From contig NZ_CP064187.1 in NCBI RefSeq assembly GCF_015353075.1, positions 744,001 through 808,000 on the forward strand: a DNA stretch of 64,000 nucleotides, in the 5' to 3' direction. This DNA comes from Rhizobium sp. 007. Lineage in GTDB: Bacteria; Pseudomonadota; Alphaproteobacteria; Rhizobiales; Rhizobiaceae. The translations under genes and the position numbers were made by a program. Positions 1 through 64,000 of the stretch are shown piece by piece (the first letter of the stretch is position 1; every line of letters starts with the position of its first letter). The notes under the pieces are model-generated. The model was not told where the DNA came from and ran no database searches. It saw only the letters and a program-made list of their open reading frames with translations.

Positions 1-39
1 AGATATTTGAGTGCCCCGGGGGCTATCGGGTGCTGTGTC

Positions 40-966
40 ATGTCCTTTGACGACGATCGAAATGCCTTTTTCCGCAAACGCCGCGCTGTCCTCGCCGGTA
101 TCGCGGGTGCCCTCATGCTCCCCCGCGCCGCCTCCGCCTTTAATGTTCCGGATCAGCCGCGCCTGATCACCCACGACTATGCCAAGGTTCGCCGCCGCTT
201 CCGCACGAAGCTGCTGCAGAAGGGGCCCGCGCCGGACAAATACGAGGCATTGGCCACGCCGCCGGATGGCGAGCAGATATTCTACCGCTCGGGCGCTGGC
301 GGCGAGCTCGAACTGGCGGCCTGGGTCAGCAAATACAAGCGCGGGCACCACGCAAAGCCCGGCGTGCTTTTCCTTCATGGCGGCAATGCCATGGGTGCTG
401 GCCAGTGGCAGCTCCTGAAACCCTATGCCGAGGCGGGTTTCGTGGTGCTGATGCCGTCTGTCCGCGGTGAAAATGGCCAGATGGGCAATTTTTCCGGCTT
501 CTACGACGAGGTGGACGACGTTCTTGCCGCCGCCGACCGGCTGGCGCATCTGCCGGGTGTGGACCCAAGCCGGCTTTTTGTGGCGGGCCACAGCATCGGC
601 GGCACGCTGACTATGCTTGCCGCCATGAGCACGCACCGTTTCCGCGCCGCCGCCCCGATTTCCGGCAATCCGGACGCCTTCCGCTTCTTCAATCGCTACC
701 CGCAGGACATGCGCTTCGACGACGGCAACAAGCACGAATTCGAGGTCCGCTCGGCGCTCTGCTACGCGCAAAGCTTCAAGTGCCCCGTCCACGTCGTTCA
801 CGGCACGGAAGAGGATCAATTCAACGACCGTGCCGGCCTGCTCGCTGCCCGCGCCCGTGCGGCCGGTATCCGCATCGAGACCGATAGGGTGGCCGGCAAC
901 CACACCTCCGCGCTGCCGGCCGAGATCGAGCAAAGCATCCGTTTTTTCCGTGGGGTGGCCGCTTGA
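40..966 (+). CDS. Exported alpha/beta hydrolase (S9/dienelactone hydrolase-like)
   Basis: A 308-residue serine hydrolase of the alpha/beta fold. The N-terminus has KRRAVLAG followed by a hydrophobic stretch and an AASA cleavage-like site, so export (possibly Tat) is likely. The nucleophile elbow is GHSIGG with Ser about residue 185; an HGTEEDQF segment and a late AGNHTS segment offer the acidic and histidine members of the triad, and LFLHGGN supplies an oxyanion-hole motif. A TTG at base 7 would add eleven residues, but the ATG at 40 puts the charged n-region directly before the hydrophobic core, so I prefer it. The substrate cannot be told from the sequence. Confidence 0.8.
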   Translation: MSFDDDRNAFFRKRRAVLAGIAGALMLPRAASAFNVPDQPRLITHDYAKVRRRFRTKLLQKGPAPDKYEALATPPDGEQIFYRSGAGGELELAAWVSKYKRGHHAKPGVLFLHGGNAMGAGQWQLLKPYAEAGFVVLMPSVRGENGQMGNFSGFYDEVDDVLAAADRLAHLPGVDPSRLFVAGHSIGGTLTMLAAMSTHRFRAAAPISGNPDAFRFFNRYPQDMRFDDGNKHEFEVRSALCYAQSFKCPVHVVHGTEEDQFNDRAGLLAARARAAGIRIETDRVAGNHTSALPAEIEQSIRFFRGVAA

Positions 967-1007
967 ACGCGTCTTCAATTTTCGCCGCGACGGTCTATAT
1001 TGGACGC

Positions 1008-1229
1008 ATGATGGCGCAAATGGCAGACGAGATCATTCCGAACGACTTCCCGGAGCTGAAATCGCTCCTGATGGATCGCGATCCTCTATGCGCCATTTCC
1101 GCAAAGGAAGCCTTCGCCCTTTATGAGCGCAACTGGCGCTTTGTGGATGTTCGCAAGCTCACCGAACATGAAGCGCAGCTTGTGCGCGAACTGGCGACCG
1201 TCTACGGCCACGGCGTTGTGCTCGTGTGA
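1008..1229 (+). CDS. Small conserved-looking hypothetical protein
   Basis: A protein of about 73 residues rich in acidic and hydrophobic residues, with no signal peptide or membrane segment. It begins about 40 bases after the hydrolase stop. Start choice is uncertain: ATGs lie at 1008, 1011 and 1020, and a TTG at 963 overlaps the hydrolase stop. I recognise no domain. Its coding character (no rare codons, start right after the upstream stop) makes it more likely real than a chance frame, and it may be co-transcribed with the hydrolase. Confidence 0.55.
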   Translation: MMAQMADEIIPNDFPELKSLLMDRDPLCAISAKEAFALYERNWRFVDVRKLTEHEAQLVRELATVYGHGVVLV

Positions 1230-1346
1230 TGTCCAGTCTCGTGAAGCCGGCAAGTTTTCCGGTGCTGACGCCAGCTTCACGCCAGCCGCAAATGCCATCC
1301 TCCCGCCAGATATCGCTCCGCTGACAATGGATAAAAGGGTGGCTTT

Positions 1347-2153
1347 ATGGATTTTTCGCGCCGGGTGTTTCCCTTTGCCGGCCTTGCCGTGGCGGTCCTT
1401 GGCCTCAGCGGCTGCAACGTTCTTGTTCCTGATACGGGCGCGACCGACCCGGCCCGCTTCGTGCAGGAGACTTCGCCGGTCTTCTATGAGCCGCCGGGCG
1501 TTGATCCGCGCAAGGTAAGGGCGATCCCCGATCCGCCGGTGCCGCAGGTGCGCGATCTCTACTCGACGCAATTCAACCAGACCTACGGCCTGCCGGTCAC
1601 CAATCCGGTGAACGCCGCCTTGTACGGCGAGCTTCGCGATGGCGATTTCCTTTTGCCGGCCATTCCGGTCAGCCGCGTCAGCCCCGAGTATCTCCGTCAG
1701 GAAGTCGACTACCCGACGCAGGAGAAGCCGGGCACTGTCATCGTCGATACGCGCGCCCGCCATCTCTATCTCGTCGAGCCGAACGGTAAGGCGATCCGCT
1801 ACGGCGTCGGCATCGGCCGCGAAGGCTTCGCCTGGTCGGGCCGCGGCGTCATCCAGTGGAAGCAGAAATGGCCGCGCTGGACGCCGCCTGCCGAAATGGT
1901 CTCGCGCCAGCCGGATATCCGCCCCTTCTCGGCCGAAAACGGCGGCATGAATCCTGGCCTCGGAAATCCGCTCGGCGCCCGCGCCATGTACATCTTCAAC
2001 GACGGCCAGGATACGCTCTATCGCGTGCACGGCACACCGGATTGGCAATCGATCGGCAAGGCGACGTCGTCGGGCTGCGTGCGCATGCTCAACCAGGACG
2101 TCGTCGACCTTTACGACCGCGTTCCGGCCAAGGCCGAGATCGTTGTGATGTAG
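1347..2153 (+). CDS. Lipoprotein L,D-transpeptidase (YkuD family), copy 1
   Basis: A 268-residue periplasmic enzyme expected to form 3-3 peptidoglycan cross-links or attach proteins to peptidoglycan. The signal peptide ends in a lipobox (LGLSGC, Cys23). The C-terminal half is the YkuD catalytic domain, with the hallmark HGT segment (His about 228) and SSGCVRM (catalytic Cys about 244). AAAAGGGTGG precedes the ATG as ribosome-binding site. The next gene is a close paralogue, so the pair looks like a tandem duplication. Rhizobia usually carry many such enzymes; individual roles cannot be assigned here. Confidence 0.9.
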   Translation: MDFSRRVFPFAGLAVAVLGLSGCNVLVPDTGATDPARFVQETSPVFYEPPGVDPRKVRAIPDPPVPQVRDLYSTQFNQTYGLPVTNPVNAALYGELRDGDFLLPAIPVSRVSPEYLRQEVDYPTQEKPGTVIVDTRARHLYLVEPNGKAIRYGVGIGREGFAWSGRGVIQWKQKWPRWTPPAEMVSRQPDIRPFSAENGGMNPGLGNPLGARAMYIFNDGQDTLYRVHGTPDWQSIGKATSSGCVRMLNQDVVDLYDRVPAKAEIVVM

Positions 2154-2328
2154 CGGCGCAACAGGGCAGGCGATATCGTCTGTCCGCACGGGGACACGAC
2201 TTCGTGAGGGTATGGTTTATTTGGCAGCGGCAGATAGATTTCCGACTCGTCACCGGCGTTGAATGAACCAACCGGGGTGCGTGCCGCATGCCGGCTCTCC
2301 CCGCGACAGAAGGAAATCCGTCCCGCGC

Positions 2329-3042
2329 ATGAGTCTCGAAAAATCTCTCTCCCGCCGCAACTTTCTCTCCTTTTCGGCTTTGACGGCGGCCTCCGCGCTC
2401 GCTGGCTGCGCTTCCACGTCGGCACCGAGCGTCCAGCCCGTCGGTTTCCGTTTCCCACGCCCTTTCGAGACGACGCCCGCTCCCACGGATGCCGAGCTTG
2501 AGGTGATATACGGTCCCATCGAGGACGGCGGCTTCCTGATCCCCGCCGTCCCCTACCAGCAGATCGATCCGCGCTACTATCGCCAGCAGGTCATCGACCC
2601 GACAGGCGAGCGTCCAGGCACGATCGTCGTCGATACGCCGTCGCGCTTCCTTTATCTCGTCCAGCCGGGCGGGACAGCGATGCGCTACGGCGTCGGCATC
2701 GGACGCGAAGGCTTTGCCTGGTCTGGCAACGGCGTCATCCAATGGAAGCAGAAGTGGCCGCGCTGGAAGCCGCCGAATGAGATGGTTGCCCGCCAGCCGG
2801 AACTCGCAAAGTATTCGATCGAACGCGGCGGCATGGAGCCTGGCCTGCTGAACCCGCTCGGCGCGCGCGCGCTCTATATCTTCTCGAATGGCGAGGATAC
2901 GCTCTACCGCCTGCACGGCAATCCGGAATGGCGGTCGATCGGCAAGGCCGTTTCGTCCGGCTGCGTCCGCCTGCTGAACCAGGATATCATCGATCTCTAC
3001 GACCGCGTGCCGAACAAGACGCCGATCGTCGTCTGGCAGTGA
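2329..3042 (+). CDS. Lipoprotein L,D-transpeptidase (YkuD family), copy 2
   Basis: A 237-residue paralogue of the preceding gene. The N-terminus reads SRRNFLS and then a hydrophobic run ending LAGC (Cys27), so it appears to be a Tat-exported lipoprotein, whereas copy 1 has no such twin-arginine motif. The catalytic region has HGNPEW (His about 196) and SSGCVRL (Cys about 212). The segment from YGVGIGREGFAWSG through the tryptophan-rich KWPRW stretch is nearly the same in both copies. An in-frame ATG at 2263 would add 22 residues before the twin arginine; I chose 2329. A strong terminator hairpin follows. Confidence 0.9.
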   Translation: MSLEKSLSRRNFLSFSALTAASALAGCASTSAPSVQPVGFRFPRPFETTPAPTDAELEVIYGPIEDGGFLIPAVPYQQIDPRYYRQQVIDPTGERPGTIVVDTPSRFLYLVQPGGTAMRYGVGIGREGFAWSGNGVIQWKQKWPRWKPPNEMVARQPELAKYSIERGGMEPGLLNPLGARALYIFSNGEDTLYRLHGNPEWRSIGKAVSSGCVRLLNQDIIDLYDRVPNKTPIVVWQ

Positions 3043-3053
3043 TGAATGAACTC

Positions 3054-3084
3054 GACTTCCTTCCGATCGGAAGGAAGTCTTTCT
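3054..3084. terminator. Hairpin terminator between convergent genes
   Basis: An 11-base perfect stem, GACTTCCTTCC and GGAAGGAAGTC around a GATC loop, followed by TTTCT. It lies between the second L,D-transpeptidase and the convergent SleB gene and could serve both. Confidence 0.75.
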
Positions 3085-3092
3085 GATCGGCC

Positions 3093-3965
3093 TCAGCCGC
3101 CCGCCGGCAGATGGCCGGCAGCGAGTCCTGCGCTGTTGTAGGCGGGGCGGGGCGTCGGCAGTGCGATTGGCGATCCTTCCGGCGGCATGACCGTGCCTGG
3201 AGTCGTCGATGCCGGGGGAGCGGCCGGAATGGCGGAGGTCGTGGTGGCATCCGGTATCGATGCCACATCGGGCATGGCCCTCGGGATTGGCCCCTTCTCC
3301 GGGAGCAACACGTCGATTTGTGTGGAAGTCGCGAACGGCTGCACGCCTGCGAACTGAACCGGACCCGATAGCCGCGGGTCGGAAACGTAGTTCATTGCGA
3401 CGTCATAGGCCGGCAGAGGTGCCGGCGTTTGCAAGGCTCCGTCCCTGCCGCGCTTTTCATAAAAGACGTTGCCGCCGGCCTCGACGACATAATGCATGTT
3501 GCGATAGGGGAATTTCAGGCCGTCGGTGTGGAAAAACATGGCGTTCTGCACGCCGGGATGCCGTTCCCCGCGCAAGATTCCGTCCACGGCGGAATCAAGT
3601 TCCGGTCCGGCCTTCGGGTCGACGACCCTGGTCATGACGCCGGGCGCGAACTGCTTTTCCTGCGCTACGACCTCGCAAATCGTGTCGGGATAGGCGGGCG
3701 ATGTGAGCCGGTTCATTACCACGGTTCCGACCGCCATATAGCCATCGCGATCCGAGTGTTCGGATTCGAAATACATGGCGCGCTTCAGACAATCGCGGTC
3801 CCGTGCCGTGTAATTATAAGTCACTTTGGCTGATGCTGGTTTCGCGGTGGAAGAAGGACGTGCAGTCGGCGGTGGCGCCTTGGCGGCCGTCGTGCACCCT
3901 GTTGCAGCCAGTCCGGCGAAGAGAATCCCGGAGATGGTTTTGCCCAATGCGTATCGCGCCCTCAA
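3093..3965 (-). CDS. Cell wall hydrolase, SleB/Hydrolase_2 family lipoprotein
   Basis: A 290-residue putative peptidoglycan amidase/hydrolase. The signal peptide ends AATGC, a lipobox, giving a membrane-anchored periplasmic protein. The Hydrolase_2 core covers about residues 50-170, with the conserved RAMYFESE, AVGTVVMNR, YPDTICEVV and FSH-like FFHTDG segments typical of SleB-type enzymes outside spore formers. The last 110 residues are proline- and threonine-rich and probably a flexible tail. It converges on the L,D-transpeptidase pair, so this end of the window is devoted to envelope remodelling. Confidence 0.85.
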   Translation of the reverse strand: MRARYALGKTISGILFAGLAATGCTTAAKAPPPTARPSSTAKPASAKVTYNYTARDRDCLKRAMYFESEHSDRDGYMAVGTVVMNRLTSPAYPDTICEVVAQEKQFAPGVMTRVVDPKAGPELDSAVDGILRGERHPGVQNAMFFHTDGLKFPYRNMHYVVEAGGNVFYEKRGRDGALQTPAPLPAYDVAMNYVSDPRLSGPVQFAGVQPFATSTQIDVLLPEKGPIPRAMPDVASIPDATTTSAIPAAPPASTTPGTVMPPEGSPIALPTPRPAYNSAGLAAGHLPAGG

Positions 3966-4114
3966 CGGCCGGTGCCTCCTATTGTGATAGTTCAGCCCAA
4001 ATCACGTCGCGAAAACGTTTTACCTCACGTTCGTAAATATTCCAAACACATTTCGTGATTTAGGAAAAATCCTTATATTTCAAAGGGAAGATGAGGTCTC
4101 CAGCGGCTGATTCG

Positions 4115-5080
4115 CTAGGCGGCCGCCCTGGAAATGCCCATCCGGCAGCCGGATGCTTCGAGTGCAGCGCTGGCAACGTCGATGAAGAGCCGGCGGAACC
4201 AGACGGAGCGTCCGTCCGCCCGGTCGACGCGGCGGTAAAGCATGGTGACCGGTTCGGCAGGCAGCGGGATTGGCGGCACTGAAACCGTTAGCCCATGCAA
4301 TTGCGCCATGCAGCGGGCGATCGATTCCGGGATCGTCGCGATCGCCGGCATCGCCCGCAGCGCCGTCGGCAAGGCGGAAAAGCGGGGCACGGTGGCCACC
4401 ACCTGCCTGCTGTGCCCCAAGCGGGCAAGCGCGATATCGACATTGGTCGAGCCATTGCTGCCTTCGAACGAGACGCCGACATGGTCTGCCTTGGCGAAGT
4501 CCTCAAGGGTCAGCGGGGTCTTCAACCTGAGCTGCTTCTGATCGTAGATCGAGATCGAACACTGGTCGAAGAGCGGATCGCGGATATGCCAGGAAGCGGG
4601 CTCGTCGTGGATCGAGACACTGAAATCATAGGCGCCCTCGTCGAGCAGGCGTGCGGCGTCGCGTTTGTGGAAAGCCACACCGACCAGCCGGGCGCCCGGC
4701 GCCAGTTCCCGCAGGCGCGCCGCGAGCGGACCGAAGAAGGCTGATTCGAGATTGTCGCACAGGCCGATGCGGAATTCGCCCTTCCAGCTGGCGGGGTCAA
4801 AGGCGGCGGGCGGGCGGATGGCCCGCTCGATGCCGGAAAGCGCATCCTCGATTGCCGGCGCGATGGCAAGCGCGCGCGGCGTCGGTTGCAGGCCGCGTCC
4901 GACGCGGACGAACAATTCGTCGTCGAGTGCTTCGCGCAGCCGCCGCAGCGCCGCCGAAAGTCCCGGCTGGCCAAGCAGCAGCCGCTCGGCCGCGCGGCTG
5001 ACATTGCGTTCTTGCATCAGCACGGAAAAGGCCAGCAGGAGGTTCAGGTCGATTTTCCGAAGGATCGCGTCATTCATCAT
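4115..5080 (-). CDS. LysR-family transcriptional regulator
   Basis: A 321-residue regulator with an N-terminal winged helix (RKIDLNLLLAFSVLMQERNV, then the SRAAERL and QPGLSAALRRL recognition region) and a C-terminal periplasmic-binding-like effector domain. It is divergent from the MFS transporter gene with about 115 bases between the starts, the standard arrangement for a LysR regulator controlling its neighbour. An ATG at 5077 is an alternative start. The inducer is unknown. Confidence 0.88.
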   Translation of the reverse strand: MMNDAILRKIDLNLLLAFSVLMQERNVSRAAERLLLGQPGLSAALRRLREALDDELFVRVGRGLQPTPRALAIAPAIEDALSGIERAIRPPAAFDPASWKGEFRIGLCDNLESAFFGPLAARLRELAPGARLVGVAFHKRDAARLLDEGAYDFSVSIHDEPASWHIRDPLFDQCSISIYDQKQLRLKTPLTLEDFAKADHVGVSFEGSNGSTNVDIALARLGHSRQVVATVPRFSALPTALRAMPAIATIPESIARCMAQLHGLTVSVPPIPLPAEPVTMLYRRVDRADGRSVWFRRLFIDVASAALEASGCRMGISRAAA

Positions 5081-5196
5081 TATCAGTAATACCTGGCATG
5101 GTTACTATCAATTTGCAATAGGATTCGGAGATGATCATTTTCTCGATCCTCTGCCGCTTCCTCCCAACCAGCGCGGCAGCAAAAGGAACGATCTCG

Positions 5197-6597
5197 ATGA
5201 CTCTCACACAATCTCGAAGAGGGGCGGGGCTGGCATTGCTGTTGCTCTGCGCCGCCAATTTCCTTGACGCCATGGACGTTTCGACCATCGGCGTCGCGCT
5301 TCCCGCCATTCAGGCCGAACTCGGCATGCAGGCAACTTCGCTGCAATGGGCCGTCAGCGCCTATGTCCTCGGCTACGGCGGCTTCCTGCTGCTCGGCGGT
5401 CGCGTTGCCGACGTTTTCGGCCACCGCCGCGTCTTTCTCTGGTCGCTTGCCGTCTTTGCAGCTGCGAGTATCGCGGGCGGCTTTGTCGACAGCGGGCCGA
5501 CGCTGATTGCCGCCCGTCTGATCAAGGGCATCGCCGCGGCCTTCACTGCACCGGCCGCTTTGGCGCTTCTGCTTTCCGTCTTCGGAGAGGGCAGCGCCCG
5601 CGCCAAGGCGCTCGGGGTCTTCTCCTCCACCGGCGCCGCCGGCTTCGTGCTTGGCATGGTGCTCGGCGGTGCGGCCACCATTTTCAGCTGGCGGGCGACA
5701 CTCGTCATGGGCGCTCCGGTGGCGATCCTCACGCTGGCGATCGCGCCATTCGTCCTGCCCGCAGACGAGCGCCGGGGAGCCGGCCGTCCGCGCTTTGACT
5801 GGGCAGGCGCCTTGACCATCACCCCCGGCCTGCTGCTCTTCGTCTTCGGCATCACCAACGCCGCAGCCGACGGCTGGAGCGCCTTTCCCACCTGGGGCGC
5901 ACTGACTGCGGCCGCCGTCCTGATCCTGCTCTTCCTTGCCGTTGAGGCCCGACATGCCGATCCGATGGTGCCGCTTGCGATGTTCCGCCGGGCAAAACTC
6001 AGCCATGCCAATGCCGTCGCCGCCCTTTTCCAGGGCGTCTATGTCGGCTTCCAGTTCATCGCGACGCTCTATTACCAGAACGAGCTCGGCTGGTCGGCCT
6101 TCAGCACCGGCTTCTGCTTCGCTTTAGGCGGCGTCTTCGTCATGTTCCTGGCGCCACGCTTTGCCGCGATCGCGCAGAACCGCGGCACCACGGGCCTCAT
6201 GGCGCTCGGCGTGGCGCTGCAGGCAGCAAGCTATATCTTCTGGGTCGCGGCTGTCGGTGACATCAATCCGATCCTGCTCGTCGTCCTGTCGCAGGTCCCG
6301 CTCGGCCTCGGTTACGCGCTGACCTATCCCTCCGTTCAGGTCGCGGCACTCGCTGATGTCGAGGAAGACAAATCGGGCCTGGCCTCCGGCATGCTCTTTG
6401 CCGCCTTCCAGATCGGCGGCGGCATCGTGCTCGCGGCCGCCTCCGCGGTCTTCGGCGCGGCGCCGTCCTTCGGCTGGGATCCTTATGTGGCAGGCGTCGC
6501 CTTCACGGCGTTGCTTGCCGTTGCGGTCGTGCTTCTCGCCGCCATCGGTCCGAGGACGTCGCCGTTGCGCGCCGCAGCCTATCAGGCCGCCGAGTAA
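5197..6597 (+). CDS. MFS multidrug efflux transporter (DHA2-like)
   Basis: A 466-residue integral membrane transporter of the major facilitator superfamily with about 14 hydrophobic segments, as in DHA2 drug:H+ antiporters. The N-terminus shows FLDAMDVSTIGVALPAIQ, and the loop after helix 2 has GGRVADVFGHRR, the motif A region. The ATG at 5197 has AAAGGA about eight bases upstream; an upstream in-frame ATG at 5131 would add a non-membrane leader and is less likely. It is divergent from a LysR gene that probably regulates it. Substrate unknown. Confidence 0.87.
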   Translation: MTLTQSRRGAGLALLLLCAANFLDAMDVSTIGVALPAIQAELGMQATSLQWAVSAYVLGYGGFLLLGGRVADVFGHRRVFLWSLAVFAAASIAGGFVDSGPTLIAARLIKGIAAAFTAPAALALLLSVFGEGSARAKALGVFSSTGAAGFVLGMVLGGAATIFSWRATLVMGAPVAILTLAIAPFVLPADERRGAGRPRFDWAGALTITPGLLLFVFGITNAAADGWSAFPTWGALTAAAVLILLFLAVEARHADPMVPLAMFRRAKLSHANAVAALFQGVYVGFQFIATLYYQNELGWSAFSTGFCFALGGVFVMFLAPRFAAIAQNRGTTGLMALGVALQAASYIFWVAAVGDINPILLVVLSQVPLGLGYALTYPSVQVAALADVEEDKSGLASGMLFAAFQIGGGIVLAAASAVFGAAPSFGWDPYVAGVAFTALLAVAVVLLAAIGPRTSPLRAAAYQAAE

Positions 6598-6608
6598 AAT
6601 CTGCGAAC

Positions 6609-6635
6609 GCCCGCGCTTAAAGGCGCGGGCGATTT
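6609..6635. terminator. Terminator hairpin between MFS gene and ohrR
   Basis: Stem GCCCGCGC and GCGCGGGC with a TTAAAG loop, followed by GATTTCT. It separates two convergent genes. Confidence 0.65.
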
Positions 6636-6636
6636 C

Positions 6637-7104
6637 TCACACGGCTGCATTCAGGTTCCCGCGCAGCTTCTGCAAAGATCCGCGGATTTCCGCCATTTCC
6701 TCGAGCGTGCAGCCGGCCGCCTGGCCGATGGCCGTCATGATCGTTGCCGCCTCGCTCTTCATCGACCGGCCCTTCGGCGTCAGCGAAACGATCACCTGCC
6801 GCTCGTCGCGTGCGTCCCGGGTGCGCTTGATCAGCCCGGTCTGCTCCAGCCGCTTGAGCAGCGGCGAGAGCGTGCCCGAATCGAGGTCGAGCTGCTCGCC
6901 GATCGTCTTCACCGGAAGTTCGGCTTTTTCCCAGAGCACGAGCATCACCAGATATTGCGGATAGGTGAGGCCGACCTTGTCGAGGATCGGCTTGTAGGCG
7001 CGCGTGAAGGCATGCGCCGTCGCGTAGACCGCGAAACAGAGCTGTTTCTCCAGCCGCCTCTCCTCTTGCGGGATTTCCATCGTCTTTGCCATCTGCGCTT
7101 TCAT
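6637..7104 (-). CDS. ohrR: OhrR, organic-peroxide-sensing MarR repressor
   Basis: A 155-residue MarR-family repressor. The sensing cysteine lies in EKQLCFAVYATAHAF (Cys23) near the N-terminus, matching the peroxide-reactive cysteine of OhrR, and a second cysteine near residue 134 (AAGCTLEE) fits the two-cysteine OhrR type. The winged helix is in TIGEQLDLDSGTLSPLLKRL and the DERQ wing. The start at 7104 is supported by AAAGGA eight bases upstream. It is divergent from ohr with an operator between them. In this family, oxidation by organic hydroperoxide releases the DNA and induces ohr. Confidence 0.92.
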   Translation of the reverse strand: MKAQMAKTMEIPQEERRLEKQLCFAVYATAHAFTRAYKPILDKVGLTYPQYLVMLVLWEKAELPVKTIGEQLDLDSGTLSPLLKRLEQTGLIKRTRDARDERQVIVSLTPKGRSMKSEAATIMTAIGQAAGCTLEEMAEIRGSLQKLRGNLNAAV

Positions 7105-7169
7105 GGTCCTGTTCCTTTGAGGTGCAATTCTCCTCTTTTCAGATTCCGAATGCAATTTGCGAAATTCAC

Positions 7170-7198
7170 TTGCGTACAATTTAATTGTGCAATATATG
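7170..7198 (+). promoter_or_regulatory. ohr promoter with OhrR operator in the spacer
   Basis: The inverted repeat ACAATTTAATTGT (7176-7188) is perfect around one central base. It fills the spacer between a -35-like TTGCGT (7170-7175) and a -10-like TATATG (7193-7198). OhrR bound here would block ohr transcription. A looser AATTTGCGAAATT lies just upstream. Confidence 0.75.
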
Positions 7199-7228
7199 AA
7201 ATCCAGCCCCAACGCAAAGGAGACTGAC

Positions 7229-7651
7229 ATGCCTATCCTCTATACGACCCAAGCTTCCGCCACCGGTGGCCGCGCAGGCCGCGCCGTTTCCGAAAACGGC
7301 GTTCTCGACGTGACGTTGACTGTTCCGAAGGAACTCGGCGGCGATGGCGCCACCGGCACCAATCCCGAACAGCTCTTCGCGGCCGGCTATTCCGCGTGCT
7401 TCCTCGGTGCCTTGAAATTTGTCGCGGGCCAGCAGAAGGTCAAGATTCCGGAAGACACGACGGTTTCCGCCAAGGTCGGCATTGGTCCGCGTGAAGACGG
7501 CACGGGCTTCGGCATCGACGTGGCGCTCACCGTCAATATCCCCGGCCTGGATAAGGCCGAGGCTGAAAAGCTCGCCGCCGCCGCCCACATCGTCTGCCCC
7601 TACAGCCACGCCATGCGCACCTCGACCGAAGTTCCGGTCACGGTGGCCTGA
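7229..7651 (+). CDS. ohr: Ohr, organic hydroperoxide resistance peroxidase
   Basis: A 140-residue OsmC/Ohr-family thiol peroxidase, the family's usual length. It reduces organic hydroperoxides with a cysteine pair seen here as GYSACFLGAL (Cys57) and HIVCPYSHAMR (Cys123). The N-terminal segment LYTTQASATGGRAGRA is typical of Ohr rather than OsmC. A strong AAAGGAG precedes the ATG at 7229. It is divergent from ohrR, and a palindromic repeat directly follows the stop codon. Confidence 0.95.
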   Translation: MPILYTTQASATGGRAGRAVSENGVLDVTLTVPKELGGDGATGTNPEQLFAAGYSACFLGALKFVAGQQKVKIPEDTTVSAKVGIGPREDGTGFGIDVALTVNIPGLDKAEAEKLAAAAHIVCPYSHAMRTSTEVPVTVA

Positions 7652-7658
7652 TGCGGAA

Positions 7659-7800
7659 TCACCTTCTCCCCGCCGGGGAGAAGGTGGCCCGAAGGGCCGG
7701 GATGAGGGAGCGACACGGCAAATGTCGTCTTCGCTTTTGCCTCAGACGCTCGCTCATGGCGTTCTCATCGCCTCGGCTTCGCTCCGGCACTTCTCCCCAG
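7659..7800. repeat. Palindromic intergenic repeat (family C), copy 1
   Basis: CACCTTCTCCCC and GGGGAGAAGGTG form a perfect hairpin directly after ohr, followed by GCCCGAAGGGC and a GATGAGGG motif; a CTTCTCCCC fragment recurs near 7790. A second copy lies after katE at 31468. It may stabilise or end the ohr transcript. I see no gene between it and the antitoxin gene. Confidence 0.75.
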
Positions 7801-7837
7801 CTGCGGAAAGGAAACAAGCGGCACCCTTTTCATCTGA

Positions 7838-7854
7838 AATATAATCGCTATATT
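7838..7854 (+). promoter_or_regulatory. Promoter and inverted repeat of the toxin-antitoxin operon
   Basis: A TATAAT -10 element (7840-7845) overlaps the inverted repeat AATATA-N5-TATATT about 20 bases before the antitoxin start. The AT-rich site in a GC-rich genome fits an operator for autorepression by the antitoxin. Confidence 0.5.
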
Positions 7855-7871
7855 ATTTCCAAGGAAAGGAT

Positions 7872-8261
7872 ATGCCGATGACCTCGTTGCATCTTCAGGA
7901 CAGCCGCCGGACATCCGAAGCCGCGGTGATCACCAAGGCGGCGGTCAATGCCGCAGACCGGCTCGGCATCAGCGCCCGCGTGCTTGCCGTCGTTCTCGGC
8001 GTATCGGAAGCCACTGTCTCGCGCATGAAGCGGCAGGATCATCTTCTGGAGCCTGGCAGCAAGTCCTTTGAGCTCGCTGTCCTGCTTGTCCGTCTCTTCC
8101 GCTCGCTGGATGCGATCGTCGGCGGCGACGAGGCGGTTGCCAGGCAATGGTTGCGCAACGCCAATACCGCGCTCGGTGCCGCACCGCTTGAAAAGATCGC
8201 CAGCATTTCCGGATTGACCGATGTCCTTGCCTATCTGGACGCCCGCCGCGCTCTCGTCTGA
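7872..8261 (+). CDS. Xre/MbcA/ParS-type antitoxin of a RES-Xre pair
   Basis: A 129-residue protein with an N-terminal helix-turn-helix-like region (RVLAVVLGVSEATVSRMKRQ) and a C-terminal MbcA/ParS/Xre toxin-binding domain (VRLFRSLDAIVGGDEAVARQ, then WLRNANTALGAAPLEKI). This WL..PN..L..PL pattern is the hallmark of antitoxins partnered with RES toxins. AAGGAAAGG is the ribosome-binding site. Its last 41 bases overlap the toxin gene, so the two are co-translated. It probably neutralises the RES enzyme and represses the operon. Confidence 0.9.
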   Translation: MPMTSLHLQDSRRTSEAAVITKAAVNAADRLGISARVLAVVLGVSEATVSRMKRQDHLLEPGSKSFELAVLLVRLFRSLDAIVGGDEAVARQWLRNANTALGAAPLEKIASISGLTDVLAYLDARRALV

Positions 8262-8973
8262 GGCGCGCGCGATATCCGGCAGTTTCTGGCGCCTGGTGGA
8301 GGCACAGCATCATATCTCGACGCTGAAGCTCGTCGATACGCTGGAAGAGCAGGCGCTGCTCGAAACACTGCTCGAGGAGAGCAAGCCGGCGCTGCCGCCC
8401 GAATGCGCCGGTCTCGACTATCTGCTCGCCACGCCCTTCCGCTACGGCGCTGTCTACCCGCATGGCTCGCGCTTTCGCAGGGCAGGGCGCACGCTCGGCG
8501 TTTTCTACGCTTCGGAAAAGGTGGAGACGGCGCTTTCCGAGATGGCCTTCTACCGCCTGCTCTTCTTCGCGGATTCTCCTGAGACGCCTCTGCCTGCGAA
8601 TGCAGCCGAATACACCGCCTTTGCGGCTCTCGTCGGGACGAAGGCCGCGCTCGATTTGACTTTGCCGCCGCTCAACCGCGATCGCCCGACATGGACCGAT
8701 CCTATGAATTGCGAACCCTGCCAGGCGCTTGCCGATACCGCCCGCGCGATCGGCACCGAAGCGATCCTTTATGAATCCGTCCGCGATCCGCATCACGGCA
8801 AGAATATCGCGCTGCTGACGGCCAAGGCCTTCAGCGCCCGCGAACCGGCCGAGCGCCAGACATGGCGCATTCGCCTGTCGCCGGCAGGCGTTCAGGCGCT
8901 GTGCGAATTTCCGAAGATGCGGATCGGCTTTGCCAGGAGCGATTTCGGCAACGATCCACGCATCGCCCGTTGA
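8221..8973 (+). CDS. RES-family toxin (NAD+ phosphorylase/hydrolase type)
   Basis: A 250-residue protein with the RES fold. The three name-giving residues can be placed: Arg in FWRLVE or RFRRAGR, Glu in EMAFYR, and Ser in YESVRDPHHGKNIALL. Characterised RES toxins degrade NAD+ and stop growth. It starts inside the end of the antitoxin gene, the usual order of RES-Xre modules. The gene appears intact, with the conserved GVFYAS segment and a full C-terminus. Confidence 0.9.
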   Translation: MSLPIWTPAALSSEARAISGSFWRLVEAQHHISTLKLVDTLEEQALLETLLEESKPALPPECAGLDYLLATPFRYGAVYPHGSRFRRAGRTLGVFYASEKVETALSEMAFYRLLFFADSPETPLPANAAEYTAFAALVGTKAALDLTLPPLNRDRPTWTDPMNCEPCQALADTARAIGTEAILYESVRDPHHGKNIALLTAKAFSAREPAERQTWRIRLSPAGVQALCEFPKMRIGFARSDFGNDPRIAR

Positions 8974-9420
8974 TCAGGCGAGCGCCTGCAGCGCGCTCCG
9001 CAGCCGCTCGCCACTGCCGCCAGGCAGCTTCTCTTCCAGCGCTGCATGCGTCCTTTCCCAGATTGGCAGCGCTGCGGCGAGCACCGCCTTGCCCTCCGGC
9101 GTCAGGCTGAGCAGCCGCCCCCGCTTGTCTTTCGGATTTTGCGTTACATTTACCCAGCCACGGCGTTGCAGCGGTTTCAGCGCGGCCGTCAGCGTCGTCT
9201 GGTCCATGGCGAGAACATTGGCCACAGGCCCCATCGGCGGCGGCTCCGGCCGGTTGAGGGACATCATCAGCGAGAACTGCCCGTTGGTGAGCCCGACCGG
9301 ACGAAGCGCATCGTCGAAAAGCCGTGCGAGTGCTCGCGCGGCGCGCTGAACATGCAGGCACAGGCAGGTGTCCCGTACCAGCAGTGTCGTCGAAAAGGGA
9401 ATTTCTATCGCGTTTGACAT
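8974..9420 (-). CDS. MarR-family transcriptional regulator
   Basis: A 148-residue MarR repressor with winged helix VLAMDQTTLTAALKPLQRRG and a basic wing (NPKDKRGRLLSL). The N-terminus carries a CLCLHVQRAARAL helix whose two cysteines could be redox-sensitive, though that is speculative. It is divergent from the DUF899 operon and its stop immediately abuts the RES toxin stop on the other strand. It most likely controls the divergent operon. Confidence 0.85.
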   Translation of the reverse strand: MSNAIEIPFSTTLLVRDTCLCLHVQRAARALARLFDDALRPVGLTNGQFSLMMSLNRPEPPPMGPVANVLAMDQTTLTAALKPLQRRGWVNVTQNPKDKRGRLLSLTPEGKAVLAAALPIWERTHAALEEKLPGGSGERLRSALQALA

Positions 9421-9509
9421 GCCCTATTTCTATTGATATCAATGTATTTAGTCAAGCGAATGAGAACGAATGCCGGTCTTGCCGGCGGCGCCGGAGGAGG
9501 GCGCTCGCG

Positions 9510-10235
9510 ATGCAGAATCAAGTCGTTTCCCGTGAACAATGGCTGGAGGCCCGCCAGGCGCTGCTTTTGAAGGAGAAGGAAGCAACGCATCTCAGAGACA
9601 GGATCAATGCCGAGCGCCTGGCCATGCCCTGGGTCAAGGTCGACAAGGACTATGTCTTCAACACGCCGCAGGGAAAGAAGGGCCTATCCGATCTCTTCGA
9701 CGGCCGCAGCCAGCTGATGATCTACCATTTCATGCTCGGTCCGGATTGGGAGGCCGGTTGCACCGGCTGCTCGTTCCTTTCCGATCACGTGGATGGCGCG
9801 CTGCCGCATCTCAACCATCACGACGTCACCTGGGTCGCGGTTTCGCGCGCGCCGCTCGCCAAGATCGAGGCCTACAAGAAGCGCATGGGCTGGAAGTTCC
9901 CCTGGGTTTCGTCCTTCGGCAGCGATTTCAATTTCGACTACCACGTTTCCTTCAGCCCGGAAGATCTCGCCAAGGATAAGGTTTTCTACAATTTCACCGC
10001 GATCGAACCCGCCGAGGCCCATGACGAACTGCCGGGGCTGAGTTCCTTCTACAAGAACGAGCGGGGTGAAATCTTCCATACCTACTCTAGCTATGCCCGT
10101 GGGCCGGAGGAACTGATCGGCACGCTGATGATCCTCGACCGCGCGCCGAAGGGCCGCAACGAGGAAGGCACGATGGATTTCGTCAAGCGCCACGACGAAT
10201 ACGAGGGCGCTCGAAAGACGCAATCCCGTCACTGA
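9510..10235 (+). CDS. DUF899 thioredoxin-fold protein
   Basis: A 241-residue protein of the DUF899 family, a thioredoxin-like fold of unknown reaction. It has GPDWEAGCTGCSFLSDH, with a CTGC-type cysteine pair, and the typical YVFNTPQGKKGLSDLFDGRSQ opening. The ATG at 9510 has GGAGGAGGG upstream; longer in-frame extensions run into the promoter region of the divergent MarR gene. It opens a three-gene operon with a DUF1579 and a VOC protein, genes often grouped in stress or detoxification islands. Confidence 0.85.
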   Translation: MQNQVVSREQWLEARQALLLKEKEATHLRDRINAERLAMPWVKVDKDYVFNTPQGKKGLSDLFDGRSQLMIYHFMLGPDWEAGCTGCSFLSDHVDGALPHLNHHDVTWVAVSRAPLAKIEAYKKRMGWKFPWVSSFGSDFNFDYHVSFSPEDLAKDKVFYNFTAIEPAEAHDELPGLSSFYKNERGEIFHTYSSYARGPEELIGTLMILDRAPKGRNEEGTMDFVKRHDEYEGARKTQSRH

Positions 10236-10263
10236 AATCTGCGAACATCGCCAAGGGAGAAGG

Positions 10264-10734
10264 ATGATGGAAACTGCAAAAGCGTTGGAGGAGCACCGCT
10301 TCCTCGAGAGGTTGGTGGGCGTATGGGATGTCACGGCATCCGAAATGACCGCTGACCAGCAATGGACGGAGATCGTGCGCTCGCTGCACGGCATCTGGTT
10401 CGTTGCCGAAGGCAATGGCGAGATGCCGGGCGGCGGGGCTGCCACCACCATGCTCACCCTCGGCTACAATGCGGCCAAGGGTAAATATGTCGGTAGCTGG
10501 ATCGGCTCGATGATGGACCACATGTGGGTCTACGAGGGTGATGTATCGCCCGACGGCAAGGTGCTCAGCCTCTATACCCGTGGCCCCGATTTCCAGAACC
10601 AAGGCGCCGAGCAGGACTACCGCGAGCAGATCATCTTCGCCGATGACGATCACCGCACCTTCAACTCGGCGGCCAAGCAGCCGGACGGCAGCTGGAAGCA
10701 GTTTATGGAGGCGCATTACACGCGCAAGCCGTGA
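10264..10734 (+). CDS. DUF1579 family protein
   Basis: A 156-residue soluble protein resembling DUF1579 (lipocalin-like barrel) by its opening LERLVGVWDVTASEM and central YNAAKGKYVGSWIGSMMDH. It lies 28 bases after the DUF899 gene and about 45 before the VOC gene, so one operon is likely. ATGs at 10264 and 10267 are both possible. A binding rather than catalytic role is typical of such barrels; no ligand can be inferred. Confidence 0.8.
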   Translation: MMETAKALEEHRFLERLVGVWDVTASEMTADQQWTEIVRSLHGIWFVAEGNGEMPGGGAATTMLTLGYNAAKGKYVGSWIGSMMDHMWVYEGDVSPDGKVLSLYTRGPDFQNQGAEQDYREQIIFADDDHRTFNSAAKQPDGSWKQFMEAHYTRKP

Positions 10735-10779
10735 TCGCGAACCAAACCCGATTCCATAGGCACGAAAAGGAAAAAGATC

Positions 10780-11568
10780 ATGGCTTCCGACACGCATGGC
10801 AAATTCATCTGGTGCGAACTGATGACGACGGATACCAAGGCTGCCGCCGGCTTCTACAGCTCTGTCGTCGGCTGGACGACGAAAGAGATGCCGATGGAGG
10901 ACCTTCCTTCCCCCTATACCATCTTCGAGGCGGACGGCCGCGGCGTCGCCGGCATGATGACCTTTCCGGCCGAGCTCGAAGGGCAGGGCATTCCGCCGAA
11001 CTGGACAGGCTATGTCTGTGTCGACGATGTCGACCAATCCGCGAAGGATTTCGAGGCGAACGGCGGCCAGATCCGCCGCCCCCCCGAAGACATCCCGACC
11101 ATCGGCCGCTTTGCCGTCGTCGCCGACCCGCACGGGGCCGTCCTCTGCATCATGACGCCGCTGCCAATGGAGGGCGATAGCGGCTGGGAGCCGGAAATGG
11201 GTACGCCCGGCCATATCGGCTGGCACGAACTGATGGCCGGCAACATGGAGGAAGCCTTCGCCTTCTACTCGAAGGTCTTCGGCTGGACCAAGGACCACGA
11301 TTTCGACATGGGCGAGATGGGCGCTTATCGCATCTTCGCCGAACATGGAAAACAGATCGGCGGCATGATGACCAAACCCGCCGGTGTGCCGATGTGCTAT
11401 TGGGGCTATTACTTCAACGTGCCGGCGATCGACAGCGCCATCGAACGCGTCAATGCGGGCGGCGGCAAGGTAATCGTCGGTCCGATGGAAGTGCCCGGCG
11501 GCAGCTGGATCATCAATGCGACGGACCCGCAGGGCGCTTTCTTCTGCCTCGTCGCGCCGGGCCGCTGA
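10780..11568 (+). CDS. Two-domain VOC (glyoxalase/bleomycin-resistance fold) protein
   Basis: A 262-residue protein with two tandem VOC domains. Each begins with a W.EL..D/N segment (FIWCELMTTD near residue 9; IGWHELMAGN near 145) followed by AFYS.V.GW, and each ends in a DP.GA motif. Such paired VOC proteins are metal-dependent or binding proteins for small electrophiles or antibiotics; specificity is not visible. It is the last gene of the operon, with a terminator about 50 bases downstream. Confidence 0.85.
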   Translation: MASDTHGKFIWCELMTTDTKAAAGFYSSVVGWTTKEMPMEDLPSPYTIFEADGRGVAGMMTFPAELEGQGIPPNWTGYVCVDDVDQSAKDFEANGGQIRRPPEDIPTIGRFAVVADPHGAVLCIMTPLPMEGDSGWEPEMGTPGHIGWHELMAGNMEEAFAFYSKVFGWTKDHDFDMGEMGAYRIFAEHGKQIGGMMTKPAGVPMCYWGYYFNVPAIDSAIERVNAGGGKVIVGPMEVPGGSWIINATDPQGAFFCLVAPGR

Positions 11569-11620
11569 CCTCGCAGCAACATCCCGGAAACGGCGAATCG
11601 AGATACGGAAAGTGATCGGC

Positions 11621-11655
11621 GGCGGCCCTTGGAAGCGGGCCGCCCCTTTCATTTG
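11621..11655 (+). terminator. Terminator of the DUF899-VOC operon
   Basis: Stem GGCGGCCC and GGGCCGCC with an eight-base loop, followed by CCTTTCATTT. Confidence 0.75.
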
Positions 11656-11820
11656 AGCGGCAAAATCCGTCCCGCTAATCTCTAAATTTTATGCAAATTT
11701 TATCGTTCCCGCCCGAAAAGCGCCCCGCAAGGTTAACCCTTCCTGAACATTTTTGGGTGGATGCATAATCGGCTATATCTGCGTGGTTATATTTCCCGCT
11801 ACTGACCGACGCATGAAACG
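11656..11820. other. Gene-free spacer
   Basis: An AT-richer stretch containing GGTTAACCCTTCC. I see no convincing gene or RNA here. Confidence 0.5.
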
Positions 11821-11850
11821 AAAAAAGCGGCCGGATCATGCGACCGCTTT
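11821..11850 (-). terminator. Terminator after the peptidase relic
   Basis: Read on the minus strand, AAAGCGG pairs with CCGCTTT and is followed by a run of T. It is the original terminator of the truncated gene at 11875. Confidence 0.6.
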
Positions 11851-11874
11851 GAACGTCATGCGTTTTGGTTTGTC

Positions 11875-12100
11875 TCAGTGTGCCGCGCCTTCGCCCGGTG
11901 CGACCTTTTCCAGCGGCATGCGGGAGGCAACCTGCTTGTTGCCGGCCCGCAGCCCGTGCAGATACCCTTTGCCGCGGGCGATCGAAAAAAGCGGCTGGTA
12001 GTCGGGCAAGCGGCTGTCGGGCAGCACCCGGTCGCGCATGTTGTCCAGGATGAAGTAGTTGCCATCGACGGCGACCGAAAGCACCGCATGGTAGAAGTGG
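11875..12100 (-). pseudogene. 3' stump of a BTLCP (transglutaminase-like cysteine peptidase) gene
   Basis: Only the last 75 or so codons remain. HAVLSVAVDGNYFILDN matches the His/Asp part of the catalytic core in bacterial transglutaminase-like cysteine proteinases, and PLFSIARGKGYLHGL fits the family's C-terminus. The Cys-bearing N-terminal two thirds is missing; upstream of about 12100 the DNA instead encodes, on the other strand, part of an unrelated protein. The frame stays open further upstream only by chance. It still has its own terminator. Confidence 0.7.
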
Positions 12101-12109
12101 CGCTTCTGG

Positions 12110-12890
12110 CCGGTACGGAGATTACGCTGCTGCTGCCGAGAGGTGCGAGCGGCGTTTACGAGGGTGCCGCCCGCGATGTGCGCGACGGCGCAGCCCTCAG
12201 CGTCGGCGAGCTCCGCCACGGCCAGGTCTTCATCAAGGTCGTCGATGTTTCGAACGGCGCAGGTGCCGTGCCTGTCGCCGTCAGCGCCGCCAAGGGGCGC
12301 AATTCGTCGCTGCTCATCAGCCATGCTTCGCCCGCCGTCACATCGGCAATCGCCGCTATGTCTTCCGATCAGCGCCCGCCGTTGGTCAATCTTGGCGACG
12401 ACGTTCCGGCAACTGCCGGCAATGTCTACAACTTCGCCTCGGGCGAACTCGACAGCGCGCTCGAAGGCATCCGGGCGGCTGCCGCGGGCGGCCACAAGAA
12501 GGTGATGGTTTTCGCGCCGAAGGATTTTCCGCCTGCGTCTGAGATGCGGCTCGCGGATGCCATCCGCGCAGGCGGCTGCACCTATGCCGGGACGCACGTT
12601 TCGATCTCAGCGATGCGGCCGCCGCCAATGTCGTGCAGAAGTCGAAGGCCCAGCTTCAGCCGGCCGATACGGTCGTCATCCTCGGCAAGAGCGTCATCGT
12701 GCCGACGGTCGCCGGTGCGATCAAAGCAAGCGGCCAGGCGAATCTCGTTCTTGTCGGCACCAGCGCCTGGCTGTCCCATGCCTACGCGGACCCGGCCGTC
12801 GTCCTCGCCGTCGCATTCGATCAATTCGGCCTCGAAGTCGCGACACACCTTGGCGAAGATGCGCCGCCGGTGGCGGATTGCCGGTTCTGA
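12110..12890 (+). pseudogene. 5'-truncated, frameshifted periplasmic-binding-protein-like gene
   Basis: The frame starts abruptly in ITLLLPRGASGVYEGAARD, which looks like the first beta strand and helix of a Leu/Ile/Val-binding or LpoA-like fold (compare the LLLP..G family motif). It continues with the PPLVNLG and VMVFAPKDF strands. Near 12598 the coherent protein changes frame and resumes as FDLSDAAAANVVQKSK to a stop at 12890. No start codon or signal peptide remains. The missing 5' end and the frameshift make it a relic. The exact parent family is my inference. Confidence 0.6.
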
Positions 12891-13011
12891 CAGAACGTCA
12901 CGGCGGTATTTCGTGACAAAGGCCTGCCAAATGACCATGGAGCATGTAGACGACATGCCTGCCGGTGCGATCCACGGTTGCGCTCCTTGGAGCAATTGAT
13001 AGAATCGTAAC

Positions 13012-14240
13012 ATGATCCACCGCGCTTTCCGCTACAAGCTCGCTCCGACCGCCGAACAGGAAGTCCTGTTGCGGCAGTTCGCGGGTGTTGTGCGGCTGGT
13101 CTATAATCTGGCGCTGGAGCAGCGCAGGGACTGGAGACCGGTAACCGCTTGAACGACATCGCCCAGGCGCGGGAATTGACCGCCCTGCGGGCCGCGTTCG
13201 ACTGGATTGCCGCCGTGCATGTGACGCCCCAGCAGCAGGCCCTGCGCGATCTGGATAAGGCGTATGCCAACTTCTTCGCCGGGCGCGCAGGATATCCCTC
13301 GCCCCGCAAGAAGGGCGTGAACAGCGCCTTCCGCTTTCAGGGGCGGGAGATCGAGGTCAAGCGCCTGAACGGCAAGTGGTCCGCCGCGCGCCTTCCCAAG
13401 ATCGGCTGGGTGAAGTTCCGCGACACGCGGCGCCTGCGTGGCAAGACCATGAATGTGACGGTGAGCCTGGCGGCGAACGGCTGGCACATCGTCTTCGCCT
13501 GCGAAATCGACCATGCCGTCCCGCAAAACGATTTGCCCGCCGTGGGGATCGACCGGGGCGTGGCGAACACGCTGACGCTTTCGACCGGGGAGCATTGGTG
13601 GATGCCTGCCGGCCTTGCGGAGATCGAGCCCAGGAAGCGCCGGGCCCAGCGCGTTCTGGCGCGGCGCAAGCGCGGGTCGCGTCGCCACGCGAAGGCCCGC
13701 CGCCGCGTTGCAGCCTTGCAGGCCCGTGCTGCCCGCATCCGGCAGGATTGGCGGCACAAGGCCAGTCTTGATATCGCCCGTCGCTTCGCAACGGTCGTGC
13801 TGGAAGACCTCGCCACGCGCAACATGACGCGCAGCGCCAGGGGAACCGTGGACGCGCCCGCAACCAACGTCTGCCAGAAGGCGGGCCTGAACCGGGCGAT
13901 CCTCGAACAAGGCTGGCACGGCTTTGAAACCGTGTTGGCCTACAAGCTCGAAGAACGGGGCGGATACCTGTGCAAGGTCGATCCCCGCCACACCTCGCAG
14001 ACCTGTTCGGCCTGCGGAGCCGTGGACAGGGAAAGCCGCGAAAGCCAAGCGTCTTTCCGCTGTTGCCAATGCGGCTTGCGCGCCCATGCCGACCACAATG
14101 CTGCAATCAACATCCTGCGTCGGAACACGGCGTCTATGATCGTGGAGGAAGGGCAGCCGCTCTCCGTTGAAGCGATAACCATCGGCGGAGCTTCGCGCCC
14201 CCTCGGAAATCCCCCCGCTTTCAAGCGGGGGAAGATGTTA
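13012..14240 (+). pseudogene. tnpB: TnpB RNA-guided nuclease gene with an N-terminal frameshift
   Basis: The first 40 or so codons (from ATG 13012: FRYKLAPTAEQEVLLRQFAG, then VYNLALEQRRDW) are in one frame and stop at 13150. The rest continues in another frame from about 13130 (GNRLNDIAQARELTALR). The RuvC triad is intact: with residues counted from 13149, Asp135 in VGIDRG, Glu219 in VVLED and Asp315 in HADHN. The zinc finger CSACG...CCQCG is also intact. The loss of a few bases around 13130 probably inactivates it unless ribosomes shift. The frame has no stop at the element's end and runs on into antisense sequence of the ABC-F gene. Confidence 0.75.
14120..14236 (+). ncRNA. Candidate omegaRNA (reRNA) region at the 3' end of tnpB
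   Basis: In TnpB elements the guide RNA scaffold overlaps the 3' end of tnpB and the right end. Here that region holds the GGCGGAGCTTCGCGCC stretch and the terminal CCCCCGCTT/AAGCGGGGG hairpin. A guide would start at the element boundary just after it, reading into the ABC-F 3' end. The RNA extent is inferred from the family. Confidence 0.45.
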
Positions 14241-15765
14241 ACCCTACCAGCTGCCGACGCAAAAAGAACCTTTCGGGGCTCTCCACTTCCACAAGCCGCC
14301 GCTTCTCGATCAGCCAGAAGCGGCTGCCGACGGCGCGCACGAAGCTGCGGTCGTGGGAAACGAGCAGGCAGCTTGCCTGGTGCGCCATCAGCTCGCCTTC
14401 CAGCGCTTCCTGCCCGTCGATGTCGAGATGGTTGGTGGGTTCGTCGAGCAGGTAGAAGTTCGGGTTGGAGAGCCGGAGCACCAGCATGCCGAGCCTTGCT
14501 TTCTGCCCGCCGGAAAGCTGGCCGATGGGGCGGCCCTGCATCTCGATCGACATGCCGGCGCCGGCCAGCAGTGTGCGCGCGCGCTGGTCACCGACGTCGA
14601 AGCGGCGGATGATCGTGTCCATCGGCGTGTCGGCATCGCGCAGATCGGCAAGCGCCTGGTCGCCGTAGCCGAGCGCCAGCGAAGGCGTGGCCTTGATGCC
14701 GTTCTCGGCCGTCTCCGGGTTCGCGATCGCCTTGCGCAGCATGGCGATCAGCCGCGTCTTGCCGGCGCCGTTTTCGCCGAGCAGCACGATCCGGTCTCCC
14801 TGGCAGATGAACTGCCTGCCGGTCTTGAAGAGCAGCGTGCCGTCCGGCGTCTCAACCGCCGCATCGTCCAGCGTCACCAGCACCTTGGCATGCGTGCCGC
14901 GATTGGCAAGCCGGATCGCACCCGCCGAACGCTCCAGATGCGCGGGTTTTGCCGCATCCTCGAGTTTTTCGGCGCGCTGCTTCAGCTGCTTGGTCTTGAC
15001 GACCAGCAGGTCGCTGCCGGAATTGATGCCGATATTGTTGAGCTTCGCCGCCTGCTTGCGCAGTTGCTCCGCCGTCTTCATGTCGCGCTCGTAGCGGCGC
15101 GCATCTGCCGCATCGAGCTCGTCGATCGAAGCCCGCGCCCGGGAATAGGGCAAAGCGAAGATCTGCGATTGCTCCGGCCGCAGGAAGAGCGTGCGGTTCG
15201 TCACGGCGTCGAGGAAGGCGCGGTCATGGCTGGCCAGGATCACCGGCACGTCGCGGGGGAGCGCATTCAGCCATTCCTCCAGCCGCGCGATCTTGCCGAG
15301 ATCAAGATGGTTGGTCGGCTCGTCGAGCATCAAGAGGTCGGGTTCGGTCACCCAGACACGGGCAAGCATCGCCAGCCGCTGCCACCCGCCGCTGAGCGCC
15401 GAGAGCGAACGCCGGTGCAACTCCTCCGGCACCTCCAGAGATCCCAGCACGACATCGACGCGCCAGCTCTCGGTTACCGCCTGCTCCGGAGCGAGCGCAT
15501 CGAGAACGGCGTCGTAGAATGGCTTGGCGAATAGGGCAGGCGGCACATTCTGCTCGACATAGCCGACCGTCAGCCCGCGCGCCCTGGTGATGTCGCCTTC
15601 GGTCGGCTCCAGCGTGCCGGCGATGCAGCGGAAAAGCGTCGATTTCCCGCGGCCGTTGGCGGCCACGATGCCGATGCGGTCGCCAGCATTGACGACGAGA
15701 TTGAGCCTGGAAAACAAAGGGCTCGACAAGGTGATGCCGAGATTGCGGATATTGAGGAGAGTCAT
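14221..15765 (-). CDS. ABC-F family ATPase (ribosome-associated, possible antibiotic resistance factor)
   Basis: A 514-residue soluble protein with two ABC cassettes and no membrane segments. Cassette 1 has Walker A NGRGKST, signature LSGGW and Walker B LLMLDEPTNHLD. Cassette 2 has GENGAGKT, LSGGQ and YLLDEPTNHLD. The interdomain linker (about residues 235-290) is charged and helical, as in ABC-F proteins that act at the ribosomal E site; some of these eject antibiotics. The last dozen codons, including the stop, overlap the right end of the TnpB element, so the native C-terminus has been replaced. A leader ORF and hairpins lie upstream. Confidence 0.85.
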   Translation of the reverse strand: MTLLNIRNLGITLSSPLFSRLNLVVNAGDRIGIVAANGRGKSTLFRCIAGTLEPTEGDITRARGLTVGYVEQNVPPALFAKPFYDAVLDALAPEQAVTESWRVDVVLGSLEVPEELHRRSLSALSGGWQRLAMLARVWVTEPDLLMLDEPTNHLDLGKIARLEEWLNALPRDVPVILASHDRAFLDAVTNRTLFLRPEQSQIFALPYSRARASIDELDAADARRYERDMKTAEQLRKQAAKLNNIGINSGSDLLVVKTKQLKQRAEKLEDAAKPAHLERSAGAIRLANRGTHAKVLVTLDDAAVETPDGTLLFKTGRQFICQGDRIVLLGENGAGKTRLIAMLRKAIANPETAENGIKATPSLALGYGDQALADLRDADTPMDTIIRRFDVGDQRARTLLAGAGMSIEMQGRPIGQLSGGQKARLGMLVLRLSNPNFYLLDEPTNHLDIDGQEALEGELMAHQASCLLVSHDRSFVRAVGSRFWLIEKRRLVEVESPERFFLRRQLVGLTSSPA

Positions 15766-15771
15766 GATCGT

Positions 15772-15936
15772 TCTCTGGTCTTGACCGCGCGATCATCCAT
15801 CGAGGGCTCCTGGGCCATCATCGATGCGATGCGTCAGCCGTGGATCGAAATCGCAGACGCTCAAGCGATAAAGCTCGGCGCTGCAGGCCACAACGGGCAG
15901 ACCAGAAGAGAGGTTTTGCGAGAAAGGTCTCTGGTC
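15772..15936 (-). promoter_or_regulatory. Putative attenuator/SD-sequestration switch upstream of the ABC-F gene
   Basis: On the minus strand the 9-mer GACCAGAGA occurs twice: at the stop of the leader ORF (15928-15936) and six bases before the ABC-F start codon (15772-15780), where the ribosome-binding site should be. Between them TCTGGTC (15900-15906) can pair with either copy. Pairing with the first leaves the ABC-F start region free; pairing with the second would hide it. Ribosome position on the leader could decide. No T-run terminator is obvious. Confidence 0.6.
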
Positions 15937-16009
15937 AGCCCTGCAAACGCATTTGCAGGGCGTTGACGGGGCCGCGCTGACGGTTGAACCGGAAATAGTA
16001 ATTATGCAC
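15935..16009 (-). CDS. 24-residue leader peptide upstream of the ABC-F gene
   Basis: A GTG-started ORF with a textbook AAAGGAGGG six bases upstream. The peptide opens HNYYFRFNRQRG and ends LQMRLQG. The last eight codons lie inside a perfect 10-base-pair hairpin (GCCCTGCAAA...TTTGCAGGGC, 15938-15961), and the stop codon overlaps the first GACCAGAGA. The MRL sequence near the end recalls arrest-type leaders of macrolide-inducible genes, but that resemblance is only suggestive. It lies 169 bases before the ABC-F start on the same strand. A stalling leader controlling an ABC-F gene is the most economical reading. Confidence 0.6.
   Translation of the reverse strand: MHNYYFRFNRQRGPVNALQMRLQG
15938..15961 (-). 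promoter_or_regulatory. Hairpin covering the end of the leader ORF
   Basis: A perfect inverted repeat, GCCCTGCAAA and TTTGCAGGGC with a CGCA loop. A translating ribosome would melt it; one stalled upstream would leave it formed. Confidence 0.7.
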
Positions 16010-16178
16010 GCGACCCTCCTTTCTCTTTAGAGTGCAAGCATGAAATATCATCACCTATGCAGGAATGCAACCAAAGCGGTCGCATCAGGCACTTGCTCTG
16101 CGCGGCCGAACTTGCGCAGGACAGGCTGGCTGTTATAAGCGGCCCGACCGGGAAATTCTTGATTTAGGAGAGACGACC

Positions 16179-16481
16179 ATGGCGGGCGATGACGACGAAT
16201 ACGTCTATGACGAAGTGACGGGCGAATGGCGTCCGGCTTCGGAATTGGCTGCCGCCGCGCAGGCGGCCGTCGAGGTCCGCGACGCTGCCGGAAATATCCT
16301 CAACGACGGCGATTCCGTCACGCTCATCAAGGATCTGAAGGTCAAGGGTGCCAATCAGACCCTGAAGCAGGGCACGGTCATAAGGTCGATCCGGTTGACG
16401 GACAACCCGGAAGAGATCGACTGCCGCCACGACACTATCAAGGGCCTTGTCCTGCGCACGGAATTCGTCCGCAAGCGTTGA
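16179..16481 (+). CDS. PhnA-domain protein lacking the zinc ribbon
   Basis: A 100-residue protein whose C-terminal part (DAAGNILNDGDSVTLIKDLK through RTEFVRKR) is the PhnA/YjdM domain. In Escherichia coli this domain follows a four-cysteine zinc ribbon. Here the N-terminus is a short acidic segment (DDDEYVYDEVTGEWRPASEL) with no cysteines. GGAGAG precedes the ATG. Despite the name, the family has no proven role in phosphonate breakdown. Confidence 0.85.
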   Translation: MAGDDDEYVYDEVTGEWRPASELAAAAQAAVEVRDAAGNILNDGDSVTLIKDLKVKGANQTLKQGTVIRSIRLTDNPEEIDCRHDTIKGLVLRTEFVRKR

Positions 16482-16596
16482 GGATACAAATCTCGCCGAG
16501 CCAGGCCTGATATACCCTTTGGCATCCCATCTGCCCGGCAAGGCACAGGGAGGTAAGCTGCCGAATGGCTTCACCCTTCAGGCTTGCCTCCGCGAC

Positions 16597-18165
16597 CTAC
16601 CGCTTCAAACTCCCCAGAATGCCGCGCACCAGCGCCCGGCCGACCTGCGTCGCAACCGTCCGCGCCACGCTTTTCATCGCCGCCTCGACGACCGTCTCTC
16701 GCTGATAGCCGGACGAACGCCCGCGCGATTGGCCGCGGTTCGGCTGTTCGTCGTCGCTGCCGCCGAAACCGGGCAGAGTCCAGCCAGAGGTCGTTCCGGC
16801 GCTCGTCTGCTGCGCTTCGGCCTCTGCCTGCGCCCGCTTGGCGGCTTCCGCTTCGGCAGCCTTCTTCGCGCGGGCTGTGAGCATTTCGAAGGCAGAGTCA
16901 CGGTCGACATCCTCGTCATAGATCCCAAGTACCGGGCTCCGGTCCATGATCTGACGGCGTTCCGCTTCCGTTACCGGGCCGACGCGGCCGGATGGCGGGC
17001 GGATCAGCGTGCGCTCGACGATCGATGGCGCGCCCTTGGTCTCCAGCGTCGAAACCAGCGCCTCGCCGGTGCCGAGATTGGTGATCACGGTGGCGCAATC
17101 GAAGGTCGGGTTGGGGCGGAAGGTATCGGCGGCTGTCCTGACCGCCTTCTGCTCGCGTGGCGAATAGGCGCGAAGCGCATGCTGCACGCGGTTGCCGAGC
17201 TGGGCGAGGACCGTTTCCGGCACGTCGAGCGGGTTTTGCGTGACGAAATAGACGCCGACGCCCTTAGAGCGGATCAGCCGCACGACCTGCTCGACGCGTT
17301 CGGTCAAGACACGCGGCGCGTCGTTGAAGAGCAGATGCGCCTCGTCGAAAAAGAAGACGAGCTTCGGCTTGTCCGGATCGCCGACTTCGGGCAACTCTTC
17401 GAAAAGCTCGGAAAGCAGCCAGAGAAGGAAGGTGGCGTAAAGCCTGGGGTTCATCATCAGCTTGTCGGCCGCAAGCACCGAAATCTGGCCATAACCGTTA
17501 TTGCTGGTGCGCATGATATCGGTGATCTTCAGCGCCGGTTCACCGAAGAAATGCTCGGCCCCCTGCTGTTCGAGAACGAGCAGCGCACGCTGGATCGAGC
17601 CGATGGACGCCTTGGAGATCAGGCCGAACTGGCTGGAAAGCTCGCTCGCATTCTCGCCCATGTAGTTCAGCAGCGAGGAGAAATCCTTGAGGTCGAGCAG
17701 CGGCAGGCCCGCCTGGTCGGCGATCTTGAAGGCGATATTGATGACGCCCTCCTGTGGCTCGGAGGCATCCATGAGGCGGGCCAGAAGCAGAGGCCCCATT
17801 TCGGCGATCGTGGTGCGGACCCGGTGGCCCTTCTCGCCGAAGAGGTCCCAGAAGATCACCGGGAACTGGTCGAACTGGTAATCGGCAAAGCCGATCTGCT
17901 CGGCCCGCTTGGTGAGGAAATCCTTCGCTTCGCCCTTGGCGGCAATGCCGGAAAGATCGCCCTTGATGTCGGCGGCAAAGACCGGGACGCCAGCCTTGGA
18001 AAAACCTTCCGCCAGCACCTGCAGCGTTACGGTCTTGCCGGTGCCGGTCGCGCCCGTCACCAGGCCATGGCGGTTGCCGAATTTCAGGTCCAGATATTCC
18101 GGCTTGTTGATGCTGTCGTCCGTATTGCGGCTGGCGCCGATGAAAATCTTGCCTTCCTCGAGCAT
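16597..18165 (-). CDS. HerA-like/DUF853 P-loop ATPase
   Basis: A 522-residue HerA/FtsK-type ATPase of the DUF853 family. Walker A is GATGTGKT (residues 38-45), with Walker [14 protein letters not shown] near the middle and a [20 protein letters not shown] sensor-like segment after it. Residues 415-470 are an alanine-, glutamate- and glutamine-rich low-complexity linker. The start at 18165 has GGGAGAA about eight bases upstream; an upstream in-frame start at 18255 is possible but adds unlike sequence. The function is unknown; relatives pump or translocate DNA or protein. Confidence 0.85.
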
Positions 18166-18364
18166 GAAGCAGTTCTCCCTTCGGCCGATGCCGCCGCTTG
18201 CGTTTGAAATGCGGAGATCGCAATAAGCCGCAGCATTCATCTTACTATCGTCCACCTGTTATATGCAGGGACCGGGATGCCGACAACTGTTTGCATTGAA
18301 AGCAAATCCGGGGAAAATGCCGGCTCTCGGCGGCGCGGCTTGAGTTGCGGACGAAACTCGAATA

Positions 18365-18380
18365 ACGTTGACGTCAACGT
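18365..18380. promoter_or_regulatory. Perfect 16-base palindrome upstream of the DUF2267-like gene
   Basis: ACGTTGACGTCAACGT, followed by another CGTCAA, lies 20 bases before the start codon at 18401. It is probably an operator; the cognate regulator is unknown. Confidence 0.5.
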
Positions 18381-18400
18381 CAAATAACAGGAGGCTGACG

Positions 18401-18793
18401 ATGAATGAAGTTGTGACCCAGATTGCCGATCGCGTGGGCATTGCGCCCGATCTGGCGGAGAAGGCGCTGGGCATGATGCTCGGCTTCCTGCAGCGTGAAG
18501 GGGATGATGCAGCAGTCGCCAAGATGATAGAAGCCATTCCCGGCGGCGCCGATCTCGTCGCCCAGTATAACGGCGAAGGCGCCGGTGGCGGCGGTCTGCT
18601 CGGCGGTTTGATGGGCGCGCTCGGCGGCGGCGGAATCATGGGCCTCGGCCAGCAGCTCATGAGCCAGGGCCTCGGCATGGGCGAAATCACCTCGCTCGCG
18701 AAGGAAACCATCGCCATTGCCAAGCAATATGCCGGCGAAGAAGTCGTCGACGAGGTCGTCGCCTCGGTCCCGGGCTTGAGCCAGTTCGTTTGA
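18401..18793 (+). CDS. DUF2267-like small protein with a glycine-rich centre
   Basis: A 130-residue protein. The N-terminal 50 residues form an amphipathic helical domain (QIADRVGIAPDLAEKALGMM) resembling the DUF2267 family. The middle is a glycine run (GAGGGGLLGGLMGALGGGG), and the end is KETIAIAKQYAGEEVVDEVV followed by GLSQFV. It has no signal peptide. AGGAGG precedes the ATG. The family has no known activity. A long perfect palindrome in the promoter region suggests specific regulation. A terminator shared with zwf follows. Confidence 0.75.
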   Translation: MNEVVTQIADRVGIAPDLAEKALGMMLGFLQREGDDAAVAKMIEAIPGGADLVAQYNGEGAGGGGLLGGLMGALGGGGIMGLGQQLMSQGLGMGEITSLAKETIAIAKQYAGEEVVDEVVASVPGLSQFV

Positions 18794-18821
18794 TCCGGCC
18801 TTCATGCCGAATCGGAAAGAG

Positions 18822-18850
18822 CCCCGCTTCCATGTGAAGCGGGGTTTTTA
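18822..18850. terminator. Bidirectional-type terminator
   Basis: Stem CCCCGCTTC and GAAGCGGGG with a CATGT loop and a TTTTTA tail; AAAGAG on the other flank. It lies between convergent genes. Confidence 0.85.
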
Positions 18851-20359
18851 TTTGTGCTTCGCATGCACCACGTCCAGCGCATGCCATTGCCGCCCGTCGC
18901 GTTCGATGAGGCCGTCGGCGCAGGCAGGCCCCATGCTGCCGGGGGCGTAGGCTTCCGGCTCGCCGCCCTTCGCCCACAGGTCGAGAAAAGGCTGCACCGC
19001 CGCCCAGCCGGCTTCGATGCCGTCGGCCCGCTGGAACAGCGTCTGGTCGCCGATCAGCAGGTCGTAGATAAGGGATTCGTAGCCGGTCATCTTACCGATG
19101 TCGAACTGGTCGGCATAGCGGAAGTCGAGCGAAACCGGCACGGTATCGACCGAAAGCCCTGGCGATTTGATGGATATCTCCAGGCTCATGCCTTCGTCCG
19201 GCTGCACTTGTATGACCAGCCTGTTCGGCGGCAGCCGGCGCGTGACGTCGGTCTCGCGGAACTGCGCGAACGGCACGGGCTGGAATTCGACGACGATTTC
19301 CGTGTCGCGCGCTGTCATCGCCTTGCCGGTCCGCAGATAGAAGGGCACGCCCGCCCAGCGCCACGTATCGGCATAAAGCTTCAGCGCCACGAAGGTCTCG
19401 GTCCTGCTGTCAGGCACCACTTGCGGCGTCTGGTGATAGGCGGGGATTTCAGCGCCGTTCAGCGTCCCGCCGGAATAGACGCCGCGAACGCCGTGTGTTG
19501 CCGCCTCCTCGGGCGTAAAGACGCGCAGCGCCTTCAGCACCTTGCTCTTCTCGTTGCGGATCGCTTCGGCGTCGAAGCTGTTCGGCGGCTCCATGGCGAT
19601 CATGGCGAGCAGTTGGAACAAATGGTTCGGCACCATGTCGCGCAGTGCGCCCGTCGCGTCGTAGAAGGCGCCGCGGCTGCCGACATCGACGGTTTCGGCT
19701 GCGGTGATCTGCACATGGTCGATATAGCGGCTGTTCCACAGCGATTCGATCATCATGTTCGCAAAGCGCGCCGTCAGCAGGTTCTGGACGGTCTCCTTGC
19801 CGAGGAAATGGTCGAGCCGGTAGACCTGGCTTTCGCCGACCTTGCTCAGGATCTGCGCGTTCAGGGCACGGGCCGAAGCGAGGTCCGTTCCAAAGGGCTT
19901 TTCGATGGCGATGCGACGGAAGCTATTTTCACTCTCGGCGGCAAGTCCGTGAGCCGCGAGCTTCTCCACGATACCGCCGAAGAAGCGGGGCGGCACGGCG
20001 AGATAGAAGGCCGCATTGCCGCCCGGCGCCGAAGTGAGGCGTTTGGCGATCTCCAGATAAATATCGTCGCCGGTGAAATCGCCGGAAATATAGCTGATCC
20101 GCTGCCGCAACCGTGCCCAGGCCGGATCCTTGACGAGCGGTTCGCCGTCGCCGAGGCCGGCCAGGAAATCGTCTAGCCGTTTGAGCAGCATCTCGTCGCC
20201 GCCGGGCTCGATGCCGATGCCGAGAATGTCGAGATCGTCGCCAACCATGGCGCCGCGGGTGAGATTGATGATCGCCGGAACGAGAAGCCGCCGGGTAAGG
20301 TCGCCGGTCGCCCCGAAGATGACCAGAGTGGTGGGCGGCGTTGGCTTGGCGTCTGGCAT
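18848..20359 (-). CDS. zwf: Glucose-6-phosphate 1-dehydrogenase
   Basis: A 503-residue enzyme oxidising glucose 6-phosphate to 6-phosphogluconolactone with NAD(P)+, the entry to the Entner-Doudoroff and pentose phosphate routes. The N-terminal dinucleotide fold shows FGATGDLTRRLL, and the substrate-binding/catalytic segment is YRLDHFLGKETVQN. IEKPFG and the C-terminal barrel are complete. In many rhizobia zwf sits with pgl and edd; neither is next to this copy, so it may be a second isoform. A palindromic repeat fills the upstream spacer. Confidence 0.93.
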   Translation of the reverse strand: MPDAKPTPPTTLVIFGATGDLTRRLLVPAIINLTRGAMVGDDLDILGIGIEPGGDEMLLKRLDDFLAGLGDGEPLVKDPAWARLRQRISYISGDFTGDDIYLEIAKRLTSAPGGNAAFYLAVPPRFFGGIVEKLAAHGLAAESENSFRRIAIEKPFGTDLASARALNAQILSKVGESQVYRLDHFLGKETVQNLLTARFANMMIESLWNSRYIDHVQITAAETVDVGSRGAFYDATGALRDMVPNHLFQLLAMIAMEPPNSFDAEAIRNEKSKVLKALRVFTPEEAATHGVRGVYSGGTLNGAEIPAYHQTPQVVPDSRTETFVALKLYADTWRWAGVPFYLRTGKAMTARDTEIVVEFQPVPFAQFRETDVTRRLPPNRLVIQVQPDEGMSLEISIKSPGLSVDTVPVSLDFRYADQFDIGKMTGYESLIYDLLIGDQTLFQRADGIEAGWAAVQPFLDLWAKGGEPEAYAPGSMGPACADGLIERDGRQWHALDVVHAKHK

Positions 20360-20439
20360 AGGGATCGCTCTCCGTGATTGTCAGCGCCGGAATATAAGGC
20401 CGCCGGGCGCTACCGCAAGCGTGGCCTGTTGTCACCAGG

Positions 20440-20680
20440 TCTGCTTCTCCTACCCTCATCAAGTCAGTTGATGGGCAACATTCCAAGCGCTCGATCTCAG
20501 GCAAGGCTGCGGCAAGCAAGAGGTTGCCCTCGGCGCTGTCATTTATCCTTCCCTCATCGAGCGCGCCCAAGTCTTTCGGCGCAGGTTCCCTTCAAGGCAA
20601 ATGAGTCCTTCACGGCGCGGACGCGCAGTGGCTGGATCTCTGTGACAAGCACAAAGATGAGGGAGAGCCGAACCATCCCC
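20440..20680. repeat. Palindromic repeat (family A), copy 1, inverted
   Basis: The best-conserved part is 20551-20668. CACGGCGCGGACGCGC, TGGCTGGATCTCTGTGACAA and GATGAGGG are shared, in opposite orientation, with the copies at 42171 and 57641. The element has many internal inverted repeats and no ORF. It fills most of the spacer between zwf and the methyltransferase. Confidence 0.7.
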
Positions 20681-20727
20681 CGGGGACGACGCGGCGACTG
20701 CGCGGCACTCCATGAAACGTGCCGCGC

Positions 20728-21498
20728 TTAACCCTTCACTGCCACCATGAAAATCCGCGGGAAGCCGAGCAGCACCCGCCCGTCCGCCATCTTCGGATAG
20801 GCCTTCTCGACACGCCCAAGATAATCCGCGAGAAACGCCTCGCGATGCTCTTGGCCGGCAGCCGCGAGGTAGGGCATCAGACCCGTTGCCTTCACCCATT
20901 CGACGATGGCCGCGGCATCCGCCATCGGGTGGTTGTAGATCGTGTGCCAGATATCCAGGCGCGCGGATTTGCCGATCAGGCGGCTGTAATAGGCCGACGG
21001 CTGGGAAAGGGGATTGCGGCGCACGCTCTTCTTTTCGAAGGCCGTCTTCCATGGTCCGGCATGGGCGCTTTCCTCCATCAGCAGATGCGTCGGCTCGCCG
21101 AGATTGTCGGGCATCTGCACGGCGAGCACGCCGCCCCTGGTAAGCCCGTCCATCAGCCGGTCGAAGATGTCGAGATGGTTGGGCAGCCACTGGAAGACGG
21201 CATTGGCGAAGAGCAGGTCGGAAGGCTCATTCGGCTGCCAGGTGGCAAGGTCAGCCTCGGTGAAGGTGGTGCCCGGAAGCCGCTTGCGCGCTGCCTCCAG
21301 CATGTTGAGGTCGCTGTCGAGGCCGGACACGCCATCCTTGCCGTAGCGGTCGATGATGAGTTCGGTCGAATTTCCCGGCCCGCAACCGAGATCGATCGCC
21401 TTGCTGACCCTTTCCAGCGGCACCTGCGCCAGGAGATCGCGCGCCGGGCGCGTCCGCTCATCCTCGAACTTCACATACTGGCTGGCAGACCAGGCCAT
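20728..21498 (-). CDS. tam: Trans-aconitate 2-methyltransferase-like enzyme
   Basis: A 256-residue SAM-dependent methyltransferase closely matching Tam by its opening [20 protein letters not shown], motif [11 protein letters not shown], the [12 protein letters not shown] segment and the C-terminal ADYLGRV and PRIFMVA. Tam esterifies trans-aconitate, a spontaneous inhibitor of aconitase. The start at 21498 has AGGAGGTG upstream. It is monocistronic here. Confidence 0.85.
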
Positions 21499-21659
21499 GG
21501 GCACCTCCTGTTTTTCCCGTGTTCCGATACGGCAATGATTCAAAGCGCGTCATGCTAGCAGCAATTCTCGGCCGCTTGTATGCGGCGTGGTGCAGCTGTC
21601 TTCGAATTGCCTGCACGAGCGGGTTGCATTATTGATGTCGTTTCTGGGTTGGGGGATTC

Positions 21660-22322
21660 ATGAGAGCCGGTTTCGTCTTTGCCGCAGTCTGCCTATCGGT
21701 CGCCGCAATGTCCGCAAGGGCCGAGACGCCGGCCGCTCCGCCGATTTTCCTTGTGGAAGACATGGGCAATGCGCGCGACCAGTATGTGTCCAGCCATCTG
21801 GAGCCCTTTGCCGTCTACAGCGGTGCCGACCGTGCCCTCGATGAAGACGATATCGCCAGGCTCCGGCAGGTCGATGCCGCACGCCAAAGGGCGGCCGCCG
21901 CAATGCCGTTCTTCACCGGTGATCTCGATGCCGACGGGCGCATGACGCTCGACGAGTACAAGCTCGCCAACCTCTATGAAAGCCGCAACGAGGCCGAACT
22001 CGGCATGAAAGCGCGCTTTGCGAATTTCGATCGCAACGGCGACGGTATCGTGACGCTCGACGAAGCGCTGAAATCACCGCCGCTGCCTCGCATGCCGCTC
22101 GCTTACGGACTGAGCGATACGGAACGCGTCGCCGCCCTGCTGGCGATCGACCCCAACAAGGACGGCAAACTGACGGAGGATGAGTTCAAGGCGCTCCTCC
22201 TTTCCGCCTTCGCCTTCTACGACAAGAACGGCGACGGCGCTCTTTCGAAAGCCGAAAAGACGGAGCGCGCCGCAACCGTCAGGCAATTTAGGGAAGAGCA
22301 GGAAAAGCGGGCGAAGCCGTAG
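21660..22322 (+). CDS. Exported EF-hand calcium-binding protein
   Basis: A 220-residue protein with a signal peptide (cleavage near MSARA-ETP) and four EF-hand loops: DLDADGRMTLDEY, NFDRNGDGIVTLDEA, DPNKDGKLTEDEF and YDKNGDGALSKAE. Each has the acidic, glycine and Glu positions of a working calcium site. It is probably a periplasmic or secreted calcium sensor or buffer, loosely like rhizobial calsymin, though I do not claim orthology. It is convergent with the next gene. Confidence 0.87.
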   Translation: MRAGFVFAAVCLSVAAMSARAETPAAPPIFLVEDMGNARDQYVSSHLEPFAVYSGADRALDEDDIARLRQVDAARQRAAAAMPFFTGDLDADGRMTLDEYKLANLYESRNEAELGMKARFANFDRNGDGIVTLDEALKSPPLPRMPLAYGLSDTERVAALLAIDPNKDGKLTEDEFKALLLSAFAFYDKNGDGALSKAEKTERAATVRQFREEQEKRAKP

Positions 22323-22346
22323 AGGGAGACGGCTTCTTGCGGCCCG

Positions 22347-22979
22347 TCAGGCCGTTGCGGCCCGTTTGACAATCGCCGCTATATCCGGGACGACCGTCGC
22401 GAAACGGTCGGCGATCTCCGCCAGCGCCGTACGATGTACGGTCTCGGCCGGAATCATGCCGCCGAGCGGATCCGGCAGATCGCGGCTTAAGGCGGCGGAT
22501 GCGATGACGGTCGCCTTGATGCCGAGATCGAGTGCCGCACGCGCCGCAGCGCTGACGCACATATGCGTCATGAAGCCTACGAGGATCACATCGGAGCGCC
22601 CTGTCTGCTTGGCAATTGCTGCGAGAGCTGCGGCAAGCGTGGTTCCGGCAAAGGCATTGGGAAGCGTCTTCGGGATGACGGCTTCACCGTCAGCCGGCGT
22701 CAACGTGGGAATGATCTTCGCGCCATGCGAGCCGATCGCGAAGTGGCCGCTGCCCGGCGCCGCGTGGTGAACGATATGAATAACCGGAACGCCATCACGC
22801 CGGGCCGCATCGAGCAACTTGCGAATTTCGCCGACGGGTGCCGCGATGCCATGAAGCGGCAGTCCGCCGTCCACATATTCGTTCTGGGCGTCGATGACGA
22901 CAACGACCGACTTCGACCAGTCGGCAGCTTTCGGCGTGACGCCCGCATGCTGAAGAAGGGTGAGGGGAACCATTGGCAT
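22347..22979 (-). CDS. Isochorismatase-family cysteine hydrolase
   Basis: A 210-residue hydrolase. The catalytic triad can be placed: Asp in VVVIDAQNEY, Lys in VIPKTLPNAF and Cys in GFMTHMCVSAAARAA. These enzymes hydrolyse amides such as nicotinamide or other small amide/ether substrates; which one is unclear. It is divergent from a LysR regulator with a perfect palindrome between them, so it is probably the regulated target. Confidence 0.87.
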   Translation of the reverse strand: MPMVPLTLLQHAGVTPKAADWSKSVVVVIDAQNEYVDGGLPLHGIAAPVGEIRKLLDAARRDGVPVIHIVHHAAPGSGHFAIGSHGAKIIPTLTPADGEAVIPKTLPNAFAGTTLAAALAAIAKQTGRSDVILVGFMTHMCVSAAARAALDLGIKATVIASAALSRDLPDPLGGMIPAETVHRTALAEIADRFATVVPDIAAIVKRAATA

Positions 22980-23027
22980 ATCTCCTTGGATGGATCGATG
23001 CCAAGGACGCTAACCGCTTTCGTACTG

Positions 23028-23041
23028 AGCGAATATTCGCT
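23028..23041. promoter_or_regulatory. Perfect palindrome in the LysR/cysteine hydrolase intergenic region
   Basis: AGCGAATATTCGCT, 12 bases before the LysR gene start and about 50 before the divergent hydrolase gene. It is a likely regulator-binding site. Confidence 0.5.
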
Positions 23042-23052
23042 ATCAATTCACA

Positions 23053-23937
23053 ATGCCTGAGCAAAAGCGCACAGATATCGATTGGGAGGACCTGCGTTTT
23101 TTCGCGGCGCTGGCAAGGCACGGCAGCCTTTCGGCAACGGCGCGTGCGCTGAAGGTCAACCATGCGACCGTCGCCCGCCGCGTTGGCGCGCTGGAAAGTG
23201 CTCTCGGCTTCGCGCTCTTCGAGCGGCGCGCCGACGGCTACCAGCTCAGCCGCCACGGAACCGCGATCCTGTCCGAGGCGGGTGCCATGGAGAGTGCCGC
23301 TGGGGCGATCCGCGACCGGCTGGCTTATTCGAACGGCCCGAGCGGTCGCGTGCGGCTGACGACGACCCGTTCGATCGCCGATCTCGTCATCGCGCCGCGG
23401 CTCGGCGATGTGCTGCGCGGGCTTGCTGACGTCGAACTCGAAATCGTCACCGATATCCGCGTGCAGAGCCTTGCCCAGCGCGAGGCCGATATTGCCCTTC
23501 GGCTGGGGCACCCGAAGGACAGTGATCTCACCGGAAAACGCGTGGCGACGATCGGATACGCTTTCTACGCCTCGAAAGCGGCCGCCGAGACTGTTGCGGA
23601 AAGCAGGCCAGCCCGCCTCATCGGATTTGACCTGGATAGCGACGGCGTGGCCGAAGCGCGCTGGCTGGAAACGAAATTCGGCCCGGATGCCTTCGTCTTC
23701 CGCTCGAGCAGCAATGTCGTGCAGGCAAATGCCGCAGCCGCCGGGCTCGGCATCGCCATGCTTCCGCGCTTCGTCGCGAAACAGAATCCGGCTCTGGTCG
23801 AGATCGATTGCGGCGAGGCAATGCCCGATCGCGAACTCTGGATGCTTGCCCCGGCCAATCTGGTCGATATCCCGCGCATCCGCGCGGTATGGGATGGCTT
23901 GGCTGAGATATTCGCTGTGTCGAAGGACAGGCTCTAA
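23053..23937 (+). CDS. LysR-family transcriptional regulator
   Basis: A 294-residue regulator. The winged helix is EDLRFFAALARHGSLSATAR, with recognition helix HATVARRVGALES; the effector domain follows from about residue 95. It is divergent from the isochorismatase-family gene, 73 bases apart, and probably controls it. The domain style (DLRFFAAL...HATVARRVGALE) is the common one-gene-target LysR subtype. Confidence 0.88.
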   Translation: MPEQKRTDIDWEDLRFFAALARHGSLSATARALKVNHATVARRVGALESALGFALFERRADGYQLSRHGTAILSEAGAMESAAGAIRDRLAYSNGPSGRVRLTTTRSIADLVIAPRLGDVLRGLADVELEIVTDIRVQSLAQREADIALRLGHPKDSDLTGKRVATIGYAFYASKAAAETVAESRPARLIGFDLDSDGVAEARWLETKFGPDAFVFRSSSNVVQANAAAAGLGIAMLPRFVAKQNPALVEIDCGEAMPDRELWMLAPANLVDIPRIRAVWDGLAEIFAVSKDRL

Positions 23938-24021
23938 GCCGATCTTATGCGCATGAGGCGGACGCTGGCGGATGCCTCGATCTCTCCGGGCCCACGGTTG
24001 GTCATCCACCAGATCTCTCTA

Positions 24022-24753
24022 TCAGAGGGAAACGTGACTGCTGACCAGCCGGCCATTCCGAAGATCATGGATCATGAGGCCTGGAGGATCGGTGACAGGC
24101 GGTTCACGTGTGGGATCGAGCAGCAAAGGATTTGCGGGACAGATCGAGCCGCATATGTAGGCCGGAATGCCTGCGATCAGGCTCGACATCGGCCGATGGA
24201 CGTGGCCGCTGCAGATTGCGATGGGGCGCCTTATGCCACTCGATAGCAGGTCGCCCAAGGCATCTGCACCCCTGCACATGACATCATCCAGAGGCGATAT
24301 TCCCGTGGGGAAAACATGGTGATGCGTGAAGAGCAAGGGTATGCCCGATGGACCGCTCGCCAGCGTCTGCCGCAACCACGGAAGGTGCTCCGTAACGTCA
24401 CCATGGGCATGTCCGTCGACGCATGTGTCAAGGCCGACGATCAAAGCGTCTCCATGGGGTTCGGCAAAATGCATTTTCTCGTCATCGCCCCAATGGCCGG
24501 CCTCGGGCATCGCCTCGCGCATGACGGTGCGGTCGTCCACGTTGCCGGGGAGAATCAAGGTGCGGCACGCGAGGCTTTCCAACGCAGAAATGATCTGCCG
24601 GTAGCCCTCCCGCCAGCCGCCGTTGACAAGATCCCCGGACACCACGACGATAGCCGGCTGCATCGTGGCGAGCCAGCAAATTGCCCTCTTAAGCCGGGCA
24701 AGGCCGTCATTGTCGGGGCTGGCGTGGATATCGCTTATCTGGGCGATCAGCAT
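24022..24753 (-). CDS. CpdA-like calcineurin-fold phosphoesterase with a GNVD motif
   Basis: A 243-residue class III metallophosphoesterase. Metal-binding motifs in order: ISDIH, GDLVNGG, GNVDDR, THHHVF and GHVHRPMSS. In the family the third motif is normally GNHD, whose His contacts the scissile phosphate; here it is Val, so activity may be reduced or altered. It lies 13 bases downstream of the alcohol dehydrogenase gene and is probably co-transcribed. Cyclic nucleotides are a possible substrate class only by resemblance. Confidence 0.82.
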   Translation of the reverse strand: MLIAQISDIHASPDNDGLARLKRAICWLATMQPAIVVVSGDLVNGGWREGYRQIISALESLACRTLILPGNVDDRTVMREAMPEAGHWGDDEKMHFAEPHGDALIVGLDTCVDGHAHGDVTEHLPWLRQTLASGPSGIPLLFTHHHVFPTGISPLDDVMCRGADALGDLLSSGIRRPIAICSGHVHRPMSSLIAGIPAYICGSICPANPLLLDPTREPPVTDPPGLMIHDLRNGRLVSSHVSL

Positions 24754-24766
24754 GGCGCCACCTCAT

Positions 24767-25807
24767 TCAAAACCGCGTAATGACGCTGATCCCGGTTCCT
24801 TCCGCCCGGTCCATCGCCATCAGCGCCGGCACAGCCTCTTCCAGGCTGATTGTCCGGCCGATCAGTTTCTGCGGCGCGATCTTGCCGGCGGCAAGCATGG
24901 AGAGCATGGCGTCGTAGCGCCATGCCTGCATGCCGTGGCTGCCGTAGATTTCCAGTTCATGGCCGATCACCAGCGCCATCGGGACTTGCGGCGTGGCATA
25001 TTCGCCGAGCATCAGGCCGATCTGCACATGGCGGCCGCGGCGGCGCAAGTTCTTGATCGAGTTGAAGCAGGTCACGGGATGGCCGAGCGCGTCGATCGAA
25101 ACATGCGCGCCGCCCTTGGTGATCTCGCGCACGGCTTCCGCGACATCGGCAACCGCCGCCGCATTAATCGTCGCCACCGCCCCGCATTCGCGCGCAAAGG
25201 CAAGCTTCTCCTCCGAAATGTCGATCGCGATCGGATTGGCGCCGAGCGCGCTGGCGATCATGATCGCCGAGAGGCCGACGCCGCCCGCGCCATGGATGGC
25301 GATCCACTCGCCGGGGCCGGTGCGTGCCTGGTCGGCAACGGCGCGGAAGGAGGTGGCGAAGCGGCAGCCGAGGCTCGCCGCCGTCGCATCGTCGACGCTG
25401 TCGGGCAGATGCACGAGATTGGTGTCGGCATAGTCGATCGCGACATATTCGGCGAACGAGCCCCAATGCGTGAAACCGGGCTGGAACTGGTTCGGGCAGA
25501 CCTGCTGATTGCCGGAGTGGCATTCGCTGCAATGGCCGCAGCCGGAAACGAACGGCACGGTCACCCGGTCGCCCGCCTTGAAGCGCACCACGCCCTTGCC
25601 TGTGGCGACGATCTTGCCCGCAAGCTCGTGTCCCGGCACATGCGGCAGGCAGATATCCGGATCATGTCCCATCCAACCGTGCCAGTCGCTGCGGCAAAGG
25701 CCGGTCGCGCCGATGGCGATGACGACGCCGTCCTCGGTCGGCGTCGGGTCGGGCACCGTGCGAATGTCGGGTGTCTGCTCGAAGGCTTCGTAATACATGG
25801 CTTTCAT
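24767..25807 (-). CDS. Zinc-dependent alcohol dehydrogenase
   Basis: A 346-residue MDR-family dehydrogenase. It has the catalytic zinc region CRSDWHGW and GHELAGKI, the structural zinc loop [19 protein letters not shown] (four cysteines), and a Rossmann motif GAGGVGLSA. It oxidises alcohols or reduces aldehydes with NAD(P); the exact substrate is not evident. Start 25807 has GGAGGCC upstream. First gene of a two-gene operon with the phosphoesterase. Confidence 0.9.
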
Positions 25808-26058
25808 CGGACGGCCTCCAGCTCTTTTGTTTGAGATTCCGCCGCCATGATGCCACGCGGGAGCCTGCGGTTCCAACACTCCGTTCGATCATTTTCGCTG
25901 ATGGACCCATCGCTTTCATGCGGGCGAACGCGCATGATTGTTGCGGCGATATGGGCGGTTGCGGCATTTTTCGTGCGTCCCGCTTGAGCGACCGAATTTC
26001 CGCTTGACCCTGCCTGCCGGGAAGGATTTTGCTTCTCGGGCTTTGGAAGGAGAAGATC

Positions 26059-26952
26059 ATGCCCGTCGATACATCGCCCCGCACGACCACTTGGACCCAT
26101 GTCGAGGGCGAGTGGCTTGCCGGCAACCCGCCGCTGATCGGCCCGACCTCGCATGCCATGTGGCTCGCGTCCACGGTCTTCGACGGTGCCCGCTGGTTTG
26201 ATGGCATCGCGCCGGACCTCGACCTGCACTGCCAGCGTGTCAACCGCTCAGCCGTCAATATGGGGCTGAAGCCCATCAAGACGGCCGAGGAGATCGAGGC
26301 GCTCGCCTGGGAAGGCATCAAGAAGTTCGATGGCAAGACGCCGATCTATATCAAGCCGATGTATTGGGGCGAGCACGGTTCGCCGGGCAGCGTCGTCTCC
26401 GTCGATGCGGAATCGACCCGCTTTGCGCTCTGCCTTTTCGAAGCGCCGATGGGCGGCCATAGCGGTTCGTCGCTGACCGTTTCGCCCTTCCGCCGCCCGT
26501 CGCCGGAAACGGCGACGACGGATTCCAAGGCGGGCGGGCTCTACCCGAACAGCGGCCGCGCGATCGCCGAGGCGCGAAGCCGCGGCTTCGACAATGCCCT
26601 GATGCGCGACCTGAACGGCAATGTCGCCGAAACGGCATCCTCCAATATCTTCATGGTGAAGGACGGCGTGGTCTTCACGCCGGTTGCCAACCGCACTTTC
26701 CTCGCCGGCATCACCCGCGCCCGCGTCATGGGGTTGCTGGACCAGGCAGGATTCGACGTGCGCGAGGTGACGCTCTCGGTCGAAGACTTCATGAATGCCG
26801 ATGAGATATTCACCAGCGGCAACTATTCAAAGATCGTCGGCGTCAACCGCCTCGACGGCCGCGATTTCGAAGACGGCCCGGTCACCCGCAAGGCGCTCGA
26901 TCTCTACATGGATTGGGCCAACGGGCGCAGCCATAGCCAAAGCGGCGAGTAG
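26059..26952 (+). CDS. Branched-chain amino acid aminotransferase (class IV, PLP)
   Basis: A 297-residue fold-type IV aminotransferase. The PLP lysine is in TTDSKAGGLYPNS, and the downstream EARSRGFDNALM and NVAETASSNIFMV segments bind the cofactor. It resembles short IlvE-type enzymes that interconvert leucine, isoleucine and valine with their keto acids, but D-amino acid or other class IV activities cannot be excluded. AAGGAG precedes the ATG at 26059. Confidence 0.85.
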   Translation: MPVDTSPRTTTWTHVEGEWLAGNPPLIGPTSHAMWLASTVFDGARWFDGIAPDLDLHCQRVNRSAVNMGLKPIKTAEEIEALAWEGIKKFDGKTPIYIKPMYWGEHGSPGSVVSVDAESTRFALCLFEAPMGGHSGSSLTVSPFRRPSPETATTDSKAGGLYPNSGRAIAEARSRGFDNALMRDLNGNVAETASSNIFMVKDGVVFTPVANRTFLAGITRARVMGLLDQAGFDVREVTLSVEDFMNADEIFTSGNYSKIVGVNRLDGRDFEDGPVTRKALDLYMDWANGRSHSQSGE

Positions 26953-26988
26953 CGATCCGCGCGCAGGGGAGTGCGAACCGTTGCAGTC

Positions 26989-27567
26989 TCACGAGAAAGG
27001 TACGCGCGGATCCTGCACCAAGTAGAACTCGGTAACCGGCGTGACGTCAGTGATAAAAAAGCCAAATGCCGGTCGATCGAGGGGATCAACGTGACCGCTG
27101 GCGAAGCGCAGCCGGTCGAATTTCTCGAAGTGGTTCTCGAAACGGGCAAACCGGTTGGACGAAATGAGGTCCGGATTGGGGTTGGTCTGATCAAATGACA
27201 GACCGTCATAAAAGTCGCTCGGTTTGCCAAGGATCTCTTGAAGTTCGAATTCGAACTCGATCCAGGCCAATCCGCTCTTGTTGAGAGTGACAACGCGCAG
27301 GTGGAAGGCGCCCTCAGGAAACCCGTGATGTTGAATTGGCCTTGCGGCCCTAATCACCAGAGTGACGGGGCTGGCCGAGTTAAGTTCCTCGTGGATTTCG
27401 ATTGGATCGGCTTTTGTACCTGAGCCTGTAACTGACAGGATGCGGAAGCCGCCAAGCTCATCGGAGAAGGAATAATCCCCAGCATAGAAACGTCCGTCGT
27501 CAGCCGGTCCGGCACTGATGAGTGACAGTGTCAGCAACGCAGCCAGGATTCGCAAGTGACGCCTCAT
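26989..27567 (-). CDS. Exported hypothetical protein
   Basis: A 192-residue protein with a signal peptide (LRILAALLTLSLISAG) and a soluble domain. Conserved-looking blocks are FYAGDYSFSDELGGF, IEFEFELQEILGKPSDFYDG and FGFFITDVTPVTEFYLVQDP. I recognise no family. It begins 24 bases after the stop of the GAF-cyclase gene on the same strand and is likely co-transcribed, so its product may act with that signalling enzyme. Confidence 0.75.
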   Translation of the reverse strand: MRRHLRILAALLTLSLISAGPADDGRFYAGDYSFSDELGGFRILSVTGSGTKADPIEIHEELNSASPVTLVIRAARPIQHHGFPEGAFHLRVVTLNKSGLAWIEFEFELQEILGKPSDFYDGLSFDQTNPNPDLISSNRFARFENHFEKFDRLRFASGHVDPLDRPAFGFFITDVTPVTEFYLVQDPRVPFS

Positions 27568-27591
27568 CGTGAGTTCCTCTGGGAGCGCGGT

Positions 27592-28860
27592 CTATCCGTG
27601 CAGCGACCAAGTGACCGAAGTACCGGCGAGAGTTTTCCTCAGATGCTCGTTCGCCTCCACGCCCGCAGCATCCGCGGCATATTCCGGTTTCAGCCGGTCG
27701 AGGAAATACATCGTCATCTTACCCTTGTTTTTCACGTCAAGGGCACCTCGCGGGGTGCAGTCGAAATATGATTTTACGTGCTGGTAGGTGCTTTCGGAGA
27801 TGTTCACCCGGTCTGCTTCGTCCGTGCTCTCCATACGAGCCGCGATATTCACAGCGTCGCCCCAGACGTCGTAGGCGAACTTCTTCCGGCCAACGACGCC
27901 GGACATCACACTGCCGGTATGCAGGCCGACGCGGAGGTGCCAGGGCCGCTGCCCGACCGCGGCCCAGCGCTGGTTCGACGCCACGACAAAGCGTCGAATC
28001 TCGAGAGCAGCAAGGCAGCTGCGGATCGCATGGTCCTTGCGGCCCTGCATCAGACCGCCGGCGCACATGTAGGAGTCACCGATGGTCTTGAGCTTCTCCA
28101 GCCCATGTCGCGCGACAATGTTATCGAACTCGGAGAAGTACATGTCGAGGTCATCGACCAACTCCCGAGGGGAGAGTTCAACGGCTGATTTGGTAAAGTC
28201 GACGAAGTCCGTAAAGAGGATCGTCGTCGAAGGGTGGTGGCGGGGCTCGACCGAGCCCTTCTCTGTCAATTCCGCGGCTACCTTGAGTGGGAGGATGTTG
28301 AGGAGCAGGCTGTCCGCGCGCTGCTTCTCAGCGGCCAGTTCCTGCTGCGAGCGCAGCACCTCGGCCATCCTCAGGCGCAGTTCGAGCTGGGCGATGGTCT
28401 GGCGCGCGAGGCGACGGATGCCTTCGGCAGCCTCGAAGGCGAGCTCGCGCGGGGTGAGGTCCAAGATGCAGAGCGTGCCCAGCGCATGGCCGCCTGAATC
28501 GATCAGCGGCATGCCTGCATAAAAGCGGAAGAAGGGTTCAGTCGCGATGAACGGCAGTGCCTTGAAGCGATCGTCGGCGCGGGTGTCGGGAACCACCAGC
28601 ATGTCGCTACGGCAGAGTGCATAGGCGCAGCAGACGCCGCTGCGGGGCACTTCTTCAATGCCGGGAGGAACGCCGTGACGGGATTTGAGCCATATCTTGG
28701 TGTCGCCGACGATGTTGACCATCGCGATCGGGGCACTGGCAATCAGGGCGGCGAGATCGGTGAGATCGTCGAATCCGGCTTCCGGGTCGGTGCCGTAAAC
28801 ATCATAGGCCCGTACCGCGGCCAAGCGTTCAGCCTCGTTGTCAGGTAGAGGGAAGTCCAT
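27592..28860 (-). CDS. GAF-domain class III adenylate cyclase
   Basis: A 422-residue soluble protein: GAF sensor (about residues 15-160), a short helical linker, then a cyclase homology domain (about 205-395). Metal-binding Asp residues are in ILFTDFVDFTK and KTIGDSYM. Purine-specifying residues read Lys (KLKTIGD) and Asp (YDVWGDAVN), the adenylate rather than guanylate pairing. The transition-state Asn and Arg are in VNIAARM. All are present, so it should make cAMP. GGAGGG supports the start at 28860; an ATG at 28875 is also possible. Confidence 0.87.
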   Translation of the reverse strand: MDFPLPDNEAERLAAVRAYDVYGTDPEAGFDDLTDLAALIASAPIAMVNIVGDTKIWLKSRHGVPPGIEEVPRSGVCCAYALCRSDMLVVPDTRADDRFKALPFIATEPFFRFYAGMPLIDSGGHALGTLCILDLTPRELAFEAAEGIRRLARQTIAQLELRLRMAEVLRSQQELAAEKQRADSLLLNILPLKVAAELTEKGSVEPRHHPSTTILFTDFVDFTKSAVELSPRELVDDLDMYFSEFDNIVARHGLEKLKTIGDSYMCAGGLMQGRKDHAIRSCLAALEIRRFVVASNQRWAAVGQRPWHLRVGLHTGSVMSGVVGRKKFAYDVWGDAVNIAARMESTDEADRVNISESTYQHVKSYFDCTPRGALDVKNKGKMTMYFLDRLKPEYAADAAGVEANEHLRKTLAGTSVTWSLHG

Positions 28861-29259
28861 GCCGGCGCCCTCCATTGTGCGAGGCCAAAATGGCCCGCCC
28901 GTTCAGATCGGGCGGGCGCGGCTCCGCTCTTGTCGATCATCCGGTGTTGTTCTCGGGCCTTGCCGTGGCGAAGCACTCACGCCGCCCATCCGACACCTAC
29001 TGCCACCCAAAAACTTACTCTCGCTATCTCACTTAATCAATGACGCGGCCGCTATCCAGAGAAGCTGAGCGCCTTCGATCGCGATCAAGTTAGGTCGGGC
29101 GCAACCATGCGCGTCTCGCCGCTTCCTGCACGCGGGGCGAGCTCGGCCCACATTCGTTCCAAGTGTCCGCTTCGCGCGTAGGCGGACGGTGCGCCAGCGC
29201 CAACTATGGGCCGAGTCCGGCGGCTAGACTGCCTTTCGCCTTATCCGACCGTCATTTCA
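28861..29259. other. Spacer between the cyclase gene and katE
   Basis: A strong GC hairpin, GCCCGCCCG-TTCAGAT-CGGGCGGGC (28893-28917), lies just upstream of the cyclase start, in its 5' leader. The rest, to 29259, shows no gene I can support. Confidence 0.5.
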
Positions 29260-29284
29260 GGAACATTAGGCCACTGTCCTCGTT
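29260..29284 (+). promoter_or_regulatory. EcfG (RpoE2)-type general stress promoter of katE
   Basis: GGAAC, a 16-base spacer and CGTTT. This matches the alphaproteobacterial EcfG consensus GGAAC-N16/17-CGTT exactly, 34 bases before the katE start. Confidence 0.8.
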
Positions 29285-29317
29285 TGGCGTCTATCACCCC
29301 AAAATGAGGGACGTATC

Positions 29318-31411
29318 ATGTCCGACAACCCGTTCGACACCAGCCGCGGCAATGGCGGCGAGACGCATCAGCATATTCCGGAAAAAGGCCCGCACGAGGG
29401 CCTCGACCATCTGACCACCAATCAGGGCATCCGCATTTCCGACAATCAGAACAGCCTGCGCTCGGGTGCGCGCGGCCCGACGCTGCTCGAGGATTTCGTG
29501 CTGCGCGAGAAGATCTTCCATTTCGATCACGAGCGCATTCCGGAGCGGATCGTGCATGCCCGTGGTTCGGCAGCGCACGGCTATTTCGAGCTGACGGAAA
29601 GCCTTTCCGGCATCACCAAGGCCGATCTCTTCCAGCGCAAGGGCGAGAAGACGCCGGTCTTCGTGCGCTTCTCGACGGTCGCCGGCGGCGCCGGTTCGGT
29701 CGACACCCCGCGCGACGTGCGCGGCTTTGCGGTCAAGTTCTATACGAAGGAAGGCAATTGGGATCTGGTTGGCAACAACATCCCGGTCTTCTTCATTCAG
29801 GATGCCATCAAGTTTCCCGATCTCGTCCATGCGGTGAAGATGGAGGCTGACCGCGCCTATCCGCAGGCCGCCAGCGCCCATGACACTTTTTGGGACTGGG
29901 CGTCCCTGATGCCCGAAAGCACCCACATGCTGATGTGGGCGATGTCCGACCGCGCCATCCCGCGCTCTTTCCGGATGATGCAGGGCTTCGGCGTCCACAC
30001 GTTCCGCTTCGTGAACGCTGAGGGCAAATTGACCTTCGTGAAGTTTCACTGGAAGCCTAAGCTCGGCCTCCAATCGACCGTCTGGGACGAGGCGCTGAAG
30101 CTGCAGGCGGCCGACAACGATTTCCATCGCCGTGATCTTCACGAGGCGATCGAAGCCGGAAACTTCCCGGAATGGGAACTCGGCCTGCAGCTTTTCGACG
30201 AGGACTTTGCCAGCAAGCAACCTTACGACGTGCTCGATGCCACCAAAATCATTCCGGAAGAAGTGCTGCCGCTGAAAATCGTCGGCCGCCTCGTGCTGGA
30301 CCGCAACCCGGACAATTTCTTTGCCGAAACCGAGCAGGTCGCCTATTGCCCCGCCAATATCGTGCCTGGCATCGATTTCACCAATGACCCGCTGCTGCAG
30401 GGACGCCTCTTCAGCTATCTCGATACGCAGAAATCGCGCCTCGGCACCGCTAACTTCCACCAGCTGCCGATCAACGCGCCGAAATGCCCGGTCATGAACT
30501 TCCAGCGTGACGGGCAGATGCAGATGAACGTGCCGACGGGTCGAGCCAATTACGAGCCGAACAGCCTTGGCGCGCATGGCGAGGGAGGCGGGCCGCGCGA
30601 ATGTCCCGTCACCGGCTTCCCGACATTCAGCGCCGCGTCCGGAAAAGAGGAGCAGGGCGACAAGCTGCGCATCCGCGCCGAGCTCTTTGCCGACCACTAC
30701 AGCCAGGCGCGGCTGTTCTGGAAGTCGCAGACGCACTCGGAACAGGCCCATATCGCCTCGTCCTTCGTCTTCGAGCTTTCCAAGGTCGGCCTGAAGCAGG
30801 TGCCACCACGCATGGTCGGCAACCTGCTGAACGTCGATCCGGAGCTTGCCAATCGTGTCGCCGAAGGCCTCGGCATCGATCTGCCGCAGAAGAACCCGGC
30901 CGCCCGCGAGCCGATCGACATGCCCCCGTCGCCGGCGCTCTCGATCCAGAAAAACATGAAGCAGACGATCGAGGGCCGCAAGATCGGCATCCTGATCGCC
31001 GACGGCAGTGACGCTCACGCCCTGCAATCCCTGGTGAACTCGATCGAGGATGCGAATGCCACGGCTTTCGTCGTAGCTCCGAAGGTCGGGAAGGCGAGGC
31101 TTTCGGACGGCAGCACGATCAAGGCCGATGGCCAGCTCGCCGGTTCCCCGTCGCAGATATTCGATGCGGTCGCGGTTCTCCTGTCCGGTGAGGGCACCGG
31201 GATACTGCTGAAGGAAGGTGCCGCCGTGCAATGGGTGATGAATGCCTTCGTGCATCTGAAGGCGATCGGCCACACGCCGGAAGCCCTGCCCCTGCTTCAG
31301 AGGGCCGGCGTCGAACCCGACGAAGGTGTCGTCGCGTTGGACGGCGCTTTCTTCGAGGCCGCCGCCAAGCGCTACTGGTACCGCGAGCCGAATGTGCGCA
31401 TGCTGGCATAG
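29318..31411 (+). CDS. katE: Large-subunit monofunctional catalase (KatE/HPII type)
   Basis: A 697-residue heme catalase that dismutates hydrogen peroxide. Catalytic His is in [10 protein letters not shown], distal Asn in [14 protein letters not shown], and the proximal heme Tyr in [13 protein letters not shown]. After about residue 530 comes a flavodoxin/DJ-1-like domain ([17 protein letters not shown]), which marks clade II large-subunit catalases. An exact EcfG-type promoter lies upstream, so stationary-phase and stress expression is expected. A palindromic repeat follows the gene. Confidence 0.95.
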
Positions 31412-31467
31412 ATGTGTCGCGCCGCGGAGCGCTTCCTGCCATGGACAAGTGCCGGGACGCCACGTCA

Positions 31468-31515
31468 AATCACCTTCTCCCCCGGGGGAGAAGGTGCCCG
31501 AAGGGCGGATGAGCG
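31468..31515. repeat. Palindromic intergenic repeat (family C), copy 2
   Basis: TCACCTTCTCCCCC and GGGGGAGAAGGTG, then CCCGAAGGGCGGATGAG. It is the counterpart of the copy after ohr at 7659 and lies after katE, so it could end or protect the transcript. Confidence 0.75.
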
Positions 31516-31564
31516 GCCGCTCCCTCGAGCCTTGCGGTAGGCGACGCACAAGCAGCCAATGGAG

Positions 31565-32794
31565 CTAGCTCGTTTTCTCCCTCGGCCGCACCATCCACGC
31601 ATAGGCAGCACCCGCCAACAGCAGCACGCAGGTGCCGAGAAAGACCGCCCGCATGCCGATATGCCCGCCCACGAAGCCGCCGAGCACGGGGCCTGCGACC
31701 TGGCCGACATATTGCGTCGAGATGGAGTAGCCGAGTATGCTGCCTGCGGCACTGTCCGGCACGCTGTGGCGGATGACGGCGGTGATGCAGGGCAACAGCC
31801 CGCCGAGCGCAATTCCCATCAGCAAGCGCAGCGCAATCAGCTGCCACGAATTGGTGACGAAGGCCTGCGGGATCAGGAGCAGCGCCGCAACAGCAAGCGC
31901 ACCCGCAATCACCGGCCAATGCCCGATCCTGTCGGCGAGCTTGCCGAGGCGCGACGCCGAAAGGATGCTGCCGAGTGCTGTCGCCGACATGACGATGCCG
32001 GCGGTCATCGTTACGCGTCCCTGGTCTTCGACCAGTTGCGCCACGTAGACGGTTATGATCGGTTCGATCGACATGTTGGCGAGCATCAGAAGCAGGCCGG
32101 TCGCCAGCATCGCGACCACCGGGCCCTTGTCTGGTATCGCGCGCCAGCCGCCGCTTGCCTTCGCCGCTTGTCTGCGCGCAGGGGACTTCTCCTCCTTGAT
32201 CAGGAAGGTGGTCGTCAGGAAGGCGAGGAAGATGACGCCGCCCGCCGCCAGGAACGTGCCGCGGATGCCGATGATGGGCGGCAGCGCCCCGCCGATCAGC
32301 GGTCCGACGAGATTGCCCGCCATGATGCCCGACGACAGCACGCCGAGTGCCCAGGCCGAGCGGTCCTTCGGCGTCTGCGTCGCGACCAGCACCATGGAGC
32401 CCGAGGCGTAGCCGCCTGCAAGTCCGACGAAGAGCCGGAGCGCCACCAGCTGCCAGACGTTCTCCGCCATGCCCATCAGCGAGATTGCGATCGTCATGCC
32501 GAGGCTGGCGCGCACCAGCATCAGCTTTCGCCCGTAGATATCGCCGAGCCGGCCCCAGAGCGGCGCGACGAGCGCGGCGGCAAAGAAGGTCGCGCCATAG
32601 GCGATGCCCGACCACTGCACGATCGCGGCATGCTCGCTGACGCCGAGTTCCGCGACATAGAGCGGCAGGAAGGGGAGCAGCAGCGTCATTGCCACGATGG
32701 TGGTGAAGGAGCCGGTCAGCGAAATCGCGAGGTTTCGTTTCCAGTAGGCGGACCCGGCCGCCGCATCTGCCGCGTCCATCTGCGTCTCTGTCAT
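31565..32794 (-). CDS. MFS drug-efflux transporter (MdtG/TetA-like)
   Basis: A 409-residue transporter with 12 hydrophobic segments. The motif A loop is WGRLGDIYGRKLMLVRA and the second-half equivalent is SRLGKLADRIGHW. LPFLPLYVAELGV in helix 1 and the overall length fit DHA1 multidrug exporters. The start at 32794 (MTETQMD) directly precedes the first membrane-proximal region; longer starts add unlike sequence. It is divergent from a SnoaL-like gene with an inverted repeat between them. Confidence 0.85.
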   Translation of the reverse strand: MTETQMDAADAAAGSAYWKRNLAISLTGSFTTIVAMTLLLPFLPLYVAELGVSEHAAIVQWSGIAYGATFFAAALVAPLWGRLGDIYGRKLMLVRASLGMTIAISLMGMAENVWQLVALRLFVGLAGGYASGSMVLVATQTPKDRSAWALGVLSSGIMAGNLVGPLIGGALPPIIGIRGTFLAAGGVIFLAFLTTTFLIKEEKSPARRQAAKASGGWRAIPDKGPVVAMLATGLLLMLANMSIEPIITVYVAQLVEDQGRVTMTAGIVMSATALGSILSASRLGKLADRIGHWPVIAGALAVAALLLIPQAFVTNSWQLIALRLLMGIALGGLLPCITAVIRHSVPDSAAGSILGYSISTQYVGQVAGPVLGGFVGGHIGMRAVFLGTCVLLLAGAAYAWMVRPREKTS

Positions 32795-32922
32795 GTCGGG
32801 ATCTCTATGGGTACCGGTTTGGAAGAAGCGGAAACTTACGCCCCGCCGGCTCCGGTGCCAAGGACGGATCGGGCTTGAACCGTCCGGCAATTTGCGTTTC
32901 GCCCTATTTCTTGTTATAAACT

Positions 32923-32939
32923 GATTGCAATTCGCAATC
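32923..32939. promoter_or_regulatory. Inverted repeat between the MFS and SnoaL-like genes
   Basis: GATTGC-N5-GCAATC, next to a TTGTTATAAA stretch, in the divergent promoter region. A possible operator. Confidence 0.45.
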
Positions 32940-32961
32940 TGATTTCAAAAGGAGAGCGGCA

Positions 32962-33303
32962 ATGACCGCAACGACCCGCGAAGACACCGTGCGGGGCCTT
33001 TACAAAGCCTATGTCGAAGGCCGTAAGGGTATCGTCGGCGGCATGCTGAGCGAGGATTTCACCTTCTCGAGCCCGCGTGACGATCATATCGACCGCAACG
33101 CCTATTTCGACCGCTGCTGGCCGGAACCGCCGTTCTTTCGCGGCATGGAGATCGAATTCCTGGCGATCGACGGCGACGAGGCCGTCGTCCGCTACCGCGC
33201 CGAAAAAGCTGACGGCACCGCCTTCCGTAACATGGAGGCGCTGCGCTTCAAGGACGGCAAGCTTGCGTCGGTGGAGGTCTATTTCGGGCGTGAGGTTGTC
33301 TGA
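32962..33303 (+). CDS. SnoaL-like/NTF2-fold small protein
   Basis: A 113-residue protein fitting the NTF2/SnoaL-like cone fold: VRGLYKAYVEGRKGIVGGML at the start, then EDFTFSSP, and a final beta hairpin ALRFKDGKLASVEVYFGRE. Such proteins are small-molecule isomerases, hydrolases or binding modules. AAAAGGAGAG precedes the ATG. The divergent MFS gene may be co-regulated. Confidence 0.82.
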   Translation: MTATTREDTVRGLYKAYVEGRKGIVGGMLSEDFTFSSPRDDHIDRNAYFDRCWPEPPFFRGMEIEFLAIDGDEAVVRYRAEKADGTAFRNMEALRFKDGKLASVEVYFGREVV

Positions 33304-33319
33304 CCGCATTTGCCTTGGT

Positions 33320-33561
33320 CAAGGTGGGCTGGGCAGTCGGCAGCCTCGTGTTGCACAACAGGCAAACGCGGCCTAAACTGATGGGTTGGATCGGCCCTCA
33401 GCGGCAATGGTTTCTTCAGAGCTCTCCGGTGCCCGGGAGCAGGTTGTATCTGCGGTCGCAAGATATGGCCGTGATAATCAACATCGCCTGACTGGTAGCG
33501 CCGCGTTGTCAGCCCGAGCCAGGCGCCAACCGAACGCAAAGTTCGGAGGTTTTCTAGCATT
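33320..33561 (-). pseudogene. Relic of an IS110-family transposase C-terminus
   Basis: Minus-strand translation between about 33560 and 33460 reads SVGAWLGLTTRRYQSGDVDY and then HGHI, the signature found near the C-terminus of IS110/IS1111 DEDD transposases (G..LGL.PRRYQSGE). Beyond it the match fades, with a faint HEAAD echo of the YEAA motif near 33340. No start and no DEDD domain remain. It explains most of the spacer between the SnoaL-like gene and the TSUP gene. Confidence 0.55.
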
Positions 33562-33662
33562 GATCGAGGCTTATTTCGGCAACAGCGACCCATAGAATCT
33601 TAGGGCTCGCGCTAAAATCGGAAGTGCCGACCGTCGTGTAGTTGATCATGCGCCATTCGTCC

Positions 33663-34394
33663 CTAGAAAAACCGGATCGCCGACGTCGAGATGATGACGA
33701 GCGAGACGGCGATCATCAAGGGCCTCACCGGCAGGCGCTTGACGAGCATCGCGCCGAGCGGCGCGGCGATCACGCCGCCAACGATGAGGCCGACAGCCGA
33801 ACGCAGTTCCGACCAGCCGAGCGTCAGAACGAAGGTAAGCGAGATGGTGAGCGTCACCGCGAATTCCGTAAGGCTGGTAGAGCCGATTACCTTCTTCGGA
33901 TCGTGCCCGCGACTGACCAGCGTGCTGGTGACGATCGGCCCCCAACCGCCGCCGCCGATCGCATCGAGCACGCCGCCGCATAGCCCGGCCGGCGGCACGA
34001 TCCAGTCCTTGACGTCGCGCGGCCAGTGCGGCTGGAATGCCTTGAAGAGGATGACGAGGCCGATGGCGATCAGATAGGCCGAAACGAAGGGCTCGATCGC
34101 CTTGCCTTCGACAGTGGCGAGGATATAGGCTCCGACCGCCCCGCCGATCATCCCTGCCGGCGCCAGACGCGCCACGAGTTTCCAGTCGACATTGCGGTGA
34201 TAGACATGCGATGCGCCTGATGCTGCGGTCGTGAAGATCTCCGCCACATGTGTCATCGCGCTGGCATTGGCGACCGGCACGCCAAGCGCCAGCAGGCTCG
34301 TCGTCGAAAGCACCCCGAACGCCATGCCGAGCGCGCCATCGACGATTTGCGCGCAGAAACCGACCAGCACGAAAAAGAAGAAATCAAGCGTCAT
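33663..34394 (-). CDS. TSUP (TauE/SafE) family membrane transporter
   Basis: A 243-residue membrane protein with about 7-8 hydrophobic helices and the two TSUP half-motifs: FCAQIVDGALGMAFGV near the N-terminus and GLCGGVLDAIGGGGWGP in the second half. The family moves sulfite, sulfonates or other organosulfur anions. The ATG at 34394 directly precedes helix 1. The GATGGGGWGP variant DAIGGGGWGP is the common proteobacterial form. Confidence 0.87.
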   Translation of the reverse strand: MTLDFFFFVLVGFCAQIVDGALGMAFGVLSTTSLLALGVPVANASAMTHVAEIFTTAASGASHVYHRNVDWKLVARLAPAGMIGGAVGAYILATVEGKAIEPFVSAYLIAIGLVILFKAFQPHWPRDVKDWIVPPAGLCGGVLDAIGGGGWGPIVTSTLVSRGHDPKKVIGSTSLTEFAVTLTISLTFVLTLGWSELRSAVGLIVGGVIAAPLGAMLVKRLPVRPLMIAVSLVIISTSAIRFF

Positions 34395-34517
34395 TGAACT
34401 CCCCGAGCTGGCGGCTTCGCAAGGGAACACGCAAAAGGCGAGAAAAGTTCCTTTCGCAATGTCCGGCAAATTGCTTGCTTCAGGCGCCAAGTTTCGCGCG
34501 ATAACGCCTTTGGAGCA

Positions 34518-34875
34518 ATGGAAGAATCGTATGTGGCTGAAGCGGTCGAAGCGTTCACCAAGCGCTGGCAGGGCCAGGAAGGCGGCCAGTAAAGACCGCT
34601 CTTCCTGACGGATCTTTGCGGCCTGGGCCTGCCGCAGGGCGATCCCGCCTCCACGGCCACCGAACGGCTACGTCTTCGAAAAGGTCATGCGCGAAACAAG
34701 AGGGCTCGGTCTTCAGTAAGCGCATCGCTCTTTACAAGCGCGACTGCTTCATTCTCGAAGCCAAAAGAAGCTCGCCGGCCATCAGGATGCGCCGACGCTG
34801 CTGCGGCATCGCTTGAGGCCTCTGCCGCAGTCGCAAAAGAACTTGGCACGAGGGCGGGCAGCATTGGCGGCGGGT
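34518..34875 (+). pseudogene. Degenerate N-terminus of an MmeI-type DNA methyltransferase/restriction protein
   Basis: Three frames together recall the N-terminal domain of MmeI-like class I DNA methyltransferases. The pieces are AEAVEAFTKRWQGQEGGQ then a stop (34578), LFLTDLCGLGLPQGDPAS, NGYVFEKVMRE, and finally RIALYKRDCFILEAKRSS near 34730-34775, which matches the family's LYKRG.F.LEAKQ block. At least two frameshifts and a stop break it, and the rest of the gene is absent. Recognition is from memory of the family pattern. Confidence 0.5.
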
Positions 34876-35137
34876 AACTAACGACGTGATGACCCGTCGC
34901 GCTGATTGCGGGTTCATCCCCGAGGGTTTCACCAGACCAAAGCTGCAATGGTTGCAGAAAATAGAAGGAAGAGGCTCTCTTTCACGCCGCGAGATGAGTT
35001 GCCTTGGCGCATGGATTCGACTTGTGGCATTTTGCTACAATATTTTGCGCTTAACCATATCGCTTAGGCTTTCGTTCATCCTCCCGCATCAGTTTGCGCC
35101 CCGGTGGCTGGGAACCAACCATTGAGGATCGGAAGCT
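34876..35137. other. Gene-poor, AT-richer spacer
   Basis: The stretch before the small ORF at 35138 (for example TTTTGCTACAATATTTTGCG) has lower GC than its surroundings and no supportable gene; it continues the decayed region begun by the methyltransferase relic. Confidence 0.45.
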
Positions 35138-35287
35138 ATGACCCATGCACTCGTGCTTTTCTCGGCCGTAACCGCGATCGTCGTATCGATATCGGCGATC
35201 GGCAGTCAGCCGGCGCCGAACAATTCGAAATGGCCGGAAATCCATCCGGCGAAGACCTCGCGCGTTCTGCCCGCGCCTGAGCGTTGA
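35138..35287 (+). CDS. Small 49-residue protein with a hydrophobic N-terminus
   Basis: ATG with GAGGATCGGAAG upstream. The peptide begins with a hydrophobic segment (LVLFSAVTAIVVSISAIG) that could be a signal or anchor, followed by a proline-rich, basic tail (NNSKWPEIHPAKTSRVLPAP). It lies just upstream of another small secreted protein. I recognise no family. Confidence 0.4.
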   Translation: MTHALVLFSAVTAIVVSISAIGSQPAPNNSKWPEIHPAKTSRVLPAPER

Positions 35288-35361
35288 TGAACGGGCAGTT
35301 CATTATCGGTTCAGGACCGCACGGCTAAATCTCGCTTCGGCTGGATTTATGGAGACTCGCA

Positions 35362-35682
35362 ATGAAGATTATCTCGCTGGCAGCAGCGCTCGTTATCGGA
35401 GGCCTTTCGGCAGTTTCCGCCGAAGCGATGCCGATGGCGCCGGCGCGTGCCGATACCGCCGCCCCGTCTGCGATCACGAAAGTCGATTATGCCTGCGGGC
35501 CCGGATGGCGCCTGAACCGCTGGGGCGAATGCCGCCCGCGCTTCCACCGTCCGCCGCCGCCGCGCTACTGGCATCGCCCGTCGCCACGTTGGGGCTGGGG
35601 CTGGGAGCGCCCGCGCCATCGACGCGACCGCGACTGGGGCCGCTACGACCGTTATGACCGCTATGAGCGCAGCAGCTTTTGA
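35362..35682 (+). CDS. Small secreted GCG_CRPN-type protein
   Basis: A 106-residue protein: signal peptide (AALVIGGLSAVSAEA), then a CGPGWRLNRWGECRP block typical of the GCG_CRPN family, and a low-complexity tail rich in Arg, Pro, Trp and Tyr (PSPRWGWGWERPRHRRDRDW). The two cysteines probably form a disulfide in the periplasm. The role is unknown. A terminator follows at 35718. Confidence 0.8.
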   Translation: MKIISLAAALVIGGLSAVSAEAMPMAPARADTAAPSAITKVDYACGPGWRLNRWGECRPRFHRPPPPRYWHRPSPRWGWGWERPRHRRDRDWGRYDRYDRYERSSF

Positions 35683-35717
35683 GCGGCGCAGCGATCGGTA
35701 GACGCTGAGATTGACGA

Positions 35718-35750
35718 AGCCGGGACGAAATGTCGCCCCGGCTTTATTTT
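35718..35750. terminator. Hairpin terminator
   Basis: AGCCGGGACGA pairs with TCGCCCCGGCT (one mismatch), with an AATG loop and a TTATTTT tail, between convergent genes. Confidence 0.7.
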
Positions 35751-36547
35751 GCTTTCCGGGTTGCCACCTTCTCCGGCGTCGTCGCTAGCGCGAATTTCTT
35801 GATTTCCTCCGGCGTCAGATAGTAGAGCCGGTCGGGTGGCGTCTCCATCGCATGCAGCCAGAGGCCGGGCTTGATGCCCATGTCGCCGAGATGGCGGGTG
35901 ACGCCGGCGGTCGTGCGCTGCGCCTCCGACATGGCGCGCTCCGGCGAAAGCTTCTCCTTCGAGCCGTTGAAGACCTGATGCACGCCGATGACGGCGCCGT
36001 CCTCGGCCTCTCGGGTCACGCCGCCGGCCATGATGATCGGGCAGGACGAGGCGCAGAGCGCGCCGCTTGCCACCCTGGTACCGATCTTCCGTTCGCGAAT
36101 GAGCTTCGACATCGCCAGCGCATCGCCGACGGCGCCGCCCGGCGAATCCAAAGAAACGGTCTTCACATATTCGCCGCGCGCCGCAATCTCCTGTTCGAAG
36201 CGGGCGGCAGCGCCGAGCTCGATTGCCCCCTGCGCCAGAAGCACACCGCCCGGCTGTAGCTCGAAACGGATCGGCTGCTTGAGCAGCTCGATGCTGGTCG
36301 TGATCTCGGAAGGTGGCGCCTGCGGTCCACCCTCCGTCAATGCCGGCGGCAGCACCGGCATGGTCTCCGGCTGTGCCGGATCGAAGCCCGGCAGCTCGGC
36401 GTTGGCGGCGCTGATCTCGCGCCAGTCGATGACCGCAAGCACGATCGCAGCGGCAAGCAGGGCGTGGAAGGCGTGCCGTATCAGCGTGCCGTCCTCTGTG
36501 GAAAGCAAGTAATCCTTCAGCCGCTGCCCTGCCGTTTCCAGCCTCAT
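35744..36547 (-). CDS. Membrane-anchored ClpP/SppA-like serine protease
   Basis: A 267-residue protein with one N-terminal membrane helix (FHALLAAAIVLAVIDW), a proline-rich stalk and a ClpP/crotonase-fold domain. SLDSPGGAVGDALAMSKLI supplies the oxyanion loop and GALCASSCPIIMAGG the likely nucleophile Ser; a VIGVHQVF segment carries the probable His. Its start overlaps the stop of the upstream gene by four bases (ATGA), so the two are translationally coupled. It is likely periplasm-facing. Confidence 0.82.
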   Translation of the reverse strand: MRLETAGQRLKDYLLSTEDGTLIRHAFHALLAAAIVLAVIDWREISAANAELPGFDPAQPETMPVLPPALTEGGPQAPPSEITTSIELLKQPIRFELQPGGVLLAQGAIELGAAARFEQEIAARGEYVKTVSLDSPGGAVGDALAMSKLIRERKIGTRVASGALCASSCPIIMAGGVTREAEDGAVIGVHQVFNGSKEKLSPERAMSEAQRTTAGVTRHLGDMGIKPGLWLHAMETPPDRLYYLTPEEIKKFALATTPEKVATRKAK

Positions 36548-37845
36548 ACAGGCGGCCCCTTCCTCGGTCCCTTCCCGGAGAGATCGAAGCTCGCAATGTT
36601 CGATTGGTCCGGCGTTTCCGTTTTCTCTGCCTGAGTGAGCGCGGCTTCGAGATCGACGCCGCGCTGCTGGACGGCCCGCTGCACCTCCAGCGCCTGCAGA
36701 AGCTCCGCCGCGGTGATCCGCTCGGCAAATGGCAGGCGCTGTTCCTGGCGCCGCAGCGTCGAGTGGACGATCGACAGCATGAAGACCAGCACCGCCGGCA
36801 GGATATCGATCGAGATTGCGCCGGCCCAGCTCGGGATGAAGTCGGAAGCATAGCGCAACACCGCTTCGGCAGAGGAGAGGGGCACGAACCGCCGCTCGGC
36901 GACCGGTTCGCGCGAAAGGATCTGGTCGGCTGCCTGCGACAGCACCTTGGATTGCGCCGCAACCGAGGAGCGGATCGTCTCCATGACCTGATCCTGCCGG
37001 TTGGCGAGATCGACCTCGCGGCCGTCGGCGACGGGGGCGATGAAGCCGAGCGAAAGGTCTTCGGCCGCACGCTTTACCGAAGGGGCGATGGATGTCTGCT
37101 CCAGCGAGGTGATGACGCCGGAAAGCCCGACGGCTTCGGCGGCGAATTGGTCGGCGCGCGGATCGATCGCGCCGGGGGCCGAAACCAGCGTACGCATCGT
37201 TTCCAGGTGCTTGCGGCCCTCGTCGAAGAGCGAGGTGACCCGTTCGCGAGAGGCATTGATGCCGTTTTCGAGCTCCGTCAGCTGCGAGGCCATCTGCGAG
37301 AGAAGCTGCACGACGCTGCCTGCGCCGGTCGTGCCCGTCAGCGCGCCGGTTTCCCGCTCCTGGTCGGCCAGCCGCTCGAAGCGCTCCTGCGTGCGCTGGA
37401 TGTCCGGCAGCAGGCTCTGGGCCGCAAGCGCGTTCTGATGCGCCTTGTCGAGGTCGGCGGTGTAATCCTCCAGCGTCTCGGCAAGATGCTGTTCGAGTGC
37501 GGCCGATCCTGCAAGGGCAGCCGCATTCAGCCAGCTCGACATGGCGATGATCATCGCGCAGCCGAGCGCCATGACGCCGAGCATCGCGCCGCGTCCTGCC
37601 GCACCCGTCACATGCGGATAGAAGCGCGCCATATAGGTCCAGAAGGCATAGATCGCCACCGAAACCGCGCTGGAATAGATGAGGGCGGCGAAGAACACGG
37701 CCGTTGCCGAACCGTCGAGGATGCTGCGCACGCCGAGATAGGTGTAGACGCCCGACGCGAGCGCCAGAACGGCGAGCGCGAAACGCGTCATTGTTTCGAC
37801 GGCGTCGATGCCGTCCTGCAGGCGATGGGATGCGCCGAGCGCCAT
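36544..37845 (-). CDS. Integral membrane protein with a long periplasmic/cytoplasmic coiled coil
   Basis: A 433-residue protein with three N-terminal membrane segments (about residues 20-40, 50-70 and 90-112), a long helical region rich in Glu, Gln, Ala and Leu (about 115-330), then another membrane helix (SIDILPAVLVFMLSIVHS) and a helical tail. I recognise no named family. GGAGGAAA precedes the ATG. It is coupled to the ClpP-like gene, so the pair probably forms a membrane complex, with the coiled-coil protein as scaffold or substrate receptor (inference). Confidence 0.75.
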   Translation of the reverse strand: MALGASHRLQDGIDAVETMTRFALAVLALASGVYTYLGVRSILDGSATAVFFAALIYSSAVSVAIYAFWTYMARFYPHVTGAAGRGAMLGVMALGCAMIIAMSSWLNAAALAGSAALEQHLAETLEDYTADLDKAHQNALAAQSLLPDIQRTQERFERLADQERETGALTGTTGAGSVVQLLSQMASQLTELENGINASRERVTSLFDEGRKHLETMRTLVSAPGAIDPRADQFAAEAVGLSGVITSLEQTSIAPSVKRAAEDLSLGFIAPVADGREVDLANRQDQVMETIRSSVAAQSKVLSQAADQILSREPVAERRFVPLSSAEAVLRYASDFIPSWAGAISIDILPAVLVFMLSIVHSTLRRQEQRLPFAERITAAELLQALEVQRAVQQRGVDLEAALTQAEKTETPDQSNIASFDLSGKGPRKGPPV

Positions 37846-37962
37846 GGCTTTCCTCCCGGTGGTATTCTCTTAAGAAACCATTAAAATCCCGGCGAAAACA
37901 AGGCCCGCAAAAGCAGCGGATCGCTTACGCCGCAGGAGGTACGCCCGGGCAGGCGCCGCACC

Positions 37963-38292
37963 TTACTCTTCCGGCAGCAGGTTGAGCGTCTGCGTGTCCA
38001 GTTCGCTGCCGATTTCCGCGCCTTTCGATTGCTTGTCGTAGACACAGATATGGGTGACGAAGCCGTTGGCGCCTTTCGGCCTGCCGGTGACCAGCGCCAG
38101 CCCATAATGCGCGCTGCCGATCGGATCGACGACGGCCCTTGCATCCGCGATGGATCCGGCCGCCGCTTGCCTGCACTTGGCCTCCACATCCGCGGCAAAT
38201 TCCTTCCATGCCTCGTCGGAGGAGGCAAGTGCACTACCTGCCGTCATAAAAAGGAGGATCGTTGCGTAAAGGCGGATATTATTCCTCTGCAT
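37963..38292 (-). CDS. Small exported hypothetical protein
   Basis: A protein of about 109 residues with a signal peptide (LYATILLFMTAGSALA-SSD). The mature part has two cysteines (EAKCRQAA; THICVYDKQSK) that could pair. YGLALVTGRPKGANGFVTHI is the most structured-looking block. The start at 38292 gives a standard signal peptide; an earlier in-frame start adds 44 unlike residues. Function unknown. Confidence 0.7.
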   Translation of the reverse strand: MQRNNIRLYATILLFMTAGSALASSDEAWKEFAADVEAKCRQAAAGSIADARAVVDPIGSAHYGLALVTGRPKGANGFVTHICVYDKQSKGAEIGSELDTQTLNLLPEE

Positions 38293-38503
38293 CTTGGTTT
38301 CCTTGGGCGTGGTGTCTGCCGCAAGCGCGGTTATATGCCGATGATGGGCGATTTTTGTCACCGAAGCCAGGCCTGCAGGCGAGGCAAATTTTCCTCGCAG
38401 GCGGCCGATTTTTGATGCTTCCACCGTTGCCTCCCTACGTTTCCGCTCCTATGTTCCGCCTCACCTGCCGATCCCGCAATCTTTTGCCAAGAGGAGATCT
38501 ACA

Positions 38504-39106
38504 ATGGCTTTCGAATTGCCCGCACTCCCGTACGACTACGAAGCTCTCGCACCTTTCATGTCGAAGGAGACGCTGGAGTTCCACCACGACAAGCACCACA
38601 AGGCTTACGTCGACAACGGCAACAAGCTGGCGGCTGAAGCGGGCCTGGCCGATCTCTCGCTCGAAGAGGTCGTGAAGAAGTCCTTCGGCACCAATGCCGG
38701 CCTCTTCAACAACGCGGCCCAGCACTACAACCACGTCCATTTCTGGAAGTGGATGAAGAAGGGCGGCGGCGGCAACAAGCTGCCGGGCAAGCTGGAAGCG
38801 GCGTTCAGCTCCGACCTAGGCGGCTATGACAAGTTCAAGGCCGATTTCGCCAATGCCGGCGCCACGCAGTTCGGCTCGGGCTGGGCCTGGGTTTCCGTCA
38901 AGAACGGCAAGCTCGAAATCTCCAAGACCCCGAACGGTGAAAACCCGCTCGTGCACGGCGCCACCCCGATCCTCGGCGTCGATGTCTGGGAGCATTCCTA
39001 CTACATCGACTACCGCAACGCCCGCCCGAAGTACCTGGAAGCCTTCATCGACAGCCTGATCAACTGGGACTACGTCCTGGAGCGCTACGAAGCCGCCACT
39101 AAGTAA
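38504..39106 (+). CDS. sodB: Superoxide dismutase (Fe/Mn)
   Basis: A 200-residue cytoplasmic superoxide dismutase. Metal ligands are His in LEFHHDKHHKAYVDN, His in NNAAQHYNHVHFWKWM, and Asp and His in DVWEHSYYIDYRN. The GGGGNKLPG and ATQFGSGWAW segments are typical of the Fe/Mn family in alphaproteobacteria. Fe versus Mn use cannot be settled by eye. AAGAGGAG lies upstream and a clean terminator follows. Confidence 0.93.
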   Translation: MAFELPALPYDYEALAPFMSKETLEFHHDKHHKAYVDNGNKLAAEAGLADLSLEEVVKKSFGTNAGLFNNAAQHYNHVHFWKWMKKGGGGNKLPGKLEAAFSSDLGGYDKFKADFANAGATQFGSGWAWVSVKNGKLEISKTPNGENPLVHGATPILGVDVWEHSYYIDYRNARPKYLEAFIDSLINWDYVLERYEAATK

Positions 39107-39130
39107 GCGGTCTATTGCGTTGAAATCCAG

Positions 39131-39163
39131 CACCCGGCGCCTTGAAACGCCGGGTGTTTTCGT
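39131..39163 (+). terminator. Terminator of sodB
   Basis: Stem CACCCGGCG and CGCCGGGTG with an eight-base loop, followed by TTTTCGTTT. Confidence 0.85.
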
Positions 39164-39213
39164 TTCCGCTCCCTGTCACGGCCCTGTCATCCGACGCTCC
39201 TAAAGCAACCGCC

Positions 39214-40059
39214 ATGCCTTCCTCGGACACTCTCCTTTTCCGCTTCGGCATCATTGCCGACCCGCAATATGCAGCGATCGCGCCGAATGCCGCGATGGAC
39301 CGCTATTATGCCAACAGCCTCGCGAAGCTCGCCGAAGCGATCGAGGTTTTTAACGGCGAGGAGCTGAGCTTCGTGATGACGCTCGGCGATCTCATCGACG
39401 GGATTTGGGAGAGCTTCGACGATATCCTGCCGGTCTACGAAAAGCTCCGCCACGAAAACCTCTTCCTGCTCGGCAATCACGATTTCGCGGTCCCGGCGGA
39501 GCATCTTGCCTCTGTTTCCGCGCGCGTCGGTCTGCCGTCGCCCTATTACGCCTTCTCGTGCCGTGGCTGGCGTTTCGTCGTTTTGAACGGCAACGAAGTC
39601 AGCACGTCCGCGCCGCCGGAAGGGCATCCATACCGCGAACTCGCAGCCGAGCGTCTGGCGGCGTTGGCGGCAACGGGCGCGATCAACGCCCATCGCTGGA
39701 ATGCATCACTGAGCGACGAGCAGTTCGCATGGCTTGCGGCCCAACTGGATGCGGCAGAAGCCGCCCGCGAGCGTGTAATCGTGATGAACCACTATCCCGT
39801 CTATCCGCCGAACGAGCACGACATGTGGGATCGGGAACGCATCATCGATCTCATCTCCGGCCATGACAACGCCGTTGCCTATTTCTGCGGCCACAACCAC
39901 GTCGGCAACTACGGCAAGACCGGCGGCTGCCACTTCGTCAATTTCAAGGGGATGGTCGACACCGAAACGGAAAACACCTTCGCCATCGTCGAGGTCTTCG
40001 AAGGCCGCCTCGAAATCCGCGGTTTCGGCCGCGAGGAAAGCCGCACGCTGGCGCTGTAG
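39214..40059 (+). CDS. Calcineurin-like phosphoesterase (ADP-ribose/CDP-alcohol diphosphatase-like)
   Basis: A 281-residue metallophosphoesterase. Motifs in order: FGIIADPQY, TLGDLIDGIWESF, LGNHDFAV, MNHYPVYPPNEHD and FCGHNHVGNYG, all intact. The ADPQYA start and NHYPV block fit the Mn2+-dependent ADP-ribose/CDP-alcohol diphosphatase group. An in-frame start at 39142 would lie inside the sodB terminator, so I chose the ATG at 39214. Confidence 0.85.
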   Translation: MPSSDTLLFRFGIIADPQYAAIAPNAAMDRYYANSLAKLAEAIEVFNGEELSFVMTLGDLIDGIWESFDDILPVYEKLRHENLFLLGNHDFAVPAEHLASVSARVGLPSPYYAFSCRGWRFVVLNGNEVSTSAPPEGHPYRELAAERLAALAATGAINAHRWNASLSDEQFAWLAAQLDAAEAARERVIVMNHYPVYPPNEHDMWDRERIIDLISGHDNAVAYFCGHNHVGNYGKTGGCHFVNFKGMVDTETENTFAIVEVFEGRLEIRGFGREESRTLAL

Positions 40060-40083
40060 AGCCGCCATCGTTATCCCCCGGAT

Positions 40084-40109
40084 GGAACCGATGCTGCTCC
40101 TGAAAAGTT
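40084..40109 (+). promoter_or_regulatory. Weak EcfG-like promoter before the DUF1772 gene
   Basis: GGAAC, 17 bases, then AGTTA, 31 bases before the start codon at 40140. The first base of the -10 differs from CGTT, so this is only a candidate. Confidence 0.35.
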
Positions 40110-40139
40110 AGGCATGAGACCCTTCAGGAGGCCATACAG

Positions 40140-40631
40140 ATGTTCCAGGCTCTTGAAATACTGACTGTTCTCATCGTCGCCGTCGCGATGGCACTGGCCC
40201 TTGCCCATGCGCTTGAGCTGCCGGGCAAGATGCGGCTTTCGAAGGAGCAGTACCTTGCCGTGCAGCCCATCTATTATCCCGGCTTTACCTTCGGCGGCGT
40301 CGCCGAGCCGCTCGGCCTGATCATGATCCTGGCGCTGATCGTGCTGACGCCGCCCTTCAGCGGCACCTATTGGCTGACCGCCGGCGCTTTCGTGGCGCTG
40401 CTCGCCATGCATGCGATCTATTGGATCGTGACGCATCCGGTAAACAATTTCTGGCTTAAGGAAAATCAGCCGGAAGGAGCCGGGAAACGCTTTTTCGGCT
40501 TCAGGTCCCATCGGGACGCCGAAGCGCCGGACTGGACCGTCCTGCGCGACCGCTGGGAGCGCTCCCACCTTCTGCGCGCCGTCTTCGGCCTGGTCAGCCT
40601 GATCCTGCTCGTCGCCGCCGTCGCCGCCTGA
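40140..40631 (+). CDS. Four-helix membrane protein (DUF1772-like)
   Basis: A 163-residue protein with four hydrophobic helices (near residues 5-25, 55-75, 82-102 and 145-162). KMRLSKEQYLAVQPIYYPGF between the first two is a recognisable block shared with DUF1772/anthrone-oxygenase-like proteins. AGGAGG precedes the ATG. The function is unknown in bacteria. It is convergent with the WYL regulator gene. Confidence 0.75.
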   Translation: MFQALEILTVLIVAVAMALALAHALELPGKMRLSKEQYLAVQPIYYPGFTFGGVAEPLGLIMILALIVLTPPFSGTYWLTAGAFVALLAMHAIYWIVTHPVNNFWLKENQPEGAGKRFFGFRSHRDAEAPDWTVLRDRWERSHLLRAVFGLVSLILLVAAVAA

Positions 40632-40665
40632 CACATCGCCGGGCAGAGCCCTGCCGTGTTCAGCG

Positions 40666-41367
40666 TTAGGATGAGACGGCAAGCGGTCTTTCCGCCCAGC
40701 CGTTCATCCATTCTTCGCGCAACCCGTCGCCTTCGCCCCGGAAGAAGGCGCCGGCCGCTTCGCAATGCTCGACGCGGTCGCTGCGGAAATTGCGGATGGC
40801 CTGGCGCAGTTCGCACCAGCCGACGATATTGGCGTAGTGTGAATAGTAGATCAGCGCGATCGGGCGGATGGTGCGCTCGGTGGCGCGTCCCAGTTCGTCG
40901 CGGTAGTTAAGCGCCAGCTTCTGCTCGTCGCGGATCGCCCGGCGCACCATGCCGAGATCAAAGCCCGCAGGCGGCTGCGCGACGGTGCCCCAGGCAAAGA
41001 GCGCCTTGTTCTCCATCGCCTGGCGAAGCGGTACCGGCACCGCGCCTGCGATCTTCTGGTTCACCCGCTTTGCCGCCTGCTTCAGCTCCGCGTCGCCGGT
41101 GCGCTCCAAAAGCGCCAGCGACAACACGATCGCCTCCAACTCCTCGATAGAAAACATCAGCGGCGGCAGGTCGAAGCCGGGGCGCATGATATAGCCGATG
41201 CCGCGCCCGCCCTCGATCGGTACGTGCATCGCCTGCAGTGCGGCGATATCGCGATAGATGGAGCGCACCGTCACTTCCAGCGCGTCCGCCATCGCCTGCG
41301 CCGTCACCGGTTTCTTTGCCAACCGCAGGATCTGGATGATCTCGAAAAGGCGTGACGCCTTGCGCAT
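40666..41367 (-). CDS. YafY-type HTH/WYL-domain regulator
   Basis: A 233-residue regulator. It has an N-terminal HTH_11 winged helix (RLFEIIQILRLAKKPVTAQA, then LEVTVRSIYRDIAALQ) and a C-terminal WYL-like domain (RPIALIYYSHYANIVGWCEL). The start at 41367 is the usual MRK...SRLFEI opening. It is divergent from a LysE-type exporter with an inverted repeat between them. WYL domains sense ligands or nucleic acids; the ligand here is unknown. Confidence 0.87.
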   Translation of the reverse strand: MRKASRLFEIIQILRLAKKPVTAQAMADALEVTVRSIYRDIAALQAMHVPIEGGRGIGYIMRPGFDLPPLMFSIEELEAIVLSLALLERTGDAELKQAAKRVNQKIAGAVPVPLRQAMENKALFAWGTVAQPPAGFDLGMVRRAIRDEQKLALNYRDELGRATERTIRPIALIYYSHYANIVGWCELRQAIRNFRSDRVEHCEAAGAFFRGEGDGLREEWMNGWAERPLAVSS

Positions 41368-41390
41368 TTTGCCGGTTTCCTCCAAGGCTC

Positions 41391-41408
41391 CTGACAATAC
41401 ACTGTCAG
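41391..41408. promoter_or_regulatory. Inverted repeat CTGACA-N6-TGTCAG
   Basis: It lies 24 bases upstream of the WYL regulator and about 90 before the LysE-family gene. A probable operator of the YafY-type regulator. Confidence 0.55.
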
Positions 41409-41494
41409 TTGGGCTTTGGTATAGCACTGCCTATCGAATTGAAATCAAAGGCGGTCCGCCAAAATGGCCGCCGGCTCGAAGGCAGACAACTGAC

Positions 41495-42133
41495 ATGACT
41501 TATACGGAAAACCTCTGGCTCTACTTCACCCTTCTCTTCGGCATCATCATCGTGCCGGGCATGGACATGCTCTTCGTGCTCGCCAATTCCCTGACCGGCG
41601 GCAGGAGCCGCGGTATGGCGGCAACGGCAGGCATCATGGCGGGCGGCGCGGTGCATTCGCTCTATGGCGCAATCGGCGTTGGCATCCTCGCGAGCCTGCT
41701 TCCTTCGCTCTTCAACCCGCTGCTTTTCCTGGGCGCTGCCTACATGATCTGGATCGGCTTCACGCTGATCCGCAGCTCGATCACGGTGGATACGGTCGGC
41801 GAGGGGAGCCTGCGCTCCGGCTGGCGCGCCTTCCGGCAGGGCGCGATCACCTGCCTCATCAATCCGAAGGCCTACCTCTTCATGCTCGCCGTCTATCCGC
41901 AGTTCCTCAAACCCGTCTACGGGCCGATCTGGCTGCAGGGCCTTATCATGGGCGCCATGACGCTCGCGACCCAATTCGCGATCTACGGCGCAGTGGCGCT
42001 CACCGCCTCGCGAAGCCGAACGCTGCTGATCTCCAATCCCGGCGCTACCATCATCGTCGGCCGCGCCGCCGGAGCACTGCTGATCGCCGTCTCGCTGCTG
42101 ACTGCCTGGCATGGCTGGAAGGCGGTGGCATAG
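41495..42133 (+). CDS. LysE/RhtB-family amino acid exporter
   Basis: A 212-residue membrane protein with six hydrophobic segments. The family signature is present: IVPGMDMLFVLANSLTGGRS in the first helix-loop, AGIMAGGAVHSLYGAIGVG, then GAAYMIWIGFTLIRSS, and NPKAYLFMLAVYPQF. It is expected to export amino acids or derivatives. The divergent YafY-type regulator probably controls it. Confidence 0.88.
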   Translation: MTYTENLWLYFTLLFGIIIVPGMDMLFVLANSLTGGRSRGMAATAGIMAGGAVHSLYGAIGVGILASLLPSLFNPLLFLGAAYMIWIGFTLIRSSITVDTVGEGSLRSGWRAFRQGAITCLINPKAYLFMLAVYPQFLKPVYGPIWLQGLIMGAMTLATQFAIYGAVALTASRSRTLLISNPGATIIVGRAAGALLIAVSLLTAWHGWKAVA

Positions 42134-42170
42134 TGCGAGGAGCAGATAGGTAGCGAGACTTTGCCGAGCG

Positions 42171-42306
42171 CATCTTATTCTTGTGCCTGTCACGGAAATC
42201 CAGCCACGGCGCGGACGCGCCGTGAATGACTCCTCCTTCTTAAAACGAGTCTCCCGCGCCATGGACATGGTGCTGCTGGAACCCTGCGACAGGCACAGGG
42301 ATGAGG
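42171..42306. repeat. Palindromic repeat (family A), copy 2
   Basis: It opens TTCTTGTGCCTGTCACGGAA and closes CGACAGGCACAGGGATGAGG, so the two ends are inverted; inside are CACGGCGCGGACGCGCCGTG and ATGGACATGG. It fills the spacer before the cytochrome gene. Copies with the same parts lie at about 20551, 53121, 57641 and 58545. Confidence 0.75.
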
Positions 42307-42446
42307 ATTGCGGGTGCATTACCATTTTGAATTCCTTGTCATATCACCCACTTGTTACTTCGCGCCCCGTATAAATTTGCCATCATGCGGCCGCGAATAT
42401 CAGGCGCCGGGCTCGGAGAGACCTCGGTATCGAGAGGAGTGGACAT

Positions 42447-42893
42447 ATGAATTTCAAAACAGTTGCGGCGGCTGTGCTCGTTGTCGGCATGGGGGTGACG
42501 GCGGTCTTCGCGCAGCAGGAGGGCACGCATGAAGCGCGCGAAGCGCTGATGAAGAAGGTCGGCGGCTCGGCCGGCGCCATGACGGCAATCGCCAAGGGCG
42601 AGAAGCCCTATGATGCCGAGGTGGTGAAGGCAGCGCTGACGACGATCTCTCAAACCGCCAAGGTCTTCCCCGACCAGTTCAAGCCGGGCACGGAAACCGG
42701 CGACAAGGCGGCGAGCCCGAAGATCTGGGAAAACATGGATGATTTCAAGGCGCGCGCCGCAAAGCTGAGTAGCGACGCCGAGAAGATCCTCGCGCAGCTT
42801 CCGGCCGACGCTGCCGGTGTCGGCGGCGCGTTGAAAACGCTCGGTGCCAATTGCGGCGGCTGTCATGAGAATTACCGCATAAAGACGGATTAA
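42447..42893 (+). CDS. Class II c-type cytochrome (cytochrome c'/c556-like)
   Basis: A 148-residue periplasmic cytochrome with a signal peptide (VAAAVLVVGMGVTAVFAQ). The heme c site NCGGCHENYR is at the C-terminus, typical of four-helix class II cytochromes, and REALMKKVGGSAGAM near the N-terminus of the mature protein supplies the axial region (Met is present, suggesting a six-coordinate c556). It precedes a diheme cytochrome gene by about 100 bases. Confidence 0.88.
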   Translation: MNFKTVAAAVLVVGMGVTAVFAQQEGTHEAREALMKKVGGSAGAMTAIAKGEKPYDAEVVKAALTTISQTAKVFPDQFKPGTETGDKAASPKIWENMDDFKARAAKLSSDAEKILAQLPADAAGVGGALKTLGANCGGCHENYRIKTD

Positions 42894-42995
42894 GCGCTCG
42901 CCGTCCCCATCCGAATCCATCGGTTCGCGCCTGCCTTGCCGGAGGTGTGCACCGGTTTATCTTAGACCGTTGCAGTCGCTGAAAAGGGGAGCAGC

Positions 42996-43910
42996 ATGGT
43001 CCGCAGGTTCATCCGGTTTGTGCTCTGTCTTGTCGGCATTGTCGCCCTCGGCGGTGCGGCCTTTTATTTCGTCACCGCGCCGAACCCGCTGCCGGAAAGC
43101 CATTGGGCCAATCTCGGCACGCCGGATGTGACGAACGGCGAAACGGTGTTCTGGGCGGGCGGCTGCGTCGGCTGTCATGCCGCTCCCGGTTCCGAAGGCG
43201 ATGCCAAGCTCACGCTATCCGGCGGTCTTGCGCTGAAGAGCCCCTTCGGCACTTTCCATGTTCCGAATATCTCGCCGGACGAGAAGGCGGGCATCGGCTC
43301 CTGGACGCTCGCCGAATTCGGCAATGCCATGAAGCGCGGCATCACCCCCGGCGGCCAGCACCTCTACCCGTCCTTCCCCTATGGCTCCTATGCGCGCATG
43401 AGCGACAAGGACGTCAACGATCTTTTCGGCTACATCAAGACGTTGCCCAAGAGCGGCAATGTCGCGCCGCCGCACCAACTGCCGTTCCCCTATGATATCC
43501 GGCTCGCACTTGGCGGCTGGAAGCTCCTCTATTTCAACGACGCGCCCCGTATCGTGCTCGCCAACGCCGACGACAAGCTGAAGCGCGGCCGGTATCTCGT
43601 CGAGGGCCCGGGCCATTGCGGCGAATGCCATACGCCGCGTGACGCGCTCGGCGGCTTCGAGCCTGATATGTGGCTCGCAGGCGCTCCGAATCCGGAAGGC
43701 CGTGGTCGTATCCCGAACATCACCCCGGGCTCCAAGGACATCAGTTCCTGGAGCGAGGCCGATATCACCAACTACCTCGAAACCGGCTTTACCCCGGACT
43801 TCGACACCGCCGGCGGCTCGATGGCCGAGGTCCAGAGGAGTCTCGCGCATCTGCCGAAAAGCGATCTCGAAGCGATCGCCGCGTATTTGAAGGCGGTGCC
43901 GAGCCGATGA
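42996..43910 (+). CDS. Membrane-anchored diheme c-type cytochrome
   Basis: A 304-residue protein with an N-terminal membrane anchor (RFVLCLVGIVALGGAAFYFV) and two class I cytochrome domains. The heme sites are GCVGCHAAPGS (about residue 57) and HCGECHTPRD (about 207). Each is followed by the usual PNISPD/PNITPG block near the distal ligand. It resembles the cytochrome subunits of membrane alcohol, aldehyde or gluconate dehydrogenases, but no such partner is adjacent. It is probably co-expressed with the preceding cytochrome. Confidence 0.87.
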   Translation: MVRRFIRFVLCLVGIVALGGAAFYFVTAPNPLPESHWANLGTPDVTNGETVFWAGGCVGCHAAPGSEGDAKLTLSGGLALKSPFGTFHVPNISPDEKAGIGSWTLAEFGNAMKRGITPGGQHLYPSFPYGSYARMSDKDVNDLFGYIKTLPKSGNVAPPHQLPFPYDIRLALGGWKLLYFNDAPRIVLANADDKLKRGRYLVEGPGHCGECHTPRDALGGFEPDMWLAGAPNPEGRGRIPNITPGSKDISSWSEADITNYLETGFTPDFDTAGGSMAEVQRSLAHLPKSDLEAIAAYLKAVPSR

Positions 43911-43994
43911 TGCGAGATCCATGCCCGCGCGGCCACGGCCGCGGAGCTTGCCGGCAAGAGCCTCAACCAATGGGCGGAAGTGATACTGTCGAGA

Positions 43995-44014
43995 GCGGCC
44001 GGAAAGCCGGCCGC
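43995..44014. terminator. Hairpin between convergent genes
   Basis: GCGGCCGG-AAAG-CCGGCCGC, a perfect eight-base stem with no clear T-run; it lies between the diheme cytochrome and the DJ-1 family gene. Confidence 0.4.
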
Positions 44015-44021
44015 CTGAGCC

Positions 44022-44600
44022 TCACGCAGCCTTCGGCTGGTGCTCTGCGCCAAACATCAAAAGATACTGGTCGAGATCCTCGTTGCGGAAGTCGAGCGCC
44101 CGGTAGATTTCGGCGGCAAAGGTGGTCGGGGCGGAACCGGGGGCGGTCACCAGCATCCCATCGCGCACCGCCGCCGGCGCGTCCTTGTAATGCGCATGCC
44201 CGGAATAGCCGGGCAGGTCGGCGATGAAACGCAAGGCATTGCTGGTATGCGCCGCATTGTTCAGCGCGCCCGCCTTGGCAAGCGCCAGCGTTGCGCCGCA
44301 GATCCCCGCAACCAGTTTGCCGCGGGCCATAAAATCGGCGATGACGGGCTTTAGATCCGGCGCCTTCTCGGTCTCCCAGATCATGCCGCCGCAAAGCACC
44401 AGACCGTCGAACGCCTCCGCCCGCAGCGCTTCGGCCGCCGTATCGGGCGTGACGCGCAGGCCGCCCATGGACCGCACCTCAGCGCCACCGGGCGCCGCCG
44501 TCACCACGTCGAAGCCGAATTCGGTGCGGGCGGAAGCCGTCAGCTGCCCGACCTCCCAGTCCGCGAAAGCCTCCGTCAGAACCACAGCAAGCCGTGTCAT
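44022..44600 (-). CDS. DJ-1/PfpI-family protein
   Basis: A 192-residue protein of the class I glutamine amidotransferase-like superfamily. The nucleophile elbow is LVAGICGATLALAKAG with Cys, preceded by the DGLVLCGG strand and opened by VLTEAFADWEVGQL. Such proteins act as chaperones, glyoxalases or peptidases; this one cannot be assigned further. It lies 34 bases after the GNAT gene on the same strand. Confidence 0.85.
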   Translation of the reverse strand: MTRLAVVLTEAFADWEVGQLTASARTEFGFDVVTAAPGGAEVRSMGGLRVTPDTAAEALRAEAFDGLVLCGGMIWETEKAPDLKPVIADFMARGKLVAGICGATLALAKAGALNNAAHTSNALRFIADLPGYSGHAHYKDAPAAVRDGMLVTAPGSAPTTFAAEIYRALDFRNEDLDQYLLMFGAEHQPKAA

Positions 44601-44634
44601 TTGTCTCTCCCTCGTCCGTTGGAGCGGCAGGCGC

Positions 44635-45129
44635 TCAAGCCAGCGCCTGCATATAGCGCATGCCGGTGACCGGGCGAGGGGTGAAGTCCATATGCTGATA
44701 GAAACGGTGTGCCTGGATGTTTCCGGTCGCCGCACTCACCGAAAGGTAATCGCAGCCGGCATTCCTCGCGGTTTCGCGGGCGCGGTTGACGAGGTGCTGG
44801 CCGATGCCGTGGCCGCGATGGCCGTCGCGCACGAAGAGGTGGTGCAGGTCCATGCCACGCTTGCCTTCCTGCGCCCTGTAGAGCGGCACCAGGATGGCGT
44901 AACCGATCAGCCCGTCGCCGGTTTCGGCCACTAGCGCCGTGATCCATGGAACCGGGCCGAAAAGGTCGCGTTCCAACTGCTCGGACGTGGTGATCGCCGC
45001 ATCGCCGTGATGGGCGGCAAGCAGGGCGATCATCTCGTTGAGTGCCGGCAGGTCCCGCGGTTTTGCCGTGCGGATCGTCACCACCGGGGGGCGGATCAAT
45101 GAAATTTCGCTGTCTTCGATTGCAATCAT
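44635..45129 (-). CDS. GNAT-family N-acetyltransferase
   Basis: A 164-residue acetyltransferase. The acetyl-CoA site is LFVRDGHRGHGIGQHLVNRA (motif A), with the preceding MDLHHL strand and the following FYQHMDFTPRP motif B. The substrate is unknown; relatives act on small amines or amino acids. First gene of a likely two-gene operon with the DJ-1 family gene. Confidence 0.87.
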   Translation of the reverse strand: MIAIEDSEISLIRPPVVTIRTAKPRDLPALNEMIALLAAHHGDAAITTSEQLERDLFGPVPWITALVAETGDGLIGYAILVPLYRAQEGKRGMDLHHLFVRDGHRGHGIGQHLVNRARETARNAGCDYLSVSAATGNIQAHRFYQHMDFTPRPVTGMRYMQALA

Positions 45130-45427
45130 GGCCTTCGCGTCCTTGTTTGGTATTCTGCCGTCAGGACGCTGCCGATTACAACAAAGCCGCCTGACGGCGG
45201 CTTGTTGACAACATGATCTGTCCGGCCGCCCTTTACAGGTACAGCCAAAAATACGTGCTGGTGATGTGCGCGTTGTTGATCATGCGCGATAGATTCTCCA
45301 GAACGCGCGATTTGTCAATGGGGCGTCATCATCCGTGGATACTATCTGTTAAGTTGCGTAGTGTGGCGCTGCAGCCTTATGTAGAAAATCCCATAATTCC
45401 AGACGAACGCTTTTACGGAGGGGCATC

Positions 45428-47257
45428 ATGCGTTTCGTTTCCAAGGAAGTTGAAGGATATCGCATTTTCGCGGTCACGGGTGTCAACACCGTCTCGTTTG
45501 CCGTCGACTACCAAAATGCCGATACGAAAGGCCTGCTCGGTTTCGCGGTCGAGCGTTACGACCCCACGGAAAACCAGCGCTATTTCGTCTATGGCATGAA
45601 GGTCTTCGCAAGCGTCATCCCGCAGCCGGACGAGAAAACGGTCGTTACGACCTACGATCACCCGGTGCAAAGTTTCGTCTGGGACGACTTCACGGCAAAG
45701 CCGGACCGCCGATACGAATATTTCTTCTATCCGCTGAAAGGCAAGCCGAAGAACATCGACCGCAGCGCGCCGCCGGTGAAGATCGTGGTCAGGACTGAGC
45801 CGCTCTTTACGGAGCTTGAGCACGATATCTTCTTCAACCGCGGCGTTGCCAGCAGCCAGGCCTATCAACGCCGCTTCGGCAACGAAAAGCCTGACGATCT
45901 GCAGCCGGCAGAGAAGCGTCTTGAAGCGTTGCAATGGCTGAGCCGCGACCTCGACGAGGCGCTTTTCAGGTTCATCGATCAGGCGCGGGCCGGCGACACG
46001 CTCCTCGGATGCTTCTACGAATTCCGCTATCTGCCGGTCGCCGAGCGCCTGAAGGCCGCCATCGATCGCGGCGTCGTGGTAAAGCTCATCCTCGACGCGA
46101 AGATCAACGAACACACCGACGGCAAGGGCAAGTTCCATCCGAGCTTTCCGCGCGAGGACAACAAGGCTATGGTCAAAGACGCCGGGCTTCCGGCGACGGC
46201 GATTGCCCGCTGGCGGGAAAACAATCCGAACAACATCCAGCACAACAAGTTCCTGGTCCTGCTGAAAGGTGCTGCGCAGAAGCCGGCGGAAGTCTGGACA
46301 GGATCGACCAACATGTCGCCGGGCGGCATCCACGGGCAGACGAATGTCGGCCATTGGGTGCGCAATGCGAATGTTGCTGCGGCCTTTGAGGCTTACTGGA
46401 AGACGCTCGAAAACGATCCGGGCGCAGTTGAGGGAGAAACGAGAGCCGTATCCGATGCCAAGCGCAAGGCCTATCGCGACGCCGTGATGGGGCTGGCGCC
46501 GATTCCGGCGGACTGGGAGAATATTCCGAAAGGCGTATCGAGCGTCTTCAGTCCGCGGTCAGGAAGCAAGGTGCTCGACATGTATGTCGACGCGCTCGAT
46601 TCCTCCACCGATTACGGCGGCATCACGCTTGCGTTCGGCATCGGCAAGAAATTCAAGACGGCGCTGGTCGACAACACGGAAGCCGAGATGCCGCAGCGCC
46701 CCGTGATCTTCCTGCTCTTGGAAAAGCAGGACAAGCCCAATCCCCGTGCCAGCGATCCCTTCGTGCCGCTGAATGCGAAACACAACGTCTACCAGGCCTG
46801 GGGATCGTTCCTGCGCGATCCGGTCTACCAGTGGACACGGGAAACCAATGCCAGGGCGCTCGGGCTCAACCAGCATGTGGCTTACGTCCACTCGAAATTT
46901 CTGCTGAAGGACCCGCTCGGCGCCGACCCGATCGTCGTGTCCGGTTCGGCGAATTTTTCAGAAGCTTCGACCAACGACAACGACGAGAATATGCTGCTGA
47001 TCCGCGGCAGCGAACGCGTGGCCGACATCTACTTCACCGAGTTCAACCGGCTCTTCAACCACTATTATTTCCGCTCGATCCAGGAGGTCATGGCCGGCCG
47101 GAGCGATGGCCAAGCGAATGCCTCGGCCGATACCAGTGCAAGCCTCTTCCTGGACGAGAGCGAGACCCAGGAGTGGCTGAAGAAATACAAGCCCGGCACG
47201 CTGCGCTGGAAGCGCGTGCAGGTGTTCACCAAGATGGCGGGTGCAAAGACGTTGTAG
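45428..47257 (+). CDS. Phospholipase D-like protein with two HKD motifs
   Basis: A 609-residue protein without a signal peptide. Two phospholipase D half-sites are clear: IQHNKFLVL followed by TGSTNMSPGG (about residue 265-300), and VHSKFLLKD followed by SGSANFSEAS (about 485-515). Each has the His, Lys and Asn/Ser pattern, so a single active site between the halves is likely. The first 130 residues form a beta-rich domain of unknown type. GGAGGGG precedes the ATG. It is a stand-alone gene; a lipase, nuclease or effector role are all open. Confidence 0.82.
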   Translation: MRFVSKEVEGYRIFAVTGVNTVSFAVDYQNADTKGLLGFAVERYDPTENQRYFVYGMKVFASVIPQPDEKTVVTTYDHPVQSFVWDDFTAKPDRRYEYFFYPLKGKPKNIDRSAPPVKIVVRTEPLFTELEHDIFFNRGVASSQAYQRRFGNEKPDDLQPAEKRLEALQWLSRDLDEALFRFIDQARAGDTLLGCFYEFRYLPVAERLKAAIDRGVVVKLILDAKINEHTDGKGKFHPSFPREDNKAMVKDAGLPATAIARWRENNPNNIQHNKFLVLLKGAAQKPAEVWTGSTNMSPGGIHGQTNVGHWVRNANVAAAFEAYWKTLENDPGAVEGETRAVSDAKRKAYRDAVMGLAPIPADWENIPKGVSSVFSPRSGSKVLDMYVDALDSSTDYGGITLAFGIGKKFKTALVDNTEAEMPQRPVIFLLLEKQDKPNPRASDPFVPLNAKHNVYQAWGSFLRDPVYQWTRETNARALGLNQHVAYVHSKFLLKDPLGADPIVVSGSANFSEASTNDNDENMLLIRGSERVADIYFTEFNRLFNHYYFRSIQEVMAGRSDGQANASADTSASLFLDESETQEWLKKYKPGTLRWKRVQVFTKMAGAKTL

Positions 47258-47327
47258 CGTTCCGGAACGGACAAAACATTATGCGATGCTTCGCAGCCCA
47301 AGCGGCGGGCTCATCAAGCCGGTGGAT

Positions 47328-47519
47328 GGTCGAGGCTGCGCCCTGCGGGCTTGCATCTCAGGATAAGGGCTGATCGCCGGCGCCCGCGGCACGGCCCTCA
47401 TCCTGAGGTGCCCGAAGGCGAACCCGCAGGGCCTCGAAGGATCACCTCCTCGCACGCCGCCTTGGCGGTATGGATCCGCTGAATGCGTGCCTTTTGCCAC
47501 CAGCGCCCATCCCATACTC
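47328..47519. repeat. Composite repeat (family B), copy 1
   Basis: Its blocks, from TGCATCTCAGGATAAGG through GGCACGGCCCTCATCCTGAG to CATGGATCCGCTGAATGCGT-like sequence, recur in inverted orientation at 57779-57951. A short CATTCCTGT...ACAGGAATG hairpin follows at 47524. No gene is visible between the phospholipase D-like gene and dmeR. Confidence 0.75.
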
Positions 47520-47523
47520 TCGT

Positions 47524-47556
47524 CATTCCTGTTCCTGCGGCAAGGACAGGAATGAG
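47524..47556. repeat. Short palindrome related to family A ends
   Basis: CATTCCTGT..., with ...AGGACAGGAATG as the other arm. It matches the outer ends of the family A repeats. Confidence 0.6.
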
Positions 47557-47662
47557 GGCGGGAAGGATGGGGAAGCGCCAGTCAGCAACGCGGTCTTTGC
47601 CGTTCCGCCCGTCGAACATCACATGGAAAGCCAAAGATACGCTTCCCTTTCGCGGTTGCCGC

Positions 47663-47685
47663 ATATACTATAGACCCCTATACTA
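47663..47685 (+). promoter_or_regulatory. Putative DmeR operator
   Basis: TATACTATAGACCCCTATAC, an AT-rich pair of TATA-containing arms around a C-tract, about 16 bases before dmeR. This layout resembles RcnR/CsoR-type sites with a G/C tract flanked by AT-rich arms. Confidence 0.6.
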
Positions 47686-47700
47686 AAATGGTAGCAGCCC

Positions 47701-47973
47701 TTGTCGCACACCACCCGTCAGAAGAAAAAGCTCATCGCCCGCGTCAGCCGCCTCAAGGGCCAGCTGGAAGCCGTCGAGCGCGCTCTGGAGGCCGAGCGCC
47801 CCTGTGGTGACATCCTGCAGCTGCTGGCCTCGATCCGCGGCGCGCTGAACGGGCTAACCGGCGAGGTGCTGGAGGATCAGCTACACGAGCACGTGCTGCA
47901 TGCGGCCGACGAGAAGGCCCGCGCCGAGGCGGTCGAGGAAATTTCGCAAGTGCTGCGGACCTACATCCGCTGA
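47701..47973 (+). CDS. dmeR: DmeR-like Ni/Co-responsive repressor (RcnR/CsoR family)
   Basis: A 90-residue all-helical repressor of the RcnR/FrmR group. Candidate metal ligands are His3, Cys35 (RPCGDILQLL) and His64 (QLHEHV), with Gln at position 60 where RcnR has His. The start is TTG at 47701; an ATG twelve bases upstream is out of frame. It is directly followed by a His-rich CDF exporter gene, the arrangement described for dmeRF of Rhizobium leguminosarum. Metal binding should release the operator. Confidence 0.85.
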   Translation: MSHTTRQKKKLIARVSRLKGQLEAVERALEAERPCGDILQLLASIRGALNGLTGEVLEDQLHEHVLHAADEKARAEAVEEISQVLRTYIR

Positions 47974-47993
47974 AGAGATCGAAGGAGCGCGCG

Positions 47994-48956
47994 ATGAGCA
48001 CACAAACGCTAGAACACGACCATGTCTTCCTGGGTGCTGGCCATGAGCGCAACGAGCGCCGCGTCTGGTTCGTGATCGCGCTGACGGCGGTGATGATGGT
48101 CGTGGAAATCGGCGCCGGCACAATATTCGGCTCCATGGCGCTCGTCGCCGACGGCTGGCACATGTCGACGCATGCCAGTGCGCTTCTGATCTCAGCCGTT
48201 GCCTATCTCTATGCCCGCAAGCAGGCCCGCAATCCGCGCTTTACCTTCGGCACCGGCAAGCTAGGCGATCTGGCGGGTTTCGCAAGCGCCATCATTCTTG
48301 CCATGATCGCGCTGCTGATGGCCTGGGAGAGCGTCTTGCGCATCGCCAATCCGGTACCCATCAGCTTCACCCAGGCGATCGGCGTTGCCGTCATCGGCTT
48401 TGCCGTCAATCTCGTCAGCGCCTGGCTGTTGAAGGATAGCGGCCATCACCACGGGCACGGTCCCCATCATCACCACGGCGATCATGCGCATCACGATCAC
48501 GGCGACCGTCCCCACCAGGGCGGGACCATCGACAACAACATGCGCGCCGCCTACACCCATGTCCTCGCCGATGCGCTGACCTCCGTGCTCGCGATTGCGG
48601 CCCTTTCCTTCGGCAGCCTTTACGGCTGGCTCTGGCTCGATCCGCTGATGGGCATCGTCGGCGGCCTCATCATCGCGCAATGGTCCTGGGGCCTGATGAA
48701 GTCCTCCGGCCGCGTGCTGCTCGATGCGATCGCGGACGGCGAGGAGCTGCCAGGCGAAATCCGCAAGGTGATCGAAACCGGCAGCGACCGCATCACGGAC
48801 CTGCATGTCTGGCAGCTCGGCCCCGGCCATCACGCCGCGATCGTCGCCGTCGCGACGTCCGAGCCGCGCGAGCCTGCTTTCTACAAGGCGAAGCTCGAAA
48901 GCCTGGACGAGCTCTCGCACGTGACCGTCGAGGTCACGCAATTGCAGGCGGCCTGA
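47994..48956 (+). CDS. dmeF: DmeF-like cation diffusion facilitator (Ni/Co efflux)
   Basis: A 320-residue cytoplasmic-membrane exporter. Six hydrophobic helices; HMSTHASALLISA and HVLADALTSVLAI carry the His/Asp transport-site residues. Between helices 4 and 5 is a His-rich loop (HHHGHGPHHHHGDHAHHDHG). The C-terminal cytoplasmic domain includes DLHVWQLGPGHHAAIVAV. It lies 20 bases after dmeR. The family exchanges metal for protons; Ni/Co specificity is taken from the dmeRF context. Confidence 0.9.
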   Translation: MSTQTLEHDHVFLGAGHERNERRVWFVIALTAVMMVVEIGAGTIFGSMALVADGWHMSTHASALLISAVAYLYARKQARNPRFTFGTGKLGDLAGFASAIILAMIALLMAWESVLRIANPVPISFTQAIGVAVIGFAVNLVSAWLLKDSGHHHGHGPHHHHGDHAHHDHGDRPHQGGTIDNNMRAAYTHVLADALTSVLAIAALSFGSLYGWLWLDPLMGIVGGLIIAQWSWGLMKSSGRVLLDAIADGEELPGEIRKVIETGSDRITDLHVWQLGPGHHAAIVAVATSEPREPAFYKAKLESLDELSHVTVEVTQLQAA

Positions 48957-49034
48957 CGACGCCGCAAAGGCGACGACAAGGCGCCACAATCGCGGCCTAG
49001 CTCTTTGGCTTGTTGATTCAGCCGGAGTGATTTC

Positions 49035-49925
49035 ATGAATGACTTTTCAATCCATCGCCGCACGATCTTGAAGACCGCGATGCTCTTTCCCGCACTTTCC
49101 CTTGCCTCGTTCGCCCGCGCCTCCGAAACCGATGACGACATTGAGCGCCGGTTGGCGGAGCTTGAAAACCGCACCGGCGGCAGGCTGGGCGTTTCCGTCA
49201 TCGACACCGAAACAAAAGTCACGCTCGGCTATCGCGAAACCGAACGCTTCCCCATGTGCAGCACCTTCAAGGTGCTCGCCTCGGCCATGGTGCTTTCGCG
49301 CGTCGACAAGGGCGAGGAGAATCTCGAGCGTCGCGTGATCTATGACCAGGACAAGCTCGTCTCCTATTCGCCGGAAACGGAAAAACACGTCGGCGGGGAG
49401 GGGATGAGCGTCGGCGACCTTTGCAAGGCGGCAATTACGCTGAGCGACAATACCGCCGGCAACCTGTTGCTTGAAAGCGTCGGAGGCCCGAGGGCGCTCA
49501 CCAAATGGCTTCGCTCGATCGGCGACCGCGCGACCCGCCTCGATCGCTGGGAGACGGCGCTGAACGAAGGCAAGAAAGGCGATCCGCGCGACACGACGAC
49601 CCCGGACGCGATGCTCGACACGCTCGGCAACCTCGCGCTCGGCTCGGTGCTGTCCGAGCCCTCACGCGAAAAGCTGATCGAATGGATGCTGGCGAACACC
49701 ACCGGCGATGCACGTCTTCGCGCCGGTCTGCCGGGAGCCTGGAAGGTGGGCGACAAGACCGGCACTGGCGACAATGGCACCGCTGCAGACATCGCCATCA
49801 TCTGGCCGAAGGGCCGCGGCCCGATCCTCGTGACGGCCTATATCGCCGAGGCGACGGCGCCGGTGAAGGAGTTAAACCTCGTCTTTGCCGAAGTCGCGAA
49901 GATCGTCGCGGGCATGGCGCGATAA
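49035..49925 (+). CDS. Class A beta-lactamase with a Tat-like signal
   Basis: A 296-residue periplasmic serine beta-lactamase. The signal has IHRRTILKTA and a hydrophobic core ending SFARA, suggesting Tat export. Catalytic motifs are complete: MCSTFK (Ser70-x-x-Lys73), SDN (Ser130), WETALN (Glu166-x-x-x-Asn170) and DKTGTGDNG (Lys234-Thr-Gly). A cysteine stands at position 69, but position 238 is not a cysteine, so there is no carbapenemase-type 69-238 disulfide. No ampR-like regulator is adjacent. It is probably a chromosomal species enzyme. Confidence 0.93.
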   Translation: MNDFSIHRRTILKTAMLFPALSLASFARASETDDDIERRLAELENRTGGRLGVSVIDTETKVTLGYRETERFPMCSTFKVLASAMVLSRVDKGEENLERRVIYDQDKLVSYSPETEKHVGGEGMSVGDLCKAAITLSDNTAGNLLLESVGGPRALTKWLRSIGDRATRLDRWETALNEGKKGDPRDTTTPDAMLDTLGNLALGSVLSEPSREKLIEWMLANTTGDARLRAGLPGAWKVGDKTGTGDNGTAADIAIIWPKGRGPILVTAYIAEATAPVKELNLVFAEVAKIVAGMAR

Positions 49926-49994
49926 TCAGCAAATTCAAAAGCATGCGGCGGAGATATGAATCTCCCCCGCATCGTCTTGAATCATTTTGCGAAC

Positions 49995-50366
49995 TTAGGC
50001 GGTCTGTTCGCCTTGGGTGTCGGCCGCCTGAGACCCGGAAGCGGTGCCCTCGGTATCGTCTCGGTGATGCCGGGAAGCTCGTTTGATCGCCTCGGCAATC
50101 TGCTTTTCGCTTGCGTCGCGTTCCTCAGGCTGTGTGGCGGCAAGGTCATCCTCGCGTATACCGGGTTCCTTGAAAACGCGCTTGCGGTTAATCGCGTCCG
50201 GCGTCTTGCTGGCATAGTCGTGCAACCCGTCCACCAACTCGGCATGGTGTTTCTTGGGCGGCGAGATCGGCTTCGGTTTCCTCGGCAATCGTCGTGTCTC
50301 CCGGCGGGCTGCATCGCCCACATGGCGCTGGAAATGGAAGGCCCTGTATTGCTCAGCTGCAGTCAA
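49995..50366 (-). CDS. Possible hydrophilic hypothetical protein
   Basis: A TTG-started frame of about 123 residues, highly charged, with RRLPRKPKPISPPKKHHAEL near the start and ERDASEKQIAEAIKRASRHH towards the end. It looks like a real protein rather than a shadow because no gene covers the other strand, and the acidic/basic alternation is protein-like. There is no ATG; an in-frame stop lies 60 bases upstream of the TTG. I recognise no family. Confidence 0.4.
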   Translation of the reverse strand: MTAAEQYRAFHFQRHVGDAARRETRRLPRKPKPISPPKKHHAELVDGLHDYASKTPDAINRKRVFKEPGIREDDLAATQPEERDASEKQIAEAIKRASRHHRDDTEGTASGSQAADTQGEQTA

Positions 50367-50602
50367 CCGCCGCTCTCGCTTGGCGCGCTGCTCTCCGGCG
50401 AGGTTATTGGGACTGAAAAGCCTTCAAATGTTTCCCCCGATCTCCATGAAAAGACTCACTTAAAGATTGCAGGCAGACCATGGCGGCAATACACGCCGCA
50501 AGGCTTTTGCTTCAATTTCAGGTCGTGCTTGAGGAGGCGGCGTTTAAATTTTGCCGCTTGAAGTGGAGGCCGCATTATAGCGGCGCCCAACGCCGGTAAC
50601 GC
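50367..50602. other. AT-richer spacer
   Basis: Between the possible gene at 49995-50366 and the gcd stop no further gene is supported. It holds a GAAAAGCCTTCAAATG stretch and a GGCGGCGTTT stretch but no clear terminator. Confidence 0.45.
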
Positions 50603-52942
50603 CTACGGCAGCGTATAAGCGATCACGTAATCGCCGGGCTTCGTCCCCACCGACCCATGCCCGCCGGCAACCATGACGACATATTGCTTGTTGTCGCTGG
50701 CCGTATAGGTCATCGGCGTTGCCTGACCGCCGGCTGGGAGACGCGCTTGCCAGAGCTGGTTGCCGTTGGTGGCGTCGTAGGCGCGCAGGTAGTTGTCGAC
50801 GGCAGCGCCGAGGAAGGCGAGGCCGCCCTTGGTGAGTATCGGCCCGCCGATACCCGGCACGCCGACCTTGAAGGGTAGCGGCAGCGGCGTCATGTCATGC
50901 ACGGTGCCGTTCTTGTGCATATAGGCGATCTTGCCGGTCCGGAGATCGACGCCCGCGACATAGCCCCATGGCGGCGCCTGGCAGGGGATTTGGAGCGGGC
51001 CGAGGAGCGGTCCCATGAACACGCCGTAGGGCGCCCCGTCATTGCGGTTCAGGCCCTGCTCGCTGCCCTTTTCGTCCTGTCCGCGCGGGGGAATCTCGGC
51101 GGCCGGAACGAGCCTCGAGGTGAAGGCGAGATAAGTCGGCATGCCGAACATGATCTGCCGCTCCGGATCGACCGCGACGCTGCCCCAGTTGAAGGTGCCG
51201 AAATTGCCCGGATAGACGATCGTTCCCTCCACCGAAGGTGGCGTATAGCGGCCCTCGTATTTGTAGCGGTGAAAGGCGATGCGACAGGCGAGCTGATCGA
51301 TGAGCGTGATCCCCCACATGTCCTTTTCCTTCAGCGGATCGGGCGAGAAGCTGAGGTCGGAGATCGGCTGCGTGGGCGCCGTATGGTCCTCGGGGATCGC
51401 GCCGCCCGGCGCCGGGATTTCCTTGAAGGGAATGATCGCCTCGCCGTTGCGCCGGTCGAGCACGTAGATGTCGCCCTGCTTCGTCGGGGCGACGAGAGCC
51501 GGAACGACGCTGCCGTCCGGCTTCGTCATGTCGAAGAGCACGGGCTGCGCCGGCACGTCCATATCCCAGAGGTCGTGGTGGACGAACTGCTGCACCCATT
51601 TCAGCTGGCCCGTATTGATGTCGAGCGCCACGACGGAGGAGGAGAACTTTTCGACATTGGCGCTACGGTTCATGCCGAGCTGGTCCGGCACCTGGTTGCC
51701 GAGCGGGATATAGACGGAGCCAAGCCCTTCATCGACACTGAAGACGGACCAGCTGTTCGGCGAGTTGGTGACGTAGGTCTGGCCTTCGGGCAGGGGTGCG
51801 GTCTGATCCGGATTGCCGGAATCCCAGTTCCAGAGAAGCGCGCCGGTGTTGATGTCGAAGGCGCGGATGACGCCGGATTGCTCCTGGGTCGAATAGTTGT
51901 CGTTGACAGCCCCGCCGATGATAAGCTTCCCGGCGACCGCGACCGGCGGCGAGGTGGAGTAATAATAGCCGGCCGGCTTGTATTTCATGCCGGTCTCCAG
52001 ATGCAGCACGCCCTTGTCGGCAAAGCTTTCGCAGATTTTGCCGTCGGCTGCATCGAGCGCGATCAGCCGCGCATCGGACGTCGGAAGATAGACCCGTGCG
52101 GCGCAGGGCTGGCCGGCCGCGACGGCCGGATCGGCATAGTATGTCACGCCGCGGCAGGTCTGGTGCTGCCGGTCCGGGTTCATGCCGGAATTGGCGTCGT
52201 ATTTCCATTTCTCCTTCCCGGTCTTGGCGTCGAGCGCGATCGCCCAGTTGTGCGGTGTGCAGAGATAGAGCGTGTCGGCGACTTTGAGCGGCGTCACCTG
52301 ATAGGTCGTCTCGCCGATATCGTCAGGCCGCTTTACGTCGCCGGTCTGGTACTCCCAGGCGACCTTCAAATCCTTCACATTGTCCTTGTTGATCTGGTCG
52401 AGCGGCGAATACCGCTGGCCGAAAGGCGTGCGGCCATATTGATGCCACTCGCCGTCCGGCACATTGCCGCCGAAGGGCGGCGCGGCCGCCACGACCTCGT
52501 TGGGAAGATCGCCGGCAAGATCATGCGGATCGGTCGTCATCGAATAACCGGCAACGAGAATGGCGATGATCACCGGCACGGCGAGCGGCCAGGGATTGGC
52601 AGGGTAGGGAAGGCCGCTCGGGCTCGAAAACCCGAGCGGCCTTCGGATCCACGGCGTCAATAGCCAAAGCCCGAGCAGAATGATCAAGCCGCCGCGCGGC
52701 CCGAGCTGCCACCAGTCGAACCCGGCTTCCCACACCGCCCAGATGAGCGCCACGGCAACCAGCACCGCATAGACCCAGAGCGCCATGGCCTTGCGCATGA
52801 AAAGCAGCGCTGCGGTGATGAGAAACATCAACCCTGCAAACAAATAGAAGACGCTGCCGCCGAGCGTCACGAGCCACAGTCCGCCGCCGCTAAGAACCAG
52901 TCCGATGACAAGAAAAAGGATGGAAGTAATGACGATCGCCAT
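50603..52942 (-). CDS. gcd: Membrane-bound PQQ-dependent glucose dehydrogenase
   Basis: A 779-residue quinoprotein. Five N-terminal membrane helices (residues 1-140) anchor it and provide the ubiquinone site; the rest is the eight-bladed PQQ propeller, with GEWHQYGRTPFGQRYSPLDQ, HHDLWDMDVPAQP and repeated W-motifs (LDAKTGKEKWKYD, FDINTGALLWNWD, LDINTGQLKWVQQ). It oxidises glucose to gluconolactone in the periplasm and acidifies the medium, which can dissolve mineral phosphate. PQQ synthesis genes are not in the window. Confidence 0.94.
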   Translation of the reverse strand: MAIVITSILFLVIGLVLSGGGLWLVTLGGSVFYLFAGLMFLITAALLFMRKAMALWVYAVLVAVALIWAVWEAGFDWWQLGPRGGLIILLGLWLLTPWIRRPLGFSSPSGLPYPANPWPLAVPVIIAILVAGYSMTTDPHDLAGDLPNEVVAAAPPFGGNVPDGEWHQYGRTPFGQRYSPLDQINKDNVKDLKVAWEYQTGDVKRPDDIGETTYQVTPLKVADTLYLCTPHNWAIALDAKTGKEKWKYDANSGMNPDRQHQTCRGVTYYADPAVAAGQPCAARVYLPTSDARLIALDAADGKICESFADKGVLHLETGMKYKPAGYYYSTSPPVAVAGKLIIGGAVNDNYSTQEQSGVIRAFDINTGALLWNWDSGNPDQTAPLPEGQTYVTNSPNSWSVFSVDEGLGSVYIPLGNQVPDQLGMNRSANVEKFSSSVVALDINTGQLKWVQQFVHHDLWDMDVPAQPVLFDMTKPDGSVVPALVAPTKQGDIYVLDRRNGEAIIPFKEIPAPGGAIPEDHTAPTQPISDLSFSPDPLKEKDMWGITLIDQLACRIAFHRYKYEGRYTPPSVEGTIVYPGNFGTFNWGSVAVDPERQIMFGMPTYLAFTSRLVPAAEIPPRGQDEKGSEQGLNRNDGAPYGVFMGPLLGPLQIPCQAPPWGYVAGVDLRTGKIAYMHKNGTVHDMTPLPLPFKVGVPGIGGPILTKGGLAFLGAAVDNYLRAYDATNGNQLWQARLPAGGQATPMTYTASDNKQYVVMVAGGHGSVGTKPGDYVIAYTLP

Positions 52943-53120
52943 AAAGCCGGTCTCCCGCTAAGGTGAGCTGGGCATGGTGGGATGGGGACAATTCCGCCGA
53001 ATCAGCGACTTAGGGCGAAGGGGCTGTCGTTCAATGGTCACATTTGGCGCAGGGAGGCATGGATGGACGGCGGTATCGCCTCGCATGCAACGCTCCTCGT
53101 AGTCCCCGATTCCCTTCGTC

Positions 53121-53265
53121 CTCCATCATCCCTTTGCTTGTCAGGGAGATCCAAGAGATCCAGCAGCGCCATGTCCCTGGCGCCTGAGACTCCTTCTTGT
53201 GAGCTGGTCATGTCACGGCGCAGACGCGCTGTGGCTGGATTCTTGTGACAAGCATAGAAATGAGA
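53121..53265. repeat. Palindromic repeat (family A), copy 3, inverted
   Basis: Contains CCTTTGCTTGTCAGGGAGAT at one end and TGTGACAAGCATAGAAATGAG at the other, with CACGGCGCAGACGCGCTGTG inside. It occupies the spacer between gcd and the GNAT gene; the remaining bases of the spacer (52943-53120 and 53266-53421) show no supportable gene. Confidence 0.75.
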
Positions 53266-53421
53266 AAAAGTGAGGAACACTCACGTTTTTCGAAAAGCGC
53301 CTGTAGTACCCGCTCCTTGGCCTCCGTGAAGCTGAAGCAATCGCAAAACCCCGGCTTCCCGCTCGCAAGAAACACGCAGCCGTGGTATGCAATCGCATCA
53401 TCGGATACAGGGGATTATGCG

Positions 53422-53925
53422 ATGATTTCTGTTTCCAGGGCGATTGGTGCGGCGGATTTTGAGATCGCCGCGGGATTCTGCGATGCGCTCGCGGCCTGGG
53501 ATGCGGCCGAGGTGCAGGCCTATGGCGTCGCTGCGGAAGAAGTGCTGGCCATTTACCACGGCGAAACGAGCAGCAGCCTGGCCGCCAAATACAGTTCGGC
53601 GGACGCCATGATGTTCATCGCCAGAAGGGAGGGCTCGCCCGCGGGATGCCTGGCCTTTGCTCCATTCGATGACGTAACCATGGAGATACGCAAGTTCTAC
53701 GTCGATCCCGAATTCCGCGGCAAGGGCGTCGGCAGTGCGCTGATGCGAGTGGTCCTGGCTGAAGTCGAAAAAGGCGATCGCCGCGCAATTGTGGCTCACA
53801 CGACGGTTTATATGGAGAACGCGATCTCGGTCTACGAAGCCTTCGACTTCACGCGCTGCCGGCCGTTCCGCCAGATGCCGGACAGCATCGCGCATACCGA
53901 AGTCTTCATGTCGCGGCCGATCTGA
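53422..53925 (+). CDS. GNAT-family N-acetyltransferase
   Basis: A 167-residue acetyltransferase with the acetyl-CoA motif KFYVDPEFRGKGVGSALMRV and, after it, MENAISVYEAFDFTRCRPF. The N-terminal region is typical of single-domain GNATs. The ATG at 53422 is the first plausible start beyond the repeat; longer frames translate repeat sequence. Substrate unknown. Confidence 0.85.
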   Translation: MISVSRAIGAADFEIAAGFCDALAAWDAAEVQAYGVAAEEVLAIYHGETSSSLAAKYSSADAMMFIARREGSPAGCLAFAPFDDVTMEIRKFYVDPEFRGKGVGSALMRVVLAEVEKGDRRAIVAHTTVYMENAISVYEAFDFTRCRPFRQMPDSIAHTEVFMSRPI

Positions 53926-53947
53926 ACAGGCGCCGCGCAGAGACATT

Positions 53948-55450
53948 TCACGTCCCGCAAAACGTCTTTAGCACCCGCTCTTCCGGCTTCGGCGGCTCCA
54001 TGTAGGCTGCAAACATCGGCTGGTCGTCGTAGGGCTTGGAAAGAACCGTCAGCAGCGCCTCGAAGAGCGAGAAGTCGCCGTCCTCGGTCGCGGCAACGAT
54101 CGCCTGCTCGATGCGGTGATTGCGCGGGATGAAGGCCGGGTTGACCTTGCGCATCGCCTCCGCGCGTTCGGCCGGTGATTGCAGATCGCGCGACAGCCGC
54201 TCGCGCCAACGTGCCAGCCATTCGCCGCAGGCCTCCGGCTCGCGGAAGCTCGCGGTAAAGGCTGTCACCGCCGCATCGTCGCCGGCAGGCGCGCAAAGCC
54301 GCCGGAAGGCCAGCGTGAAATCCGCCTTTCCGTCCTGCATCAGCGCCAGCAGCGACTGGATCAGGTCCAGATCGCCGTCCTCTTCCGAGACGAGCCCAAT
54401 CTTGCGGCGCATGCCGGAAAGCCAATGTGCCTGGAACCGCTTGCCATAGTCCGTAATGACGTCGTTGGCGCGCTCGACGGCCTTGTCCTGATCCGAATCG
54501 ATCAGCGGCAGCAGCGTCTCGCCGAGGCGCGCAAGGTTCCACTGGCCGATGCCGGGCTGGTTGGCATAGGCATAGCGACCGTGATGGTCGATCGAGGAGA
54601 AGACGGTTGCCGGATCATATGCATCCATAAAGGCGCACGGCCCGAAGTCGATCGTCTCGCCGGAGACCGACATGTTGTCGGTATTCATCACGCCGTGGAT
54701 GAAGCCGACATGCAACCAGCGGGCGATCAGCGCCGCCTGCCGCTCGCAGACCGCTTGGTAGAGCGCAAGATATGGGTTTTCGGCGGCCTTCAGCTCTGGA
54801 TAGTGTCGTTCGATCACATAGTCGGCGAGCGCCTTGATGCCTTCGGCATCGCCGCGGGCCGCGAAGAACTGGAAGGTGCCGACGCGGATATGGCTTCCCG
54901 CAACGCGGGTGAAGACCGCACCCGGCAGCACCTCTTCGCGATAGACGGGCTGGCCGGTGGAAACTGCGGCGAGCGCCCGTGTCGCCGGGATACCGAGGGC
55001 ATACATCGCCTCGCTGACGATATATTCGCGAAGCACCGGCCCGAGTGCTGCACGCCCGTCGCCGCGGCGTGAGAACGGTGTCTGTCCCGCGCCCTTCAAC
55101 TGGATGTCCTGCCGCTTGCCGTTCCGGTCGATCACCTCGCCGAGCAGGATCGCGCGGCCGTCGCCGAGCAGCGGCACGAAGCCGCCGAACTGGTGCCCGG
55201 CATAGGCCATGGCCAGCGGTTCGGCGCCTTCCGGCAGGAGATTGCCGGAAAAGATCGCGGCACCCTCGCGCCTCAGCAAATCCACATCGAGGCCCAGTTG
55301 GGCGGCGAGTTTCTCGTTCAGCTTGATCAGCCAGGGCTCCGCCGCCTGCGACGGCTCCTGCCGCGCAAAGAAGTGCTGCGGCAACCGGGCATAGCTGTTG
55401 TCGAACGGAAAGGCGCACACAGGCGCAGCTTTTTCAAGAACAGAGGTCAT
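53948..55450 (-). CDS. selO: SelO/YdiU-family protein adenylyltransferase
   Basis: A 500-residue pseudokinase-fold enzyme that in characterised members transfers AMP to proteins. Recognisable blocks: YAGHQFGGFVPLLGDGRAIL, LKGAGQTPFSRRGDGRAALG, SEAMYALGIPATRALA, FIHGVMNTDNMSVSGETIDF and SIDHHGRYAYANQPGIGQWN. The C-terminal Cys (LKTFCGT) stands where some SelO proteins have selenocysteine. The start at 55450 gives the standard N-terminus. Role: redox stress-linked AMPylation (family knowledge). Confidence 0.92.
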   Translation of the reverse strand: MTSVLEKAAPVCAFPFDNSYARLPQHFFARQEPSQAAEPWLIKLNEKLAAQLGLDVDLLRREGAAIFSGNLLPEGAEPLAMAYAGHQFGGFVPLLGDGRAILLGEVIDRNGKRQDIQLKGAGQTPFSRRGDGRAALGPVLREYIVSEAMYALGIPATRALAAVSTGQPVYREEVLPGAVFTRVAGSHIRVGTFQFFAARGDAEGIKALADYVIERHYPELKAAENPYLALYQAVCERQAALIARWLHVGFIHGVMNTDNMSVSGETIDFGPCAFMDAYDPATVFSSIDHHGRYAYANQPGIGQWNLARLGETLLPLIDSDQDKAVERANDVITDYGKRFQAHWLSGMRRKIGLVSEEDGDLDLIQSLLALMQDGKADFTLAFRRLCAPAGDDAAVTAFTASFREPEACGEWLARWRERLSRDLQSPAERAEAMRKVNPAFIPRNHRIEQAIVAATEDGDFSLFEALLTVLSKPYDDQPMFAAYMEPPKPEERVLKTFCGT

Positions 55451-55519
55451 AGGCCATAGGTAGGGCCGCGCCGCTGCGCATGCAAGCCGCACGGCAGCGG
55501 ACACATCTGCCGCCATCGG

Positions 55520-55765
55520 TCACTGAGCATGCACCGGCCCTGGTTTGTCGGTTCCGGTTGGCTGATCGGCGACATGCGCATGATACCCGTTCGGACCGAT
55601 GCCGATGTCCCGCAACAGGTGACCGTCGAGGCCCTCAAAGGGTATCAGCCCAGCATCGAACAGCTCGAAAACTTCGTGCTGATGCTTGTGTTTGTGGCTG
55701 AAAGCATAGCGCACTGCTTGTTGGATCAGGTGGCTCGGCCGCCATTGTTGGATCGTAACCATCAT
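55520..55765 (-). CDS. Small DUF1127-like protein coupled to the homocysteine methyltransferase gene
   Basis: An 81-residue protein with a basic, His-rich segment (FSHKHKHQHEVFEL) and a HLLRDIGIGPNGYHAHVAD block; LRDIGI is the hallmark of DUF1127 small proteins, which are abundant in alphaproteobacteria and can bind RNA. It starts six bases after the stop of the upstream gene with GAGGTG as ribosome-binding site, so the two form an operon. Confidence 0.65.
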   Translation of the reverse strand: MMVTIQQWRPSHLIQQAVRYAFSHKHKHQHEVFELFDAGLIPFEGLDGHLLRDIGIGPNGYHAHVADQPTGTDKPGPVHAQ

Positions 55766-55771
55766 TACACC

Positions 55772-56725
55772 TCATGCACTCACTGCCTGCGGCGGTAGGC
55801 AGGCTTCGCAGATTGCCGTGACATGCCGGTGATCGGTGCCGCAGCAGCCGCCCAGCACGCGCAGCTGCGGCATGCTGGACAATAGCCTCCGGTAGCGGTT
55901 GCCGAAATCGATCGGATCGCCGGCGTCCAGCGTCTCGCTATCGTCGAGCTCGGCATGGCTCATCATCGAGGCATTGGCGCGGATGCCGCAAATACGCTTC
56001 ACCCAGCCGCTATCATCATCGAGTGCGGCCTCGAAATGCGTCGGGTGCGCGCAGTTGATCATGTAATAGGCTGGCGCGCCGCCGGTCGCCGTATCCGTCG
56101 TTTCGATCGCATCCTGGATGCTGCGCCCGGTCACGAGCCTGCCGTCCGTTTCCACGGTAAAGGAGATCGCCGACGGCATGCCATGGGCCTTGGCGGCGCG
56201 GGCAACCCCGATCGCCTCGTCGATATTGGTGAGCGTGAAGGCCGTCACCATGTCCGCCTCCGTCCCGGCGAAAGCTGCGATCTGCTCGCCGTGGTAGTCC
56301 TCGGCTTCCGAAGCGTTCATCGCGCCCGCTTTGTAGCCGTCGCCGCGCGGGCCGATTGCGCCGCTGATGACGATCGGCATCTGCGGCCGCTCGTATTCGC
56401 CCCTCAGCCCGGCGAGCAATTCGACGGCATCCTCGTTTGCAGCCTTCAGCGCTTGCGGCGAATAGCCAAGCTTGTTGCCCCAGTCGGCGTTGGCGCGCCA
56501 GGTCGCCGTGTCGAGCACGAAGCCGGTGCCGTGCTGCCGCGCGATATCGAGATAGCGCCGGTAGTATTCCTTCAGCTTTCGCCGTCCTTCCGGCGAGGCG
56601 AGAAGGACGAAGGAAGCGAAATGCGGAAGCTCCATGCCCTCGTGGAAGATCAGCGTGGTTTCCATGCCGCCGTCGGTGATGAATGTGCCGCTTAACTGCG
56701 GCAGTCTGTCTCTGTATCTGCTCAT
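55772..56725 (-). CDS. Homocysteine S-methyltransferase family protein
   Basis: A 317-residue zinc-dependent methyltransferase of the MmuM/Pcmt type. The zinc cysteines are in INCAHPTHF and LGGCCGTDHRH; the barrel opens with ITDGGMETTLIFHEG. It transfers a methyl group from S-methylmethionine or a similar donor to homocysteine. It is divergent from a TetR gene whose promoter holds a perfect palindrome, and it is followed by a small DUF1127-like gene. Confidence 0.88.
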   Translation of the reverse strand: MSRYRDRLPQLSGTFITDGGMETTLIFHEGMELPHFASFVLLASPEGRRKLKEYYRRYLDIARQHGTGFVLDTATWRANADWGNKLGYSPQALKAANEDAVELLAGLRGEYERPQMPIVISGAIGPRGDGYKAGAMNASEAEDYHGEQIAAFAGTEADMVTAFTLTNIDEAIGVARAAKAHGMPSAISFTVETDGRLVTGRSIQDAIETTDTATGGAPAYYMINCAHPTHFEAALDDDSGWVKRICGIRANASMMSHAELDDSETLDAGDPIDFGNRYRRLLSSMPQLRVLGGCCGTDHRHVTAICEACLPPQAVSA

Positions 56726-56908
56726 CGGTAGCTCCGCCCCTCGTTTGACCGGTCGGATCGATCGGCCATGTGAGATTTCTCCGCCTTTAGAGCCTGCTAA
56801 ACTAGCCGGCTTGCGGTATACTGGTGGCGATTTCCAAAGTTGCCGTTTGAAATCAATCGGTTGGGAGGATGAGGCGGCATGGGTGATGCGTTGGGCCGCG
56901 ATGAAAAA

Positions 56909-56925
56909 CTGTACCGGCGGTACAG
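56909..56925. promoter_or_regulatory. Perfect palindromic operator upstream of the TetR gene
   Basis: CTGTACCGGCGGTACAG, a 17-base palindrome around one base, ends just before the AGGAGGGG ribosome-binding site. A likely autoregulatory site. Confidence 0.65.
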
Positions 56926-56934
56926 GAGGGGCTG

Positions 56935-57564
56935 ATGCGCAAGGGCGAGGAAACGAGAACCCGCATTCTCGATGTGGCGGAGGCGGCCGTACTCCAGAAG
57001 GGTTTCGGCGGCACCTCCATCGAGGAGCTGATTGCCGAGACCGGCATCACCAAGAGCGGATTTTTCTATCATTTCAAGGATAAGAACGAACTCGCGAAAG
57101 CACTGCTCAACCGCTACATCGAAAACGACGAGCGGATCTACGACGAGATCTTCAGCCGCGCCCGCGACCTAGTGGACGATCCGCTGCAATCCTTCCTGCT
57201 CGGCCTCAAGCTTCTGTCCGAACTGCTCTCCGATCTGCCGAACGGCCATCCCGGCTGCCTCGTCGCCACCGTCTGCTACTACGAACGGCTCTTCGACCGC
57301 GAGATACGGGAGATGAACAGGAACGCGGTACTCGCCTGGCGCCACCGCTTCCGCGGCATGTTCGAAGAGATCATGGCCGTCTACACGCCGCGCGAGCCGG
57401 TGCATATCGACCACCTCGCCGACATGGTCTCCTCCGTCCTGGAAGGCGGCATCGTGCTGTCGAGGGCCCTCAAGGAACCGAACATGCTTGCCGAGCAGAT
57501 CCTGATGCTCAGGACCTTCGTCAAGCTGCTGTTCCAGCCTTCCGTGGAGGTCTCGAGGGCGTAG
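56935..57564 (+). CDS. TetR-family transcriptional regulator
   Basis: A 209-residue repressor. The N-terminal HTH is typical: ETRTRILDVAEAAVLQKGFG, then TSIEELIAETGITKSGFFYH and FKDKNELAKALL. The C-terminal ligand domain contains HPGCLVATVCYYERLF, with two cysteines that could sense electrophiles. GGAGGGGCTG precedes the ATG. It lies opposite the homocysteine methyltransferase gene, 210 bases away, and probably represses itself and perhaps that gene. Confidence 0.88.
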   Translation: MRKGEETRTRILDVAEAAVLQKGFGGTSIEELIAETGITKSGFFYHFKDKNELAKALLNRYIENDERIYDEIFSRARDLVDDPLQSFLLGLKLLSELLSDLPNGHPGCLVATVCYYERLFDREIREMNRNAVLAWRHRFRGMFEEIMAVYTPREPVHIDHLADMVSSVLEGGIVLSRALKEPNMLAEQILMLRTFVKLLFQPSVEVSRA

Positions 57565-57640
57565 GCTTAGCGCGAGAGGCGGCGGATGCGGCCATGGCGT
57601 GGGGCTATGCGGCGCAGAAAGTCTCGGCGTCTCCACTCTC

Positions 57641-57778
57641 TCCCTCATCTGTGTGCTTGTCACAGAGATCCAGCCACGGCGCTTCCGCGCCGTGAATGAC
57701 GTCTTGTTTGAATGTGTGTCTCCCGCGCTGAAGGACTTGAGCGCGCTGGATTCCTGTGACAGGCAGAGGAATGAGGAG
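57641..57778. repeat. Palindromic repeat (family A), copy 4
   Basis: TGTGCTTGTCACAGAGATCC at one end and CTGTGACAGGCAGAGGAATG at the other, with CACGGCGCTTCCGCGCCGTG inside. It directly joins the family B copy that follows. Confidence 0.75.
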
Positions 57779-57951
57779 AGTATGGGATGGGCGCTGGTGG
57801 CAAAAGGCACGCATTCAGCGGATCCATGCCGCCAAGACGGCGGCCCTGCAGCTTCGCCCTCGGGCACCTCAGGATGAGGGCCGTGCCGCGGGCGCCAGCG
57901 ATCAGCCATTATCCTGAGATGCAAGACCGCAGGGCGCAGCCTCGAAAGACG
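57779..57951. repeat. Composite repeat (family B), copy 2, inverted
   Basis: Reverse complement of much of 47328-47519, including TATGGGATGGGCGCTGGTGG and the CTCAGGATGAGGGCCGTGCC block. It abuts the DUF1697 gene end. With copy 4 of family A it fills the 400-base spacer. Confidence 0.75.
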
Positions 57952-57964
57952 AGTGCGGTGCGTC

Positions 57965-58489
57965 TTACCCGCTCTCCTCCATCGCCGCCGCCATCTCGGC
58001 GAGCTTGCGCACGGTGTTGAGGTTGCGCGACGTTCCTGCCTTCAGCGCCGGAAGCTTGAGCTTCGATTTTCCGGAGCCGATCGGATAATGCACGTAGATC
58101 TCGCGCCCGGCGACCTTCGCCTCCTCGCCGTCCGGCGCCACCATATTGTCAAGGGCACCCTTGGGGGCAGCCTCGGGCAGGAAGGTCACCAGCAGGAAAT
58201 TCGGCTTGGCATCGGGAAAGGGCGCCTCGTCGACGATCTTCTGCAGTTCCTTGCGGCTGCGGATCATCACGCCCGGCTTCTTGCCGAATTTCTGGGCCAG
58301 CGCCTCGTCCAGCCGCCTCTCGACCGTCGCCTCGGTCTCGTCCGAGCGGAAAAGCACATTGCCGCTCTGAATGTAGGTCTCGACGTTCGTAAAGCTCAGC
58401 CGCTCGCAGATCGCCTTGAGCTCCGCCATCGGCAGAGCGCCCGTTCCGCCGACATTCACGGCTCGAAGCAGCGCGACATAGACCGGTAT
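57965..58489 (-). CDS. DUF1697 protein; ATA at the start position
   Basis: About 174 residues, the family's usual size. The opening PVYVALLRAVNVGGTGALPM is the DUF1697 signature, and FTNVETYIQSGNVLF and LNTVRKLAEM are family blocks. AAAGGAG stands seven bases before the first codon of this alignment, which is ATA (58489-58487), not ATG or GTG. Either translation starts at a rare ATA, or the start was mutated and expression is lost or reduced. A family A repeat lies just upstream. Function unknown. Confidence 0.7.
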   Translation of the reverse strand: MPVYVALLRAVNVGGTGALPMAELKAICERLSFTNVETYIQSGNVLFRSDETEATVERRLDEALAQKFGKKPGVMIRSRKELQKIVDEAPFPDAKPNFLLVTFLPEAAPKGALDNMVAPDGEEAKVAGREIYVHYPIGSGKSKLKLPALKAGTSRNLNTVRKLAEMAAAMEESG

Positions 58490-58544
58490 GGGTTTGCTCC
58501 TTTCACGATTCTGGTATCCGGGACAGGCGCCAACCCCAGCGACG

Positions 58545-58667
58545 CTCATTCCTGTGCTCGTCACAGGCGTCCAGCGCACCCAAGTCCTTGGGCGCAGGAA
58601 CTCCATGAGAATAGTTCACTGCGCGGACGCGCCGCCGCTGGGTTCCTGTCACAAGGACAGGAATGAG
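58545..58667. repeat. Palindromic repeat (family A), copy 5, inverted
   Basis: CTCATTCCTGTGCTCGTCAC and CCTGTCACAAGGACAGGAATGAG ends with GCGCGGACGCGCC inside. It separates the DUF1697 and oligopeptidase B genes. Confidence 0.75.
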
Positions 58668-58695
58668 GAAAGCCAATTCCCGTGCCGTCTCCCGC

Positions 58696-60804
58696 TCACA
58701 CCTTCCCAACCACCTTGATTGCAAATGCATACTCAAACGCGATCTCCTCCAGCCGCTGGAAGCGGCCGGCGGCGCCGCCGTGGCCGGCGTCCATGTTGGT
58801 CTTGAGCAGGATCGGCGCTGCGCTTGTGGTCTTGTCACGGAGCTTGGCGACCCACTTTGCCGGCTCCCAATAGGTGACGCGCGGGTCGGTCAGGCCGCCG
58901 AGCGCCAGGATCGGCGGATAGGCCTTCTCGCTGATGTTGTCGTAGGGCGAATAGGACGCGATCTGCTCATAATCCTCGCGGCTCTCGATCGGGTTGCCCC
59001 ATTCCGGCCATTCCGGCGGCGTCAGCGGCAGGCTGTCGTCGAGCATGGTGTTCAGCACATCGACGAAAGGAACGGCAGCGATGATGCCTGCGAACTTCTC
59101 CGGCGCCATGTTGGCGACGGCGCCCATCAGCATGCCGCCTGCCGATCCGCCCTCGGCGACGATCTTCGCGTAGGACGTGAACTTCTGTTGATTCAGATAG
59201 TCAGCGGCGGCGATGAAGTCCTTGAACGTATTGGTCTTGAAGGCCATCTTGCCGTTCTCGTACCAGGCAAAGCCCTTGTCCTTGCCGCCGCGGATATGGG
59301 CGATGGCATAGACGAAACCGCGGTCGGCGAGCGACAGGCAGTTGGTGTTGAAACCGGCCGGAATGCTGATGCCGTAGGCGCCGTAGCCATAGAGCAGGCA
59401 GGGCGCCGAGCCGTCGAGCGGCGTATCCTTGCGGTAGAGCAGGGTGACCGGCACCTGCTCACCGTCCCATGCCGGCGCGAAGACGCGCCGCGTGACGTAG
59501 TCGTCCGGATTGTGGCCCGAGGGCACCTCCTGTGTCTTCAACAGCGTCCGCTCGCGCGTCGTCATGTTGTAGTCGTAGAGCTGCGAGGGCGTCGTCATCG
59601 ACGAATAGGAGAAGCGGATAACGTCGGTGTCGTATTCCGCAGCGCCTTGCAACCCGAGCGAATAGGCTTCCTCGGCAAAGGCGATCGCATGTTCCTCGCC
59701 GGTCTTGCGATCGCGGATGATAATCTGCGGCAGACCGTCCTTGCGCTCCAGCCACAGCAGGTGGCGGGCATAGGCCATGTGGTTGATGATCAGCGTTCCG
59801 GGCTTGTGCGGTACGACCTCGCGCCAGCTCTCCTTGGCGGGATTGTCAACCGGCGCTTCCATGATCTTGAAATCCTTGGCGCCGCCGTCATTGGTGAGGA
59901 TGTAGAAGACGTCGCCGCCTTCCGTCAGCGTATATTCGATGCCTTCCTGGCGCTTGGCGACGAGCTTCGGCTCGGCCGTCAGATCCTTGGTCGAGAGCAG
60001 CCGGTATTCGCTGGTCTCATGGTCGTGAATGTCGATGAAGATGAAATCGTCGAGCAGCGAGCCGCCGACGCTCATGAAGAAGCCGGCATCCTTTTCCTCG
60101 TAGACGAGCCGGTCCTCGCTCGGCGGCGTGCCGATGATGTGGTGGAACACCTTGGAGGGGCGGTGGTTCTCGTCGAGCGCCGAATAGAAGAAGCTCTTGC
60201 CGTCCGGCGCCCAGACCCCGCCGCCGCCGGTGTTCTCGATCACGTCGGGCATGTCTTCTCCGGTCGCAAGATCGCGCACCCTCAGCGTGAAGAATTCCGA
60301 TCCCCTGTCGTCATAGCCCCAGATGGCGCGGCTGTGATCGGTCGAGTGGTCGAGGCCGGCGAGCCGAAAATAGGATCTGCCGACCGCCTCTTTGTCGCCG
60401 TTGAGCAGAACGGTGCGGATCGTCTCGTCCTTGACGTCGCCGTCGCGCGGGATCCGGAAATAGCGCGGCTGCTCGCCGCCGGTCACGAAGAAGGTGCCAT
60501 AAGCGTGAGCGCCGTCCTTCATCGGCACCGAGCTGTCGTCCTCCTTGATGCGGCCGCGCATCTCGGCAAAAAGCGTCTTCTGCAGCGGCTTGGTATCTTC
60601 CGTTGCCGCGTTCATATAGGTGTTTTCCGCCTCCAGGTGCCTGCGGATTTCGGGGTCGAGGATCGACGGATCCTTGAACATCGCCTGCCAGTTATCGGCG
60701 CGCAGCCAGGCATAATCGTCCGACCGGGTAATGCCGTGGCGGGTATCGGAAACGGGCTTCTTGGCGGCTGAGGGCGGGGTCGGCAGGTTCTGGAAAACAG
60801 ACAA
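58696..60804 (-). CDS. ptrB: Oligopeptidase B (S9A prolyl oligopeptidase family)
   Basis: A 702-residue cytoplasmic serine peptidase cleaving short peptides after basic residues (family knowledge). A seven-bladed propeller (about residues 70-400) precedes the hydrolase domain. The triad is Ser in AEGGSAGGML, Asp in GGLTDPRVTYWEP and His in MDAGHGGAAGRF. The KKPVSDTRHG start and YGAYGISIPAGF block are typical of S9A. It is monocistronic, with a family A repeat just downstream. Confidence 0.92.
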   Translation of the reverse strand: MSVFQNLPTPPSAAKKPVSDTRHGITRSDDYAWLRADNWQAMFKDPSILDPEIRRHLEAENTYMNAATEDTKPLQKTLFAEMRGRIKEDDSSVPMKDGAHAYGTFFVTGGEQPRYFRIPRDGDVKDETIRTVLLNGDKEAVGRSYFRLAGLDHSTDHSRAIWGYDDRGSEFFTLRVRDLATGEDMPDVIENTGGGGVWAPDGKSFFYSALDENHRPSKVFHHIIGTPPSEDRLVYEEKDAGFFMSVGGSLLDDFIFIDIHDHETSEYRLLSTKDLTAEPKLVAKRQEGIEYTLTEGGDVFYILTNDGGAKDFKIMEAPVDNPAKESWREVVPHKPGTLIINHMAYARHLLWLERKDGLPQIIIRDRKTGEEHAIAFAEEAYSLGLQGAAEYDTDVIRFSYSSMTTPSQLYDYNMTTRERTLLKTQEVPSGHNPDDYVTRRVFAPAWDGEQVPVTLLYRKDTPLDGSAPCLLYGYGAYGISIPAGFNTNCLSLADRGFVYAIAHIRGGKDKGFAWYENGKMAFKTNTFKDFIAAADYLNQQKFTSYAKIVAEGGSAGGMLMGAVANMAPEKFAGIIAAVPFVDVLNTMLDDSLPLTPPEWPEWGNPIESREDYEQIASYSPYDNISEKAYPPILALGGLTDPRVTYWEPAKWVAKLRDKTTSAAPILLKTNMDAGHGGAAGRFQRLEEIAFEYAFAIKVVGKV

Positions 60805-61022
60805 GGAAAGGCTCCGGATCGGAATTGCGGGGTGGAGAAGAGATAGAGGTGGAGGCGGGCTGGATCAAGCGCCAAGGCAGGCGAGAACCCCTGCGGCAAA
60901 TCGGAGCCTTCCTCACGTTGCCTTGATGTCACCACATTGTTTAACAAAGTCCGCTACCGTCGCGCGGAATGTACGCTTCGTTTTGGCTTAGGCTGAGGGC
61001 CATAGACCGGGCGGATTCTGCC

Positions 61023-61439
61023 ATGAGCATAAAGAGGAATTTGCCCGTAATGCCGAAATGTCTGGTCCTGTCCGTGTGTCTCGTCAGCTTTGCCTCCTGC
61101 GCCTTCGCCGTCGATCCCGCCATCAAGAAGCAGCTGGAAAAACTCGATCCCGCCACCCGCCTCGAACAGAGCTGCGACACCGAAGCGATGAGCCGCATCA
61201 ACAAGGACAAGACAGGCTTCAAACCCGACAAGGTGATCGCCTACACCTTCAAGGACCCGATCCCCAGCGACGACAAGCTCGAAGCCCCCGGCGCCGTCTT
61301 CCGCAGCCAGGGCGACTGGTACCACCTCTCCTACACCTGCATCACCGGCCCCCAGCACATCAACGTGCGCGAACTGCAATACGAGATCGGCGAGAAAGTG
61401 CCGCGGGAAAAGTGGAGCACATATTATTTGTATGATTGA
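61023..61439 (+). CDS. DUF930 small exported protein
   Basis: A 138-residue protein with a signal peptide (VLSVCLVSFASCAFA-VDP) and the DUF930 domain: KKQLEKLDPATRLEQSCDTE, AYTFKDPIPS and the final REKWSTYYLYD. The two mature cysteines (QSCDTE; YTCITG) probably form a disulfide. Found mainly in rhizobia and relatives; function unknown. An ATG at 61050 is an alternative start. Confidence 0.85.
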   Translation: MSIKRNLPVMPKCLVLSVCLVSFASCAFAVDPAIKKQLEKLDPATRLEQSCDTEAMSRINKDKTGFKPDKVIAYTFKDPIPSDDKLEAPGAVFRSQGDWYHLSYTCITGPQHINVRELQYEIGEKVPREKWSTYYLYD

Positions 61440-61472
61440 GATGTGGCGCGGCCCTTGCCGCGGTCTTCGCCC

Positions 61473-61510
61473 CTTGCTTTCTCATTCCGGTGCCAGGCAC
61501 AGGAATGAGT
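61473..61510. repeat. Short CTCATTCC/GGAATGAG hairpin
   Basis: CTCATTCCGGTGCCAGGCAC followed by AGGAATGAG; perfect eight-base arms. It matches the outer ends of the family A repeats, so it is probably a remnant or minimal unit. Confidence 0.6.
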
Positions 61511-61581
61511 GCGCAAGGAAGGCTCCGATGCTGAAAGGATATTTGGGAGGATGAGGCGTTGAGCGGCCAGCCTCACCCTCA

Positions 61582-62748
61582 TCACTTCGGCAATTGCGGC
61601 AGCACTTTCTCCTCGATGAAGAGTTCATCGACGATCGTCATGACGATCAGCGAGAGCGGCAGAGCGAGCATGGCGCCGACGGCACCCCACATCCATGTCC
61701 AGAAGATGATGGCGACGAAGACGATGAAGGGATTGATTTCCAGCCGACGGCCCATGACGGCGGGGAACACCAGATTTTCCATGACGAGGTGCACGATGAA
61801 GAAGGCGGCCGCCGGCAGGAGGCCGATGATGATGCCGTTGTGGGTGAGGATGCCCGCGACCGCGATGGAAAACGTCATCATGGTGATGCCGAGATAGGGA
61901 ATGAAGCTCGAAAGGAAGGCGAAGAAGCCCCAGAGCGCCGGCGCTGAGAGCCCGCCCGCCCAGGCAATCATCGCCATGACGACGCCGAGCGCCGCATAGA
62001 TGACCGAGGCGGTTGCGAAATAAAAGCCCAGCACCCGCTCGACGGAGCTGATGACGCGGATGGCCGTGAGCCGCTGCTGGCGGGTGCGGAAGGTCAGGAT
62101 GATCGTCTTGCGCAGGTTGACGCGCCCGGAGAGAAAAAGCAGCAGGGCGGCAAAGAAAATCAGCGCCTGCACGAGCGCCGGCGTCAGGTTTGTCGTCACC
62201 ACATGCAGCACGTTTCCGGTGTTTTCGAGCAGCGCATTGATCGAGATCGGCCCGCTCTGGAGGCTTGCGGGGGTAATGCGCAGCCAGCGTATCTGCTCCA
62301 GATAGGGCATGATCCGGTTGATCGTCCTTTCGATGAACGCCGGAGCTTCGTTGGTCAGCGTCGTCAAAGGCCCGGAAAGCGAGCTGACGACGAAGAAGAT
62401 GACCAGCGCAACGGCGCTTGAAAGGATGATGGCAACGGTGACGCGCGGCACGCCGAGCTTGCTCAATTTTTCCGCCGCCATGCCGAGGATCATGCCTACC
62501 ACTACGGCGAGCGTGATGGGGATCAGGATCAGCGACATCTGGTATAGGACCGCAAGGCCAAGGATCGCGAAAATCCCGATCATCGCCCAGGCCATGCTGA
62601 CGTCGAGCGCATCCTTCTGGACGCGGTGCGCCGGCGCCTGCGGCATCTCTTCCGTCGCGGTGGTCAGCGTGTCTTCCCATGCGCTCGTCCGCCGCTCGCC
62701 GATTGCGATCTTCTTTGCTTGTTTCCGGATGCCGTTGGCGAAGCCCAT
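61582..62748 (-). CDS. AI-2E (PerM/TqsA) family membrane protein
   Basis: A 388-residue protein with about eight hydrophobic segments and the family's C-terminal block: FIPYLGITMMTFSIAVAG, then MENLVFPAVMGRRLEINPF and a final VDELFIEEK tail. Members export autoinducer-2 or act as Na+/H+ antiporters; neither can be chosen here. An exact EcfG-type promoter upstream places it in the general stress response. Confidence 0.87.
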   Translation of the reverse strand: MGFANGIRKQAKKIAIGERRTSAWEDTLTTATEEMPQAPAHRVQKDALDVSMAWAMIGIFAILGLAVLYQMSLILIPITLAVVVGMILGMAAEKLSKLGVPRVTVAIILSSAVALVIFFVVSSLSGPLTTLTNEAPAFIERTINRIMPYLEQIRWLRITPASLQSGPISINALLENTGNVLHVVTTNLTPALVQALIFFAALLLFLSGRVNLRKTIILTFRTRQQRLTAIRVISSVERVLGFYFATASVIYAALGVVMAMIAWAGGLSAPALWGFFAFLSSFIPYLGITMMTFSIAVAGILTHNGIIIGLLPAAAFFIVHLVMENLVFPAVMGRRLEINPFIVFVAIIFWTWMWGAVGAMLALPLSLIVMTIVDELFIEEKVLPQLPK

Positions 62749-62788
62749 CTATGGAATGTCCCCGAAAGCCTCATTGGCTCGAAACGGA

Positions 62789-62813
62789 AACGCACGGAAT
62801 GCGTGTTGGTTCC
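62789..62813 (-). promoter_or_regulatory. EcfG (RpoE2)-type promoter of the AI-2E family gene
   Basis: On the minus strand GGAAC, 16 bases, CGTTT, ending about 40 bases before the start codon. An exact match to the EcfG consensus. Confidence 0.78.
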
Positions 62814-62923
62814 CGGCAGGCTGGCGTGCCGACGGATACTCAGTTTGGGCAAATTGACAATCGCGCGGCCTACTCGGAATAGTTTTGCGGGCTGGTCTTA
62901 CCTCGGTGGAAATGGAGGGTGAC

Positions 62924-63985
62924 ATGCGCGAACCCGATATGCAGAAACTCGATAAACTGGTCGAACGGCTGGTCGGCGATGTCGGAGCTGCGGTCTCCGG
63001 CGCGCTCGTCGTGCTCGGCGATGATCTCGGTCTGTTCAAGGCTCTGGCGGACGGCGAGCCGCGGGATGTGGCGCGCCTTGCGAAGGAGACCGGGCTGAAG
63101 GAGCGCTATCTCCGCGAATGGCTCTCGGCGATGGCCGCAGCCGATTACATAACCTATGACGACGGGACGGACCGCTTCCATCTCACGCCCGAGCAGGCGA
63201 TGGTGTTTGCACAAGAAGACAGCCCCGCCTTCTTCGCCGGCGCCTTTCAGGTGACGCAGTCCATGTGGATGGACGAGCCGAAGATCGCCGAAGCCTTCCG
63301 CAGCGGACGGGGCGTCGGCTGGCACGAACATAGTGTCTGCCTCTTCCGCGGCACCGAACGCTTCTTCCGGCCCGGCTACAACACGCATCTGGTTTCAAGC
63401 TGGATACCGGCGCTGAATGGCGTTGAGGCAAAGCTCAAGGCTGGTGCCAAGGTCGCGGATGTCGGCTGCGGCCATGGTGCGTCGACAATCCTGATGGCGC
63501 AGGCCTATCCCGCCTCGCGATTCTTCGGCTTCGATTATCATGCTCCCTCGATCGAGAAAGCCAGGGCCGCGGCTGAGGAGGCAGGCGTCGGCGACCGCGT
63601 CACCTTCCGGCAGGCCACTGCGGCCGAATTCCCCCCGCAGGGATATGACATGGTCGCAATGTTCGATTGCCTGCACGACATGGGAGATCCGGTCGGTGCC
63701 GGCCGTCATGTCAAGGAAACGCTAGGCCCCGGCGGCACCTGGCTGATCGTCGAGCCATTTGCCCACGACAATCTGAAGGACAACCTCAATCCGGTCGGAC
63801 GCGTCTATTACGGCGCTTCGACGATGATTTGCACCCCGGCGTCGCTGTCGCAGGAGGTCGGCCTCGGCCTTGGCGCCCAGGCGGGCGAGATGAGGCTCAG
63901 GAAAGTGGCGCTCGACGCCGGCTTCTCGCATTTCCGCCGGGCGACGGAAACGCCGTTCAACATGGTGTTCGAGGCGCGGGCGTAG
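62924..63985 (+). CDS. SAM-dependent methyltransferase with an N-terminal winged helix
   Basis: A 353-residue protein resembling the Rv2258c-type methyltransferases. Residues 1-95 form a winged-helix dimerisation domain (LARLAKETGLKERYLREWLS). Motif I is VADVGCGHGASTILMAQAYP, with FFGFDYHAPSIEKARAAAEE after it and the FDCLHDMGDP motif that replaces the usual acidic/NPP motif. GGAGGGTG precedes the ATG at 62924. The substrate is unknown; relatives methylate small hydroxylated compounds. Confidence 0.87.
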   Translation: MREPDMQKLDKLVERLVGDVGAAVSGALVVLGDDLGLFKALADGEPRDVARLAKETGLKERYLREWLSAMAAADYITYDDGTDRFHLTPEQAMVFAQEDSPAFFAGAFQVTQSMWMDEPKIAEAFRSGRGVGWHEHSVCLFRGTERFFRPGYNTHLVSSWIPALNGVEAKLKAGAKVADVGCGHGASTILMAQAYPASRFFGFDYHAPSIEKARAAAEEAGVGDRVTFRQATAAEFPPQGYDMVAMFDCLHDMGDPVGAGRHVKETLGPGGTWLIVEPFAHDNLKDNLNPVGRVYYGASTMICTPASLSQEVGLGLGAQAGEMRLRKVALDAGFSHFRRATETPFNMVFEARA

Positions 63986-64000
63986 CGGCTCGAAGGAATG

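Follow-up and report, generated by a model that had tools for sequence, protein, structure and literature searches.

The ermC system has a four-segment topology, with pairings 1:2 and 3:4 in the ground state and pairing 2:3 in the induced state. Control by upstream open reading frames (uORFs) has also been described for ABC-F genes, namely vmlR (PMC9226507), cplR (PMC10201436) and msrD (PMC10314930), which in the retrieved portions of these papers are Gram-positive genes with very short uORFs. According to the portions on cplR of C. difficile (PMC10201436) and vmlR of B. subtilis (PMC9226507), these systems involve translational plus transcriptional attenuation, cplR has an anti-Shine-Dalgarno element, and the uORF consensus is 3-4 codons long (MR[I/M] for CplR, MIN for VmlR, MK[L/Q] for VmlR2 and MAGN for LsaA). 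A Gram-negative uORF, toiL of E. coli, pairs directly with the topAI ribosome-binding site, which a stalled ribosome unmasks (PMC12121999, retrieved in part). RGPP, RAPP and RAGP, the last being that of SecM, are documented arrest cores in the portion of PMC12992588 available to us.

Here we analysed a window (the whole stretch of 64,000 nucleotides from Rhizobium sp. 007) in which an earlier note had proposed a ribosome-mediated attenuator, built from a leader ORF and mutually exclusive hairpins, upstream of an ABC-F gene. Sequence comparison and folding predictions support this reading, and we consider it probable that the locus attenuates translation of the ABC-F gene in cis, under the control of the ribosome and with an ermC-like topology. 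Similar to ermC-type systems, it has a short leader ORF preceded by a ribosome-binding site of its own and, by prediction, two exclusive folds (1:2 with 3:4 versus 2:3), of which the first would sequester and the second would free the downstream ribosome-binding site. Unlike those systems, the gene controlled here would be an ABC-F gene instead of a methyltransferase gene, the leader hairpin covers the last codons and the stop codon, and the stall is predicted at Gly-Pro, some 12 codons ahead of the stop. As with cplR and vmlR, a uORF would control an ABC-F gene, whereas the present leader is 20-27 codons long, carries a conserved RxRGPV, belongs to Alphaproteobacteria and has no terminator-like site over the switch. 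The Arg-Gly-Pro core at the predicted stall site resembles those of SecM, RAPP and RGPP peptides; however, Val takes the place of the second Pro, so that the consensus R-G-P-V departs from the R-A/G-P-P core given in the retrieved part of PMC12992588, the register of the Arg differs from that in SecM RAGP, and the candidate arrest peptide has 20-27 residues. Unlike toiL, a separate segment 3 would be common to two partners.

Attenuated ABC-F genes are thus known elsewhere, and what appears to be new is this leader. The earlier note knew of no such leader in rhizobia, and likewise no description was found in searches of the open-licence PMC literature, supplementary tables such as the S. meliloti Ribo-seq sORF lists lying outside the scope of the search; the string RQRGPV has 0 occurrences in the literature searched. 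If the proposed reading is true, nitrogen-fixing and plant-associated bacteria would offer a widespread Gram-negative example in which the leader is long and sequence-specific, located on chromosomes as well as large plasmids. The system would also provide a readout for an uncharacterised ABC-F family, in which whatever stalls ribosomes at RxRGPV would name the family's substrate, and would predict a new arrest core beside RAPP, RGPP and RAGP.

Anatomy of the leader region and the ABC-F gene

All elements on which the proposal had been built were located on the minus strand of the window (Table 1), namely a GTG-started leader ORF of 24 codons with an upstream Shine-Dalgarno sequence on the same strand as the ABC-F gene, a perfect hairpin over its last codons, a 9-mer present both at the leader stop and just before the ABC-F start, and a TCTGGTC between the two copies that is able to pair with either. 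The leader stop codon is embedded in TGACCAG, segment 3 is complementary to both 9-mer copies, and the leader ends about 170 bases upstream of the ABC-F gene. When the 245 bases were dinucleotide-shuffled 2000 times, 203 of the shuffles contained a repeated 9-mer, 3 a repeated 9-mer whose copies enclose a complementary 7-mer, and 1 a 10-bp hairpin. The hairpin-plus-stop pattern has a single occurrence in the window's own genome. Rfam gave 0 matches at the gathering threshold and 0 at E<=1 for the leader region, and no tRNA or tmRNA was found in the corresponding search.

Table 1. Coordinates of the leader, its pairing segments and the ABC-F gene within the window.
Feature	Position	Strand	Remark
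Leader Shine-Dalgarno AAAGGAGGG	16014..16022	-	Read in sequence; GGAGG invariant, 30/30 aligned relatives
Leader ORF, GTG start, 24 codons, peptide VHNYYFRFNRQRGPVNALQMRLQG	15935..16009	-	
RQRGPV codons	15965..15982	-	Conserved as peptide; Gly/Pro 114/114; dN/dS-like ratio 0.22
Candidate stall site	Gly codon 15973-15971, Pro codon 15970-15968	-	Predicted
Segment 1:2, perfect 10-bp hairpin GCCCTGCAAA-TGCG-TTTGCAGGGC	15938..15961	-	Last eight leader codons
Segment 2, GGGC-U-GACCAG, GGGCUGACCAG	15931..15941	-	Hairpin 3' strand and leader stop codon
9-mer GACCAGAGA, copy at leader stop	15936-15928	-	
TCTGGTC between the 9-mer copies	15906-15900	-	
Segment 3, CUGGUC-U-GCCC, CUGGUCUGCCC	15895..15905	-	Predicted anti-Shine-Dalgarno / antirepressor partner
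Segment 4, AAGACCAGAGAA	15771..15782	-	ABC-F ribosome-binding region, which segment 3 is predicted to sequester
9-mer GACCAGAGA, copy before ABC-F start	15780-15772	-	
ABC-F ATPase gene	14221..15765	-	Proposed target of control

The ABC-F protein has about 510 residues, carries the database name 'ABC-F family ATP-binding cassette domain-containing protein' and contains two ABC domains and a linker, as seen in sequence matches; the last ~12 codons of its gene are altered by an IS200/IS605 element. It scores 293.8 bits against the curated ribosomal-protection model NF000355, below the cut-off of 380, and the ARE subfamily models among the best 25 listed are all far below their own cut-offs. Alignment suggests that it is without the Arm insertion of EttA, Uup and YheS, like two chains named ExpZ (8buu and 6ha8), which we take to be of the VmlR type. 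The Arm is most strongly lost in ARE1 and ARE2, according to the retrieved part of PMC6723617. The gene is patchily distributed and also found on large plasmids, among them pSymA of S. meliloti, of which two copies both have the leader; the annotated pSymA copy has no feature listed over the leader in a gene table known to be incomplete. Taken together, the traits of the protein and its patchy, plasmid-borne distribution are compatible with a resistance role.

Conservation of the leader and its association with the ABC-F gene

Orthologues were located by ABC-F protein search, that is, without using the leader. Within the genus they occur in 36 of 37 genomes (the window's own genome counted), within the order in 41 of 297 and within the class in 9 of 289. 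A Gly-Pro leader followed by a hairpin is present in 64 of the 66 upstream regions collected in this way (30 of the 36 from the genus, 27 further ones from the order, G421 and 8 further ones from the class), a count that is free of leader-score bias. The leader was recognised automatically in 54 of the 57 regions from the genus and the order, and the other three, G421 and the class regions were assigned by eye. The two remaining regions are those of L239, an orthologue with no visible leader, and L244, which has RQPV in place of GP.

A covariance model of the leader matched 58/297 genomes of the family, 41/297 of the order, 6/289 of the class and 17/299 of the phylum, all 17 of the latter belonging to the window's own class. 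Both the ABC-F gene and a leader match occur in 38/297 order genomes, where about 6 are expected under independence, and the 6 class genomes with a leader match are all among the 9 with the ABC-F gene. Three order genomes with the ABC-F gene but no model match turned out on reading to have divergent Gly-Pro leaders, namely RTRGPVFAPRLISRG in G570, RTRGPVLAPRLISRG in G615 and, recognised by eye, LLWFGPRFALHVSS in G421. Conversely, G046, G388 and G610 gave weak leader-model matches without the ABC-F gene (E 8e-5 to 5e-4), which may be chance.

A DNA scan for RQRGPVxAL returned at least 119 matching stretches, and the genera named for 80 of the matches listed include Rhizobium, Mesorhizobium, Ensifer, Bradyrhizobium, Bosea, Aminobacter, Phyllobacterium, Labrys and Nisaea. 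Short leaders make up 100 of the 119 matches listed, with an ABC-F gene 108-226 bases downstream in 96 of them, the DNA ending first in the other four. None of the other 19 of the 119 listed lies upstream of an ABC-F orthologue, one of them (L131) having a weak partial ABC-F match of 29% identity.

The relatives comprised 201 loci with a leader (156 unique), and folding and codon analyses were performed on the 151 unique sequences with a leader score >=7, 73 of which came from the RQRGPV scan. Four loci were left out for an N-terminally partial ABC-F match (L048, L075, L107 and L209), and seven gave no automatic leader (L080, L194, L207, L210, L228, L230 and L233); a Gly-Pro leader was found on reading in L080, L207, L228, L230 and L233, and L194 ends inside the leader. 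Seventeen further leaders provided 16 usable sequences (14 divergent and 2 from S. meliloti), L250 being dropped as it had been parsed at the wrong GP. A start codon with a Shine-Dalgarno-like sequence is present in 150/151 unique relatives.

The earlier note would have taken a lack of conservation in orthologues as one refutation of its reading. This refutation did not materialise: the leader frame and its hairpin, as well as elements 3 and 4, are kept in Rhizobiaceae, in the order and, more thinly, in the class. Conservation still holds where ABC-F identity has dropped to 52-67%, the codons having turned over synonymously. Because of this conservation, the case is far stronger than from the window alone.

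Selection on the peptide core and on the RNA hairpin

The leader score rewards RQ, AL, LQG and a 12-codon tail, and therefore the codon table, built on 114 sequences, is tilted towards the typical class; in these 114 unique leader ends, neither Gly nor Pro varies, yet they are written with 3 and 4 different codons, respectively, and the following residue is Val in 96/114 and Pro in 0/114. The dN/dS-like ratio is 0.22 for RQRGPV versus 0.62 for the hairpin codons. The GCC that starts the hairpin, the GGC that closes it and the TGA of the stop are fixed letter by letter, and the residues encoded inside the hairpin vary. Hairpin 1:2 is paired in 99.0% of cells among 41 diverse sequences, with a covariation score above that of all 500 shuffles, although two of five measures stayed within the shuffles (doubly changed pairs, 59/500; further pair types, 56/500). 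A different hairpin, GCCCCGCG/CGCGGGGC, follows the same GPVxA in Ketogulonicigenium, Gemmobacter and some order genomes.

The earlier note had suggested testing whether the peptide ending, the hairpin and both 9-mers co-vary. The hairpin at this place is kept; the leader C-terminus was rejected as the sensor, with the endings QMRLQG, RACLQG, QAGLQG and RRSPQG interchanging along with the hairpin; in several lineages (L008, L080 and L207) the frame closes early, at codon -6, without loss of the hairpin, which argues that the last codons are not what is sensed. The +x+ macrolide motif (RQR) was likewise rejected as a universal sensor, as the leaders of group 2 have RQF and others have RQC, RQH, TYG or SHG. 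From the selection pattern and the premature stops, we infer that the peptide signal is RxRGPV and that the end of the ORF is kept mainly for the RNA; judged by these alignments, the conserved peptide part is R-x-R-G-P-V.

As to the repeated 9-mers, their pairing elements are kept, and the identical 9-mer was rejected as the conserved unit: exact GACCAG is present at both places in 82/151 sequences, 92 having it at the leader stop and 107 ahead of the ABC-F start. Judged from the aligned relatives, the conserved unit is a longer three-way complementarity of GGGC-U-GACCAG, CUGGUC-U-GCCC and (GGGC)AGACCAG.

Predicted switch and alternative readings

Hairpin 1:2 and the predicted antirepressor 2:3 are mutually exclusive because the GGGC of the hairpin 3' strand also pairs in 2:3. 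In the 41 diverse sequences, the 8-bp core of 2:3 is paired in 99.7% of cells, and the whole 2:3 structure in 94.3% versus 39-61% when slid. No covariation of 2:3 beyond shuffles was found in these sequences (496/500 shuffles scored as high), and 2:3 is so invariant that covariation is therefore unable to support it. Segment 3 matches the pattern GGT[CT][TC]GCC in 142/151 unique relatives. L044, L090, L148 and L181 gave no match to the element-3 pattern. Segment 3 also complements the ABC-F ribosome-binding region with up to 11 bp in Mesorhizobium; the best 3:4 11-mer ends 9-10 bases before the ABC-F start in 120/151. Only 52% of sequences have a simple 3:4 duplex score beyond the 5% null set by mononucleotide shuffling. 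The fold obtained with RNAalifold for 21 Mesorhizobium-type sequences shows almost no covariation (-0.07 kcal/mol), 2/54 pairs being changed on both sides.

The effect of a ribosome was simulated by masking -13 to +15 around the P-site codon and moving the mask along the leader of the 151 unique sequences. In the free RNA, 10.4 (10.35) expected pairs were predicted for 3:4 and 1.2 for 2:3; with Gly in the P site, 3:4 fell to 4.6 and 2:3 rose to 7.3, and from codon -6 to the stop 3:4 was back at 9.3-10.9. For the window's own sequence, 3:4 went from 12.07 to 0.10 and 2:3 from 0.08 to 10.95 with Gly in the P site, and 3:4 stood at 12.04 with the ribosome at the last codon. By prediction, the claim that a stalled ribosome changes the pairing partner holds for the window and for about two thirds of the relatives, 2:3 outweighing 3:4 in 100/151 with Gly in the P site and 51/151 having no crossover. 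With the downstream sequence shuffled, 3:4 reached only 2.2 pairs and its loss was 0.65 versus 5.78 in the real sequences; the shuffled controls also cross over at Gly (80%), 3:4 being weak there, and the 3:4 loss is therefore the informative measure. The mean openness of the ribosome-binding region rises modestly, from 0.27 to 0.38 across the 151 and from 0.23 to 0.38 in the window.

The largest predicted step coincides with the invariant Gly-Pro. In 76 of the 151 sequences, front edges of +12, +14, +16 and +18 placed the switch at Pro, Gly, Arg-Gly and Arg, respectively, so that its onset stays within one codon of Gly and the exact codon depends on the footprint; some opening is already seen at codon -13 in 47/151. 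Among the 16 further leaders, 2:3 outweighs 3:4 at Gly in 12 and more than 2 pairs of 3:4 are lost in 10; L230, L233, L242 and L256 stay OFF, L262 is ON when free, and L241 has no 3:4 loss. Three of five leaders with the different hairpin switch in the model.

It can be envisaged that, when no stall occurs, the leader is translated to its end and the ribosome covers segment 2, or hairpin 1:2 re-forms, upon which segment 3 would pair with segment 4 and ABC-F expression would be kept low. A ribosome stalling at the Gly-Pro of RxRGPV would open the base of hairpin 1:2 with its front edge, and the freed segment 2 would capture segment 3, releasing the ABC-F start. This scheme presumes that the leader is translated, that ribosomes stall on it and that the output is translational rather than transcriptional; the stall would result from inhibition of the peptidyl-transferase centre, most likely by a drug that the ABC-F protein relieves.

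It is possible, at rather less than an even chance, that the arrest is instead intrinsic. RxRGPV would then be slow to translate in the manner of RGPP and SecM, the ABC-F protein or EF-P would relieve the arrest, active ABC-F protein would repress its own synthesis, and the leader would gauge the health of the ribosome instead of a single drug. Such an arrest fits the invariance of GP beside a variable RQR and the documented arrest cores mentioned above, and the retrieved portions of PMC11282234 and PMC10314930 describe the action of EttA on MgtL and of MsrD on the MsrDL complex. However, the fourth residue is Val and not Pro, RGPV is not among the variants reported in the retrieved part of PMC12992588, the arrest of ApdA and ApdP is not rescued by EF-P according to the same part, and the patchy, partly plasmid-borne ABC-F gene resembles a resistance trait more than a housekeeping loop. 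A further proposal, which we regard as doubtful, is that RxRGPV represents a new class of arrest peptides, kept in many alphaproteobacterial lineages for the chemistry of the Gly-Pro peptide bond; the ABC-F protein would clear the arrest, and the circuit would therefore monitor peptidyl-transferase function homeostatically instead of acting as a drug-specific resistance switch.

The simulation favours 2:3 at all positions from codon -12 to -7, and any ribosome held on these codons (Gly, Pro, Val, x, Ala and Leu) could accordingly open the switch in response to general translation stress or starvation, much as E. coli toiL senses many inhibitors (PMC12121999, in the part retrieved). Such a general sensor seems unlikely, since it leaves unexplained the invariance of Gly-Pro and the peptide-level selection on RQR. 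We regard it as similarly unlikely that translation of the leader controls premature (e.g. Rho-dependent) termination, alone or with a translational layer. Transcription attenuation is used by MsrD (PMC10314930) and VmlR (PMC9226507), and both transcription and translation attenuation by CplR (PMC10201436), according to the retrieved portions of these papers; in contrast, a consensus scan for intrinsic terminators (hairpin plus U-tract) found none over segments 1-4, the sole terminator-like site lying inside the ABC-F gene at a level near chance, and the predicted partner of segment 3 is the ribosome-binding region itself. An action of the leader peptide in trans, with the RNA pairing secondary, has a claimed precedent in S. 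meliloti peTrpL (PMC7298713 and PMC10117765, both retrieved in part) but is very improbable here, given that the C-terminal residues change with the hairpin and that premature stops occur while the hairpin is kept. A chance arrangement without function is hardly credible, for although the repeated 9-mer alone arises in 10% of shuffles, the arrangement is conserved among distant orthologues through synonymous codon turnover.

With respect to the start of transcription, a sigma-70 promoter scan of the leader region found no promoter; in the relatives, a -10-like TAT motif is concentrated 44-35 bases upstream of the leader start, an observation that is suggestive only.

Variant forms of the leader and switch

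In six loci of relatives (L230, L233, L248 and L250-L252), belonging to two Rhodobacterales plasmids (Ketogulonicigenium and Gemmobacter) and four order genomes, the leader retains RxRGPVxA or xxCGPVxA, while the hairpin and segments 3 and 4 differ. At L250, for example, segments 3 and 4 are GTCTCATCGTCAGCC and GATGAGAC, the latter lying before the start. Judged from these sequences, the predicted switch logic is identical and is written in different letters.

A leader and hairpin of typical form were also seen at L090, L148 (Aminobacter) and L181, but no element 3 turned up in these loci at up to 75 bases from the leader's stop codon; the switch there is possibly longer or altered. A premature stop at codon -6, counted from the leader end and inside the hairpin, occurs in several lineages (L008, L080/L228 and L207/L238); the hairpin is intact despite the early stop, with the Gly-Pro in frame and the tail out of frame.

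Neighbouring gene and mobile elements

The leader is divergent to a YjdM/PhnA-domain gene on the opposite strand. In the window, the ABC-F gene carries an IS200/IS605-type element in its 3' end, and approximately its last 12 codons are unlike those of relatives, in which the gene end is uninterrupted. At L078 (genome G480), the leader and the ABC-F gene body have between them a gene for a transposase of the Mutator family (Pfam Transposase_mut), which we take to be IS256-like; it sets the switch and the ABC-F gene apart.

Features next to the leader and at the ABC-F 3' end (window coordinates)
Feature	Position	Strand	Remark
YjdM/PhnA-domain protein gene	16065-16481	plus	138 aa counted from first start codon
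IS200/IS605-type element	12582-14260		
tnpB	13149-14612	plus	RNA-guided TnpB family; coordinates by ORF
IS200-type tnpA	12582-13013	minus	weak partial match, just under Pfam cut-off
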